This document shows, piece after piece, positions 1-41,844 of a DNA stretch of 41,844 nucleotides (within the stretch, counting starts at the first letter, position 1; every line of letters begins with the position of its first letter). The DNA comes from an uncultured Oscillospiraceae bacterium (GTDB lineage Bacteria > Bacillota > Clostridia > Oscillospirales > Ruminococcaceae): contig CASFKY010000007.1 in the NCBI GenBank assembly GCA_949295465.1, positions 1 to 41,844 on the forward strand. Reading direction: 5' to 3'. The notes under the pieces were generated by a model. The model made no database searches. It was given only the letters and a program-made list of their open reading frames with translations, and was not told where the DNA came from. A program made the translations under genes and the position numbers.

Positions 1-289
1 ATCAAAACCGGACATTTTCCATACACCGCTTCTTACACCATTTGCGTCGAGACTTATCCATATCTGTGTAGATTTACGGGAGATCCGAACTTCGGACGCG
101 CACCCCAAAATCCCGCAAAATCCCTGCGGCAGAAGGGATACGGAGGCTTGTACACATCTGCGTGGGCAGCCTCAAAATCCCCGGGAAGGGCGGGCGGCAT
201 GTACTAAAACCGTGGCCCTGGAAAATGCCAGTCGCGGCGCCTCTTCTTGAGGAAACAACGCCGCAGACCAAACTTTTCCGTCTGAATGG
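1..289. other. Left-edge non-coding stretch, nothing recognised
   Basis: No open reading frame here shows a recognisable protein, and no tRNA or riboswitch core is visible. There is a small local inverted repeat (GCGGCG near 234 pairing with CGCCGC near 260, with an inner CCTC/GAGG stem). The reading frames crossing this stretch have no ribosome binding site and run into the terminator hairpin that follows, so I do not call a gene. It may be the 3' flank of a gene lying outside the window. Confidence 0.5.
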
Positions 290-332
290 AAAAGAGTCCC
301 CGGTACCCGCAATGGGTACCGGGGACTCTTTT
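290..332 (-). terminator. Intrinsic terminator after the LysR gene
   Basis: A perfect 19-bp inverted repeat: AAAAGAGTCCCCGGTACCC at 290-308 pairs with 314-332 around a 5-base loop. Read on the minus strand it begins 12 bases after the LysR stop codon and ends in TTTT. The A/T ends on both sides mean it could also stop transcription coming from the left on the plus strand. Confidence 0.85.
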
Positions 333-344
333 GTGCAGGGAGAC

Positions 345-1253
345 TCACCTTTGCTGAGACTCAAAATTCACTCCCAATTGTTCATGGAGAATCCGGAACG
401 CCACCTTCATCTGGGGGCTGATCCACTTGTTGCGATGGTAGACACAGACCGCAGGATATTGGAGCCCATCCAGCCCTGTTTTCAATTGGATCAAAGCTCC
501 CCGTGTCAGCTCTTCTTCCACCGAAAACTTGGGAACATAGGCGATGCCGAAGTTGTTCATCACGCTTCGCTTGACTGCCTCAATGCTCTGCAATTTCATG
601 GGAGGACGCAGCACAATGTCTTTTTCCTTCAGATAAGCTTCGATTTTCTTTTGATAATTGGAATTGGGCTCGTTGTAAATCATCCCAATGGGCTTGTTTT
701 GATGGGGAGTTCTGAAGTCCAGCTGATTGGGGGACAAAAGAGGAGAGCCGATGAGGCATCCCAGAAAAGGCCCGGAGGCCGGGTGCAGAACCGAATCGGG
801 GAAATTTCCCTTGTCGCAGTCAATCCCGATGTCTGCGGCGCCGCTCACAATTGCCTGGTTGACGTCGTCGGATGGGCAGGAGCTGATGGAGAGCTGGATA
901 TGGGGCGCGTCGTGCAAAATTGCCTTGATGACAGGCTGAAGAATGTAAATAAAAATCGAATCTGGCGCAACCAGCCGCAGAGTTCCCGTGAGCTCTGCGG
1001 CTTCTTTATTGTAGTTCAGGATCTGCTGCGTATTCTGCAAGATCTGTTCCACAAAAGGCAAAATGTCTTTTCCCGCCTGGGTCAGTTTCATCTGGCGTCC
1101 TACCTTTTCAAACAGCGCAAGGGAGAACTCCTGCTCCAGTTGCCGGATCTGTGAGGTGACGGTGGAGGGGGCGTAACTGAGCTGAGCCGCCGCTTTTTGA
1201 AAGCTGCCGGTTTCCAGGATGGTCATAAAGGTTACCAGATTTTTTGTGTCCAT
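345..1253 (-). CDS. LysR family transcriptional regulator
   Basis: A 302-residue LysR-type regulator, the usual length for the family. The N-terminal winged helix-turn-helix (about residues 3-62) carries the typical order: ETGSFQKAAAQLSYAPSTVT, then a recognition-helix region and a QIRQLEQEF stretch, then the linker helix. The rest (about 90-295) is the periplasmic-binding-protein-like effector domain (LRLVAPDSIF at its start). The ATG at 1253 has AAGGAG upstream on the minus strand. It is divergent from an acyl-CoA dehydrogenase gene and separated by about 160 bases, the classic arrangement for a LysR protein that controls its neighbour. The co-inducer cannot be told from sequence. An acyl-CoA or organic acid is a guess from the neighbour only. 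A strong hairpin terminator follows. Confidence 0.93.
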   Translation of the reverse strand: MDTKNLVTFMTILETGSFQKAAAQLSYAPSTVTSQIRQLEQEFSLALFEKVGRQMKLTQAGKDILPFVEQILQNTQQILNYNKEAAELTGTLRLVAPDSIFIYILQPVIKAILHDAPHIQLSISSCPSDDVNQAIVSGAADIGIDCDKGNFPDSVLHPASGPFLGCLIGSPLLSPNQLDFRTPHQNKPIGMIYNEPNSNYQKKIEAYLKEKDIVLRPPMKLQSIEAVKRSVMNNFGIAYVPKFSVEEELTRGALIQLKTGLDGLQYPAVCVYHRNKWISPQMKVAFRILHEQLGVNFESQQR

Positions 1254-1312
1254 GGCCGCTGTATCTCCTTTTCAAAAAATAAACGAAAAAATCGAATTTT
1301 GCATTTTGAATT

Positions 1313-1350
1313 ATTCGCTTTTTATGAATCTTTTGCAATGCTATTATACT
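1313..1350 (+). promoter_or_regulatory. Candidate LysR box and promoter in the divergent intergenic region
   Basis: ATTC (1313-1316) and GAAT (1326-1329) form an inverted repeat with a 9-base spacer, which contains the T-N11-A core expected for LysR-type operators. Just downstream TATACT (1345-1350) could be the -10 of the acyl-CoA dehydrogenase gene; its -35 is poor, as is common for activator-dependent promoters. The assignment is inferred from position and symmetry. Confidence 0.45.
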
Positions 1351-1414
1351 TTTGCAGGCAGGTTATGCCAAGTATTTTGGATATATTTCAAAAATATCAG
1401 GGAGCGGATGATAC

Positions 1415-2557
1415 ATGAATTTTCATTTTACAGAAGAAGAACAGGGCTTGATCCAAAAGATCCATGAATTTGCAGTGCGGGAAGTGGAACCGTTGGCCGC
1501 CCAGCTGGATGAAGAGGAGCGGTTTCCCTCCGAGGCTCTTCGGCGCCTGCGGGAGATGGGGATGATGGGGGTCTGCTATCCCAAAGAGTACGGTGGCGGC
1601 GGACATTCTTGTCTGGCCTATATCGCCCTGGTGGAGGAGCTGGCCAAATACTGCGCGTCCACCTCCATCATGTTTGCAGCTCACCATTCCCTGGGAGCCT
1701 TCGCCCTCTCGGTCCTGGGCACGCCGCAGCAGAAGGAAAAATATCTGAGGCCCCTGTTGAGCGGGGAGAAACTGGGAGCCTTTGGCGCCACAGAGCCCGG
1801 TGCCGGCACAGACCTGGGCAGTCAGCAGACCCGTGCAGAGGATCAGGGCGACCACTGGCTTCTCAATGGCACAAAGGTCTTTATTGCCAACGGCTTTTAC
1901 GCGGATATTTATTTTGTAAGCGCCGTGACAGACCCGGACCAAAAAAGCAAGGGTATTTCGGCCTTTATTGTGGAAAAGGGCACCCCTGGTTTTACATTCG
2001 GCAAAAAAGAAAAGAAGATGGGCATCCGGGGGTCTGCCACCTATGAGCTGGTTTTCCAGGACTGTGAGATTCCCAAAGAAAACCTGCTGGGCGAGCGGGG
2101 CAAAGGCTTCAAAACCGCCCTTACCACTCTGGACGGCGGGCGGATCAGCGTGGCCGCGCAGGCGGTGGGGATCGCGCAAGGTGCCATTGACTGCTGCAAA
2201 AAATATGTGACAGAACACCGCGCAGGCGGGCAGCTCATCTCTCAATACCAGTCCACCCAGTTTCGGCTGGCAGATATGCAGACCCGGGTAGATGCGGCCC
2301 GGTTGCTGGTACAGCGAGCAGCGCAGGCAAAACAGGACGGAGAACCTTACGCTCGGTATGCCGCCATGGGCAAGCTCTTTGCGGCTGAGACCGCGGTAGA
2401 TGTGACCGAAAAGTGCGCGGAGCTGGTGGGGCTGGACGGCGTTTCAGGCGATTATCCTTTTGAGCGGTTTGTTCGGGATTCCAAGATCACTGAAATCTAT
2501 GAAGGAACCAGCGAGGTACAGCGCATGGTGATCGCGTCTTCTATGGGGCTCCGATGA
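1415..2557 (+). CDS. Acyl-CoA dehydrogenase (short-chain/butyryl type)
   Basis: A 380-residue FAD-dependent acyl-CoA dehydrogenase, full length for the family. Visible family marks are GAFGATEPGAGTD (FAD/substrate signature), the second signature KITEIYEGTSEVQRMVI near the C-terminus, and the catalytic base at Glu363 in YEGTSE, the position used by short-chain and butyryl-CoA dehydrogenases. It would oxidise an acyl-CoA, or in fermenters reduce crotonyl-CoA using an electron-transferring flavoprotein. No etfA/etfB, thiolase, hydroxybutyryl-CoA dehydrogenase or crotonase genes lie beside it, so this is an orphan copy rather than the central butyrate cluster. The substrate may differ from butyryl-CoA. 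GGAG lies 10 bases upstream of the ATG. The divergent LysR gene probably regulates it. Confidence 0.92.
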   Translation: MNFHFTEEEQGLIQKIHEFAVREVEPLAAQLDEEERFPSEALRRLREMGMMGVCYPKEYGGGGHSCLAYIALVEELAKYCASTSIMFAAHHSLGAFALSVLGTPQQKEKYLRPLLSGEKLGAFGATEPGAGTDLGSQQTRAEDQGDHWLLNGTKVFIANGFYADIYFVSAVTDPDQKSKGISAFIVEKGTPGFTFGKKEKKMGIRGSATYELVFQDCEIPKENLLGERGKGFKTALTTLDGGRISVAAQAVGIAQGAIDCCKKYVTEHRAGGQLISQYQSTQFRLADMQTRVDAARLLVQRAAQAKQDGEPYARYAAMGKLFAAETAVDVTEKCAELVGLDGVSGDYPFERFVRDSKITEIYEGTSEVQRMVIASSMGLR

Positions 2558-2631
2558 AAGGACCGCTTGGCAAGAGGTGGGTTTGGCAGGGCGCCTGACG
2601 GCCCATACTCTCCCCAAAAGGGGGAAGAGCG

Positions 2632-4242
2632 ATGACCGAAAAACGGCTGGCGGCCCTGTTTCTGGGCTTTCTGGTCCTGTTCAGCCTGGTGCTGGGCAGG
2701 TGCTACCTGGTGGCCAGCAACGAGCAGTACGCGGCGGCGGCCCAGAACCAGACGGTGGCCACCCTCACCGCCTCCGAGAGCCGGGGCGGTTTTTACGACC
2801 GGGAGGGCCGGCCCCTGACCGGGGGAGATACCCAGTATGAGGCGCTTTGCCTGCCGGGGGATGACAGCTACAGCCAGCTGTTTGACCTGGTGAGCGAGGA
2901 ATCTCAGAATCTCTTGTACCAGCGGCGCAATTCGGTCACGCCCTTTTTCATTTCGGTGCCGGAAGACCTGACCGACCAGGGCTTTTTCATCTGCACTTGT
3001 CAGGATCGGTACTGGTCCTGCCCGGTGGCTGTTCATTTGCTGGGGTATCTGGACGGGGAGGGGCACGGGGTATCGGGGCTGGAACAGGCCTTTGACACCC
3101 TTTTGGAGGAAAGCGGGGACACCCAGATCGTGCGGTGCGCCACCACCGCCCAGGGGCGATTGATGGAAGGGGAGGAGCCGGTGCTCTCCACCCTGTCCGG
3201 CACCCATCAGGGGGTGATGCTCACCCTGGACGAGGTCTTGCAGCGGGCCTGTGAGGGCATTGCCCAGCAGGATATGACCAGCGGCTGCATCCTAGTGATG
3301 GAACGGGAGAGCGGCCGGGTGCTGGCCTGCGTCAGCGAGCCGGAATTTGACCCGGACAACCTGGCGGCCAGCCTTTCGGATGAGAACGGGGCCCTGATGA
3401 ACCGGGCCTTCTGCCAGTACAATGTGGGCTCGGTATTTAAACCCCTCCTGGCTGCCTGCGCCCTGGAGGAGGCCCTGTGGCAGGCTGCGGTGCCCTACCA
3501 GTGTAAGGGCTACGAGGAGGTGGACGGCCAGGTGTATCGGTGCGCCAATGGGGCGGTACACGGCACCATCACCATGGGCCAGGCCCTGGCCCAGAGCTGC
3601 AACTGCTATTTCATCCATCTGGGCACCCAGCTGGGAGGAGAGAAAATTCTCGATATGGCCCGCAGCCTGGGGCTGGGCCAGGCACTCACGGTGGCCCCGG
3701 GGCTGGAGAGCTCCGGCGGCAACCTGCCCGAGGCCTCCACCCTGGAAAATACCGGCCAGCTGGCCAATTTCAGCTTCGGCCAGGGAGAGCTGATGGCCAC
3801 TCCGCTCCAGATCGCCGCCTTCCTCAACACCATCGCCAACGAGGGCACCTATGTGACCCCCGCCTTTGTGGAGGGTATTTTGGACGAGGACACCGGCCGA
3901 CTGGAGGAGCAGCTCTACCACAGGCAGAGCCGGAAGGTGCTGGACGAGCAGACCGTCCAGCTGCTGCGCGGGATGCTGGTGGGAGTAGTGGAGGAGGGGC
4001 TGGGCCAGGCGGCCAAGCCCCTGGAAGGGGGCGCCGGCGGCAAGACCGGCACCGCCCAGACCGGCAGCTATACCGAGGAAGGGGAGGAGAAGATGAACTA
4101 CTGGTTCGGGGGCTTTTTCCCCGCTGAGGAGCCGAAGTACACCATCGTGGTATTGCAGGATTTTCTGGTGCAGCCGGACAACTCCTCGGCCCTCGTTTTT
4201 TCCCGGGTATGCAATGCCCTCATCGACCTGGAAATGAGTTGA
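2632..4242 (+). CDS. Class B penicillin-binding protein (transpeptidase)
   Basis: A 536-residue membrane-anchored D,D-transpeptidase that crosslinks peptidoglycan outside the membrane. One N-terminal membrane segment (about 6-24) is followed by a short dimerisation region (RGGFYDREGRPL at 51-62) and the penicillin-binding domain. The three active-site motifs are all present: SVFK 267-270 (nucleophile Ser267), SCN 322-324 and KTG 471-473. There are no C-terminal PASTA domains, and the protein is shorter than PBP2/SpoVD homologues (about 600-700), so it resembles the compact PbpA/SpoVD-like group. GGGGGAAG precedes the ATG. It may serve division or sporulation; sequence alone does not decide. 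The gene's stop codon overlaps the -35 box of the alaS leader promoter. Confidence 0.9.
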   Translation: MTEKRLAALFLGFLVLFSLVLGRCYLVASNEQYAAAAQNQTVATLTASESRGGFYDREGRPLTGGDTQYEALCLPGDDSYSQLFDLVSEESQNLLYQRRNSVTPFFISVPEDLTDQGFFICTCQDRYWSCPVAVHLLGYLDGEGHGVSGLEQAFDTLLEESGDTQIVRCATTAQGRLMEGEEPVLSTLSGTHQGVMLTLDEVLQRACEGIAQQDMTSGCILVMERESGRVLACVSEPEFDPDNLAASLSDENGALMNRAFCQYNVGSVFKPLLAACALEEALWQAAVPYQCKGYEEVDGQVYRCANGAVHGTITMGQALAQSCNCYFIHLGTQLGGEKILDMARSLGLGQALTVAPGLESSGGNLPEASTLENTGQLANFSFGQGELMATPLQIAAFLNTIANEGTYVTPAFVEGILDEDTGRLEEQLYHRQSRKVLDEQTVQLLRGMLVGVVEEGLGQAAKPLEGGAGGKTGTAQTGSYTEEGEEKMNYWFGGFFPAEEPKYTIVVLQDFLVQPDNSSALVFSRVCNALIDLEMS

Positions 4243-4267
4243 CAAGCGGCAAAAGGCGAATTATAAT
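4239..4267 (+). promoter_or_regulatory. Consensus housekeeping promoter for the alaS T-box leader
   Basis: TTGACA (4239-4244), a 17-base spacer and TATAAT (4262-4267): a perfect vegetative sigma factor promoter. The -35 hexamer overlaps the TGA stop of the preceding penicillin-binding protein gene. Transcription should start near 4274, at the beginning of the T-box leader. Confidence 0.88.
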
Positions 4268-4274
4268 AAAGCTA

Positions 4275-4530
4275 ATCATGAAAAAGGCGATGACAGGGCC
4301 AATCCCAGACAGCATCATCTCCAGAGAGAAAGCCGTACGCTGCAAGGCTTTTGTTGATGGAACTGCGGAAAGCCACCCCCGAGCCTCCGCTTTAAAAGCG
4401 GACGCGCGCACGGCGTTACAGGCGCAAAAGCGGCGGCCTTTTGGGGCCGCAAGTTGGGTGGTACCACGGAAGCGTTCAGCCTTCGTCCCTCGTTGCAGGG
4501 GCGGAGGCTATTTTGTTGCCGGAGCCTTGT
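4275..4530 (+). promoter_or_regulatory. T-box riboswitch controlling alaS (probable Ala specifier)
   Basis: An untranslated leader of about 290 bases carries the conserved T-box GTTGGGTGGTACCACG at 4453-4468, which pairs with the uncharged tRNA acceptor end. Immediately after it AGCCTTCGTCCCT (4478-4490) pairs with 4497-4509 (with G-U pairs) to make the terminator, followed by a T-rich tract. Upstream is Stem I material with GCGATGA (about 4287) and AGAGAGA, and helices near 4386-4402 and 4432-4450. GCC at 4372-4374 followed by A is the best candidate for the alanine specifier codon. The logic is anti-termination when tRNA-Ala is uncharged. The T-box and terminator are clear; the specifier call is less sure. 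Confidence 0.92.
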
Positions 4531-4563
4531 CATGAAATCATCGAATAGGAGCAGATAAGAAGT

Positions 4564-7227
4564 ATGAAATGGACAGGATTGAACGAACTGCGGGAGAAGT
4601 ACCTCTCCTTCTTTGAGAGCAAGGGCCATCTTCGGCTGGACAGCTTCCCGCTGGTCCCTAAGAACGACCCCAGCCTGTTGCTGATCAACAGCGGCATGGC
4701 CCCCATGAAAAAGTGGTTCCTGGCCCAGGAGGAGCCTCCCCGCCATCGGGTAACCACCTGCCAGAAGTGCATCCGCACCCCCGACATCGAGCGGGTGGGC
4801 ATCACCGCCCGCCACGGCACCTTCTTTGAGATGCTGGGCAACTTCAGCTTTCAGGATTATTTCAAGCCCGAGGCCATCGCCTGGGCCTGGGAGTTCCTCA
4901 CCAAGGTGGTGGAGATCCCCCCCGAAAAGCTGTACATCTCGGTGTACACCGATGACGACGAGGCCTATGACATCTGGACCAAGGATGTGGGCATCCCCGA
5001 GGACCACATGGTCCGCTTCGGCAAGGAGGACAACTTCTGGGAGCACGGCTCCGGCCCCTGCGGCCCCTGCAGCGAGATCTACTTTGACCGGGGCCCCGAG
5101 TTCGGCTGCGGCAAGCCCGACTGCAAGGTGGGCTGCGACTGCGATCGGTACATGGAAGTCTGGAACCTGGTGTTCAGCCAGTATGATTCCGACGGCAAGG
5201 GCCACTACGAGCGGCTGGCCCGGCCCAACATCGATACCGGCATGGGTCTGGAGCGCCTGGCCTGCGTGATGCAGGGGGTGGGCAACCTGTTCGAGGTGGA
5301 CACCGTCCAGGCCATCCTCCACCATGTGGAGAAGATCAGCGGCAAGACCTACGGCGCCGAGCACAAGACCGACGTGTCCATCCGGGTCATCACCGACCAC
5401 ATCCGCTCCACTACCTTCATGGTCAGCGACGGCATCCTGCCCTCCAACGAGGGCCGGGGCTATGTGCTGCGCCGCCTGCTGCGCCGGGCCGCCCGCCACG
5501 GCCGGATGCTGGGCATCAACCGCCCCTTCCTGGTGGAACTGGTGGATACGGTCATTGCCCAGAACAAGGGCGCTTATCCCGAGCTGGAAGAGCATGCCGA
5601 CTACATCAAGAAGGTGATCGGCACCGAGGAGGAGCGGTTCTACAAGACCATCGACCAGGGCATGACCATCCTGAACAACCTGATCGACGGCATTGAAAAG
5701 GCCTCGCTGGCAGGGAAGCAGAAGATCCTCTCCGGCCTGGACGCCTTCAAGCTGAACGACACCTTCGGCTTCCCCCTGGACCTGACCAAGGAGATCGCCG
5801 CCGAGGCGGGCATCCAGGTGGACGAGGACGCCTTTGCCAAGGAGATGCAGAAGCAGAAGGAGCGGGCCCGCAGCGAGCGGCTGGCCAAGAATATTTCCGG
5901 CTGGGATGCCGACCTGTTCGGAGAGCTCACCGCCGAGCCCACCCAGTTTACCGGCTATGACACGCTGGAGGACACCGCCAAGGTCATCGCCCTGTCCGAC
6001 GGCACCGAGCTGGTGGAGGCCATCTCCACCGACGATGGCCCCAAGGAGGGCGTGCTGGTGGTGCTGGACCACACTCCCTTCTATGCCGAGATGGGCGGCC
6101 AGGTGGCCGACCGGGGCGTGATCCGCAGCGGTGAGGCCGAGCTGCGGGTGCTGGATGTGCGCAAGACCCCCAAGGGGTACTTTGTGCACACCTGTGTGCT
6201 GGAGAGCGGCCTTGTCCAGGTGGGCCAGGAAGTGAACGCCCATGTGGACGAGGAGCGCCGGGGCTGCATTGCCCGCAACCACACCGGCACCCATCTGGTG
6301 CAGAGAGCCCTGCGGGAAGTGCTGGGCAGCCATGTGCACCAGGCCGGCTCCTATGTGGACGACGAGCGTCTGCGCTTTGACTTCACCCATTTCAGCGCCG
6401 TGACCCCGGAAGAGCTGGCCCGGGTGGAGCAAATCGTGAACCAGAAGATCTTCGAGTCCCTGGATGTGACGGTGCAGAACCTGCCCATCGCCGAGGCCAA
6501 GAAGAAGGGCGCCATGGCCCTCTTTGGCGAAAAGTACGGGGACATCGTGCGGGTGGTGGACGTGAACGGCTGGTCCACCGAGTTCTGCGGCGGCACTCAT
6601 GTGAAGAACACCGCCCAGGTGGGCTGCTTCAAGATCCTGGGCGAGTCCAGCGTGGCCGCCGGCATCCGCCGCATCGAGGCTGCCACCAGCCTGGGTGTGC
6701 TGCATCTGATGGATGAGCGCACCGAGCAGCTGGCCCGCACCGCCGCGGCTCTCAAGGCCAACAACCTGAAGGATGTGGCCTCCCACGCTGAGGCCCTGGC
6801 CGCCCAGCTGAAGGAAGTCACCAAGGAGCTGGAGGCCGCCAAGAGCCAGATCGCTGCCTCCCGCATTGACGGCATGTTTGAGGATGCCGACGAGGTGGAG
6901 GGCATCCGGGTGGCCACTGCCTACTTCTCCGGCACTCCCGCCGACACCCTGCGCAGCATGTGCGAAAAGGCCCGGGACAAGGCTCCCAACGCAGTGGTGG
7001 CCCTGGTGGGTTCCTCCGAGGGTAAGCTGACCCTGGCGGTGTCCTGCGGTTCCGGCGCGGTACAGCGGGGCCTCAAGGCGGGCCTGCTGGTCAAGGACAT
7101 TGCGGCCATCGCCGGCGGCAAGGGCGGCGGCAAGCCGGACTTTGCCATGGCCGGCCTCAAGGACCCCAACAAGATGGATGAGGCCCTGAATGCCGTGGTG
7201 GAGATCGTGCGCAAGAACCTGAAATGA
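4564..7227 (+). CDS. alaS: Alanyl-tRNA synthetase
   Basis: An 887-residue, full-length AlaRS that charges tRNA-Ala in the cytoplasm. The class II catalytic core starts at once (GLNELREKYLSFFESKGH; motif 2 region with HRVTTCQKCIRTPDIE). A cysteine-rich insertion (CGKPDCKVGCDCDRY, near 180-195) is typical of Firmicutes AlaRS. The editing domain has the metal-binding HTGTH (about residue 573) and CGGTHV (about 675). The C-terminal DHHA1 domain contains the glycine-rich GGKGGGKPDFAMAG. AGGAGC lies upstream of the ATG at 4564. Expression is controlled by the T-box leader directly upstream. Codon use is strongly biased to G/C-ending codons, as expected for a highly expressed gene in a GC-rich genome. 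Confidence 0.98.
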   Translation: MKWTGLNELREKYLSFFESKGHLRLDSFPLVPKNDPSLLLINSGMAPMKKWFLAQEEPPRHRVTTCQKCIRTPDIERVGITARHGTFFEMLGNFSFQDYFKPEAIAWAWEFLTKVVEIPPEKLYISVYTDDDEAYDIWTKDVGIPEDHMVRFGKEDNFWEHGSGPCGPCSEIYFDRGPEFGCGKPDCKVGCDCDRYMEVWNLVFSQYDSDGKGHYERLARPNIDTGMGLERLACVMQGVGNLFEVDTVQAILHHVEKISGKTYGAEHKTDVSIRVITDHIRSTTFMVSDGILPSNEGRGYVLRRLLRRAARHGRMLGINRPFLVELVDTVIAQNKGAYPELEEHADYIKKVIGTEEERFYKTIDQGMTILNNLIDGIEKASLAGKQKILSGLDAFKLNDTFGFPLDLTKEIAAEAGIQVDEDAFAKEMQKQKERARSERLAKNISGWDADLFGELTAEPTQFTGYDTLEDTAKVIALSDGTELVEAISTDDGPKEGVLVVLDHTPFYAEMGGQVADRGVIRSGEAELRVLDVRKTPKGYFVHTCVLESGLVQVGQEVNAHVDEERRGCIARNHTGTHLVQRALREVLGSHVHQAGSYVDDERLRFDFTHFSAVTPEELARVEQIVNQKIFESLDVTVQNLPIAEAKKKGAMALFGEKYGDIVRVVDVNGWSTEFCGGTHVKNTAQVGCFKILGESSVAAGIRRIEAATSLGVLHLMDERTEQLARTAAALKANNLKDVASHAEALAAQLKEVTKELEAAKSQIAASRIDGMFEDADEVEGIRVATAYFSGTPADTLRSMCEKARDKAPNAVVALVGSSEGKLTLAVSCGSGAVQRGLKAGLLVKDIAAIAGGKGGGKPDFAMAGLKDPNKMDEALNAVVEIVRKNLK

Positions 7228-7239
7228 GCTTCTGCGGGG

Positions 7240-7270
7240 CCGGCCCCGGCGCCCTCTTTGCCGGGGCCGG
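7240..7270 (+). terminator. GC-rich hairpin after alaS, no T tract
   Basis: CCGGCCCCGGC (7240-7250) pairs perfectly with GCCGGGGCCGG (7260-7270) across a 9-base loop. It starts 13 bases after the alaS stop codon. There is no run of T, so it may be a weak or factor-aided terminator or an mRNA 3'-end stabiliser, with partial read-through to the HIT gene. Confidence 0.5.
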
Positions 7271-7335
7271 AGCCCTTCGGATACAGCCACAACCATCCTA
7301 TTTTGTAAAGAATCTCTCGAAAGGAGGAAAGAAGC

Positions 7336-7677
7336 ATGGAAGATTGCCTGTTCTGCAAGATCGCGGCGGGGGAGATCCCTTCCAACAAGCTGTATGAAGA
7401 TGACGACCTGATTGCCTTCTACGACATCGATCCCCAGGCCCCGCTCCATTTTCTGGTGGTGCCAAAAAAGCACATCGCCTCGGCGCAGGAGCTCTCGGAG
7501 GAAAACGCCGCCCTGCTTGGCCACATTTACGGGGTCATTGCCCGGCTGTGCCGGGAGCAGGGCTGTGAAAAGGGCTACCGCATCGTCACCAACGTGGGAG
7601 AGGATGGCGGCCAGACCGTGCCCCATCTCCATTTCCATGTGCTGGCAAAGCGCAGCCTGGCCTGGCCTCCGGGCTGA
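7336..7677 (+). CDS. HIT family nucleotide-binding protein
   Basis: A 113-residue histidine-triad protein of the HinT branch. The N-terminus MEDCLFCKIAAGEIPSN and the C-terminal triad HLHFH (97-101) are diagnostic. HinT-type proteins hydrolyse nucleoside phosphoramidates and aminoacyl-adenylates in the cytoplasm; the position after alaS fits a role in clearing aminoacyl-AMP, but that is inference. The end is slightly unusual: after the triad it reads VLAKRSLAWPPG, whereas many HinT proteins continue with GG and a Trp-Pro-Pro-Gly end; here the WPPG is preserved. AAAGGAGG lies 9 bases upstream of the ATG. Confidence 0.95.
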   Translation: MEDCLFCKIAAGEIPSNKLYEDDDLIAFYDIDPQAPLHFLVVPKKHIASAQELSEENAALLGHIYGVIARLCREQGCEKGYRIVTNVGEDGGQTVPHLHFHVLAKRSLAWPPG

Positions 7678-7743
7678 GGCGGCCCCGTCCGAGCCATACA
7701 CCCGGGCCGCTTTTCAGGCGGCCCTCAACAGGAGTGATCAAAC

Positions 7744-8283
7744 ATGCAGGAAAGCTATACGCTGCGCGTGGCGGGCCTGACCCGCCAGCTGCCCATCTGC
7801 CCGGTCAACGAGCACCTCTCCATCGCCGCTTTTGTCATGTTCGGGGATGTGGAGATCACCGTGGCCTGTGCCCAGGAGCTGCTGGCCCGCTGCCCGGATT
7901 TTGACTATCTGCTCACGGCCGAGGCCAAGGGCATCCCCCTGGCCTACGAGATGGCCCGCCAGAGCGGCAAACCCTACCTGATTGCCCGTAAAGGCCATAA
8001 ACTTTACATGCCCAACCCGGTGGAAGTGAAGGATCAGTCCATCACCACTGTGGGGCAGCAGTCCCTGGCGGTGGACCGGCGTGAGCTGGATCAGCTGGAT
8101 TCCAAGCGCATCCTTCTGGTGGACGATGTGATCAGCACCGGCGGCTCCATGCAGGCGCTGGAAGCTCTGGCTGCCCAGAGCCGGGGCGTGGTAGTGGGCA
8201 AGGCCGCTGTCCTGGCAGAGGGCGACGCGGCCAAGCGCAACGACATCATCTTCTTGGAACACCTGCCCGTGTTCGTGCACTGA
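7744..8283 (+). CDS. Phosphoribosyltransferase, adenine PRTase-like
   Basis: A 179-residue type I phosphoribosyltransferase. The PRPP-binding motif ILLVDDVISTGGSM sits near residues 123-136, and an EAKGIPLAYEMA segment (about 60-71) matches the adenine/xanthine PRTase fold. These enzymes salvage purine bases by joining them to PRPP. The base specificity cannot be read with certainty; Apt is the closest in overall pattern, but hood residues differ between Apt, Xpt and regulator-type PRTases. The ATG at 7744 follows AGGAG. A perfect 7-bp hairpin (7704-7710 with 7718-7724) lies between the HIT stop codon and this ribosome binding site. The comEC start codon follows the stop by only 5 bases. Confidence 0.88.
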   Translation: MQESYTLRVAGLTRQLPICPVNEHLSIAAFVMFGDVEITVACAQELLARCPDFDYLLTAEAKGIPLAYEMARQSGKPYLIARKGHKLYMPNPVEVKDQSITTVGQQSLAVDRRELDQLDSKRILLVDDVISTGGSMQALEALAAQSRGVVVGKAAVLAEGDAAKRNDIIFLEHLPVFVH

Positions 8284-8288
8284 CCGGG

Positions 8289-10364
8289 ATGAAAAGGCCC
8301 CTTGCTTTTTTCGGCCTTTCCTTTCTGACGGCGCAGCTTTTCGCGGTCGTTCTGCCGCCGGCGGCAATCTTGCTTCCGGCGGCTTTTTTGATGGGATTGG
8401 CCCTCTTCTCCCGCAAAAGGCCGGTTCCGGCGTCCTGGTGGGCGGCGGGCCTTGCTGTGCTGCTCAGTTTTGGTTCTCATGGGGTCTTCCTGGCCCTCCG
8501 GGTACAGCCTGCCCTCTCCTGGGTGGGAGATTCCGGCTCCATCCGGGCAGTGGTGGAGGAGAGCGAGCCCTCCTTTCAGGACGGGCTGGTGCGGGGCGTG
8601 ATCACGGTGACCGAGATCGAGGGACGGCCGGTCTCCTTCCGGGCCCGGGTGGAGGATCTGCCCGACTCCCGCCCCGGGGAAGAGATCCGGGGTACCTTTG
8701 CTTTTGAGGCTTTGCCCACAGACCCCTGGAAGAACTCCCGCTATGCGGACGGAGTCTATGTGCAGGCAGTGTATCAGAGCGATATTTCCTGGCTGGGCGA
8801 ATCCGGTGCCCTTCGGTTCCGGCTGGCGGCGCTGCGCAGCGACCTCTCTTTTGAGTTACGCCGGTATCTGCCCGAGCCCTACGGGCCTATCCTGGCGGCC
8901 ATCACCACCGGCGACAAAAGCCGGCTGAGCGACTCGGTCCAGGCGGTGTTCCGCCGGGCGGGCATCTCCCATCTGGCAGTGGTGTCGGGACTGCACCTCA
9001 CTCTCATCTGTGGTCTGTTTGCGGGGCGAATCGACGCCAAAGCCCGGCTGCGCAGGCTGAGGGCGGCCGGGTGCGTCCTGCTCACTCTGCTCATCATGGG
9101 AATCACCGGCTTTACCCCTTCCATCTGCCGGGCCGGCCTCACCATGCTGCTGCTCTGCTTGGGCAGCCTGCTCTTCGCCCCTGCCGACGGGCTCACCAGT
9201 CTGGGGCTGGCCGGCATCCTGCTCTGTCTGCAAAACAGCTACGCAGTCTGGGACCTGAGCTTTCAGCTCTCCTTCTGCGCCACGGCCGGGGTGCTGCTGG
9301 CCGGGGAGTGCAGCCGCCGCTGGGCGGATTCCCCTTCCCGGGCCCGTCGCTTTTGCGCCAGGGCTGGCAGCTTCTTGCTGCCCTCCACCTTTGCAGCCCT
9401 GGCAACTCTGCCGGTACAGCTGGTGCAGGGGCTCTCGGTGAGCGGGGTCTCGGTGCTCACCAACCTGCTGGTGGGCTGGCTCATTCCGCCCATCCTCTTC
9501 CTGGGGGTATGGGCGGCCCTCTGCGGGCTTTTGCCCCTTATGGCGCTGGCCAGTATGCTGTTCAGCCTGCTGGCAGGGATTTTTGTGCGGCTGTTGTGGG
9601 GGATCGCCTCCTTCACCGCGTCCCTGCCTTTGTCCCGTCTGTCCCTGCCGCCCCGCTACACCCTCTGGCTGCTGTTTCTGGGGGCGCTGGCCTGGCTTTT
9701 CTGCCGCAAACGAAGGCAGGGGATCCTCCTTTGCTGTCTGCTGGCCCTCATCTTCGGGGGAGGCGGCCTGTTGGGAGCGGCGCTGGAGCGGGATGTGGTC
9801 CGGGTCTATCTTCTGGGCAACGGGGCCAACCCCTGCGCGGTGCTGGTACAGAACCGGGCCGCTTGCGTACTTTTCCGGGGCGGCCGAGCCAACCAGCTGG
9901 AGGTGGAGGAATTCCTGGAAGAAAAGGGGATCGAAGACGTGGGACTCTGGGTGCTGCTGGCTCAGGAGGAGTCCCAGGCTTCGGGGTTCCAGGCGAATCA
10001 GATCCTGCGGGCGGAGGAACTGCCCCTCTATGAGGCGGAATCGTATGAGGCAGCCGGGTGCAGCCTGACGGTGCTGAACCAGCCGGATGGGAATCTGGCG
10101 GTGGTGAATGCGGGAGGCTGCCGGCTGGCCATGGCAGCCGGTCAGATTCATCTGTCATCGCCGCTGCAAGCAGACGTGTATCTGGGCGGCTATGCGGACC
10201 CGGCCTTTCTTGCCGGGGCCCGGGTGCTCATCACCAGTCTCAGCTATGACTGGCTGAGCGAGGTGGACCGGGAACAGGTGCTCTATTCCCAGGGCACGCC
10301 CTATGTGGAAATCCGGCCGGGGCGATCCTGGCAACTCTGGAAAGGGGAGGATATTTTTGGCTAA
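8289..10364 (+). CDS. comEC: ComEC/Rec2-type DNA uptake channel with degenerate MBL domain
   Basis: A 691-residue polytopic membrane protein. The order is: N-terminal membrane segments (1-65), an OB-like soluble domain (about 75-165), the Competence domain with its diagnostic HLAVVSGLHL (about 228-237) and many membrane helices to about 500, then a C-terminal domain of about 185 residues in the position of the metallo-beta-lactamase domain. ComEC forms the inner-membrane channel for single-stranded DNA in transformation. In usual homologues the C-terminal domain has an SHxHxDH zinc site, thought to act as the nuclease. Here the aligned region reads WVLLAQEESQASG and no HxHxDH occurs anywhere. 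comEA is not nearby. The start codon overlaps nothing but has only a weak ribosome binding site, so translational coupling to the upstream gene is likely. Confidence 0.9.
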   Translation: MKRPLAFFGLSFLTAQLFAVVLPPAAILLPAAFLMGLALFSRKRPVPASWWAAGLAVLLSFGSHGVFLALRVQPALSWVGDSGSIRAVVEESEPSFQDGLVRGVITVTEIEGRPVSFRARVEDLPDSRPGEEIRGTFAFEALPTDPWKNSRYADGVYVQAVYQSDISWLGESGALRFRLAALRSDLSFELRRYLPEPYGPILAAITTGDKSRLSDSVQAVFRRAGISHLAVVSGLHLTLICGLFAGRIDAKARLRRLRAAGCVLLTLLIMGITGFTPSICRAGLTMLLLCLGSLLFAPADGLTSLGLAGILLCLQNSYAVWDLSFQLSFCATAGVLLAGECSRRWADSPSRARRFCARAGSFLLPSTFAALATLPVQLVQGLSVSGVSVLTNLLVGWLIPPILFLGVWAALCGLLPLMALASMLFSLLAGIFVRLLWGIASFTASLPLSRLSLPPRYTLWLLFLGALAWLFCRKRRQGILLCCLLALIFGGGGLLGAALERDVVRVYLLGNGANPCAVLVQNRAACVLFRGGRANQLEVEEFLEEKGIEDVGLWVLLAQEESQASGFQANQILRAEELPLYEAESYEAAGCSLTVLNQPDGNLAVVNAGGCRLAMAAGQIHLSSPLQADVYLGGYADPAFLAGARVLITSLSYDWLSEVDREQVLYSQGTPYVEIRPGRSWQLWKGEDIFG

Positions 10365-11370
10365 GACCAACTGGAAACAGCTGCTGGATTCCGGCTGTCC
10401 CGTTTTTTATTTCTACTCCCAGCAGGAATACCTGGTGCAGCGCCAGGCGGCCCAGCTGCTGGAACTTCTGGGCCGGGAGGACCCGGAAGTGACCCGGCTT
10501 GACGGACCAGCCCCCGATTTGGAAGAGATCATCGCCTCGGCGGGCACCATCTCCTTTTTCGGTACCCGACGGGTGGTCTATATCCCGGGCCTTTTGCCGG
10601 GCAGCTATTCCGACAAGGACCTGAAGGAGTTCTGTGAGGTGCTCTCCCAGGCGGAAAACGCGGTCTTTCTGCTCACCTCCGTCTTTGCGGACAAAAAGGC
10701 GGCCTCGGGCAAGCGGGTGAACACCCTCATCAGCCATTGCCGCAAGATCGGCTTTGTGCAGGAGCTGGCCATGCCCACCCAGCGGGATCTGGTGCAGATG
10801 CTCCGGCAGCAGGCCGAAGAGCTGGGGGCCAGCCTGGGCGAGCCCACTGCCCGGGAACTGATCGAGCGGTGCGGCCAGGACCCCTATCTGCTGGAAAACG
10901 AGGTGGCCAAGCTGGCGGCCCTGGCCGATTACGGCACCATCACCCCCGACATGGTGGAGGATGTGGCCGTGCAGAACCTGGAGGCCAACGTCTTCTCCCT
11001 GATCCAGCTCATTGCGGCCCGCAACGCCAAGGGGGCCTGCCAGCTGGTGCACAAGCTGCTTTTGCTGCGGCAGGAGCCGGTGACCATAGCGGCGGCCCTG
11101 GCCTCCGGGTATCTGGATTGCTACCGGGTGCGCTGCGGCGGGGCGCTGGGCAAGAGCTATCAGGAAGTGCACCGGGATTTCCACTATACCGGCGGGGATT
11201 TCCGGCTGCGCAAGGCCATGGAGAACAGCCGCAAATTCACAAAGCCCCAGCTGGCCCGGAGTCTCGAGATTTTGCAGCAGCTGGACGAGGGACTCAAGCG
11301 CAGCCCGGTAGACCCCCAGATCCAGCTGGAGACCGGGGTTTGCCGCCTGGCGGGAGTGGTGACAAGGTGA
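10357..11370 (+). CDS. holA: DNA polymerase III delta subunit
   Basis: About 337 residues, the clamp-loader delta subunit that opens the beta clamp. The N-terminal lid/AAA-like domain (FYFYSQQEYLVQRQA, then the VTRLDG and FFGTRRVVYIPG stretches) and the C-terminal collar domain (NVFSLIQLIAARNAKGACQL, then RKFTKPQLARSLEILQQLD) follow the HolA pattern. I place the start at TTG 10357, 6 bases after GGGGAGG; the upstream ATG at 10303 would add 18 residues lying inside comEC and has no better ribosome binding site. The start overlaps the comEC stop by 8 bases. comEC-holA adjacency is common in Firmicutes, which supports both calls. Confidence 0.93.
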   Translation: MAKTNWKQLLDSGCPVFYFYSQQEYLVQRQAAQLLELLGREDPEVTRLDGPAPDLEEIIASAGTISFFGTRRVVYIPGLLPGSYSDKDLKEFCEVLSQAENAVFLLTSVFADKKAASGKRVNTLISHCRKIGFVQELAMPTQRDLVQMLRQQAEELGASLGEPTARELIERCGQDPYLLENEVAKLAALADYGTITPDMVEDVAVQNLEANVFSLIQLIAARNAKGACQLVHKLLLLRQEPVTIAAALASGYLDCYRVRCGGALGKSYQEVHRDFHYTGGDFRLRKAMENSRKFTKPQLARSLEILQQLDEGLKRSPVDPQIQLETGVCRLAGVVTR

Positions 11371-11975
11371 AGGAAAAACGCAAGGTGGAACAGGTCCTTC
11401 TGGTGGAGGGCCGGTACGACGCCAGCCGGCTGGCGGGCCTGGTGGAGGGGCTTATCCTCACCACTGACGGCTTTGCCATCTTCAAGGACAAAGAAAAGCA
11501 GGCCCTTTTGCGGACACTGGGCCGCCAGCGGGGGGTCATGATCCTCACCGATTCGGACGCGGCAGGTTTTCGCATCCGGCGCTTTGTCAGCGACCTCATC
11601 GGTCAGCAGTATGTGTCTCAGGCCTATGTGCCCGCCATCCCCGGCAAGGAGCGCCGCAAGGCTCTGCCCGGCAAGGAGGGACTGCTGGGGGTGGAGGGAG
11701 TGCCGGACGAAGAGATTCTGCGGGCGCTGGAAAATGCCGGCCTGCGGCAGGCCCAAAAGTCGGCCGGCCGCCCCATCACCTATACCGATCTGTACGAGTG
11801 GGGACTCTCGGGCCGGGCGGACTGCGCCCAGCGGCGGCGGGATTTTCTGCAATTTCTGGGTCTGCCGCCCCGACTCAGCAAAAAAGCCCTGTGTCAGGTG
11901 CTCAACACCATCTATACCTATGAGGAGCTGGCCGACGCGCTGGAGCACTGGCATCAAAACCGGGGAGAGACGTAA
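11367..11975 (+). CDS. rnmV: Ribonuclease M5 (5S rRNA maturase)
   Basis: About 202 residues with an N-terminal Toprim domain: the acidic VEGRYD (13-18) and DSDAAG (62-67) metal-binding motifs, followed by a C-terminal domain seen in Firmicutes RNase M5 proteins. RNase M5 cuts precursor 5S rRNA with the help of ribosomal protein L18. The start is GTG 11367, whose GTGA overlaps the TGA stop of holA by 4 bases, implying translational coupling; no ATG is available near the conserved N-terminus. The length (about 200) is slightly above the Bacillus protein (about 186). Toprim proteins of other function exist, but the small size and KVEQVLLVEGRYD opening favour M5. Confidence 0.9.
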   Translation: MKEKRKVEQVLLVEGRYDASRLAGLVEGLILTTDGFAIFKDKEKQALLRTLGRQRGVMILTDSDAAGFRIRRFVSDLIGQQYVSQAYVPAIPGKERRKALPGKEGLLGVEGVPDEEILRALENAGLRQAQKSAGRPITYTDLYEWGLSGRADCAQRRRDFLQFLGLPPRLSKKALCQVLNTIYTYEELADALEHWHQNRGET

Positions 11976-12026
11976 ATTTTTCTGCAACAGATGGTCAAAA
12001 ACAGACGTGCCTTTTTGCGGGGAACA

Positions 12027-12035
12027 TGGTATACT
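12027..12035 (+). promoter_or_regulatory. Extended -10 promoter for the ribokinase-like gene
   Basis: TGGTATACT: the TATACT hexamer (12030-12035) with the TGn extension at 12027-12029, about 54 bases upstream of the start codon. No good -35 hexamer is present at the right spacing, which an extended -10 can tolerate. Confidence 0.55.
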
Positions 12036-12088
12036 TAAAAGAAAGATCACGCCATCCGAGTAGGATGTCTGGAAAGGATGAAAGTAGA

Positions 12089-13000
12089 ATGAAAATCGTT
12101 GACATCGGCTCCCTGAATGTGGACTACGTTTACCGTGTGGACGACTTTGTGAAGCCCGGCGAGACCAAGAGCAGCAAGGATCGGAACGTGTATGCCGGCG
12201 GCAAGGGACTGAACCAGTCCATTGCAGTGGCCCGGGCCGGGGGCAAGATCTGCCACGCGGGCATCATCGGCAATGACGGGGATATTCTCAAGCAGGCTCT
12301 GGATAGTGCAGGGGTGGACACCCACTACCTGCAAAAGAAAGATGTCGCCGGCGGCCATACTGTCATCCAGGTCTCCGACGCAGGGCAGAACAGCATCCTG
12401 TTGTACGGGGGCACCAACCAGATGCTCACCGAAGAGTACATTGATTCTGTCCTTTCCGACTGCGAAAAAGGGGACATCATCCTGCTGCAAAATGAGACCA
12501 ACCTGGTGGGCTACATCATCGAAAAGGCCTATGCGCTGGGGCTGCGGGTGGCGCTGAACGCCTCCCCCATGGACGAAAACCTCATGCATTGCCCTCTAGG
12601 CAAGGTCAGCTGGCTGGTGGTAAACGAGATCGAGGGCAGTACCCTGGCCGGCAGCACCGAGGAAGAGGAAGAAATCGTCAAGGCTGTGTCGGAACAGTAT
12701 CCCGACTGCGCTCTGGTCCTCACCCTGGGCAGCCGTGGCGTGCGCTACCACGACAAGAACCAGGATGAACACATGAACGCCTACAAGATCAAGAACGTGG
12801 TGGACACCACTGCCGCGGGGGATACCTTCCTGGGCTATTTCCTGGCCTGCACCGCCGAGGGGATGCCGGTGCGGGACATCCTTCTGCGCAGCACCACCGC
12901 CAGCGCCATGGCCATCCAGGTAAAGGGCGCCTCCGATTCCATCCCCGCCCGTAGCGAGGTGGAAAAGGCCATCGCGGAAAAGCGGTTCGGCGAGCTGTGA
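12089..13000 (+). CDS. PfkB family carbohydrate kinase (ribokinase-like)
   Basis: About 303 residues. The N-terminal PfkB signature region contains AGGKGLNQSIAVARAGG (36-52) and the C-terminal signature contains the anion hole and catalytic Asp in DTTAAGDTFLGYF (about 239-251). The pattern is closer to ribokinase than to fructokinase (GGKGxNQ is typical of RbsK). It would phosphorylate a sugar or nucleoside with ATP. No ribose transporter, RbsD or nucleosidase gene is nearby, so the substrate is not assigned. I choose ATG 12089 because MKIVDIGSLNVDYVY is the normal family N-terminus and GGAAAGG lies upstream; longer in-frame starts would run into the promoter. A perfect terminator follows. 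Confidence 0.9.
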   Translation: MKIVDIGSLNVDYVYRVDDFVKPGETKSSKDRNVYAGGKGLNQSIAVARAGGKICHAGIIGNDGDILKQALDSAGVDTHYLQKKDVAGGHTVIQVSDAGQNSILLYGGTNQMLTEEYIDSVLSDCEKGDIILLQNETNLVGYIIEKAYALGLRVALNASPMDENLMHCPLGKVSWLVVNEIEGSTLAGSTEEEEEIVKAVSEQYPDCALVLTLGSRGVRYHDKNQDEHMNAYKIKNVVDTTAAGDTFLGYFLACTAEGMPVRDILLRSTTASAMAIQVKGASDSIPARSEVEKAIAEKRFGEL

Positions 13001-13041
13001 GCCTGCCCTGCGGGTCCGCGCAGCGATACTCTGACATATCA

Positions 13042-13074
13042 AAAAGGCCTTGCGAATCTGCCGCAAGGCCTTTT
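13042..13074 (+). terminator. Intrinsic terminator after the ribokinase-like gene
   Basis: AAAAGGCCTTGCG (13042-13054) pairs perfectly with CGCAAGGCCTTTT (13062-13074) around a 7-base loop and ends in a T tract on the plus strand. Confidence 0.88.
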
Positions 13075-13093
13075 GTCATTCATGGCACCTGAA

Positions 13094-13125
13094 AAGGGCG
13101 GAAGACCCTGCGGTCTTCCGCCCTT
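13094..13125 (-). terminator. Intrinsic terminator after the YhcH-like gene
   Basis: AAGGGCGGAAGACC (13094-13107) pairs perfectly with 13112-13125 over a 4-base loop. On the minus strand it is followed by TTTTC, so it ends transcription from the gene at 13153-13596. Together with the hairpin at 13042-13074 it separates two converging transcription units. Confidence 0.85.
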
Positions 13126-13152
13126 GCTCTTATTTTGGCGCTTCCGCTCCGC

Positions 13153-13596
13153 TCACTTCTGCACAGGGCACTTGATGACGTACTTGCGGTAGTGGGTGGG
13201 AGTTTTCAGGTGGCAGCAGGCCTTGTGGCCGTCGTGGGGGAACATCACATAGGCGACACCCGGCTGGATCTCCACCACTTCGGTGGCCTTGCCGCTGAAG
13301 AACCAGGCGTCCGGCTTGTAGGGCACGGCCAGCTCCAGCCCAGCAAGATCGGCCCAGGCCATTACTTCGGCGCCTTCCACCAGCACCTGCACATCGATGT
13401 ACTCCTTGTGGGCCTCAAAATTGCCCTCTTCGGGGGTAGCCGCAGTTTCCCCCTCCTGGATCAGCATAAAGCCGCCCTCAAACTCATAGCGGCCGGGGGC
13501 CAGGTCTCCCGCCTTTTTACAGAACTCCAGCGCGTTGGCCAGGTTGGGGATCAGGGCCTCATACTTCATCAGATTTTCAAAGCGATCCAAGATCAT
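13153..13596 (-). CDS. YhcH/YjgK/YiaL (EbgC-like) family protein
   Basis: A 147-residue single-domain protein of the DUF386 family. Family marks are the opening MILDRFENLMKY, HKEYIDVQVLVEGAE in the centre and VMFPHDGHKACCH near the C-terminus, which carries the histidines that line the beta-barrel cavity. Relatives include the small subunit of evolved beta-galactosidase and YhcH of sialic-acid operons. They are thought to act as sugar mutarotases or isomerases, but most members have no proven reaction. No sialic acid or sugar catabolic genes flank it here. AGAGGTG precedes the ATG on the minus strand. Confidence 0.9.
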   Translation of the reverse strand: MILDRFENLMKYEALIPNLANALEFCKKAGDLAPGRYEFEGGFMLIQEGETAATPEEGNFEAHKEYIDVQVLVEGAEVMAWADLAGLELAVPYKPDAWFFSGKATEVVEIQPGVAYVMFPHDGHKACCHLKTPTHYRKYVIKCPVQK

Positions 13597-13680
13597 TCCA
13601 GAACACCTCTTCTTTGCATTTTCTTACCAAAAGCATATGCCCCCGTATCTGTCCGGCGGGCAGGCCTTCCGATTGGATTT

Positions 13681-13710
13681 ATTATACTATTTTTTGGGGG
13701 AGTGCTGCAA
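13681..13710 (-). promoter_or_regulatory. Promoter for the YhcH-like gene
   Basis: On the minus strand TTGCAG (13710-13705), an 18-base spacer and TATAAT (13686-13681). It overlaps the 3' end of the upstream RluA-type gene, so the YhcH-like gene can be transcribed on its own. Confidence 0.7.
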
Positions 13711-14703
13711 CCGGGGCGCCGGCTGTTTGGGGGCAACGGGCCGGGCCTGTCCCAGTGCCTCGAACCGCCGCAAGATTTCCGGCTGCGGCAGCTCGATCTG
13801 CCGCCCGGAGAGATAAGAAAGACTGTTTTCGGGGGGAATCTGCCCGAACCGAACGCAGACGGCGCACAACTCCTGACTTTTTTTGCCGGTGCGCTCGTTC
13901 ATTTTTCGGCTGCCATATTTGATGTCCCCCAGTACCGGTGCGCCCAGAAAAGCCAGGTGCGCCCGGATCTGATGGGTGCGCCCGGTGATGAGCCCGATGC
14001 GGCACAGGCAGAAGGGACCCTCCTGCCGCAACACCTCCACCTGGGTGATGATCTCCTTGTAGCCGGGGGCAGGGGAGGGGCGCACCGAGACCCGGTTGTC
14101 CTTTTCGGTGTGGCGCAGATAGGCCACATGCCGCCCCTTGGGGGGCGCCCCGCAGGTGATGGTGAGATATTCCTTTTGCAGCAGATCCTCCCGGATGATC
14201 TCATTCATATCCCGCAGGGCCGGGTAGGTCTTGGCTGCCAGCACCAGCCCCTCGGTGCCCCGGTCCAGCCGGTTGCAGAGCGCCGGCCGGAAAGCCGCCT
14301 CTTTCCCGGGCTGATAGGCCCCTGTCTCGGTCTGCCGGGCGATGAAGGCATCCACCAGGCTGGCGTCGCCGGTCCGATCGGAATGACAGAGCAGGTGGGC
14401 GGGCTTGTACAGCACCGCAATGGCCTCGTCTTCGTAGATCACCCGCAGGGAAATCTTTTTGGCCGGCTTCGCCGGTTTGGGGGCGGCGGGGGCAGGGGCA
14501 AAGAATTCATCGTTGAGGTATAATTCCACCAGATCGCCCTCGTGGAGCCGGTCCTCGGGGGCGGCCCGTTTTCCGTTCACTTTTACCCGTTTGTTCCGAA
14601 ACCCCTTATACATCAGGCTCACAGGAAGTGTCGGTGCAACGCTCTGTACAAAGCGGGAAAGCCGCACTCCCTCCTCGTTGGGGCCGGCGGTGTAACTTTT
14701 CAT
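13687..14703 (-). CDS. RluA family RNA pseudouridine synthase
   Basis: About 338 residues. An S4 RNA-binding domain (about 12-70, VKVNGKRAAPEDRLHEGD) is followed by a proline/alanine/lysine linker (70-83) and the RluA catalytic domain. The catalytic Asp is Asp147 in NRLDRGTEGLV, and GRTHQIRAH is also present. It converts particular uridines in rRNA, most often 23S, to pseudouridine. RluA, RluC and RluD cannot be told apart here. I use ATG 14703 (MKSYTAGPNEEGVRLSRF); the longer frame begins at a TTG within the promoter region. The protein ends in a basic, proline-rich tail. Its promoter region is shared with the divergent radC gene. Confidence 0.92.
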   Translation of the reverse strand: MKSYTAGPNEEGVRLSRFVQSVAPTLPVSLMYKGFRNKRVKVNGKRAAPEDRLHEGDLVELYLNDEFFAPAPAAPKPAKPAKKISLRVIYEDEAIAVLYKPAHLLCHSDRTGDASLVDAFIARQTETGAYQPGKEAAFRPALCNRLDRGTEGLVLAAKTYPALRDMNEIIREDLLQKEYLTITCGAPPKGRHVAYLRHTEKDNRVSVRPSPAPGYKEIITQVEVLRQEGPFCLCRIGLITGRTHQIRAHLAFLGAPVLGDIKYGSRKMNERTGKKSQELCAVCVRFGQIPPENSLSYLSGRQIELPQPEILRRFEALGQARPVAPKQPAPRLQHSPKK

Positions 14704-14717
14704 AAAGAAGTTCTCTC

Positions 14718-14746
14718 TTTTCAGAAAATTTTCTTTAGTATATAAT
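14718..14746 (+). promoter_or_regulatory. Promoter for radC in the divergent region
   Basis: TTTTCA (14718-14723), a 17-base spacer and TATAAT (14741-14746) lead to radC. The same AT-rich segment read on the minus strand gives TATTATATACT, a likely -10 region for the RluA-type gene, so the two promoters overlap back to back. Confidence 0.6.
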
Positions 14747-14782
14747 AGATTCAGCAAATCGTAAAGTCAGAAGGACGTGAAA

Positions 14783-15505
14783 ATGGGAGAAAAATCGATC
14801 CATCACAGCCACCGCCAGCGGATGTATGAGCGGATACGGCGCAACGGGTTTGAGGGATTTTCAGAGCATGAGGTGCTGGAATATCTCTTGTACTTTGCCC
14901 TGCCCCGCATCGACACCAATCCTCTAGCCCATGCGCTCATCGACCATTTCGGCGGCTATACCCAGGTGTTGGAGGCCAGCGAGGAAGAACTGCGGGCCGT
15001 GCCCGGCGTCGGCCCTGCCAGCGCCCGCCTCATCCACTCCATCCTGATGTTCAGCCGGTATTACCAGCTCTGCAAGGTCAGCGACTTCAAGCAGCTGGAC
15101 AGCTGCGAAAAGCTGGTGGAGTACTGTGTGCCTCTGTTCCACGGGATCACCAACGAGCGGGTTTACCTCATCATGATGGATGACCGGCTGAAACTGCTGG
15201 GCACCGTATTGTTGGGGGAGGGGGCCGTCAACACGGTGGACGTGCCGCCCCGCAAGCTGGTGGACCTTGCCCTGCGCTACGGGGCCACCAACGTGGTGCT
15301 GGCCCATAACCACCCGGGAGGCTTCGCTCTGCCTTCCCAGTCGGATATCCGCACCACTCAAAATCTGAAGTTCACCCTCAAAACCATGGGCATCGACCTG
15401 GTGGACCACATCATTGTGGCTCAGGAAGAGGGCACCTCCATGCTCAGCTCTTCCCGCATGCCGGAAATGCCCGGCATCAACCTGGGCTCCACACTTCACG
15501 AATAA
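14783..15505 (+). CDS. radC: RadC family JAMM-domain protein
   Basis: A 240-residue RadC-type protein. A helix-hairpin-helix segment (AVPGVGPASARLI, about 72-84) precedes the JAB/JAMM metallo-domain with metal ligands in AHNHPGG (His175, His177) and Asp188 in SQSD, plus an upstream Glu in LLGEGAVNTVDV. RadC was named a DNA repair protein, but its biochemical role is unsettled. I choose ATG 14783 with AAGGA 7 bases upstream; GTG 14777 is a possible alternative adding two residues. The gene is a single unit ended by a strong hairpin. Confidence 0.92.
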   Translation: MGEKSIHHSHRQRMYERIRRNGFEGFSEHEVLEYLLYFALPRIDTNPLAHALIDHFGGYTQVLEASEEELRAVPGVGPASARLIHSILMFSRYYQLCKVSDFKQLDSCEKLVEYCVPLFHGITNERVYLIMMDDRLKLLGTVLLGEGAVNTVDVPPRKLVDLALRYGATNVVLAHNHPGGFALPSQSDIRTTQNLKFTLKTMGIDLVDHIIVAQEEGTSMLSSSRMPEMPGINLGSTLHE

Positions 15506-15530
15506 TCGCGCTTTTTGTATAAAGCACAGA

Positions 15531-15573
15531 ACGCCCCGCCGCATTCCTGATAACCAAGGATGCGGCGGGGCGT
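15531..15573 (+). terminator. Strong terminator after radC
   Basis: A 17-bp stem with one bulged base: ACGCCCCGCCGCAT... at 15531-15548 pairs with 15557-15573, followed by TTTT. It lies between converging genes and may also block minus-strand transcription from the small gene at 15622-15744. Confidence 0.87.
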
Positions 15574-15621
15574 TTTGCCGGAGTGCTGCGCTCTTTTGGG
15601 CAGGGCCGTCTGCACTGCCCC

Positions 15622-15744
15622 TCAGAGGCGACGAGGCTGCTCCTTTTTCAGGGCCTTTCGGGCCGCCCAGCGGATTTTGCGGCACACAAACACAGTGCCC
15701 GCGCAGCCGGCCAGCGCCAACCCCTCATAAATCCATTCCTGCAT
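15622..15744 (-). CDS. Predicted 40-residue single-span membrane peptide
   Basis: A short reading frame encodes 40 residues starting MQEWIYEGLALAGCAG. A hydrophobic stretch (about 6-21) containing two cysteines (14 and 21) is followed by a strongly basic tail rich in Arg, Lys and Trp, so the predicted topology is outside N-terminus and inside C-terminus. AAAGGA lies 6 bases before the ATG, an ideal spacing, and a good promoter with a perfect palindromic operator lies about 100 bases upstream. These signals are the main reason to call it a gene. I recognise no family. It lacks the CxxC-type motif of FeoB-associated small membrane proteins. It is next to, but not clearly part of, the Van-like operon. 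Confidence 0.6.
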   Translation of the reverse strand: MQEWIYEGLALAGCAGTVFVCRKIRWAARKALKKEQPRRL

Positions 15745-15827
15745 GGTGATCCTTTCTGCCCTTCTGCACTTTGTCTCCCCGGGACGGGGGAACGTGCGGG
15801 GCTCCTGGGGAGAAACTCCCCATTTTC

Positions 15828-15853
15828 CTGTAGTTAGTGTTGACTAACTACAG
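15828..15853. promoter_or_regulatory. Perfect palindromic operator ahead of the small membrane peptide gene
   Basis: CTGTAGTTAGT (15828-15838) and ACTAACTACAG (15843-15853) form a perfect 11-bp inverted repeat with a 4-base centre. It overlaps the predicted transcription start of the minus-strand promoter at 15852-15880, the position of a repressor site. The TTAGT...ACTAA core resembles operators of several dimeric repressors, including DtxR-type metal regulators; the binding protein is not identified. Confidence 0.7.
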
Positions 15854-15880
15854 CATACCGCATGAAGGGCAAAAATGCAA
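15852..15880 (-). promoter_or_regulatory. Promoter for the small membrane peptide gene
   Basis: On the minus strand TTGCAT (15880-15875), a 17-base spacer and TATGCT (15857-15852). The -10 overlaps the edge of the palindrome. The start would fall near 15845, giving a leader of about 100 bases. Confidence 0.65.
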
Positions 15881-15924
15881 GAGGGGGAAAGTGTTTTTGG
15901 CACTTTTCCCCTCCTAGTAATGGC

Positions 15925-17064
15925 TCAGCCCCGAGGCACCACCGGCAGGCGGGGGCCCAGCCGGGCCAACAGCTCATTGGTGAGGGTGCCGCATTGCTCG
16001 GCTATTTCTTCGGCGCGTATCTCTTCGCTGCCCTCCCGGCCCAGGAGGGTAACAATGTCTCCGGCCTGCGCTCCGGGCAGTTCGGTCAGGTCCACCAGCA
16101 ATTGGTCCATACAGATCCGCCCCACCATGGGGCAACGCCGGCCGCCCAGCAGTACTTCGCCCCCCTGGCCGGACAGGCAGCGGGGCAGCCCATCCCCGTA
16201 GCCGATGGTCACCGCCGCGATCCTGCGCCGGCTTTGGGGGCGATAGGCCAGCCCGTACCCGGCCCCTTCACCCTCTTCCAGCCAGCGCACCGAGGCCACC
16301 CGGGCCCGCAGGGAGAGCACCGGCCTCAGGTCCAGTTCCCGCAGGGTCCTGTCCGGCTGGCTGTGTACCCCGTACAGGGCAATTCCGGCCCGCGCCAGGG
16401 TACAGGGCTGGGGCGGCAGATTCCAGATACCATAGCTGGCCTGGATATGGGTCTGGCCGGGCGGGCAACCCCGGGCCCGCATCCAGCCGAGAGTATCGTA
16501 AAATCGGTCCAGCTGGAGGCGGGTGAAGGCTCGGTCTTGGGGGGACAGGCTGTCGCAGGCACAGAGATGGGAAAACACCCCCTGGATATGCAGGCCGGGC
16601 AGGGCGTACAGACGGGCAATGGCCTCCCGGTCCTGCCAGGGGACGCCCAGCCGGTGCATGCCGGTGTCCAGAGCCAGATGGACCTTTATCGGGGTTCCCT
16701 GGTCTGCCAGGGCCTTGCCGTGGTCCTCGTCCGCCACCGCCTGGGTCAGGTCCCACCGGGCCAGTTCTCCGGCCAGCCGGGGCGGGGTGTAGCCCAAAAT
16801 GAGGATCTGCCCCTTTACCCCCTGGCTGCGCAGCTGGATGCCCTCCTCCAGGCAGGCTACCGCGAAATCCCGCACGCCCTCCTGCCAAAGCCGCCGGGCT
16901 ACAGCCGCGACCCCGTGGCCGTAGGCGCCGGCCTTGAGCACTGCCATCAGGCGGCAGCCAGGTGCCAGGGCCCTTTGCAGCACTTTCGCGTTGTGGGTCA
17001 GGGCGCAAAGGTCAATCTCCCGCCAGGCTCTCTGGCAGCGGGGGTCCTCTTCATAGGGATACAT
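15925..17064 (-). CDS. Alanine/serine racemase, soluble, in the VanT position
   Basis: A 379-residue fold-type III PLP racemase. PLP is held by Lys44 in AVLKAGAYGHG and the second catalytic base is Tyr270 in GAGYGLAY; MVGRICMDQ (313-321) is also conserved. The Asp usual after the PLP lysine (KADAYGHG) is Gly46 here. It is the last gene of an operon with vanR, vanS, vanG and vanXY homologues, the place held by the serine racemase vanT in known vanG clusters. VanT proteins have an N-terminal membrane acyltransferase-like domain; this one is purely soluble. It would supply D-Ser, or simply D-Ala, to the ligase. AAAGGAG precedes ATG 17064, and the start overlaps the upstream gene by 14 bases. It could also be an ordinary Alr captured in the operon. 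Confidence 0.9.
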   Translation of the reverse strand: MYPYEEDPRCQRAWREIDLCALTHNAKVLQRALAPGCRLMAVLKAGAYGHGVAAVARRLWQEGVRDFAVACLEEGIQLRSQGVKGQILILGYTPPRLAGELARWDLTQAVADEDHGKALADQGTPIKVHLALDTGMHRLGVPWQDREAIARLYALPGLHIQGVFSHLCACDSLSPQDRAFTRLQLDRFYDTLGWMRARGCPPGQTHIQASYGIWNLPPQPCTLARAGIALYGVHSQPDRTLRELDLRPVLSLRARVASVRWLEEGEGAGYGLAYRPQSRRRIAAVTIGYGDGLPRCLSGQGGEVLLGGRRCPMVGRICMDQLLVDLTELPGAQAGDIVTLLGREGSEEIRAEEIAEQCGTLTNELLARLGPRLPVVPRG

Positions 17065-17530
17065 CGGGCACACTCCTTTCCAAAATACAGGGCGGGGGAG
17101 GCAGAACGGTGCTGTGGGGCGGCACATCCCCGCGCACCACCGCTCCGGCCCCGATCCGGGCCCCTTCTCCCACCTGGATGCCGCCCACCAGGACAGCCCC
17201 GGCCCCGATCAGACAGCCGGGGCCGATGACCGGGGCCCGATGGTCCACCTCGCCAATGGTCACGTTCTGGTAAATGCGGCATCCGGGGCCGATCACCGCA
17301 TAGCGGGAGATGTACACCCCGTGCAGCCCGTGGGGCAGCACCGGGATTCCCTGGATGACTGCCCCGGGCCCCACATAGCCTCCGTGGCGGCAGGCCGAGC
17401 GGTTGGCCAGGTAGGTGATCAGGTCCCGCCAAAGCCGGTTTTTGGCCCGGGCACGCAGACGATACAACCGCCAGAACCACCGCAGATCGTCCCCCTTGGA
17501 GCGGTCGGTCCAGATTTCCCGCATGCTCAT
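17051..17530 (-). CDS. Hexapeptide-repeat acyltransferase, serine acetyltransferase-like
   Basis: About 159 residues. A short helical N-terminus (1-55) leads into a left-handed beta-helix of hexapeptide repeats (about 60-145, e.g. VIGPGCLIGAGAVLVGGIQVGEGARIGAGAVV). The layout resembles serine O-acetyltransferases and small sugar acetyltransferases. Compared with CysE, the second histidine region is kept (VDHRAPVI) but the Asp-His of the catalytic dyad reads Pro-His (LPHGLHG), so serine may not be the acceptor. ATG 17530 overlaps the vanXY stop as ATGA and has GGAGG 7 bases upstream. It lies between vanXY-like and racemase genes, where known vanG clusters have no separate acyltransferase but have an acyltransferase-like domain fused to VanT. 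The role is unknown. Confidence 0.85.
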   Translation of the reverse strand: MSMREIWTDRSKGDDLRWFWRLYRLRARAKNRLWRDLITYLANRSACRHGGYVGPGAVIQGIPVLPHGLHGVYISRYAVIGPGCRIYQNVTIGEVDHRAPVIGPGCLIGAGAVLVGGIQVGEGARIGAGAVVRGDVPPHSTVLPPPPCILERSVPDVSL

Positions 17531-18258
17531 GCCCGGCCCTCCTTCCAGATGGTCCACACCTGCCCGCCCCGGTTATCCCCGGAATGCTGCCGGCAAAATC
17601 CGGCCCCGCTTTTTGGCGGCTGGCAGCCTTCGGGCAGATAAAAAATCTCAAAATCATACCGGCGGGCACGAAAGTACAGGGGCCTTTGGCTGTGGTACCG
17701 GCAAAGCATTTCCAGGTATTCCTCCAGCACCAGGCCCCGGTCGGTGAGGATACGGCTGTGGGGAAAGCCCACATACCGAAAATGCCAGGGCTCGTGGGCA
17801 ATGCCGGTGACCTGCTCCTTGCCGGGGGGATAGCGCAGGATGAACCCATAGTCCGGGGCAAGGCGGCGAAACTCTCCGCAGGCGCCGCTCTCCGGGAAAA
17901 AGGGGCAGATGAAATCCAGCTCCTGCCCGGCCAGGCCCAGGTCAATGGCCAGGCCGGTCTCGTGTTCGCTGCACCCCGGCAGGGCAACAAAGCTGCGGGT
18001 ATAGGCCGGGCCCCGCTTGGCCAGGGTGTCCGCCCAGATCTGTTCCTGCTCCTGCCGGCTGCGCCAGCCGGACACCGGCAGGATCTCATCCTGGCCGCCC
18101 GCGGCCCGGATACAGGCCTGCAACAGCCCCGCTGCCCGGGGTTCCAGCAGAATCTCCGGCCGCCGGGGGTCGGGAGGCAGCAGGCGGGGCGGCTGATCTC
18201 CGGCGAGGGGATGGGTAGCGTTCACCAGGGCCAGAGGCCCCGCACAGCCCCCGCTCAT
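17527..18258 (-). CDS. vanXY: D-Ala-D-Ala dipeptidase/carboxypeptidase, VanXY type
   Basis: A 243-residue zinc peptidase of the VanY family. Zinc ligands and base are visible: His99 and Asp106 in SEHETGLAIDLG, Glu156 and His159 in HEPWHF. PVSGWRSRQEQ (61-71) and the opening LVNATHPL complete the family pattern. There is no signal peptide or membrane anchor, as in VanXY enzymes, which act in the cytoplasm on D-Ala-D-Ala and on pentapeptide ending in D-Ala. The whole length, including the C-terminal TIWKEGR, follows the remembered layout of VanXYG from Enterococcus faecalis. Its ATG overlaps the vanG stop by 4 bases with GGAGGAGGAAGG in front. VanY-like cell wall recycling is the alternative; the operon makes VanXY more likely. 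Confidence 0.9.
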   Translation of the reverse strand: MSGGCAGPLALVNATHPLAGDQPPRLLPPDPRRPEILLEPRAAGLLQACIRAAGGQDEILPVSGWRSRQEQEQIWADTLAKRGPAYTRSFVALPGCSEHETGLAIDLGLAGQELDFICPFFPESGACGEFRRLAPDYGFILRYPPGKEQVTGIAHEPWHFRYVGFPHSRILTDRGLVLEEYLEMLCRYHSQRPLYFRARRYDFEIFYLPEGCQPPKSGAGFCRQHSGDNRGGQVWTIWKEGRA

Positions 18259-19289
18259 CCTTCCTCCTCCGTCTCGATCATCCGGGTGATCAGGGTGGTG
18301 AAATCCAGCCCGATCTGCTTCATCATGGTGGGGTAACGGCTGTGGGCGGTAAACCCGGGGATGGTGTTCACCTCATTGAAAAGGATCCTTCCCTCCGGGG
18401 TGAGGAACAGATCCACCCGGGCAAAACCCTTGCAGTCCAGTGCCCGGTATACAGTGCAGGCGGCCTGCTGCACCTGCCGCGCCGTCTGGGGAGAGATGCG
18501 GGCAGGGCAGTGGATGGAGGAGGTCTTGAGGGTGTATTTTTCCTCAAAATCAAAGAACCCGCCGGCCAGCTGGATCTCGTCCACCGCCCCCACTGTCAGC
18601 TGCCGGGTGCCCAGCACCGCGCAGCCCACCTCAAAGCCGGGCACTGCCTCTTCCAGCAGGATCTCCCGGTCGTTCTCAAAGGCCTTCCGGGCGGCGGCCG
18701 GCAGCTGAGAAGGCTCGCTCACCCGGCTGACCCCGAAGGAGGACCCCGCCCGCACCGGCTTGACAAAGAGGGGATAACCCAGCGCCCGGGCGGCCTCGGC
18801 CAGCTCTTGGGCCGAAGCGCCCCGGCCGAATACCTTTCCCCGGGGCACGTCCACCCCCGCGAGGCTGGCCAGCTTGTGGGCCCTGTCCTTGTCCATACAC
18901 AGGGCGCTGGCCAGCAAGCCGCAGCCGATAAGAGGGATACCCGCCAGTTCCAACAGGCCCTGGAGGGTGCCGTCCTCCCCGTTTTTGCCGTGCAAAAGCG
19001 GCAGTGCCGCGTCAAAATCCAGACAGGTCCAATTCTCGTCCAGCAAGATCAGCCGCCGCGCCCCCCGGGACGGGTCCAGCAGGCAGGGCACCGAACCGGG
19101 CTGCCAGCAGTCGGCGGCGATTTCCTGCGGGCCGCCGGGGTAGTACCGCCAGGCCCCCTGGCGGGTGATGCCCACCAGCACCGGCTGGTACCGGCTTTGG
19201 TCCAGGTGGGCCAGCACTGCGGCGGCCGACTGGAGCGACACCCCGTATTCGGTGGAGCAGCCCCCAAAAAAGATCAGAATCTTTTTCAT
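18255..19289 (-). CDS. vanG: D-alanine--D-serine ligase-like, VanG type
   Basis: A 344-residue ATP-grasp ligase. Key segments are FFGGCSTEYGVSLQSA (N-terminus), HGKNGEDGT (100-108), KPVRAGSSFGV (177-187), the omega-loop EKYTLKTSSIHCPA (250-262) and NEVNTIPGFT (305-314, metal ligands). The EKYTLK omega-loop and the overall wording match VanG-type D-Ala-D-Ser ligases as I remember them, rather than housekeeping Ddl. It would make D-Ala-D-Ser for vancomycin-tolerant peptidoglycan precursors. Start: ATG 19289 with GGGAGG 8 bases upstream; the longer frame begins in the previous gene. A terminator hairpin sits directly before this ribosome binding site. D-Ala-D-Ala activity cannot be excluded from sequence. 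Confidence 0.88.
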   Translation of the reverse strand: MKKILIFFGGCSTEYGVSLQSAAAVLAHLDQSRYQPVLVGITRQGAWRYYPGGPQEIAADCWQPGSVPCLLDPSRGARRLILLDENWTCLDFDAALPLLHGKNGEDGTLQGLLELAGIPLIGCGLLASALCMDKDRAHKLASLAGVDVPRGKVFGRGASAQELAEAARALGYPLFVKPVRAGSSFGVSRVSEPSQLPAAARKAFENDREILLEEAVPGFEVGCAVLGTRQLTVGAVDEIQLAGGFFDFEEKYTLKTSSIHCPARISPQTARQVQQAACTVYRALDCKGFARVDLFLTPEGRILFNEVNTIPGFTAHSRYPTMMKQIGLDFTTLITRMIETEEEG

Positions 19290-19314
19290 CCTCAAAACCT
19301 CCCAAAACAAAAAA

Positions 19315-19351
19315 CGCCTTGTTCTGGTACTGAGCATACCAGAACAAGGCG
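19315..19351 (-). terminator. Intrinsic terminator between vanS and vanG
   Basis: A perfect 15-bp stem: CGCCTTGTTCTGGTA (19315-19329) with 19337-19351, loop of 7. On the minus strand it is followed by TTTTTTGTTTT and then by the vanG ribosome binding site. It should end most vanRS transcripts, separating sensor from resistance genes. The loop and stem also contain TGGTATGCT, an extended -10-like element, so vanG could be transcribed from within the hairpin (inference). Confidence 0.85.
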
Positions 19352-19415
19352 AAATGAATTTGATGGGGGCCTTTCGGGCCGATGAAGATTCTCTCAAAAA
19401 ATCCTTGCGATTTTC

Positions 19416-20528
19416 TTACGGGGCCTGGCCGGCCGGCAATTTCACTGTGAAGATCACCTGCTCCTGCCGGCTGTCGGCGGTGATGGTGCCGCCATGGGCC
19501 TCCACGATCTCCTTGGCAATGGCCAGCCCCAGGCCGGCGTTGCCGGTGCGGGTGCCCCGGGAGGGGTCCAGGCGGAAAAACCGCTCGAACATCCGGGAGA
19601 GCTTTTCCGGCGGGATGGTGGCGCCCGCGTTGGTGAAGGTGAGCACTGCCCACTCCTGTTCAAACCTGCCCTGGATGTGCAGCAGCGAATCCGGGTAGGC
19701 GTAGTGGCAGGCGTTGTTCAGCAGATTGTCAAAAACCCGGGCCAGCTTGTCCGGGTCGCACACCACCCGGAAGGGGTCCGGCACTTCCAGCCGGCAATGC
19801 AACTGCTGGCGGCTGAACACCGGCTCGAACTCACTGCACAGCTGTTCCAGCATCCGTTTCAGGTCCACAGACTGCCGCTCCAGTTCCAGATGGGTCAGGC
19901 TGAACCGGGTGATGTCGAAGAACTCGTTGATCAGATCTTCCAGCCGCTCGGCCTTCTCCAGGGCAATGCCGATGTACCGGGCCCGCATGGCAGGGGAGAG
20001 CTCCGGCTCGTCCCGCAAAAGGGTCAGGTAGCCGATCACGCTGGTGAGAGGCGTTTTCAGGTCGTGGGCCAGATACACCACCAGGTCGTTTTTCCGCTGC
20101 TCCGCCTCCCGGGCGGCCTGGGCAGTGCGCAGGGCCTGTTCCCGCACCAGGTTCAGCTGGGTCTCGGCCTGTTCCAGGGCGGCGGGCAGCCGGATGGGCG
20201 TCTCGGTGGGATGGGCCAGCGCCTCCGCCCCTTCCAGCAGCAGTTCCAGCTGACCCACCGGCCTGGCAATGAAGAAATAGCTGATGACCACCCATCCGAT
20301 CAGCACCGTGAACCCGCCCACCAGGAAGATGTTGTCCTTTACCCACTGAAGCAGCCGGTACAGGGGGGTATCCTGCCAGACAAAGCCGGTGCAGATCATC
20401 AGCCCCAGCAGGGCCAGGGCCGCCACGGCGGTGATCCAGGCCGCCAGGGACAGCAGATACATCCCCAGGCGGCGAAGGGAAGCCTGGCGCAGCCGCTCCC
20501 GGCGCAGGTTGTTCTCCTGTTCACTCAA
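19416..20528 (-). CDS. vanS: Sensor histidine kinase, VanS type
   Basis: A 370-residue kinase with two membrane segments (about 24-47 and 66-86) and only a short external loop between them, then a HAMP-like/coiled linker, a HisKA domain with the phospho-acceptor His155 in YLAHDLKTPLTSVIGYL, and an HATPase domain (NLLNNACHYA N-box; GNAGLGLAIAKEIVE G-box). The H-box sequence and small sensor region agree with VanS proteins of vanB/vanC/vanG-like clusters. It would detect a glycopeptide or a cell wall signal and phosphorylate VanR. The start is TTG 20528, overlapping the vanR stop by 8 bases; no nearby ATG keeps the N-terminus. A terminator follows the gene. Confidence 0.9.
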   Translation of the reverse strand: MSEQENNLRRERLRQASLRRLGMYLLSLAAWITAVAALALLGLMICTGFVWQDTPLYRLLQWVKDNIFLVGGFTVLIGWVVISYFFIARPVGQLELLLEGAEALAHPTETPIRLPAALEQAETQLNLVREQALRTAQAAREAEQRKNDLVVYLAHDLKTPLTSVIGYLTLLRDEPELSPAMRARYIGIALEKAERLEDLINEFFDITRFSLTHLELERQSVDLKRMLEQLCSEFEPVFSRQQLHCRLEVPDPFRVVCDPDKLARVFDNLLNNACHYAYPDSLLHIQGRFEQEWAVLTFTNAGATIPPEKLSRMFERFFRLDPSRGTRTGNAGLGLAIAKEIVEAHGGTITADSRQEQVIFTVKLPAGQAP

Positions 20529-21216
20529 TAGTGTAACCCACCCCCCATACTGTTTTGATGAATTTGGGCCTTCGGCTGTTTTCGTGCATTTTTTCCCGCA
20601 GGCGGGCGATATGGCTCATGACAGTATTGTTGCAGTCCAGGTATTTTTCCCCCCACACCGCCTCAAACAGCTCCTCGCTGGACACCACCTTGCCCTGATG
20701 GCCGCACAGATACCACAGGATGGAGAACTCCAGCGGGGTGAGGGCCAGCTCCTCCCCGAACAAGAGGCACTTGTGGGTGGCCTTGGAGATCTGCAACCCC
20801 CGGATGTCGTACTCCGGCTCCGGCTCAGCCGCGGCCCCCGCCGGGTTGTACCGGGTATAGCGCCGCAGTTGGGTCTTGACCCGGGCCACCAGTTCCAGGG
20901 GATTGAAGGGCTTGGTGATGTAGTCGTCGGCCCCCAGAGTCAGGCCGGTGATCTTGTCCATGTCCTCCACCTTGGCCGTGAGCATCAGGATGGGGAAAAG
21001 GTGCTTTTCCCGGATCTTCTGGCACAGGGCAAAGCCGTCCAGGTCCGGCAGCATTACATCCAGAATGGCCAGGTCCAGGTGCTGGTGCTCGGTGCAGGCC
21101 AGGGCGTCCGCCCCACAGCCGAATTTGTGGACGGTATAGCCCTCGTTTTTCAGGTATACCTCCACCAGGTCGGCAATAGCCGCCTCGTCGTCCACGATCA
21201 TGATATCCGCGCTCAT
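20521..21216 (-). CDS. vanR: Response regulator, VanR type (OmpR/PhoB family)
   Basis: A 231-residue regulator with an N-terminal receiver domain (phospho-acceptor Asp53 in LAILDVMLPDLDG; DD at 9-10; conserved Lys in LGADDYITKPF) and a C-terminal winged-helix DNA-binding domain (LALTPLEFSILWYLCGHQG to VWGVGYTIE). The receiver reads very like VanR (VDDEAAIADLVEVYLKNEGY). It should activate the vanG operon and perhaps itself. ATG 21216 has AAGGAAG upstream. It starts 39 bases after the stop of a small membrane protein gene and overlaps vanS. Confidence 0.92.
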   Translation of the reverse strand: MSADIMIVDDEAAIADLVEVYLKNEGYTVHKFGCGADALACTEHQHLDLAILDVMLPDLDGFALCQKIREKHLFPILMLTAKVEDMDKITGLTLGADDYITKPFNPLELVARVKTQLRRYTRYNPAGAAAEPEPEYDIRGLQISKATHKCLLFGEELALTPLEFSILWYLCGHQGKVVSSEELFEAVWGEKYLDCNNTVMSHIARLREKMHENSRRPKFIKTVWGVGYTIE

Positions 21217-21255
21217 ATACTTCCTTCTTTTTTCTTGGTTTTGGGTCTTGCCCTG

Positions 21256-21750
21256 TCAGGCCATCAGCCCCCGCTCCTCCAACAATTGCCGAAAGGGCTT
21301 GTAGCCCACGCAGATACAGGACACCCGGCAAAATATTCCCTTTTCTGTGCGAAGGATCAGGGTGCCGTACCGGGGGGTCCGGCCCACCCGGACAATCCGG
21401 CCAAGAGGCAGAGAGCGTGCCCTGCCCACATAAGGGATGAGGTGCAGGACCCCCTCCTGCAAAATCAGGCGAAACCGCAGGCTTGTCCAGGCGATACACT
21501 CGATCAGCAGGATGCAGCCCACAAGGCTCCCTGCCAATTGCCGGCCCAGCTCTGGGGTGGACATTTGGGAGCAGAGCGGCGCAAAGGCCCCGAACGCAAG
21601 CCCGATTGTGTGCAGGGCAGCCCGATACACGCCGGGCAGGTACAAAACCAGTGTGTTCTTTTCCGCTTTTGGGTACTGACGGCGGCAGAGCAGTTCCCGG
21701 CAAAGGCCCGCCACCGGCACCAAAAGCGCCAGATAAACAAACTGTTCCAA
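21256..21750 (-). CDS. Small membrane protein with PH-like tail, first gene of the Van-like operon
   Basis: A 164-residue protein I do not assign to a named function. Three hydrophobic stretches (about 4-20, 33-60, 72-95) precede a beta-rich C-terminal part of about 65 residues (GRIVRVGRTPRYGTLILRTE) resembling bacterial PH-like membrane modules. The start is TTG 21750 with AAAGGAGG 8 bases upstream. It has its own extended -10 promoter and is followed 39 bases later by vanR, so it probably leads the operon. Known vanG operons start with the small regulator vanU; this protein is not VanU-like. Confidence 0.7.
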   Translation of the reverse strand: MEQFVYLALLVPVAGLCRELLCRRQYPKAEKNTLVLYLPGVYRAALHTIGLAFGAFAPLCSQMSTPELGRQLAGSLVGCILLIECIAWTSLRFRLILQEGVLHLIPYVGRARSLPLGRIVRVGRTPRYGTLILRTEKGIFCRVSCICVGYKPFRQLLEERGLMA

Positions 21751-21788
21751 CGCTGGCTCCTCCTTTCGGCCTCATCCTTTTGAATTCT

Positions 21789-21818
21789 ACTATACCACAG
21801 GCCGCGGCGGGTTGTCAT
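21789..21818 (-). promoter_or_regulatory. Promoter of the Van-like operon
   Basis: On the minus strand ATGACA (21818-21813), an 18-base spacer and TATAGT (21794-21789), with TGG just before the -10 (extended -10). It lies about 40 bases upstream of the TTG start of the first gene. Confidence 0.65.
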
Positions 21819-21911
21819 CTGTCCCGGCTCCGGGCAGAAATTTGGAAAAGAAAATCTCGGCTTTTTGGGCTCTGGCTATTGAATTGAGCGGCCGGTTGTG
21901 ATATGTTCACC

Positions 21912-21955
21912 CTGGTGAGGATGCCGCCGGGCTAGGACCCGGCAGCCCTCTCCAG
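21912..21955 (+). ncRNA. Long hairpin in the vanR-side/fructokinase intergenic region, unassigned
   Basis: CTGGTGAGG at 21912-21920 pairs, with small internal loops, through GCCGGG...CCCGGC to CCTCTCCAG at 21947-21955, giving a stem of about 16-18 pairs with a 6-base loop. It is followed by an A6T5 palindrome. It lies about 75 bases upstream of the fructokinase gene and could be a leader element or a small RNA. No riboswitch core I know fits. Whether it is transcribed is unknown. Confidence 0.35.
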
Positions 21956-22029
21956 AAAAAATTTTTCAAAGGCACCCCGCCCGGCGAGGCGCTTTTGTGT
22001 CTGCTTTTTCAAAACGGAAGGTGAATGTG

Positions 22030-23004
22030 ATGCCAGAAATCGTAACCATCGGAGAAGCCCTCATCGACCTGACCCAGACCGGGGAAAAGCCCGGCCATAT
22101 CCGGCAGTATGCCGCATTTCCCGGGGGCGCGCCCGCCAATGTGGCGGTGGCTGCCGCCCGCCTGGGTGCCAGCACCGCCTTCATCGGCAAGGTGGGCAGG
22201 GACGCCTTTGGCAGTTCCATCCGCCAGGTGCTGAAGGACAACCAAGTGGATGTGAGCGGCCTTCGGCAGAGCGACGAGGCCCTCACCACCCTGGCGGTGG
22301 TGAGCATCGAGGCCGGGGGCGAGCGGGTGTTTTCCTTTTACCGGGCGCCCGGCGCGGACACCTGCCTCACCCCAGAGGAGGCACTGGAGGCGCTGGAACA
22401 CTACCCCCAAAAGCCCCGGTTCCTCCATTTCGGCTCGGTCAGTCTGACCGCTGACCCGGCCCGCAGCGCCACCCTGTGCGCCGCCCGCAAAGCCCGGGAG
22501 GAAGGGCTCCTCATCAGCTATGACCCCAACTACCGGGCCAGCCTCTGGCCGGACCAGGCCACCGCCGTGGAGCGGATGCGGGAGCCGCTGCCCCTGTGCC
22601 ATCTGCTCAAGCTGGCCCAGGAGGAGCTGGAACTGCTGTCCGGCCAGGCCGACCCGGAAGCCGGCAGCCTGGCCCTGGCCGAGGCCTATTCCATTCCCCT
22701 CATTGTGGTCACATTGGGGGGCGAGGGCAGCTTTTATCGGTTTGGCGGCCATTGCGGGCATATTGCTGCCCAAAAGGTAGAAGTGGCAGATACCAACGGG
22801 GCAGGGGATACCTTCCTGGGGGCGCTGCTCTCCCGCCTGGTCCTGTCCGGCGGGCTGGAAGGGCTCACCCCCAAAGAGCTGGAATCTCACCTGAATTTTG
22901 CCAGCCGGGCCGCCGCCCTCACCTGTACCCGGCCGGGGGCCATCCCGGCCATGCCCATGCTGGGGGAGGTGGAGGCGCAGGTTCCCCAGGGAGAACAGTC
23001 ATGA
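22030..23004 (+). CDS. Fructokinase-like PfkB sugar kinase
   Basis: About 324 residues. PfkB signature 1 is visible as FPGGAPANVAVAAARLG (about 32-48) and signature 2 as DTNGAGDTFLGALL (about 254-267). GGAPANVA is typical of fructokinase and KDG kinase rather than ribokinase. It would phosphorylate fructose or a related sugar at the cost of ATP. I choose ATG 22030 with GGAAGGTG upstream; an upstream in-frame ATG at 21997 lacks this. The stop codon overlaps the start of a response regulator gene as ATGA. No sucrose hydrolase or transporter is adjacent. Confidence 0.88.
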   Translation: MPEIVTIGEALIDLTQTGEKPGHIRQYAAFPGGAPANVAVAAARLGASTAFIGKVGRDAFGSSIRQVLKDNQVDVSGLRQSDEALTTLAVVSIEAGGERVFSFYRAPGADTCLTPEEALEALEHYPQKPRFLHFGSVSLTADPARSATLCAARKAREEGLLISYDPNYRASLWPDQATAVERMREPLPLCHLLKLAQEELELLSGQADPEAGSLALAEAYSIPLIVVTLGGEGSFYRFGGHCGHIAAQKVEVADTNGAGDTFLGALLSRLVLSGGLEGLTPKELESHLNFASRAAALTCTRPGAIPAMPMLGEVEAQVPQGEQS

Positions 23005-23684
23005 ACCGCCTTTTTCTGTTGGAGGACGATGAGGCCCTTGGCCGGGGGATCGCCATGGCCTTGGAAGGCCCGGACTGTGCCGTGCGCCGGGCTCTGGATC
23101 TTGCCGGGGCCCGTCAGGCCCTGCAAGCAGAGCGGTTTGATCTGCTGATCCTGGATCTGAACCTCCCCGACGGCAGCGGGCTGGACCTTCTGCGCCAGCT
23201 GCGGGCCAAAGGCGAGGAGGTCCCGGTCATCCTGCTCACCGCCAATGACCTGGAACTGGACGAGGTCACCGGCCTGGAGGCGGGGGCCGACGACTACATC
23301 ACCAAGCCCTTCTCCCTGGCAGTGCTGCGTGCCCGGGTGGGCGCCCGGCTGCGGCGGGGCGCAGGGGATGCCTCGGGGGCGCTGGCCCTGGGGCCCTTTC
23401 TCTTTGATTTTGAGCGGATGGAATTCTCCCGGGAGGGCAGGCCGGTGGAACTGAGCAAGACCGAGCAAAAGCTGCTTCGCCTGTTGGTGGAAAACCGCGG
23501 CCATGCGGTGCGCCGCTCGGCCCTGGTGGACCGGGTATGGGGCGACGGGGCCGATTTTGTGGAGGAGAACGCCCTCTCGGTCACAGTCAAACGGCTGCGC
23601 AGCAAGCTGGAAAAGGACCCTGCCCGGCCGGAATATCTCAGAACGGTGTACGGCATCGGCTACACCTGGGCGGTGACACCATGA
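23001..23684 (+). CDS. OmpR/PhoB family response regulator
   Basis: A 227-residue regulator: receiver domain with phospho-acceptor Asp52 in LLILDLNLPDGSG and conserved Lys in GADDYITKPF, then a winged-helix output domain (VELSKTEQKLLRLLVENRG to LRTVYGIGYTW). ATG 23001 overlaps the fructokinase stop by 4 bases and has GGGAGA upstream. It overlaps the kinase gene in the same way. With the ABC transporter about 2 kb downstream it resembles BceRS/VraSR-type arrangements that sense peptide antibiotics, although a PadR unit lies between. Confidence 0.92.
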   Translation: MNRLFLLEDDEALGRGIAMALEGPDCAVRRALDLAGARQALQAERFDLLILDLNLPDGSGLDLLRQLRAKGEEVPVILLTANDLELDEVTGLEAGADDYITKPFSLAVLRARVGARLRRGAGDASGALALGPFLFDFERMEFSREGRPVELSKTEQKLLRLLVENRGHAVRRSALVDRVWGDGADFVEENALSVTVKRLRSKLEKDPARPEYLRTVYGIGYTWAVTP

Positions 23685-24595
23685 CCGGGTATCTGATGTT
23701 GGGGGCGCTGGCCGCAGCTATGGGGCTGGCGGCAGTGTGGGAGCGTCGGCGGTCCGCCAAGACCCTGCGCCGGCTGGAAGAGATGGTGGAGATGGCCCTG
23801 GCCGGCGATTTTTCGGAGGAGAGCTTTGAAGAGAGCCGGCTTTCTGCCCTGGAAAGCCGGCTGGCCCGGTATCTCTCCTCCAGCGCCCTTTGCGCCCGGA
23901 ATCTCCAGGCCCAGAAAGACCAGATCAGTTCCCTGATCTCGGACATTTCCCACCAGACCCGCACCCCGGTGGCCAACCTGCGGCTTTATGCCCAGCTGCT
24001 GGAGGAACAGCCCCTCACCCCTCAGGGCCGGGACTGTGCCCGGGCCATTTCCGCCCAGTCGGAAAAACTCCAGACCCTCATTGAGGCCCTGGTTAAGACC
24101 TCCCGGCTGGAAAGCGGGCTTCTGGCCCTTCATCCCAGGCAAGAGGAACTTGCTCCCCTGGCAAAGCGGGCGCTGGAACAATACCTGCCTCTGGCCCAAA
24201 AGAAGGGGCTCTCCCTCACGGCCGGGCCGCTTCAGGGCTCGGCGGTGCTGGACGCCAAGTGGGCAGAGGAGGCCCTCTGCAATCTGGTGGACAACGCCCT
24301 GAAATACACCCCTGCCGGCGGTTCGGTGCGCTTGCAGGTGCAGAATTACGAGCTGTTTGCCGCCATCCAGATCATCGATACCGGCCCCGGCATCCCGGAG
24401 GACCAGCAGGCCCGGATTTTTGGCCGGTTCTGGCGGGCGCCCGGCGCCTGGCAGACCGAAGGGGTGGGCATCGGCCTTTACCTGACCCGCCAGATCGCTG
24501 AAAAGCAGGGCGGCTATGTGAAGGTGGACAGCCGGCCCGGGCAGGGCAGCACCTTTTCGCTCTATCTGCCCCGGGAATTGCCGCAGGGCGGTTGA
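23681..24595 (+). CDS. Sensor histidine kinase with a single N-terminal membrane segment
   Basis: A 304-residue kinase. One membrane helix (about 3-20) leads directly to a cytoplasmic coiled linker, a HisKA domain with His91 in DISHQTRTPVANLRLYAQLL, and an HATPase domain (NLVDNALKYTPAGG; DTGPGIPE; GVGIGLYLTRQIAE). It has no extracellular sensor domain, so it either senses within the membrane or depends on a partner protein, as intramembrane-sensing kinases paired with ABC transporters do. ATG 23681 overlaps the regulator stop. A bidirectional terminator follows. Confidence 0.92.
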   Translation: MTGYLMLGALAAAMGLAAVWERRRSAKTLRRLEEMVEMALAGDFSEESFEESRLSALESRLARYLSSSALCARNLQAQKDQISSLISDISHQTRTPVANLRLYAQLLEEQPLTPQGRDCARAISAQSEKLQTLIEALVKTSRLESGLLALHPRQEELAPLAKRALEQYLPLAQKKGLSLTAGPLQGSAVLDAKWAEEALCNLVDNALKYTPAGGSVRLQVQNYELFAAIQIIDTGPGIPEDQQARIFGRFWRAPGAWQTEGVGIGLYLTRQIAEKQGGYVKVDSRPGQGSTFSLYLPRELPQGG

Positions 24596-24659
24596 AGAAG
24601 CTTTTTCCTGCCTGGCCCGGGAGGATTTTTCCCCGGGAAGAAAACCAATGCTCTCAGCA

Positions 24660-24694
24660 AAAAACGGCTGTGCTTTTGGGGCACAGCCGTTTTT
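24660..24694. terminator. Bidirectional terminator between converging genes
   Basis: AAAAACGGCTGTGC (24660-24673) pairs perfectly with GCACAGCCGTTTTT (24681-24694) around a 7-base loop. It serves the kinase gene on the plus strand and the membrane protein gene on the minus strand. Confidence 0.9.
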
Positions 24695-24716
24695 GAATCA
24701 AAAGAGGCAGGAGCAC

Positions 24717-25364
24717 TCAGTCCAGCCGGGAATCCAGCAGTTTATAGGCCACAAACAGGGCGGCCAGCAGCCCCAGCGCCGCCGGCAGGGGCAGTACCGC
24801 CAGGGGCCGGCGCAGAAACACTCCCAGGCAGAGCAGGGCAAAAAAAACCACAAAGAGCAAAAGCCAGGGCCCCTTTTTCTCGGGCGTCTCAAAAGAATTC
24901 CGGCAGATCCACTGTACCAGCCAGAAGGCCGTCAGCAGAATACCGGCGCCGCTCAGCAGCTGACCCCATCGCAGGGTCAGCCCGGGCCAGCTCCCCGCGC
25001 CCAGCAGCCCTTCCACCACGCTGAACAGAATCCAGAGCCCCACCAGAATCAGGGCGGCCAGCAGACTGTCCCGCACAAGGGCTGCCGCTCTTTTGGGGCG
25101 GGAAAGGGAAGGCAGCTCCTCCAGCACACTGTCACAAAAGGCCTTCGGGTCCTCCCCGATGACGCTCTGGGCGCTTTCGCCCCGCGCCTGGGCATCCAGC
25201 AGCATCCGGGTGATGTCCCGGCGCACCTGTTCCTGCTCCCACAGGCCCACACAGGCCCCCCGCAGGTAGACCACCAGGTCGGTGAGCAGGCGCTGGGCCT
25301 CGGGGTTCAGGGCCTTTTCCGCCCGGTTGTTTTCTTCCATCAGCCGTTTTGTCTTATTCCGCAT
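24717..25364 (-). CDS. Membrane protein with HAAS-like N-terminal domain, PadR partner
   Basis: A 215-residue protein. The N-terminal 95 residues are soluble and helical (LLTDLVVYLRGACVGLW, then DITRMLLDAQARGESAQSVIG and FCDSVLEEL), the pattern of HAAS/DUF1700-type domains that accompany PadR regulators. Four membrane segments follow (about 98-118, 133-152, 164-182, 185-206). ATG 25364 has GGAGGAGAG upstream and overlaps the padR stop by 11 bases. Such PadR-HAAS pairs are common and thought to respond to membrane or envelope stress; the molecular function is not established. Confidence 0.82.
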   Translation of the reverse strand: MRNKTKRLMEENNRAEKALNPEAQRLLTDLVVYLRGACVGLWEQEQVRRDITRMLLDAQARGESAQSVIGEDPKAFCDSVLEELPSLSRPKRAAALVRDSLLAALILVGLWILFSVVEGLLGAGSWPGLTLRWGQLLSGAGILLTAFWLVQWICRNSFETPEKKGPWLLLFVVFFALLCLGVFLRRPLAVLPLPAALGLLAALFVAYKLLDSRLD

Positions 25365-25695
25365 GAGGCTCTCCTCCTGTCTCGCTGATCAACCTGTCCA
25401 CCGCCCGGGTCAGTTCCCGGTAATGGACCATAAATTCCGCCAGTTCGGCCCGGCCCTGGGGGGTCAGGGCGTAGTACTTTCGCTGAGGCCCCTCTGAAGA
25501 GGCCCGGTAGCTGGCCGTGATGGCGCCCCGCTTTTCCAGCCGCAGCAAAAGGGGATAGATGGTCCCCTCCGGCACCCGGCCAAAACCGTATTTTTCCAGC
25601 CGCTGGGAAATCTCGTACCCGTACCGCTCCTCGCCCCGCAGTACGGCCAGCACGCAGCCTTCCAGCGTCCCCTTCAGCATCTGGGATGGGATCAC
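25354..25695 (-). CDS. PadR family transcriptional regulator
   Basis: A 113-residue winged-helix repressor of the small PadR class. The wHTH is visible in LKGTLEGCVLAVLRGEERYG, then the VPEGTIYPLLLRLEKRGAI recognition region and YYALTPQGRAEL in the wing; the C-terminal dimerisation helix is short. The start is GTG 25695 with GAGGTGA upstream, 13 bases from the nearest operator. It is co-transcribed with the HAAS-like membrane protein gene. Two palindromic sites over its own promoter indicate autorepression, and they also lie between it and the divergent ABC transporter operon, which it may control. Confidence 0.93.
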   Translation of the reverse strand: MIPSQMLKGTLEGCVLAVLRGEERYGYEISQRLEKYGFGRVPEGTIYPLLLRLEKRGAITASYRASSEGPQRKYYALTPQGRAELAEFMVHYRELTRAVDRLISETGGEPHAE

Positions 25696-25707
25696 GCTCT
25701 CACCTCA

Positions 25708-25756
25708 CTATCTTGCATTGCAAAGTAGCCTGCGACTACATTGTAATGCAAGGTAG
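25708..25756. promoter_or_regulatory. Two tandem PadR-type operators
   Basis: Two 21-bp near-palindromes, at 25708-25728 and 25736-25756, each of the form CTA-n2-TTGnAnTGCAA-n2-TAG, are separated by 7 bases. Together they also form a larger inverted repeat (18 of 21 positions match). The TGCATTGCA-like core fits known small-PadR operators. They cover the -10 and start region of the padR promoter. Confidence 0.75.
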
Positions 25757-25768
25757 CTCTTTTGTCAA
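25740..25768 (-). promoter_or_regulatory. Promoter of the padR operon
   Basis: On the minus strand TTGACA (25768-25763), a 17-base spacer and TACAAT (25745-25740). The -10 lies inside the second PadR operator, as expected for autorepression. Confidence 0.82.
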
Positions 25769-25892
25769 TTGTATCTGCCCCAAAAAACAAAATCTTTCAG
25801 AACTGTCATATTCCCGAAAGGGCCAGGAAAGATTTTGGTGGTAGAGTAAAGACAGGCGAATCGCCATAAATATTTTTGGGGAGGACAAACCC

Positions 25893-26561
25893 ATGACTGT
25901 TTTGCAGACGCAGGATCTGAAAAAATACTATGGCACCGGCCCCACCCAGGTGCGGGCGCTGGACGGGGTGAATCTCTCGGTGGAGCAGGGGGAATTTGTG
26001 GCCATCGTGGGCACTTCCGGCTCAGGCAAATCCACCCTGCTGCACATGCTGGGCGGGCTGGACCGGCCCACCTCGGGCAGGGTCACAGTGGAGGGCAGAG
26101 ACCTTTTTGCCTTAAAAGACGAGGCCCTCACCATCTTCCGCCGCCGCAAGATCGGCTTTGTCTTCCAGGCCTACAACCTGGTGCCGGTGCTCAGTGTATG
26201 GGAGAACATCGTGCTTCCCATTCAGCTGGACGGCGCCAAAATCGACATGAGCTATGTGGGGGAGGTCATCTCAGTGCTGGGGCTGGACAAAAAGCTGAAA
26301 AGCCTGCCAAACCAGCTCTCCGGCGGCCAGCAGCAGCGGGTGGCCATTGCCCGGGCCCTGGCGGCCAAGCCTGCCATCCTGCTGGCCGACGAGCCCACCG
26401 GCAACCTGGACAGCCGGACCAGCCAGGACGTATTGAGCCTGATGAAGGTCACCGGGCAGAAATTTTCCCAGACCATGGTGATGATCACCCACAATGAGGA
26501 GATCGCCCAGATGACCAATCGGATCGTCCGCATTGAGGACGGCCGCATCGTCAAGCGATAA
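25893..26561 (+). CDS. ABC transporter ATP-binding protein (MacB/LolD/BceA type)
   Basis: A 222-residue ATPase. Walker [10 protein letters not shown] (40-48), the [14 protein letters not shown] stretch typical of MacB/LolD/BceA ATPases, the Q-loop ([14 protein letters not shown]), the [15 protein letters not shown] signature and Walker [14 protein letters not shown] are all present. It drives an FtsX-type permease encoded 14 bases downstream. GGGGAGG lies upstream of ATG 25893. The leader has a short perfect palindrome GGCGAATCGCC (25855-25865). Substrates of this class include antimicrobial peptides, lipoproteins and cell wall signals; which applies here is unknown. Confidence 0.95.
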
Positions 26562-26575
26562 GGGGGGGCGGCAGA

Positions 26576-29230
26576 ATGAATGTTTCCAATCGGGGCTGCA
26601 TCCGCCGGCTGAGCCTGCGGGCGCTGCTGGCCAATCGGACCCGCAACCTGGTGGCCGTACTGGCCATTGCTCTGACGGCCATGCTCTTTACTTCTCTGTT
26701 CACCATTGCCCTCTCCCTCAACGAGGGCATCCAGCAAAACAACTTCCGGCAGGCAGGGGGCTGGGCCCACGGCACCTTCAAATTTCTCACCAAGGCTCAG
26801 TTTGAGGAGCTGAAAGAGGATCCCCTGATTGCCCAGTGGGGCGTGCGGCGGTTTTTGGGGATGCCCACCCAGACGCCTTTCAACAAAGCCCATGTGGAGG
26901 TGGGGTATTCCGACCCGAACCAGGCCCACTGGAGCTACTGTGACCCGGCAGAGGGCCGCTTGCCCGCCGAGGGCACCGACGAGGCGGCCACCGACACCCG
27001 GGTGCTCCAGCTGCTGGGGGTGGAGCCGGAGATCGGGGCCCGGTTCACCCTCACCTTTGAGGTGGACGGCCATGAGACCACCCAGACCTTTACCCTCTGC
27101 GGCTGGTGGGAATACGACGAGGCCGTGGTGGCCAGTCACGTCCTCATCCCGGAAAGCCGTTTGGAGGAGATCCTGGGCCAGGTGGGGGTGACCCCGCCCG
27201 GCAGCGACAACCTCACCGGCAACTGGAACCTGGATGTGATGCTCCGGCACGGCGCCCGGTCCATCCAGGCCGACATGGAACAGATTCTGTCCGATCACGG
27301 CTATCAGGCCCAGACGCCGGGAGAGAACTACATCTCCGTCGGCGTCAACTGGGGCTATACCGGGGCCCAGCTCTCCAGCAAACTGGACCCTGCCGCCCTC
27401 GCCGTCCTGGCAGGGATGCTGATTCTCATCCTGCTCACCGGGTATCTCATCATCTACAATGTGTTCCAGATCTCGGTGGCGGGGGACATCCGCTTTTACG
27501 GCCTTTTGAAGGCTCTGGGCACCACGCCCCGCCAGCTGCGGCGGATCATCCGCCTGCAGGCCCTGATTCTTTCCCTGGTGGGTGTCCCAGCGGGGCTTTT
27601 GCTGGGCTGGCTGCTGGGGGGCGTGCTCACCCCGGTCATCGCTGCTCAGCTCAACAATGTCACCAACACCGTCTCGGTGAGCCCGCTCCTCTTTTTGGGG
27701 GCAGCTCTCTTCGCCTTGTTCACGGTGCTCATCTCCTGCCGCCGCCCCGGCCGTCTGGCAGGCAGGGTCTCCCCGGTGGAGGCAGTGCGCTACACCGAGG
27801 GCAGGGCTTTGCACCGCAAACAAAAGCGCAGCCGCGGGGCAGTCTCCCTGTTCTCCCTGGCCTGGGCGAATCTGGGCCGAAGCCGGGGCAAAACCGCCCT
27901 CACCGTGCTTTCTCTGTCCCTGGCGGCGGTGCTCTTGAATTTCACAGTCACCTTTGCGGGCGGCTTTGATATGGACAAGTACCTCTCCTATTTTACGGCC
28001 AGCGACTTTATCCTGGCCGATGCGGGCCAGTTCCAGACCGGGGGAGAGGTCTTCAACGAGGAGATGGCGGTTCCCCAGCAAGTCATCGACGAGATAGACG
28101 CCCAGGGCGGCATCACCGCCAGCGGCCGGGTTTACGGCAAGACAAGCCCGGCCCAGGAATTTGTCACCGAGGACTATTACCGAACGGTATGGGGTCAGTG
28201 GCTCTCCCCGGATCAGCTGGACCAGGTACTGGCCACCGCGGAGCGAAACGGGGAAGGCCTGGTGGCAGACAGGGTACAGCTTTATGGCATGGAGTCCTTT
28301 GTGCTGGATCATCTGACCGTGCTAGAAGGGGATCTCTCCCTGCTGGATGATTCGGACGGGAACTACATCGCCGCCGTGTACGGCGAGGATGAATACGGCC
28401 GCCCCGAGACGGACAGCCACTGGGCCCGGCTGGGGGATGTGGTGACCATCCGCTATGTGGAAGAGTTTGAATATTACAATCCCGATACCGGGGAAATTTA
28501 TGGCTACCAGGAAGATGTGCCCGAGGGTACAGCCTATGCCAGCCGGGCGATGAAATACCGGGATGTGGACTACACGGTGGCCGCCCTGGTGACGATCCCC
28601 AACCCCCTCTCGTATCGATATTTCGGCGCGGATGAATTTGTTCTGGGAGCGGATGCCTTTGTGCGGGACACCGGCACCGCCAACGTCATGTACTATGCCT
28701 TTGACACCACCGACGAGACCAACGCCGCCATGGAGGCTTTCCTCAAAGACTATACCCAACATACAAACCCTCAGTTTGATTACGAGAGCAAGACCACCCA
28801 GGCAGGGGAATTTGAGGGGGTTCGGGTTATGTTCCTGCTTTTGGGCGGGGCTCTCAGCTGCATCGTGGGGATGGTGGGGGTGCTGAATTTTGCCAACGCC
28901 ATTCTCACCGGCATCACAGCCCGGCGGCGGGAGCTTGCCGTGCTCCAGGCCATCGGCATGACCACCCGCCAGCTTGAAACCATGCTGGCACTGGAGGGCC
29001 TGCTCTACACTGTGGGGTCCATCGCCCTGGCCCTGGGGGTGGTCCTGGTCACAGCGCCTCTGCTGGGCCCCTCCCTCAACCAGATGATCTGGTTTTTCAG
29101 CTACCGATTTACCTTCTGGCCTTTGGTCCTGCTGCTGCCCCTGTTCGGATTGTTGGGGGTCGCCATCCCCCTTTTGAGCTGCCGGGCGGCCCGGCGCAGC
29201 TCGGTGGTAGACCGGCTGCGTCAGGAATAA
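26576..29230 (+). CDS. FtsX-like ABC transporter permease
   Basis: An 884-residue permease. It begins with a membrane helix (about 20-45), then a large external region, a first FtsX core (about 275-410, four-helix set with [19 protein letters not shown]), a second large external region (about 460-755) and a second FtsX core (about 760-880, [19 protein letters not shown]). This duplicated arrangement is typical of FtsX/MacB-superfamily permeases in gut Firmicutes that come as one ATPase and one permease. GGGGGG lies 7 bases before the ATG. It works with the upstream ATPase. The nearby two-component system and PadR system are candidate regulators. Confidence 0.93.
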
Positions 29231-29250
29231 GGCCGCTCTCCCCCAAAACC

Positions 29251-29287
29251 GCAAAAAGCCCCGGCCGTAATGGCCGGGGCTTTTTGC
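29251..29287. terminator. Terminator after the ABC permease gene
   Basis: GCAAAAAGCCCCGGCC (29251-29266) pairs perfectly with 29272-29287 over a GTAAT loop. T and A tracts on both sides make it usable from both strands. The following 145 bases up to the MATE stop codon hold small hairpins but no gene. Confidence 0.92.
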
Positions 29288-29432
29288 AAAGAGTACTCCG
29301 CTCTTTTGCGGAAAAACCGCACCTTTTTCTTTGCTGTTGCATACAGGGCCAAAACTCCCCAAAACAGGCCTGCCCCGAATTCATCCGGGGTAAGCCCTAT
29401 CCTTATAGGCCCCGGGTTTCCCGGACCACAGC

Positions 29433-30806
29433 TTATAAATCCGACGAATTCTCTTCTTTTGGTCCCATGGGGTTACTCACTGCCAGCAAAATCAGGGCGA
29501 TTAGGGCGCTGACCACATCCGCCGCCGCCTGCCCCATCAGCACGCCATTATACCCGAAAAGCCTCACGCAAACCAGCAGTACCGCCACAAAAACCACACC
29601 TTGCCGGCTGATGGACAGTACAAAAGAGGGGACCACCCTGCCCACTGCCTGAAACAGCACCGTCAACAACAGCACAATGCCCGCAAATACAGTGGAAATT
29701 GCCTGCCAGCGGATCATTTCAGCCCCGGTGGCAATCATAGCGGCATCCTGCACAAAGGCTCCCATGAGCGGCGAGGCAAACAGGCACAGCGCCGCCGTCA
29801 TTGCCAGGGAGAGGGCAACCATAAACCCAAGGCAGAATCGCACCAGCTTTTTCATTTCCTCCCGTTGACGGGCACCGTACAGGTATCCGAACAGCGGCAC
29901 GCCGCCGAAAGCAAACCCGATCAGGATCAGCTGGGCGATCATGTTGACTTTCAGCACAATGCCCATGGCGGCAATCTTGTCGTTGCCATAGGGCAGGAGA
30001 AACTGATTGAGGACAATGGCACACAGGCTCTGCATGAGATTGCTCAGCGCCGCCGTCACGCCTACCCCCAGAATCTGGCGCAGTTCTTTGCTGCTGATGC
30101 GGCAGGCAGAAATCTTGACCGAGAGGCAGCGGCTTTTCTTGCGGAGCAGCCAGAGAAAATAGAGCACACTGCAAAAATAGCCGATCACAGTTGCCACTGC
30201 CGCGCCCATGGCGCCCATGCCTGCCACCGAGATGAGGATGGGGTCCAGGATGATGTTGACGACCGCCCCCAGGATGGTGCCGATCATAGATTCGGCAGAC
30301 ATGCCCTCACAGCGCACCAGGTTGGAATGGATGAAGCTGAGCACCATAATGGGCGCACAGACCACCAGCACGATGTAATACTGAAAAGCATGGGGCAGGG
30401 TATCGGCATCCGCGCCCAGCAGGGTCAGAAGGGGACGGTTGAGGGCTGTCATCAGCACAGCCAGCACAAGACCTGTGGCCAGGGCAACATAAAAGCAAAA
30501 GGAGCTGACGCGTTTTGCTCCCTCCTCGTCCTGGCCGCCCAGAAGCCGGGAGATCAGCGAGCTGCCGCCCTGCCCGTAGATGTTGCCGAAAGCCATCAGG
30601 GCTGTGAATACCGGGGCACAGAGGGATACGCCCGCAATCAGGTTCGTGTCGTTGGTCTGGGCAATAAAAAAGGTGTCTGCCAGATTGTAGACCAGCGTGA
30701 CCGCCAGCCCCAACACCATGGGCAGCGCCATCTTGAAATAGCTGCGGTACAGATGTTTCGCATCAAAAAAAAGAATCCATAGGTTTTTACCTCCACAAAA
30801 ACTCAT
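29433..30806 (-). CDS. MATE family efflux transporter, start region frameshifted
   Basis: About 457 residues with 12 predicted membrane helices and the duplicated MATE fold (YFKMALPMVLGLAVTLVYNL and MFGNIYGQGGSSLISRLLGG in the first half; LNQFLLPYGNDKIAAMGIVL in the second). MATE proteins export drugs or metabolites using sodium or proton gradients. The start is the odd point. The in-frame ATG at 30806 lies inside the -10 box and has no ribosome binding site. The ATG at 30780 has a strong GGAGG upstream but reads MDSFF then stop, because the run of T after it is 8 long; with 7 T it would read MDSFFDAKHLYRSYFKMALP, a normal MATE beginning. This suggests phase variation, programmed slippage or a sequencing error. 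The divergent Crp-type gene probably activates it. Confidence 0.85.
   Translation of the reverse strand: MSFCGGKNLWILFFDAKHLYRSYFKMALPMVLGLAVTLVYNLADTFFIAQTNDTNLIAGVSLCAPVFTALMAFGNIYGQGGSSLISRLLGGQDEEGAKRVSSFCFYVALATGLVLAVLMTALNRPLLTLLGADADTLPHAFQYYIVLVVCAPIMVLSFIHSNLVRCEGMSAESMIGTILGAVVNIILDPILISVAGMGAMGAAVATVIGYFCSVLYFLWLLRKKSRCLSVKISACRISSKELRQILGVGVTAALSNLMQSLCAIVLNQFLLPYGNDKIAAMGIVLKVNMIAQLILIGFAFGGVPLFGYLYGARQREEMKKLVRFCLGFMVALSLAMTAALCLFASPLMGAFVQDAAMIATGAEMIRWQAISTVFAGIVLLLTVLFQAVGRVVPSFVLSISRQGVVFVAVLLVCVRLFGYNGVLMGQAAADVVSALIALILLAVSNPMGPKEENSSDL
30765..30772 (-). repeat. Homopolymer of eight T (minus strand) just after the MATE start codon
   Basis: Eight A on the plus strand, 5 codons inside the reading frame that starts at ATG 30780. 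Eight gives a TGA stop at codon 6; seven would put the start in frame with the MATE gene. A length change by one base would switch the gene. Confidence 0.75.
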
Positions 30807-30847
30807 TATATGGATTCGGATTGAAATTGTTTGTGTCATATGGCACA
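30805..30847 (-). promoter_or_regulatory. MATE promoter with Crp/Fnr-type palindrome
   Basis: TATAAT on the minus strand (30810-30805) is the -10; the -35 is poor (CAAACA). A 16-bp palindrome TGTGTCATATGGCACA lies at 30832-30847 (TGTG-N8-CACA). Its centre is about 41.5 bases upstream of the predicted transcription start, the standard position for a class II Crp/Fnr activator. Confidence 0.65.
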
Positions 30848-30849
30848 AT
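30821..30849 (+). promoter_or_regulatory. Promoter of the Crp-type regulator gene
   Basis: TTGAAA (30821-30826), a 17-base spacer and CACAAT (30844-30849). The palindrome at 30832-30847 fills the spacer and touches the -10, so binding there should repress the regulator's own gene while activating the divergent MATE gene. Confidence 0.55.
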
Positions 30850-30874
30850 AAAGCAGGAAAAGGGGGAACATCAG

Positions 30875-31492
30875 ATGCGGGAAATCGGAGAGCCGGCCAA
30901 ACTGGAACACTTTTGGGGAGAACAGAAGGCCCATTTCCGGCAAAGGCCGCCGGTGCTGAAACTGGTGGAGTTTGAGAGGGGTGAGCTCCTCAACGACCCG
31001 CTGCGCCCCCTTAGCCAGTTCTATCTGCTGGTAAAAGGCAGCGTGTCCATTTACAATCTCACCGAGAGCGGCGCTATCCGCTATATTTCCAAAGCTGCTG
31101 CGGGAACCTTGCTGGGAGATATGGAGTTCAGCGGGGCCGGCAGCCTGTCCTTTTACATCGAGGCGGCAGAGACCGTGCTCTGCCTTGCCGTGCCGTTTGG
31201 GGAAAACAAGAACATCCTGGAAAACGACCCGGTTTTTCTGCGGTTTGTGCTGGGGCAGCTGGCGGGGAAACTTTCACTCTCCGCTGTGATGACTGCTTCG
31301 GCCCAGACGCTGGAGGAAAAAGTCCTGTTCTTTTTGCAAAAAATCCAGCCAGACCACGAGATCTCCTCTGTAAGCCACGCCTTGCAGCCGCTTCATTGCA
31401 GCCGCCGCCAGCTTCATAGGGTTTTGAAAAAGCTCTGTGAGGAAGGGCTGATCCTCAAAACCGGTCGCGGTTGTTATCAGCTGAGGGTATGA
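30875..31492 (+). CDS. Crp/Fnr family transcriptional regulator
   Basis: A 205-residue regulator with an N-terminal cyclic-nucleotide-binding-fold domain (about 25-125: LVEFERGELLNDPLRPLSQF, LLVKGSVSIYNLTESG, GTLLGDMEFSG) and a C-terminal Crp-type helix-turn-helix (about 165-200: HCSRRQLHRVLKKLCEEGLI). It has no cysteine cluster for an iron-sulphur centre, so it is not a classical Fnr. It is closest in feel to YeiL-like regulators. The ligand is unknown. I use ATG 30875 with AAAGGGGGAA upstream; the upstream frame from 30821 overlaps the promoter. It is divergent from the MATE gene and probably controls both. Confidence 0.88.
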   Translation: MREIGEPAKLEHFWGEQKAHFRQRPPVLKLVEFERGELLNDPLRPLSQFYLLVKGSVSIYNLTESGAIRYISKAAAGTLLGDMEFSGAGSLSFYIEAAETVLCLAVPFGENKNILENDPVFLRFVLGQLAGKLSLSAVMTASAQTLEEKVLFFLQKIQPDHEISSVSHALQPLHCSRRQLHRVLKKLCEEGLILKTGRGCYQLRV

Positions 31493-31550
31493 ATCTCAAT
31501 CCGTCCAAGAGGGCTTCCATGTGAGCGGCGGGAGCCGACGGCACAAAAAC

Positions 31551-31582
31551 AAAGAGCCTCGGCCGTATGGCTGAGGCTCTTT
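31551..31582. terminator. Terminator between the Crp-type gene and the kinase-like gene
   Basis: AAAGAGCCTCGGCC (31551-31564) pairs with 31569-31582 over a GTAT loop, with one G-T pair. It lies between converging transcription units; T tract TTT on the plus strand, A-rich flank giving T on the minus strand. Confidence 0.8.
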
Positions 31583-31621
31583 GAAAACATGTCCGGTGTT
31601 TCGGACAAAGTCATCAAACGG

Positions 31622-32224
31622 TTACAGTGCGTTATAGGCCGCACAGATTTGGTCCACAGCAACATCAAAATCTACAGTGCCGGTATCCAGGCACAGGTCG
31701 TACCCGTCTGGGGAACCCCAAACACGCCCGGTATAGGACTCGTAATATTTTTTCCGCCGCTTATCCATCTTCCGCACCAGACGGGACGCTTTTTCCCGGG
31801 TGAGATTTTCCTGCTGCATCTTGCGTTCGATCCGTTTGTTCAGCGGCGCACGGACAAACACCCGCAGCAGTTTCACGTTTTCCTGGCGCAGCACAAAATC
31901 CGCGCAGCGGCCCACAAAAATACAGTTTTCCCGTGCAGCGATACGGCGAATTTCGTGACTTTGCAGGGCAAACAATACTTCCGAAGTAGGCAGCCCTCGG
32001 GTGACGTGGTAGTTTCCCTCGTGCACGGTTCGGTACAAAAATGGATTGGTTGCCGTCTCATCCGCAGATTCCATCATTTTTTCAGAGAGTTCCCCGTATC
32101 GGCAGGCCAGGCGAAACAAATCTTTTTCGTACACCCGTATGCCCAGAGCGGCTGCGGTGCGCACTGCAATCTCATGGCCTCCGCTGCCAAATTCTCGCGC
32201 AATGCAGATGATTTTATGAATCAT
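31622..32224 (-). CDS. Cytidylate kinase-like family protein
   Basis: A 200-residue P-loop protein of the cytidylate kinase-like (Cytidylate_kin2) family. The nucleotide-binding loop reads REFGSGGHEIA (10-20), FVGRCADFVL (about 102-111) is the core strand-helix, and an Arg/Lys-rich lid region (about 129-160, EKASRLVRKMDKRRKKYYE) follows. These proteins are widespread in gut Firmicutes; a true CMP kinase activity has not, to my knowledge, been shown for the group. It is the last gene of the operon that includes the GLUG protein and MMPL exporter; the ATG follows the upstream stop by 6 bases. Its role in that system is unknown. Confidence 0.88.
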   Translation of the reverse strand: MIHKIICIAREFGSGGHEIAVRTAAALGIRVYEKDLFRLACRYGELSEKMMESADETATNPFLYRTVHEGNYHVTRGLPTSEVLFALQSHEIRRIAARENCIFVGRCADFVLRQENVKLLRVFVRAPLNKRIERKMQQENLTREKASRLVRKMDKRRKKYYESYTGRVWGSPDGYDLCLDTGTVDFDVAVDQICAAYNAL

Positions 32225-32230
32225 TTTTTC

Positions 32231-35200
32231 TCATCCTCTCTGAATCAGCTGATTTTTCACTGCACTTGGCACTTCAACTTCGCTGTTATGCGTAAACGTC
32301 AGTTTTGCAGATACTGTAGCCGGCAGTGCCTCGTCCAAAGGTTCCAGTCCACCAGTGCAGGAACATTCAATCATCTTGATGGCAGAATCGCTCAAGGTGA
32401 TCTGCACGCTGCCCGAAGTGAGCGTCACAGGTATGGATTCCATTTCGGGTGCTGCCGCGTAAGCAATCTCTTTCATGGCGCCTTCATCCAGCATCAGCGT
32501 GTAAAGCCAGGTGCCGTTTCCAGTGTCGGTGCACTCAAATTCTCCGTTCATGCAGATTTGTTTCAGAACCTCCAGCAAGCGCGCACGGTCGATGAGGTCA
32601 TTGCTCTGTTCTGTCAGGAGCATCCCGTTCTGATCGCAGAAAGTTCCGCCAGAGAAATAGACGGCGAGGTCGCCCCTGCGCACAAAGCTGATTTTGCTGT
32701 TTTCCACCTGAGCCTGACCATATTTGATACTCTCGTCCAGCGAAATGGGGCCGCACTCCACGCCCAGCTGTACATCCGCCGAGAAAGACTCCTCCTGGCT
32801 CATTTCTGTCCAGGCGCTGAGCAGACGGAACAGATCCTCTGAAAGGGAGTCTTCCACCTCTTGCAGCCCGGAACAGACGGCCTCCTTCACCGCATCGGGG
32901 ACTGAAAAATTGGAATCCACGCTGCCCGGTTTGAGTTCCGCAGTAAGGGCGTATGCAGTTTTGGAATCGTCCATCAGAGTCCCTTCAGAGGAAAAGCGGA
33001 GCGACTGAATCGAATCTCCCGACGATGTCAGTTCCACGGTCAGTTTTTGAGTATCCGAAAGATCCTCCGCCTGTTCCGGCAGCAGGATTTTCAGCAGCTG
33101 TCGGGCATTATCTCCCTCTGCGGTCAGCCTGCTGGTTATATTTCCGTCGCTGCGGCTTGTAGAGAAGGAAACCGAACGAAAAAGTTCCAGGGCCTGTTCC
33201 GGCAGCAGAGAATAATTCGGATACAGCTCACTGACCCGAAAAGCTCTGCCGTTCTCCATGATCACTGCACCGTCGGCGTAATACAGGGAAATCCCGCTGC
33301 TCTGAATGCAGGTAACTGCATGGTCCTCCACCTGTGTGCGGGTGATATCCATCTCTGTGTTGACCAGGCTGTCATCCAGTTGGACGCTCATGGACAAGGT
33401 CATAGCATTTTGGGGCTGTGCGGCAAAATCTTGCAGCAGTTTGCAGGCATTGGCAGCGGCGCCGAATTTGCCGCCCATCAACACACAAAAAGCAACAATC
33501 GCCAATGTGAGAAGGAACAACAGCAGGAACAGCCATTTTTTCCTTTTGGCCGGCTTTGCCGGGGGCTCTGCTGAAGGCTCCGTTTTCAGCGGCTCCTCTG
33601 TGCTCTGTGCCAGCGCGCTTTGTGCCGGGGCAGGCGAACTCTTCTTTTTTCTGCGGTGTTTTTTGCAGATCATAAACAGCAATGCGGCCAGCAGCACCAC
33701 CGCGACCCCCACAAGTATGCGCTGAATCCACACACTCAAGACCGGCACGATGGCCACATCCGCTTCGGCCGCTGTCACCGGGAAAACCAGATAGCTGCCG
33801 AACTCCGTGCAGGAGGCCTTCTGCCACCCGTCCTGATAGCGGACATATACCGCATATCCGCTTGTCTTCTCTTTCGGCGAGAGGTAATGTACCGTATAGT
33901 TGTCCTGCGAGGCATCTGAGCAGGAGAGATGCCACTGTTCCTCTGCCGGCTTGCCGCTCACCAGTTCCGGCGTTTCTGTCTGGGTAACGGTGAGAGATGC
34001 TTGGTCATCAAAATTGCCGTCCATCAAAAACACAGGCCGGCCGCTGGAGCGGGAAGCATCGGAGGAAAGTGTCATCACATAGCGCACATATTCGGCCGTC
34101 ACAGTTTTGTCAAAATGCAGATTGGTCAGATCTTGGGTATCCCAGGAAGCATAATACCCGTCCTTCACCGGGATCTCCGGGTATACATCCCGCCCAAAAG
34201 ACGTCCCGTAAGAAAAATCACAGGACTTGATCTCTTCATCTTCCACCAAAAAGCGCAGGGTAAAGCGGGTCATTCTGTCCGGCATTCCGCTCACCTGGCT
34301 CAGTGCCTCAAAAGAAATCGGCTCCGCTTTGCCGGCATAGCTGATGCGGCCCAGGCCGGCCAGAGTGTCCGAAACATAGCGGTTCTGGGTGAATTCTCCG
34401 GTCTCAGTGCCGCATACCGCGCCGGTATACCGCTCTCCCTCCGTGATTTCCACCAGTGTATAGCACCCGGAAACTACCGTGTTCTCTTCACTGGCACCCG
34501 CGACGCCGCCCACATAGTCTCCGCCGGACAAGAAGCATTTCGCAAAGCTGTCCCGGATGGTTGCCCTGCAAAGGCCGGCGATACCGCCCACATAGTCTCC
34601 GCCGGTGCTCTCCACCTGGCCGTAACTCTCACAGCCCTTCACCGCGCCCAGGTCCATCCGGCCCACTATGCCGCCAGCATAATCTTTCTTTGCGGAAATT
34701 TTTCCCTCGTTGGTGCAATTGGTCACAACAGCCAGCGTTCTGTACTGAAAATTCAGCGAACGATTGCCGTCTTCGGTAAGATCATCCTCCGGGTCAAAGT
34801 CATATTCCACCGACATGGACCCCACAATGCCGGCCACGTTCACATCCCCCTGAACCTCTCCGCTGTTGACGGCGCCGTGCAGTTTGCCCGCCGCCGGGTC
34901 GTTGGTTGCCCCATCGGAGATGTCTTCAAAGGAATCCGCAGCATCTTTTTCTTTGTCTCTCTCGATTTCTTCCTGCACCAGATCCACAATTACGCCAAGC
35001 TGATCGTTGATGGCGCGCATGTCTCCCAGCAGGGTGTCGGAAGCGGAAGTAAGGTTTCCGTTTAGACTGTTGGCGTTGGCAATCACCTGAGAGAGAGCCG
35101 AATCCAGGGCATCGCCCTGGCTGGTCACGCTGCTGTCCACCGGCGTAAAGGAGACAGACGGCTTATCCGCCAGCGTCGCCACAATTTGATTGAGCTGATC

Positions 35201-36844
35201 CATCGCCGTGGCCATCGCCGCAAGGGCCGGTTCCAGCTTCGAAGACATGGCGTTCACATCTTCCAGCGCCGCAGCGCCGGAATCCCCCATTGCTGCCAAA
35301 TGTTCGCGGGCTGCTTCGGTGTGGGAAATGGCACTGTCCAGTTCAGTCCTTGCATTTTGTGCTTCGGCCCCGGCCGCATTCAACTCTGTCAGAAGGCTGC
35401 TGATCGCCTCTGTGCCCTGGTTCCCGCCCAGAATCGCCTGAGCAAGGTCCAGCGCCGTGCGAAGATGTCCGATACAACTGCCGGCATGTTCAGAAGCTGA
35501 CTGCACATTCTGAGAGGCCTGGCCCAGCTCCGATACTGCCGCAGACCCTTGCTCGTTTGTTGTATCCACCTTGCCGGAAGCCTGAAGCAGCAGCTCAGAC
35601 ACTGCCTCCAGGCCGGAAACGGACGCTGAAATGTTGTCCAGAATTGGTTCTGTCTGCCCGATTGCCCAGGACAACTGGGCAGAAACATTGTTGATCTGCT
35701 CCACATTCTCATTGCCCCAATCCGTCAAAGCGCCGCTCAGCCCGCTCACCGCATCCTTGGCGGCACTGATGTTGGACGAAAGGCTGTTGAAATTTTCCGA
35801 AAGAGCGTTGGAGCTGTTTTGGGCGTCCGTTGTTGCCTTGTTGGTCAGTCCTTGCAGAGTATCCAGTTCCACCCACAATTTGTCCAGCAGATCCTGATTG
35901 TATCGCAGAGTCACCTGCGGTTCCAGTTGTCCCGCAATGCCGCCCACATCCTTGCGTCCCTTGATCGTGCCGGTATTTTGGCAGCCATCCTGATAGCCGG
36001 ACTGGCGCCCGGCGATGCCTCCCACATTGTAGCTCATGTGCTCATAGCCTACATTGCCAGCGTTGGTGCAGTTCTGGATCACTCCGCTGGAAAAGCCCGC
36101 AATTCCGCCAATATCCGTGCCGGCGGGGACACTCTCGGTGGTACCCAGTACAGACAGGCTGGACAGGTCCGCAGATACTTCCACTGCTGTGGTATTGACC
36201 TCTCCGTCGTTGCGGCACTGGATCATGCTGCCGGTATTCTGCCCGGCGATACCGCCCACATAGTGCTCGCCGGTAACTGTGCCCTGAAAGCTGCATCCGA
36301 CCAGCTGCCCGGTGGTTTCGTTGATTCCCGCAAGGCCTCCCACGGAATCTTTTCCTTTTACAGCCCCTTCAAAAGAGCAATCCACCAGTTTTCCGTAATT
36401 GGTTCCCACGATGCCGCCGATGGTATCGCTGGTACCGCTGGGCAGTACCTGGCCCACCACCTTCAGGCGGTTTACCACGGCACTTTCCTGTAGGGTGTCA
36501 AACAGCCCGGCATCCGACTCCTCCTCTGTGAGAGAAAAGCCGCTGATGGTATGACCTTCCCCCTCAAAGGTCCCGCCAAAAGTGGGGATGGGCAAAAAGT
36601 CCTGCGAGCCTTCGTCCAGAGCGATATCCCTGTCCAGAATTACAGTTTTTCCCTGTGACCAGGTATCCAGCCGGCAATTCTCCGCCAGAACCCTCAGATC
36701 ATCCTGTGTCTGGATGTGGATAGTGTCTTGCGGCACCTCATCCGCAAAAGCCAGAACAGGGAACAGAAAACTTGCCAGCAAGGCGACCGCAAGCCCGGCG
36801 GCGACCCATCTGTCTTTTTTCTTTCTTATCTCAATCCGTTTCAT
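32231..36844 (-). CDS. Giant surface protein: GLUG repeats, coiled coil, two-span anchor, lipoprotein-like C-domain
   Basis: A 1537-residue exported protein. A signal segment (about 12-35, ending AFADE) is followed by GLUG-type repeats (about 143-310; units such as GGIAGQNTGSMIQCRNDGEV), a long alanine/serine-rich coiled coil (about 315-630), a second set of GLUG units (about 650-820), a beta-rich region to about 1040, a membrane helix (about 1041-1062), a basic proline/alanine linker (about 1063-1100), a second membrane helix (about 1103-1123) and an external C-terminal domain of about 415 residues. The last part has repeated beta-sheet patterns (SMSVQLDDSLVNTEMDITRT; FSADVQLGVECGPISLDESI) resembling LolA/LppX-type lipid-binding lipoprotein domains in style (inference). 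The gene overlaps the MMPL gene by 14 bases. I infer a partner or adaptor for that exporter. The two-span anchor puts both large domains outside the cell. Confidence 0.85.
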   Translation of the reverse strand: MKRIEIRKKKDRWVAAGLAVALLASFLFPVLAFADEVPQDTIHIQTQDDLRVLAENCRLDTWSQGKTVILDRDIALDEGSQDFLPIPTFGGTFEGEGHTISGFSLTEEESDAGLFDTLQESAVVNRLKVVGQVLPSGTSDTIGGIVGTNYGKLVDCSFEGAVKGKDSVGGLAGINETTGQLVGCSFQGTVTGEHYVGGIAGQNTGSMIQCRNDGEVNTTAVEVSADLSSLSVLGTTESVPAGTDIGGIAGFSSGVIQNCTNAGNVGYEHMSYNVGGIAGRQSGYQDGCQNTGTIKGRKDVGGIAGQLEPQVTLRYNQDLLDKLWVELDTLQGLTNKATTDAQNSSNALSENFNSLSSNISAAKDAVSGLSGALTDWGNENVEQINNVSAQLSWAIGQTEPILDNISASVSGLEAVSELLLQASGKVDTTNEQGSAAVSELGQASQNVQSASEHAGSCIGHLRTALDLAQAILGGNQGTEAISSLLTELNAAGAEAQNARTELDSAISHTEAAREHLAAMGDSGAAALEDVNAMSSKLEPALAAMATAMDQLNQIVATLADKPSVSFTPVDSSVTSQGDALDSALSQVIANANSLNGNLTSASDTLLGDMRAINDQLGVIVDLVQEEIERDKEKDAADSFEDISDGATNDPAAGKLHGAVNSGEVQGDVNVAGIVGSMSVEYDFDPEDDLTEDGNRSLNFQYRTLAVVTNCTNEGKISAKKDYAGGIVGRMDLGAVKGCESYGQVESTGGDYVGGIAGLCRATIRDSFAKCFLSGGDYVGGVAGASEENTVVSGCYTLVEITEGERYTGAVCGTETGEFTQNRYVSDTLAGLGRISYAGKAEPISFEALSQVSGMPDRMTRFTLRFLVEDEEIKSCDFSYGTSFGRDVYPEIPVKDGYYASWDTQDLTNLHFDKTVTAEYVRYVMTLSSDASRSSGRPVFLMDGNFDDQASLTVTQTETPELVSGKPAEEQWHLSCSDASQDNYTVHYLSPKEKTSGYAVYVRYQDGWQKASCTEFGSYLVFPVTAAEADVAIVPVLSVWIQRILVGVAVVLLAALLFMICKKHRRKKKSSPAPAQSALAQSTEEPLKTEPSAEPPAKPAKRKKWLFLLLFLLTLAIVAFCVLMGGKFGAAANACKLLQDFAAQPQNAMTLSMSVQLDDSLVNTEMDITRTQVEDHAVTCIQSSGISLYYADGAVIMENGRAFRVSELYPNYSLLPEQALELFRSVSFSTSRSDGNITSRLTAEGDNARQLLKILLPEQAEDLSDTQKLTVELTSSGDSIQSLRFSSEGTLMDDSKTAYALTAELKPGSVDSNFSVPDAVKEAVCSGLQEVEDSLSEDLFRLLSAWTEMSQEESFSADVQLGVECGPISLDESIKYGQAQVENSKISFVRRGDLAVYFSGGTFCDQNGMLLTEQSNDLIDRARLLEVLKQICMNGEFECTDTGNGTWLYTLMLDEGAMKEIAYAAAPEMESIPVTLTSGSVQITLSDSAIKMIECSCTGGLEPLDEALPATVSAKLTFTHNSEVEVPSAVKNQLIQRG

Positions 36845-39275
36845 CTTCGTTCTCCTCTGATGCTGTGCCCGAGATCAGGTTCAAGTCCACCTCGCCGTCC
36901 ACTGTGGCATGCATGGTGCCGCTGACGATGCCGCGAATTTCGCCGCGTACCATGCCGTCCACCTTGACACGGCCGCGGCCGCTGTGTCTCTTTGTCACAT
37001 TCGGCATCTCAAAAGCGGTCATATCCACAATTTTTCCGCCCACCAGCAGAATCTGCGGCAGCACGAACATGACCAGCAGGATAGAGATGATGGTGCCACG
37101 GCCCAGATTTTGGCCGATGCCGGTGATGGATGCGGTGGAGGTCATAAGTCCGATCAAGGTGCCGGCCACCGCCAGGATGGTGCCCGATGTAATGATGGTG
37201 GGGAAGGCAAAGTTCATGGTTTCAATGATGGCATCCCGGTGATCCATCTGCTCTTTCAGTTCCTGGTAGCGGTTGGCCACCACAATGGCGTAGTCGATAT
37301 TGGCACCCATCTGAATGGAGCTCACCACCAGGTAGCTCATGAAAAACAAGGGCTGATTCAGGATGTACGGCAAGGAGAAGTTGATCCAGATACTGCCCTG
37401 AATTACGAGGATCAGCAGTACCGGCATCCCTGCCGATTTGAAGGTAAACAGCAGCACCACCAGCACAATGAGGATAGATACCACACTGACCACCAGATTG
37501 TCCCGGGCAAAGGCCTTCTGGAAATCGTATTCGGTGGTGGAATTGCCGGCCACATATACCGGCTCGTCCGGGTAATATTTTTGGGCAGTCTCCCGGATGG
37601 TGTCCAGGAACTGATAGGTCTCTTCTCCGCTCTCCGGCAGGTTCAGATACACCAGCATCCGGCTGTAATCGGTGCCCTGCAACTGCTTTTTGGCTGAAGT
37701 CATCTGGGTATAGGATTCATTCAGCATGTCTGTCTGTTCTTCGTCCAGTGTAACCACGCCGGAATCAACCTGATCACAGACAAAGAGGAACATATCAATG
37801 AGAGGCACCTCGTAGCCGTCCAGATTGCCTAAAATTTGTCCGTATTTTTCCTGATCGGCCGCATAGGCAGCATAGATCACCTTCGCCGCCTCATAGTCCA
37901 GCCCGGCCGATTCGGCAAATTCCCGGGGTGTCAACTGATCTGCCAGCGTATACCCGTCCATGGCTTCCACATTGGCAATGCCCATGGCCGAATCCACCTC
38001 ATCATACTGTTCCAATTCGGCGAGAAGGGCCGCCTCCTTTTCATAGTCGCCGGCAGGTACCATTACTGCCAGCATATTGGTGGAAGAGAAATTGTCCCGA
38101 ATCATGTTTTGGGAAATCTGCGTCTCGTTCAGCACCGGCGTTTTCAGCGAACTTTCCCCATAGGCATACGGGCATTTTTGGCTGAGGGGGAAGGCAACAA
38201 GAATGGCAATGAAAAACAGAATCGGTACAATATGCCGGGTTTTATAAGCAAACTTGCCCACAAAGGGAATCTTGGGCACAAAGTTTCGGTGCTCGGTTCG
38301 ATCCATCAAAGGGCCGAACAGCATCAAAAGCCCCGGCATCACAATAAACACCGAAAGCAGCGCAAACAGAATAGATTTGATCAGGCAAACCGCCATATCT
38401 GAACCGATGCGGAACTGCATGAACATCATGGCGACCAGGCCGCCTATGGTGGTCAGGCTGCTGGCGCCGATCTCCAGGATGGATTTGCTCAGTGCCACGA
38501 TGACGGCCTCCCGAATGGGAAGTGTCAGGTGTTCCTCTTTATATCGGTTGCAGAAAATAACGGCATAGTCCAGCGACAGCGCCAACTGGAGAATACTGGT
38601 CACCGAATTGGATACAAAAGAGATTTTCCCCAGCAGAAAATTGGTGCCCAGGTTCAGGATCATGGCCACCACAAAAGTCAGAATCAGGACCGGCACTTCG
38701 GCATAAGTCTGGGAGGTAAACAGCAGTACCAGCACAATGATCACAGCCACATAGACCATGATGATGCTGACCTCGCGGTCGATGGCCTCCTGCTCGGGAT
38801 TGCCCAGGTCAGAGGATACATAGAGGTCATAGGACGACAGCGCAGACTCAATGGCATCCAGACTGATCAGACAGTCATTGTCTGATTCGTCATAGTCAAA
38901 CGTGATGTCATACAAGGCAGAGGCATTGTTATAGTGATCCTCTGTGTTGTCATATTCCACGCCCTGTACACCCTTGATGCCGGCAATCTGATCTTTCAAT
39001 TCCTCAGCCTGGCTCTGAGAGATATTGGCTATCATGATCTGGGCACTGCCGTAGGTGGTAAACTGCTCCTCCATCACGTCCAGCGCCTGCTTGGTTTCAG
39101 AGTCCGCAGGCAGGTAGGCCGACAGCTCACTTTCCACCTCAACCCAATTTCGGGAAAAAGCGGAGAAAATCAGCATAATAATCGTAAGCAGGAAAAACAG
39201 ATTTCGCTTATCCACAATAAAGGTGGCGAGCTTTGTCATAAAACTGTTTCCTGCTTTTTGGTTATTCTCCGGCAT
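36831..39275 (-). CDS. MMPL/RND family exporter with beta-helix-like C-terminal tail
   Basis: About 814 residues. Two halves each have a single membrane helix, an external loop domain, then five more helices (about 25-45, 185-360 in the first half; 395-415, 590-755 in the second), the 12-span MMPL layout; LSLDYAVIFCNRYKEE and GANIDYAIVVANRYQE are the equivalent TM4 motifs with the proton-relay Asp and Tyr. MMPL proteins export lipids, siderophores or peptides. The cytoplasmic tail (763-803) has glycine-spaced short strands, VKVDGMVRGEIRGIVSGTM, like bactofilin or hexapeptide-type beta-helix turns, which is unusual. ATG 39275 has AAAGGAGG upstream and overlaps the previous gene by 14 bases. 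Confidence 0.9.
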   Translation of the reverse strand: MPENNQKAGNSFMTKLATFIVDKRNLFFLLTIIMLIFSAFSRNWVEVESELSAYLPADSETKQALDVMEEQFTTYGSAQIMIANISQSQAEELKDQIAGIKGVQGVEYDNTEDHYNNASALYDITFDYDESDNDCLISLDAIESALSSYDLYVSSDLGNPEQEAIDREVSIIMVYVAVIIVLVLLFTSQTYAEVPVLILTFVVAMILNLGTNFLLGKISFVSNSVTSILQLALSLDYAVIFCNRYKEEHLTLPIREAVIVALSKSILEIGASSLTTIGGLVAMMFMQFRIGSDMAVCLIKSILFALLSVFIVMPGLLMLFGPLMDRTEHRNFVPKIPFVGKFAYKTRHIVPILFFIAILVAFPLSQKCPYAYGESSLKTPVLNETQISQNMIRDNFSSTNMLAVMVPAGDYEKEAALLAELEQYDEVDSAMGIANVEAMDGYTLADQLTPREFAESAGLDYEAAKVIYAAYAADQEKYGQILGNLDGYEVPLIDMFLFVCDQVDSGVVTLDEEQTDMLNESYTQMTSAKKQLQGTDYSRMLVYLNLPESGEETYQFLDTIRETAQKYYPDEPVYVAGNSTTEYDFQKAFARDNLVVSVVSILIVLVVLLFTFKSAGMPVLLILVIQGSIWINFSLPYILNQPLFFMSYLVVSSIQMGANIDYAIVVANRYQELKEQMDHRDAIIETMNFAFPTIITSGTILAVAGTLIGLMTSTASITGIGQNLGRGTIISILLVMFVLPQILLVGGKIVDMTAFEMPNVTKRHSGRGRVKVDGMVRGEIRGIVSGTMHATVDGEVDLNLISGTASEENEDETD

Positions 39276-39591
39276 CCTCTTCGATTCCTCCTTTTTCGTC
39301 GGATACTTTTTCTCCATGCCAAAACATGGTATTTGTATCATTTTGCAGCGTTCCGAAAATCTTGCTGCCCTCCAGCCTGAATACCGAAACGCATTTCAAA
39401 TCGCTGACCCGAGTACAGAGACGATGAGACAGCCGGATCATGTGTTCACCGATCCATTCGCCCAGAGCAGCATTTTCCACTCCCAGCAGGGTAATCCACC
39501 CGGTTACCGCGCCCTCTTTTTCTTCTTCCAGCCGCAAAGTGCCTGCCCGAGGGCCGAGCTGACTTTCCAAGACAATCCTGTACTCTTTCAT
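39262..39591 (-). CDS. Conserved-looking hypothetical protein, first gene of the MMPL operon
   Basis: A 109-residue soluble protein with no signal peptide or membrane helix. It opens MKEYRIVLESQLGPRAGTLR and is alternately beta-like and charged, ending in an acidic tail EEDAGE. I recognise no family. The opening MKEYRIVL..QLGPR followed by a central VTGWITLLG suggests a small beta-barrel-type fold seen in proteins placed beside MMPL genes in gut Clostridia, but this is only an impression. AAGGAGG precedes the ATG. It is translationally coupled to the exporter gene. Confidence 0.75.
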   Translation of the reverse strand: MKEYRIVLESQLGPRAGTLRLEEEKEGAVTGWITLLGVENAALGEWIGEHMIRLSHRLCTRVSDLKCVSVFRLEGSKIFGTLQNDTNTMFWHGEKVSDEKGGIEEDAGE

Positions 39592-39665
39592 CTGCTCTTC
39601 CTCCTTTGTTCAGCAAACGTCCGTATTCATGCTATCCGCCTTTTAAAAAGGGCGCAACGGACAAA

Positions 39666-39703
39666 ATGCCTCCTGGTGTCAAAATTCTGACACCGGGAGG
39701 CAT
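39666..39703. promoter_or_regulatory. Long inverted repeat between TetR gene and MMPL operon
   Basis: 16-bp arms, ATGCCTCCTGGTGTCA (39666-39681) and 39688-39703, match at 15 of 16 positions around AAATTC. The core GGTGTCA-N6-TGACACC is a good TetR-type operator. On the minus strand the repeat is followed by TTTTG, so it could instead or also form an RNA hairpin acting as an attenuator in the MMPL leader. Confidence 0.6.
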
Positions 39704-39711
39704 CTGACCGA

Positions 39712-39740
39712 TGGAAAGGAATCGGAGAGTATGATATACT
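39712..39740 (+). promoter_or_regulatory. Promoter of the TetR gene
   Basis: TGGAAA (39712-39717), a 17-base spacer and TATACT (39735-39740) with TGA just before it (extended -10). The inverted repeat at 39666-39703 lies directly upstream. Confidence 0.6.
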
Positions 39741-39766
39741 ATAGCTTCGAGAAGGTGAGTACAGCC

Positions 39767-40351
39767 ATGAATCAAAAGAGCCTTTCTGTTTCTGAACAGA
39801 CCAAGCACCAGCTTGCTGCTGCCTTGAAAGCATCTATGGCACAGAAGCCATTGGAAAAAATCACGATCTCTGAACTGACAAGCGCCTGCAACCTTCGCCG
39901 TCAGAGCTTTTACTATCATTTTGAGGACATCTATGACCTGCTTCGCTGGATGTTTGAAGATGAGGCCATTTCTCTGCTGCGTCAGCAGGAGGGAGTTCTT
40001 CTGTGGAAAGAAGGGCTGCTTCAGTTGTTCCGCTACCTGGAAGAAAACCGGGCAGTATGCCTGTGTGCACTGCGCTCTATGGGTAGAGATCATATCAAAC
40101 GGTTTTTTGAATCGGATATTTACGCCATCATTCATCTTACCATCGAAAAACTTTCCGAAGAAATCGGTGTCCAGGGCAATCTGGATTCCTTCGTGGATGT
40201 GGAGACCCTCACCCATTTTTATGTGGTGGCGCTGGCCGGCATTGTGGAAAGCTGGCTGCTGGGCGAGATTGACCGCACTCCCGAGGAGCTGATTCAATTT
40301 GTTGACACCATTCTGAATGATCAGATGAAAGGCGCTGCCGCACGGGTGTAG
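39767..40351 (+). CDS. TetR/AcrR family transcriptional regulator
   Basis: A 194-residue TetR regulator. The N-terminal helix-turn-helix (about 10-56) includes LEKITISELTSACNLRRQSF and YYHFEDIYDLLRWMFEDE, the typical TetR end of the DNA-binding domain; the rest is an all-helical ligand-binding domain resembling DhaS-type regulators. I start at ATG 39767 with AAGGTGAG upstream; the upstream ATG at 39731 lies within the -10 element. It is divergent from the MMPL operon, about 175 bases away, and most likely represses it. The ligand is probably a substrate of the exporter, or a related compound (inference). Confidence 0.9.
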   Translation: MNQKSLSVSEQTKHQLAAALKASMAQKPLEKITISELTSACNLRRQSFYYHFEDIYDLLRWMFEDEAISLLRQQEGVLLWKEGLLQLFRYLEENRAVCLCALRSMGRDHIKRFFESDIYAIIHLTIEKLSEEIGVQGNLDSFVDVETLTHFYVVALAGIVESWLLGEIDRTPEELIQFVDTILNDQMKGAAARV

Positions 40352-40379
40352 GCCGCTGGCCTTTGTCGGATACTTCTAT

Positions 40380-40423
40380 AAAAAGGTCCCGCTTTTGCTT
40401 ACAGGCAAAAGCGGGACCTTTTT
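40380..40423. terminator. Terminator between TetR gene and tRNA-Leu
   Basis: AAAAAGGTCCCGCTTTTGC (40380-40398) pairs perfectly over 19 bp with 40405-40423 around TTACAG. T tracts at both ends allow it to stop the tetR transcript and the minus-strand tRNA transcript, whose CCA end is at 40425. Confidence 0.92.
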
Positions 40424-40424
40424 A

Positions 40425-40509
40425 TGGTGCGGATAGTGGGGGTCGAACCCACACGCCTGCTGGCACAGGATCCTAAATCCGGCGCGTCTGCCAATTCCGC
40501 CATATCCGC
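40425..40509 (-). tRNA. tRNA-Leu (anticodon UAG), CCA encoded
   Basis: On the minus strand the 7-bp acceptor stem GCGGATA pairs with TATCCGC, followed by discriminator A and an encoded CCA. The D-arm (GGCGGAATTGGCAGACGC), anticodon loop TTTAGGA with anticodon TAG (40475-40473), a long variable arm and the T-arm GTGGGTTCGACCCCCAC identify tRNA-Leu. One oddity is a C-U mismatch at the second base pair of the anticodon stem (CCGGA against TCCTG). Confidence 0.95.
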
Positions 40510-40520
40510 AAAACAGTTGT

Positions 40521-40550
40521 ATTATATCATAAAATCTGAACAAGCATCAA
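40521..40550 (-). promoter_or_regulatory. Promoter of tRNA-Leu
   Basis: On the minus strand TTGATG (40550-40545), an 18-base spacer and TATAAT (40526-40521) with TGA just before the -10. It is 12 bases upstream of the mature tRNA 5' end. Confidence 0.72.
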
Positions 40551-40586
40551 TCCATTTTTGCGGGACGCAGAAATTTTTCCGTTTCC

Positions 40587-40616
40587 TCAATAAAAATTTT
40601 TTCTCTGAGCATACTA
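40587..40616 (+). promoter_or_regulatory. Sigma-G-like promoter for spoIVB
   Basis: TCAATA (40587-40592), a 17-base spacer and CATACTA (40610-40616). The CATACTA -10 matches the sigma-G forespore consensus exactly, and the -35 fits four of five key positions. spoIVB is a known sigma-G target in Bacillus, so sequence and family agree. Confidence 0.7.
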
Positions 40617-40639
40617 AGGGAGGAAACGGAGGCTCAAGC

Positions 40640-41844
40640 ATGCTGCGAAAACGATTCCGAAAATGGATTTGCGTCGTTTTATCGATGTTGATTTTAGGCG
40701 GCGGGGGTTATACCTTCTGCCGCTTTCAAGTTCCTGACACCATATATGTACAACCCGGCGAGACGCCTGCCTTGGCAGACCTGCCCTGGGTGGGGGTATG
40801 TTCCGCAGCCGGGGATAACAGTGTCAGTTCCGTCTTGCGGGACAGCAGCCGCAACGCGTCGGCCAGGCTGTGGGGGATTTTTCCGCTGAAATCCATCCGG
40901 GTGGTGGAGCGCGCCCGTCAGAGCGTGGAAGTGAGCGGGGATCTGTTCGGCATCAAGATGTTTGCGGACGGCGCTTTGGTGGTGGGCTTTACCGAGCTGT
41001 ACACCGCCTCCGGCCCCCAGAACCCGGCCAAGGACGCGGGCCTGAAACTGGGTGACTGGGTGGTAAGCATCGATGGCCAAAAAGTTCTCTGCAATGAGGA
41101 TATTGCCCAGGCGCTGCAGCAGGGTGCCCAGCAGGAAAAGACGCTGGTATACAAGCGGGACGGCCAGCTCTGCCAGACCACCATCCTGCCGGTACAGGAT
41201 CAGAACGGAGAGTACAAGGCCGGCATCTGGGTGCGGGATTCCTCTGCCGGCATCGGCACCATGACCTTTTTCCTGGGGGATACGTTTGCGGGGCTGGGCC
41301 ATGCCATCAGCGACAGCGACACCGGCCAGAGCATTGAGCTGAGAAGCGGGGAGATCGTGCCGGTGACCCTCAACGGGGTGGAAAAGGGCTGTGCAGGGGC
41401 TCCGGGAGAATTGAAGGGAAGTTTTGTGAGCACCCATGCCCTGGGGCAAATCCAGGACAACTATCAGGCCGGCGTGTATGGCACGCTCTGTTCCCATACC
41501 TTGCAGACCCAGCCCGCCCAGGTGGCCTGGATGCAGGAGGTGAAGACCGGCCCGGCCCAGCTGATCTGCAATGTGGACGGCAAAGGCCCCACCGCCTACT
41601 CCATCGAGATCGAGAAGATCTCCTACACTTCCCAGGATGTGAACCGGAATATGATGATCCGGGTGACGGACGAGGCGCTGCTGGCCATCACCGGGGGCAT
41701 TGTACAGGGAATGTCGGGCTCGCCGATTCTCCAGGATGGCAAGCTGGTGGGGGCTGTGACCCATGTGCTGGTGAAAGACCCAACCCGGGGCTATGCGGTG
41801 TTTGCCCAGACCATGCTGGAAAAGGCGGAGAGCATTGCCCCGGC
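40640..41844 (+). CDS. spoIVB: SpoIVB sporulation serine protease (3' end outside window)
   Basis: The first 401 residues of SpoIVB; the reading frame is open to the window edge. An N-terminal membrane anchor (about 8-25) is followed by a PDZ domain (about 100-190, NPAKDAGLKLGDWVVSIDG) and the SpoIVB peptidase domain. The catalytic pair is visible: His221 in GLGHAISD and Ser359 in GMSGSPI. SpoIVB is secreted from the forespore into the intermembrane space and triggers sigma-K activation. GGAGG lies 7 bases upstream of ATG 40640. It is the clearest evidence that the organism forms endospores. Confidence 0.95.
   Translation, partial: MLRKRFRKWICVVLSMLILGGGGYTFCRFQVPDTIYVQPGETPALADLPWVGVCSAAGDNSVSSVLRDSSRNASARLWGIFPLKSIRVVERARQSVEVSGDLFGIKMFADGALVVGFTELYTASGPQNPAKDAGLKLGDWVVSIDGQKVLCNEDIAQALQQGAQQEKTLVYKRDGQLCQTTILPVQDQNGEYKAGIWVRDSSAGIGTMTFFLGDTFAGLGHAISDSDTGQSIELRSGEIVPVTLNGVEKGCAGAPGELKGSFVSTHALGQIQDNYQAGVYGTLCSHTLQTQPAQVAWMQEVKTGPAQLICNVDGKGPTAYSIEIEKISYTSQDVNRNMMIRVTDEALLAITGGIVQGMSGSPILQDGKLVGAVTHVLVKDPTRGYAVFAQTMLEKAESIAP

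What the first reader, a model, noticed from the sequence alone, without database searches (positions are those of the whole stretch)
15925..21750. Complete VanG-type glycopeptide-resistance-like operon
In order on the minus strand lie homologues of VanR, VanS, VanG (omega-loop EKYTLK), VanXY (SEHETGLAIDLG, HEPWHF) and a racemase in the VanT position, nearly all with overlapping starts and stops. This is the gene set for making D-Ala-D-Ser precursors and removing D-Ala-D-Ala. The sequence shows the families and the order; resistance itself is inference, since silent and low-level vanG clusters are known in Clostridia. No transposase or integrase flanks it, and its GC use matches the neighbouring housekeeping genes, suggesting a resident cluster.
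Basis: partly seen in the sequence, partly recalled or inferred. Interest (0 to 1): 0.85.

Follow-up and report, generated by a model that had tools for sequence, protein, structure and literature searches.

The report
VanG cluster with swapped acetyltransferase
This bacterium carries a resident vancomycin-resistance-type gene set in which the membrane half of a key enzyme is missing and a small soluble acetyltransferase sits in its place, a swap repeated in relatives that hints at an overlooked acetylation step in this kind of cell-wall change.

Summary
The genes are real: vanR, vanS, a VanG-class ligase, vanXY and a VanT-type racemase lie on the minus strand, and the genome has a separate Ddl. 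The racemase lacks VanT's membrane acyltransferase-3 (AT3) domain, so this is not a classic complete VanG operon. In 61 ligase-anchored loci of other Clostridia, 43 have AT3, 9 this acetyltransferase, 9 neither, none both. Genome-wide, 0 of 43 AT3 genomes carry it and 0 of 10 genomes with it carry VanT-type AT3. A concatenated tree needs 9 switches, 7 forced by well-supported branches; stricter tests have few independent pairs. Six genomes with the gene not seen beside van genes all have a VanG-type ligase, but four of them also hold AT3. The protein keeps the hexapeptide histidine but lacks CysE's motifs. Best reading: a VanG variant in which a soluble acetyltransferase replaces VanT's AT3 domain, implying an acyl-transfer step. 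Acceptor unknown; resistance untested.

The parts
20521..21216 (-). vanR, response regulator
   Evidence: NCBIfam vanR_ACDEGLN 389.8 bits, cut-off 350
19416..20528 (-). vanS, sensor kinase; its start overlaps the end of vanR
   Evidence: NCBIfam HK_VanS 366 bits, under the 400 cut-off; HisKA and HATPase_c
19315..19351 (-). terminator-like hairpin (15 perfectly paired bases, then a T-run) ending 25 nt before the vanG start; left arm carries a TG.TA...T motif, like an extended -10 box, shared by the 16 rows aligned
   Evidence: (pair I19)
18255..19289 (-). VanG-class D-Ala-D-Ser ligase
   Evidence: NCBIfam VanG 500.2 bits, cut-off 495; best solved relative VanG 4fu0, with the same EKYTLK stretch
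17527..18258 (-). vanXY, D,D-dipeptidase/D,D-carboxypeptidase
   Evidence: best solved relative 4f78, 3.8e-63; NCBIfam vanXY is the best hit but under its cut-off
   Evidence: PF00132; AlphaFold pLDDT 92.6; nearest folds are serine acetyltransferases; ATGA overlap with vanXY and a ribosome site; conserved van neighbour in relatives
15925..17064 (-). stand-alone VanT-type serine racemase, no membrane domain
   Evidence: NCBIfam vanT-G-Cterm 504.4 bits, cut-off 460; Asn where 23 of 24 non-van racemases have Tyr; start with ribosome site

Best explanation
A resident, VanRS-controlled VanG-type D-Ala-D-Ser cluster in a variant layout. Shown by sequence: VanG-class ligase, VanXY, serine-type racemase, VanRS, and a soluble hexapeptide acetyltransferase in the slot where most VanG clusters sampled have VanT's AT3 membrane acyltransferase domain. 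Inferred from established families: VanS and VanR sense glycopeptide or wall stress and turn the operon on; the racemase makes D-Ser; VanG joins D-Ala to D-Ser; VanXY removes D-Ala-D-Ala; vancomycin then binds the wall precursor less well. Inferred here: the acetyltransferase does the job that AT3 does in classic VanT, so acyl transfer from acetyl-CoA, and not only serine uptake, is part of the VanG system. The acceptor is not known; the likeliest is a wall precursor or the D-Ser-containing unit, not free L-Ser in the CysE manner.
For: Families and solved relatives. Separate Ddl. Racemase Asn against Tyr in housekeeping Alr. Of 61 ligase-anchored loci 43 have AT3, 9 the acetyltransferase, 9 neither, 0 both; of 64 acetyltransferase-anchored loci 52 have the ligase in reach and none of these has AT3. 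Acetyltransferase in 0 of 43 AT3 genomes; VanT-type AT3 in 0 of 10 acetyltransferase genomes, and in G060 and G080, two of the four 'neither' genomes that have a racemase, a stand-alone AT3 elsewhere. Switching: 12 changes on the ligase tree, 3 forced by starred branches; 9 and 7 on the concatenated tree; 8 and 5 on the racemase tree, so the partner changed while the racemase stayed. Six genomes whose acetyltransferase was not seen beside van genes all carry a VanG-type ligase, against 35 of 394 order and 28 of 391 class genomes. VanT AT3 domains keep R-X10-H in 41 of 43, shuffles 222 of 2150 ([quoted passage not shown] The PHG histidine of the acetyltransferase is invariant in 55 of 55 van-linked members.
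Against: Four of those six genomes (G799, G800, G801, G802) also have an AT3 beside a ligase, so exclusion is not absolute. G146 and G186 have ligase and racemase but neither acyltransferase was found; G186's racemase lacks the Asn. Independent starred pairs are only 3 on the 107-locus ligase tree (sign test p 0.25) and 3 on the ligase-anchored tree (p 0.5), where only 4 changes are needed. All trees are quick ones. AT3 acts across the membrane while this enzyme should be cytoplasmic, so 'same job' is an inference. VanXY and VanS fall under their curated cut-offs. No substrate, expression or resistance data. The genome is 84% complete.
Confidence: 0.68

Rival explanations
1. The extra gene is an ordinary CysE serine acetyltransferase for cysteine synthesis, or for trimming the L-Ser pool, that rides in the operon.
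For: Best sequence and fold matches are serine acetyltransferases. Elsewhere in the held genome only two weak hexapeptide matches were found.
Against: 72.7 bits against a CysE cut-off of 210.65. The EIHP, IDHG and GKRHP motifs of the relatives' CysE-like proteins are absent; only the histidine stays. Operon place is conserved and swapped with AT3.
Confidence: 0.12
2. A classic VanG cluster whose AT3 part supplied serine; the acetyltransferase is a functionally separate add-on and the exclusion reflects shared ancestry and small numbers.
For: AT3 of VanT has been proposed to be an L-serine transporter (PMC9558356 passage). Few independent starred pairs (3, p 0.25; 3, p 0.5 in the ligase-anchored set). 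Four genomes hold both genes.
Against: Seven switches forced by starred branches on the concatenated tree and five on the racemase tree. Exclusion holds genome-wide in the ligase-anchored sample.
Confidence: 0.15
3. A decaying, silent cluster with no present function in this lineage.
For: The same-genus genome G001 has only vanR whole and remnants of vanS, vanG and the racemase at the same site; the racemase of G025 is also in pieces. A cryptic vanG operon is named in the title of a cited C. difficile paper.
Against: All six genes are open in the window, with overlaps, ribosome sites and the racemase Asn kept.
Confidence: 0.05

Closest known systems
VanG-type D-Ala-D-Ser cluster of Enterococcus faecalis BM4518 (vanU,R,S and vanY,W,G,XY,T)
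   Same: VanR, VanS, VanG, VanXY and serine racemase homologues in the same order (gene list in PMC4405338 passages)
   Different: Here there is no vanY or vanW between vanS and vanG (126 nt gap), no VanT membrane domain, and an added acetyltransferase gene
vanG cluster of Clostridioides difficile (vanR, S, G, XY, T)
   Same: Same five-gene core (genes named in PMC11326576 passages)
   Different: VanT there is AT3 fused to a racemase (PMC12423673 passage; that the accession named is C. difficile's is recalled); the window has a soluble acetyltransferase and a separate racemase
CysE/EpsC serine O-acetyltransferases
   Same: Hexapeptide fold, nearest solved structures, kept histidine
   Different: 159 aa, under the family cut-offs, without the motifs shared by CysE-like relatives
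Split VanT of VanL-type Enterococcus (separate membrane and racemase genes; recalled)
   Same: Racemase encoded apart from the membrane part
   Different: There the membrane part is still present (recalled); here none was found in the held genome

Membership tests
VanG-type D-Ala-D-Ser resistance cluster | VanG-class D-Ala-D-Ser ligase distinct from the housekeeping Ddl | tested here: met
   500.2 bits, VanG cut-off 495; second ligase 369.8 bits to VanG and 408.7 to a Ddl model
VanG-type D-Ala-D-Ser resistance cluster | VanXY dipeptidase/carboxypeptidase | tested here: inconclusive
   Best hits are VanXY and VanXY-G but scores lie under the NCBIfam cut-offs (215.9 of 250; 203.7 of 500)
VanG-type D-Ala-D-Ser resistance cluster | Serine racemase catalytic domain | tested here: met
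   504.4 bits, cut-off 460; Asn at the column where 23 of 24 non-van racemases have Tyr (that this Asn marks serine use is recalled)
VanG-type D-Ala-D-Ser resistance cluster | VanT membrane (AT3) domain | tested here: not met
   Racemase is 379 aa without a membrane part; no VanT-type AT3 at E 1e-6 in the held genome, which is 84% complete
VanG-type D-Ala-D-Ser resistance cluster | VanR/VanS two-component control | tested here: inconclusive
   VanR over its cut-off; VanS is the best hit but 366 of 400 bits
VanG-type D-Ala-D-Ser resistance cluster | Precursors ending in D-Ala-D-Ser and raised glycopeptide MIC | not testable with these tools
   Needs a cultured strain
CysE serine O-acetyltransferase | Hexapeptide beta-helix fold | tested here: met
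CysE serine O-acetyltransferase | Family score and the motifs EIHP, IDHG, GKRHP | tested here: not met
   72.7 bits of 210.65; motifs absent, histidine kept
Acyltransferase-3 (PF01757) | AT3 domain | tested here: not met
   The window protein matches only hexapeptide families; the AT3 comparison domain of L068 does match PF01757

The most novel reading that the evidence does not exclude
VanG-type D-Ala-D-Ser systems include a so far unrecognised acetylation step on the D-Ser-bearing wall precursor (for example O-acetylated D-Ser termini or an acetylated muramyl unit). Most lineages do it with the AT3 half of VanT; many gut Oscillospirales and some Lachnospiraceae do it with a soluble hexapeptide enzyme that has traded places with AT3 several times.
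Probability: 0.25. Interest if true: 0.9.

Novelty: new variant of a known kind. Interest (0 to 1): 0.66.

Why it matters
[quoted passage not shown] A small soluble enzyme that repeatedly takes the place of that domain is far easier to purify and assay than a membrane protein, so the acceptor could be found directly. It would also change how vanG clusters of gut commensals are annotated, since the acetyltransferase is easily taken for a cysteine-synthesis gene.

Tried and rejected
Rejected: ligase as housekeeping Ddl. Rejected: acetyltransferase as true CysE. Rejected: recent mobile import; the same-genus genome has the same flanks, the acetyltransferase gave one weak Rhizobium hit among plasmids and no relative in a pattern-limited scan of viral contigs. 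The racemase is the only PF00842 match in the held genome, which at first suggested it is the sole alanine racemase; but all 25 other genomes have two or more matches (in G001 one is the cluster remnant and the other is Tyr-type), so a gap in the 84% complete assembly is likelier. No Rfam family matched 15000-22500. Hairpin caution: within 260 nt of the start a hairpin was found in 26 of 61 acetyltransferase, 20 of 43 AT3 and 3 of 9 'neither' loci with enough sequence, and in 37 of 565 letter shuffles; the 16 rows were picked from 24 distinct loci that were chosen for having one, so the pair counts are raised by choice. The sign test printed is void, because one label was defined as the opposite of the other and 'neither' loci were dropped; only its change counts are used. 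Literature: one search gave 1 paper (unrelated, passages seen), none, one search listed 20 of 780, one search listed 10 of 39, one search listed 8 of 239; none of the listed titles or passages seen links an acetyltransferase gene to vanG, but most hits were not opened. Two papers sought by id are not held.
Full report
WHAT IS THERE. The window is one whole contig of a 2.15 Mb, 84% complete genome assembly. On its minus strand lie vanR, vanS, a VanG-class ligase, vanXY, a hexapeptide acetyltransferase and a VanT-type racemase. The ligase, the racemase and VanR pass the NCBIfam cut-offs for VanG, the VanT-G catalytic part and VanR; VanS (366 of 400) and VanXY (215.9 of 250) fall short although those families are their best hits. 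Best solved relatives are VanG 4fu0, serine racemase 4ecl and VanXY 4f78.

THE MISSED GENE. Between vanXY and the racemase is a 159-aa gene at 17051-17530. Its ATG overlaps the vanXY stop as ATGA behind an AAGGAGG, and the racemase start at 17064, with its own ribosome site, overlaps its end. It is a hexapeptide-repeat protein, modelled at pLDDT 92.6 from 44 rows; the 50 Foldseek matches listed are all serine acetyltransferases. Yet it is far under the CysE cut-off (72.7 of 210.65). Of 27 hexapeptide relatives from neighbouring genomes (L040-L066) 24 carry the motifs EIHP, IDHG and GKRHP; the window protein and the other 11 rows of its kind in that alignment (8 van-linked or unlinked members, 3 distant) lack all three and keep the histidine in PHGLHG (that these motifs form CysE's serine site and catalytic dyad is recalled). 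That histidine is invariant in 55 of 55 van-linked members. The three distant relatives (L134-L136, 39-40% identical) share PHGLHGVFIS; L136 lies among genes that I read as polysaccharide synthesis (not scanned for families).

WHAT IT REPLACES. Classic VanT is a membrane AT3 domain (PF01757, confirmed on L068) joined to the racemase. I sampled VanG-type ligases in 61 genomes (own and relatives), 394 genomes of the order and 391 of the class, and took the regions of 61 loci from other genomes (the decayed G001 locus was left out). 43 have AT3 (35 of them with a racemase in reach), 9 have the acetyltransferase (all with a racemase), 9 have neither (4 with a racemase, 5 lone ligases), none has both. 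A separate scan of named genomes for the acetyltransferase gave 64 loci: 52 have the ligase in reach and none of these has AT3; 3 are cut by a contig end beside a racemase or ligase tail (L080, L084, L106); 6 show no van gene in reach (L082, L101, L104, L116, L117, L132, of which L116 and L132 lie at contig ends, so one side is unseen); 3 are distant relatives. Of the 62 acetyltransferase loci with a ligase over both samples and the window, duplicates included, 36 lie between vanXY and racemase, 19 between ligase and racemase, 5 between vanS and ligase, 2 at a contig end. Carriers are named as Flavonifractor, Pseudoflavonifractor, Gemmiger, Oscillibacter, Lachnospiraceae and other Clostridia.

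GENOME-WIDE. In 63 genomes (those 61, the window's and G001) the acetyltransferase was found at E 1e-20 in the 10 with that layout and in none of the 43 AT3 genomes. A VanT-type AT3 was found at E 1e-6 in 0 of the 10, and as a stand-alone gene in G060 and G080, two of the four 'neither' genomes that have a racemase; G146 and G186 showed neither. The six genomes with no van gene beside the acetyltransferase all have a VanG-type ligase elsewhere, E 4.5e-113 or better, against 35 of 394 and 28 of 391 genomes at E 1e-92 in order and class. Their van regions: three without AT3 (L228, L229, L234) and four with it (L230-L233; L231 and L232 show no racemase beside it), G802 having one of each. So four of six genomes hold both genes, unlinked; this counts against a strict exclusion.

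REPEATED SWITCHING. On a ligase tree of 107 loci plus an outgroup the two layouts need 12 changes, 3 forced by starred branches. On a tree of ligase, racemase, VanR and VanS (80 loci, 'neither' dropped, VanR and VanS missing in some) they need 9, 7 forced. On the racemase alone they need 8, 5 forced: the partner changed while the racemase stayed, for example L119, L121 and L122 inside AT3 racemases. Both layouts occur in one genus, g86. Against this, independent starred pairs number only 3 on the 107-locus ligase tree (p 0.25), and on the ligase-anchored tree of 62 loci 3 (p 0.5), where 4 changes suffice. The statistics are suggestive, not decisive.

FUNCTION. The racemase column that is Tyr in 23 of 24 non-van racemases of relatives (His in the other) is Asn in the window and in nearly all van racemases that cover it; that this Asn marks serine use in VanT is recalled. 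The AT3 domains keep R-X10-H in 41 of 43, against 222 of 2150 shuffles, a motif called absolutely conserved and its residues essential in AT3 proteins (PMC9833829 passages). The role of AT3 in VanT is called unknown, with a proposal that it is a serine transporter (PMC9558356 passage), and mutations linked to high-level resistance are said to fall in it (PMC12423673 passage); the study cited reports vanT mutations in evolved lines but could not recreate the resistance by introducing them (PMC11326576 passages). Two unrelated acyltransferases trading one operon slot point to an acyl-transfer step in the VanG system. That step and its acceptor are inferred; nothing here shows acetylation. AT3 moves acyl groups across the membrane, while the hexapeptide enzyme should act inside the cell.

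CONTROL REGION. Between vanS and vanG a hairpin with 15 perfectly paired bases and a T-run ends 25 nt before the vanG start. A hairpin 5-60 nt before the start with a stem of 12 or more occurs in 30 loci, 24 distinct, of both layouts; any such hairpin within 260 nt in 26 of 61 acetyltransferase and 20 of 43 AT3 loci, against 37 of 565 shuffles. On 16 of the 24, 10 of 15 pairs change on both sides and 97.5% of cells pair, but the rows were chosen for having a hairpin. The left arm carries an invariant TG.TA...T, like an extended -10 box; a terminator of the vanRS message with the operon's own promoter built into it is my inference.

RESIDENCE AND DECAY. The same-genus genome G001 has the same flanks at about 80-82% identity and only vanR whole; window stretches of about 2.6 kb and 0.9 kb are missing there. 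The cluster is thus settled at this site and dispensable.

VERDICT. A real, resident VanG-type cluster in a variant layout. The novelty is the acetyltransferase in place of VanT's AT3 domain, for which I saw no report in the listings. Papers were seen only as passages found by search terms, none whole.

Noticed in passing
window 19315-19351: Terminator-like hairpin directly before vanG, recurring near the same place in many VanG clusters with paired changes, with an extended -10-like motif inside its left arm.
   Followed up: partly
L072 (G001:C11:393000-408000): Same-genus genome with the cluster decayed at the same site: vanR and the upstream gene whole, vanS, vanG and racemase as remnants.
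   Followed up: yes
window 21256-21750: 164-aa gene without a family match just upstream of vanR; among the loci examined found only in the same-genus genome (85% identical).
   Followed up: partly
window 23010-24595 (+ strand): A second response regulator and kinase pair next to a pfkB sugar kinase, on the strand opposite to the van cluster.
   Followed up: no
L082, L101, L104, L116, L117, L132: Acetyltransferase genes with no van gene in reach; all six genomes have a VanG-type ligase elsewhere.
   Followed up: yes
L102, L107, L113, L114, L120, L123: Clusters with the acetyltransferase that have about 1 kb of other sequence between vanS and vanG and no vanXY found beside the ligase.
   Followed up: no
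G802: L233 and L234: One genome with two VanG-type clusters, one with AT3 and one without, plus an acetyltransferase gene on another contig.
   Followed up: partly
plasmid OY725857.1 (hit H2): A 335 kb plasmid record of Subdoligranulum variabile carries a VanG-class ligase 57% identical to the window's.
   Followed up: no
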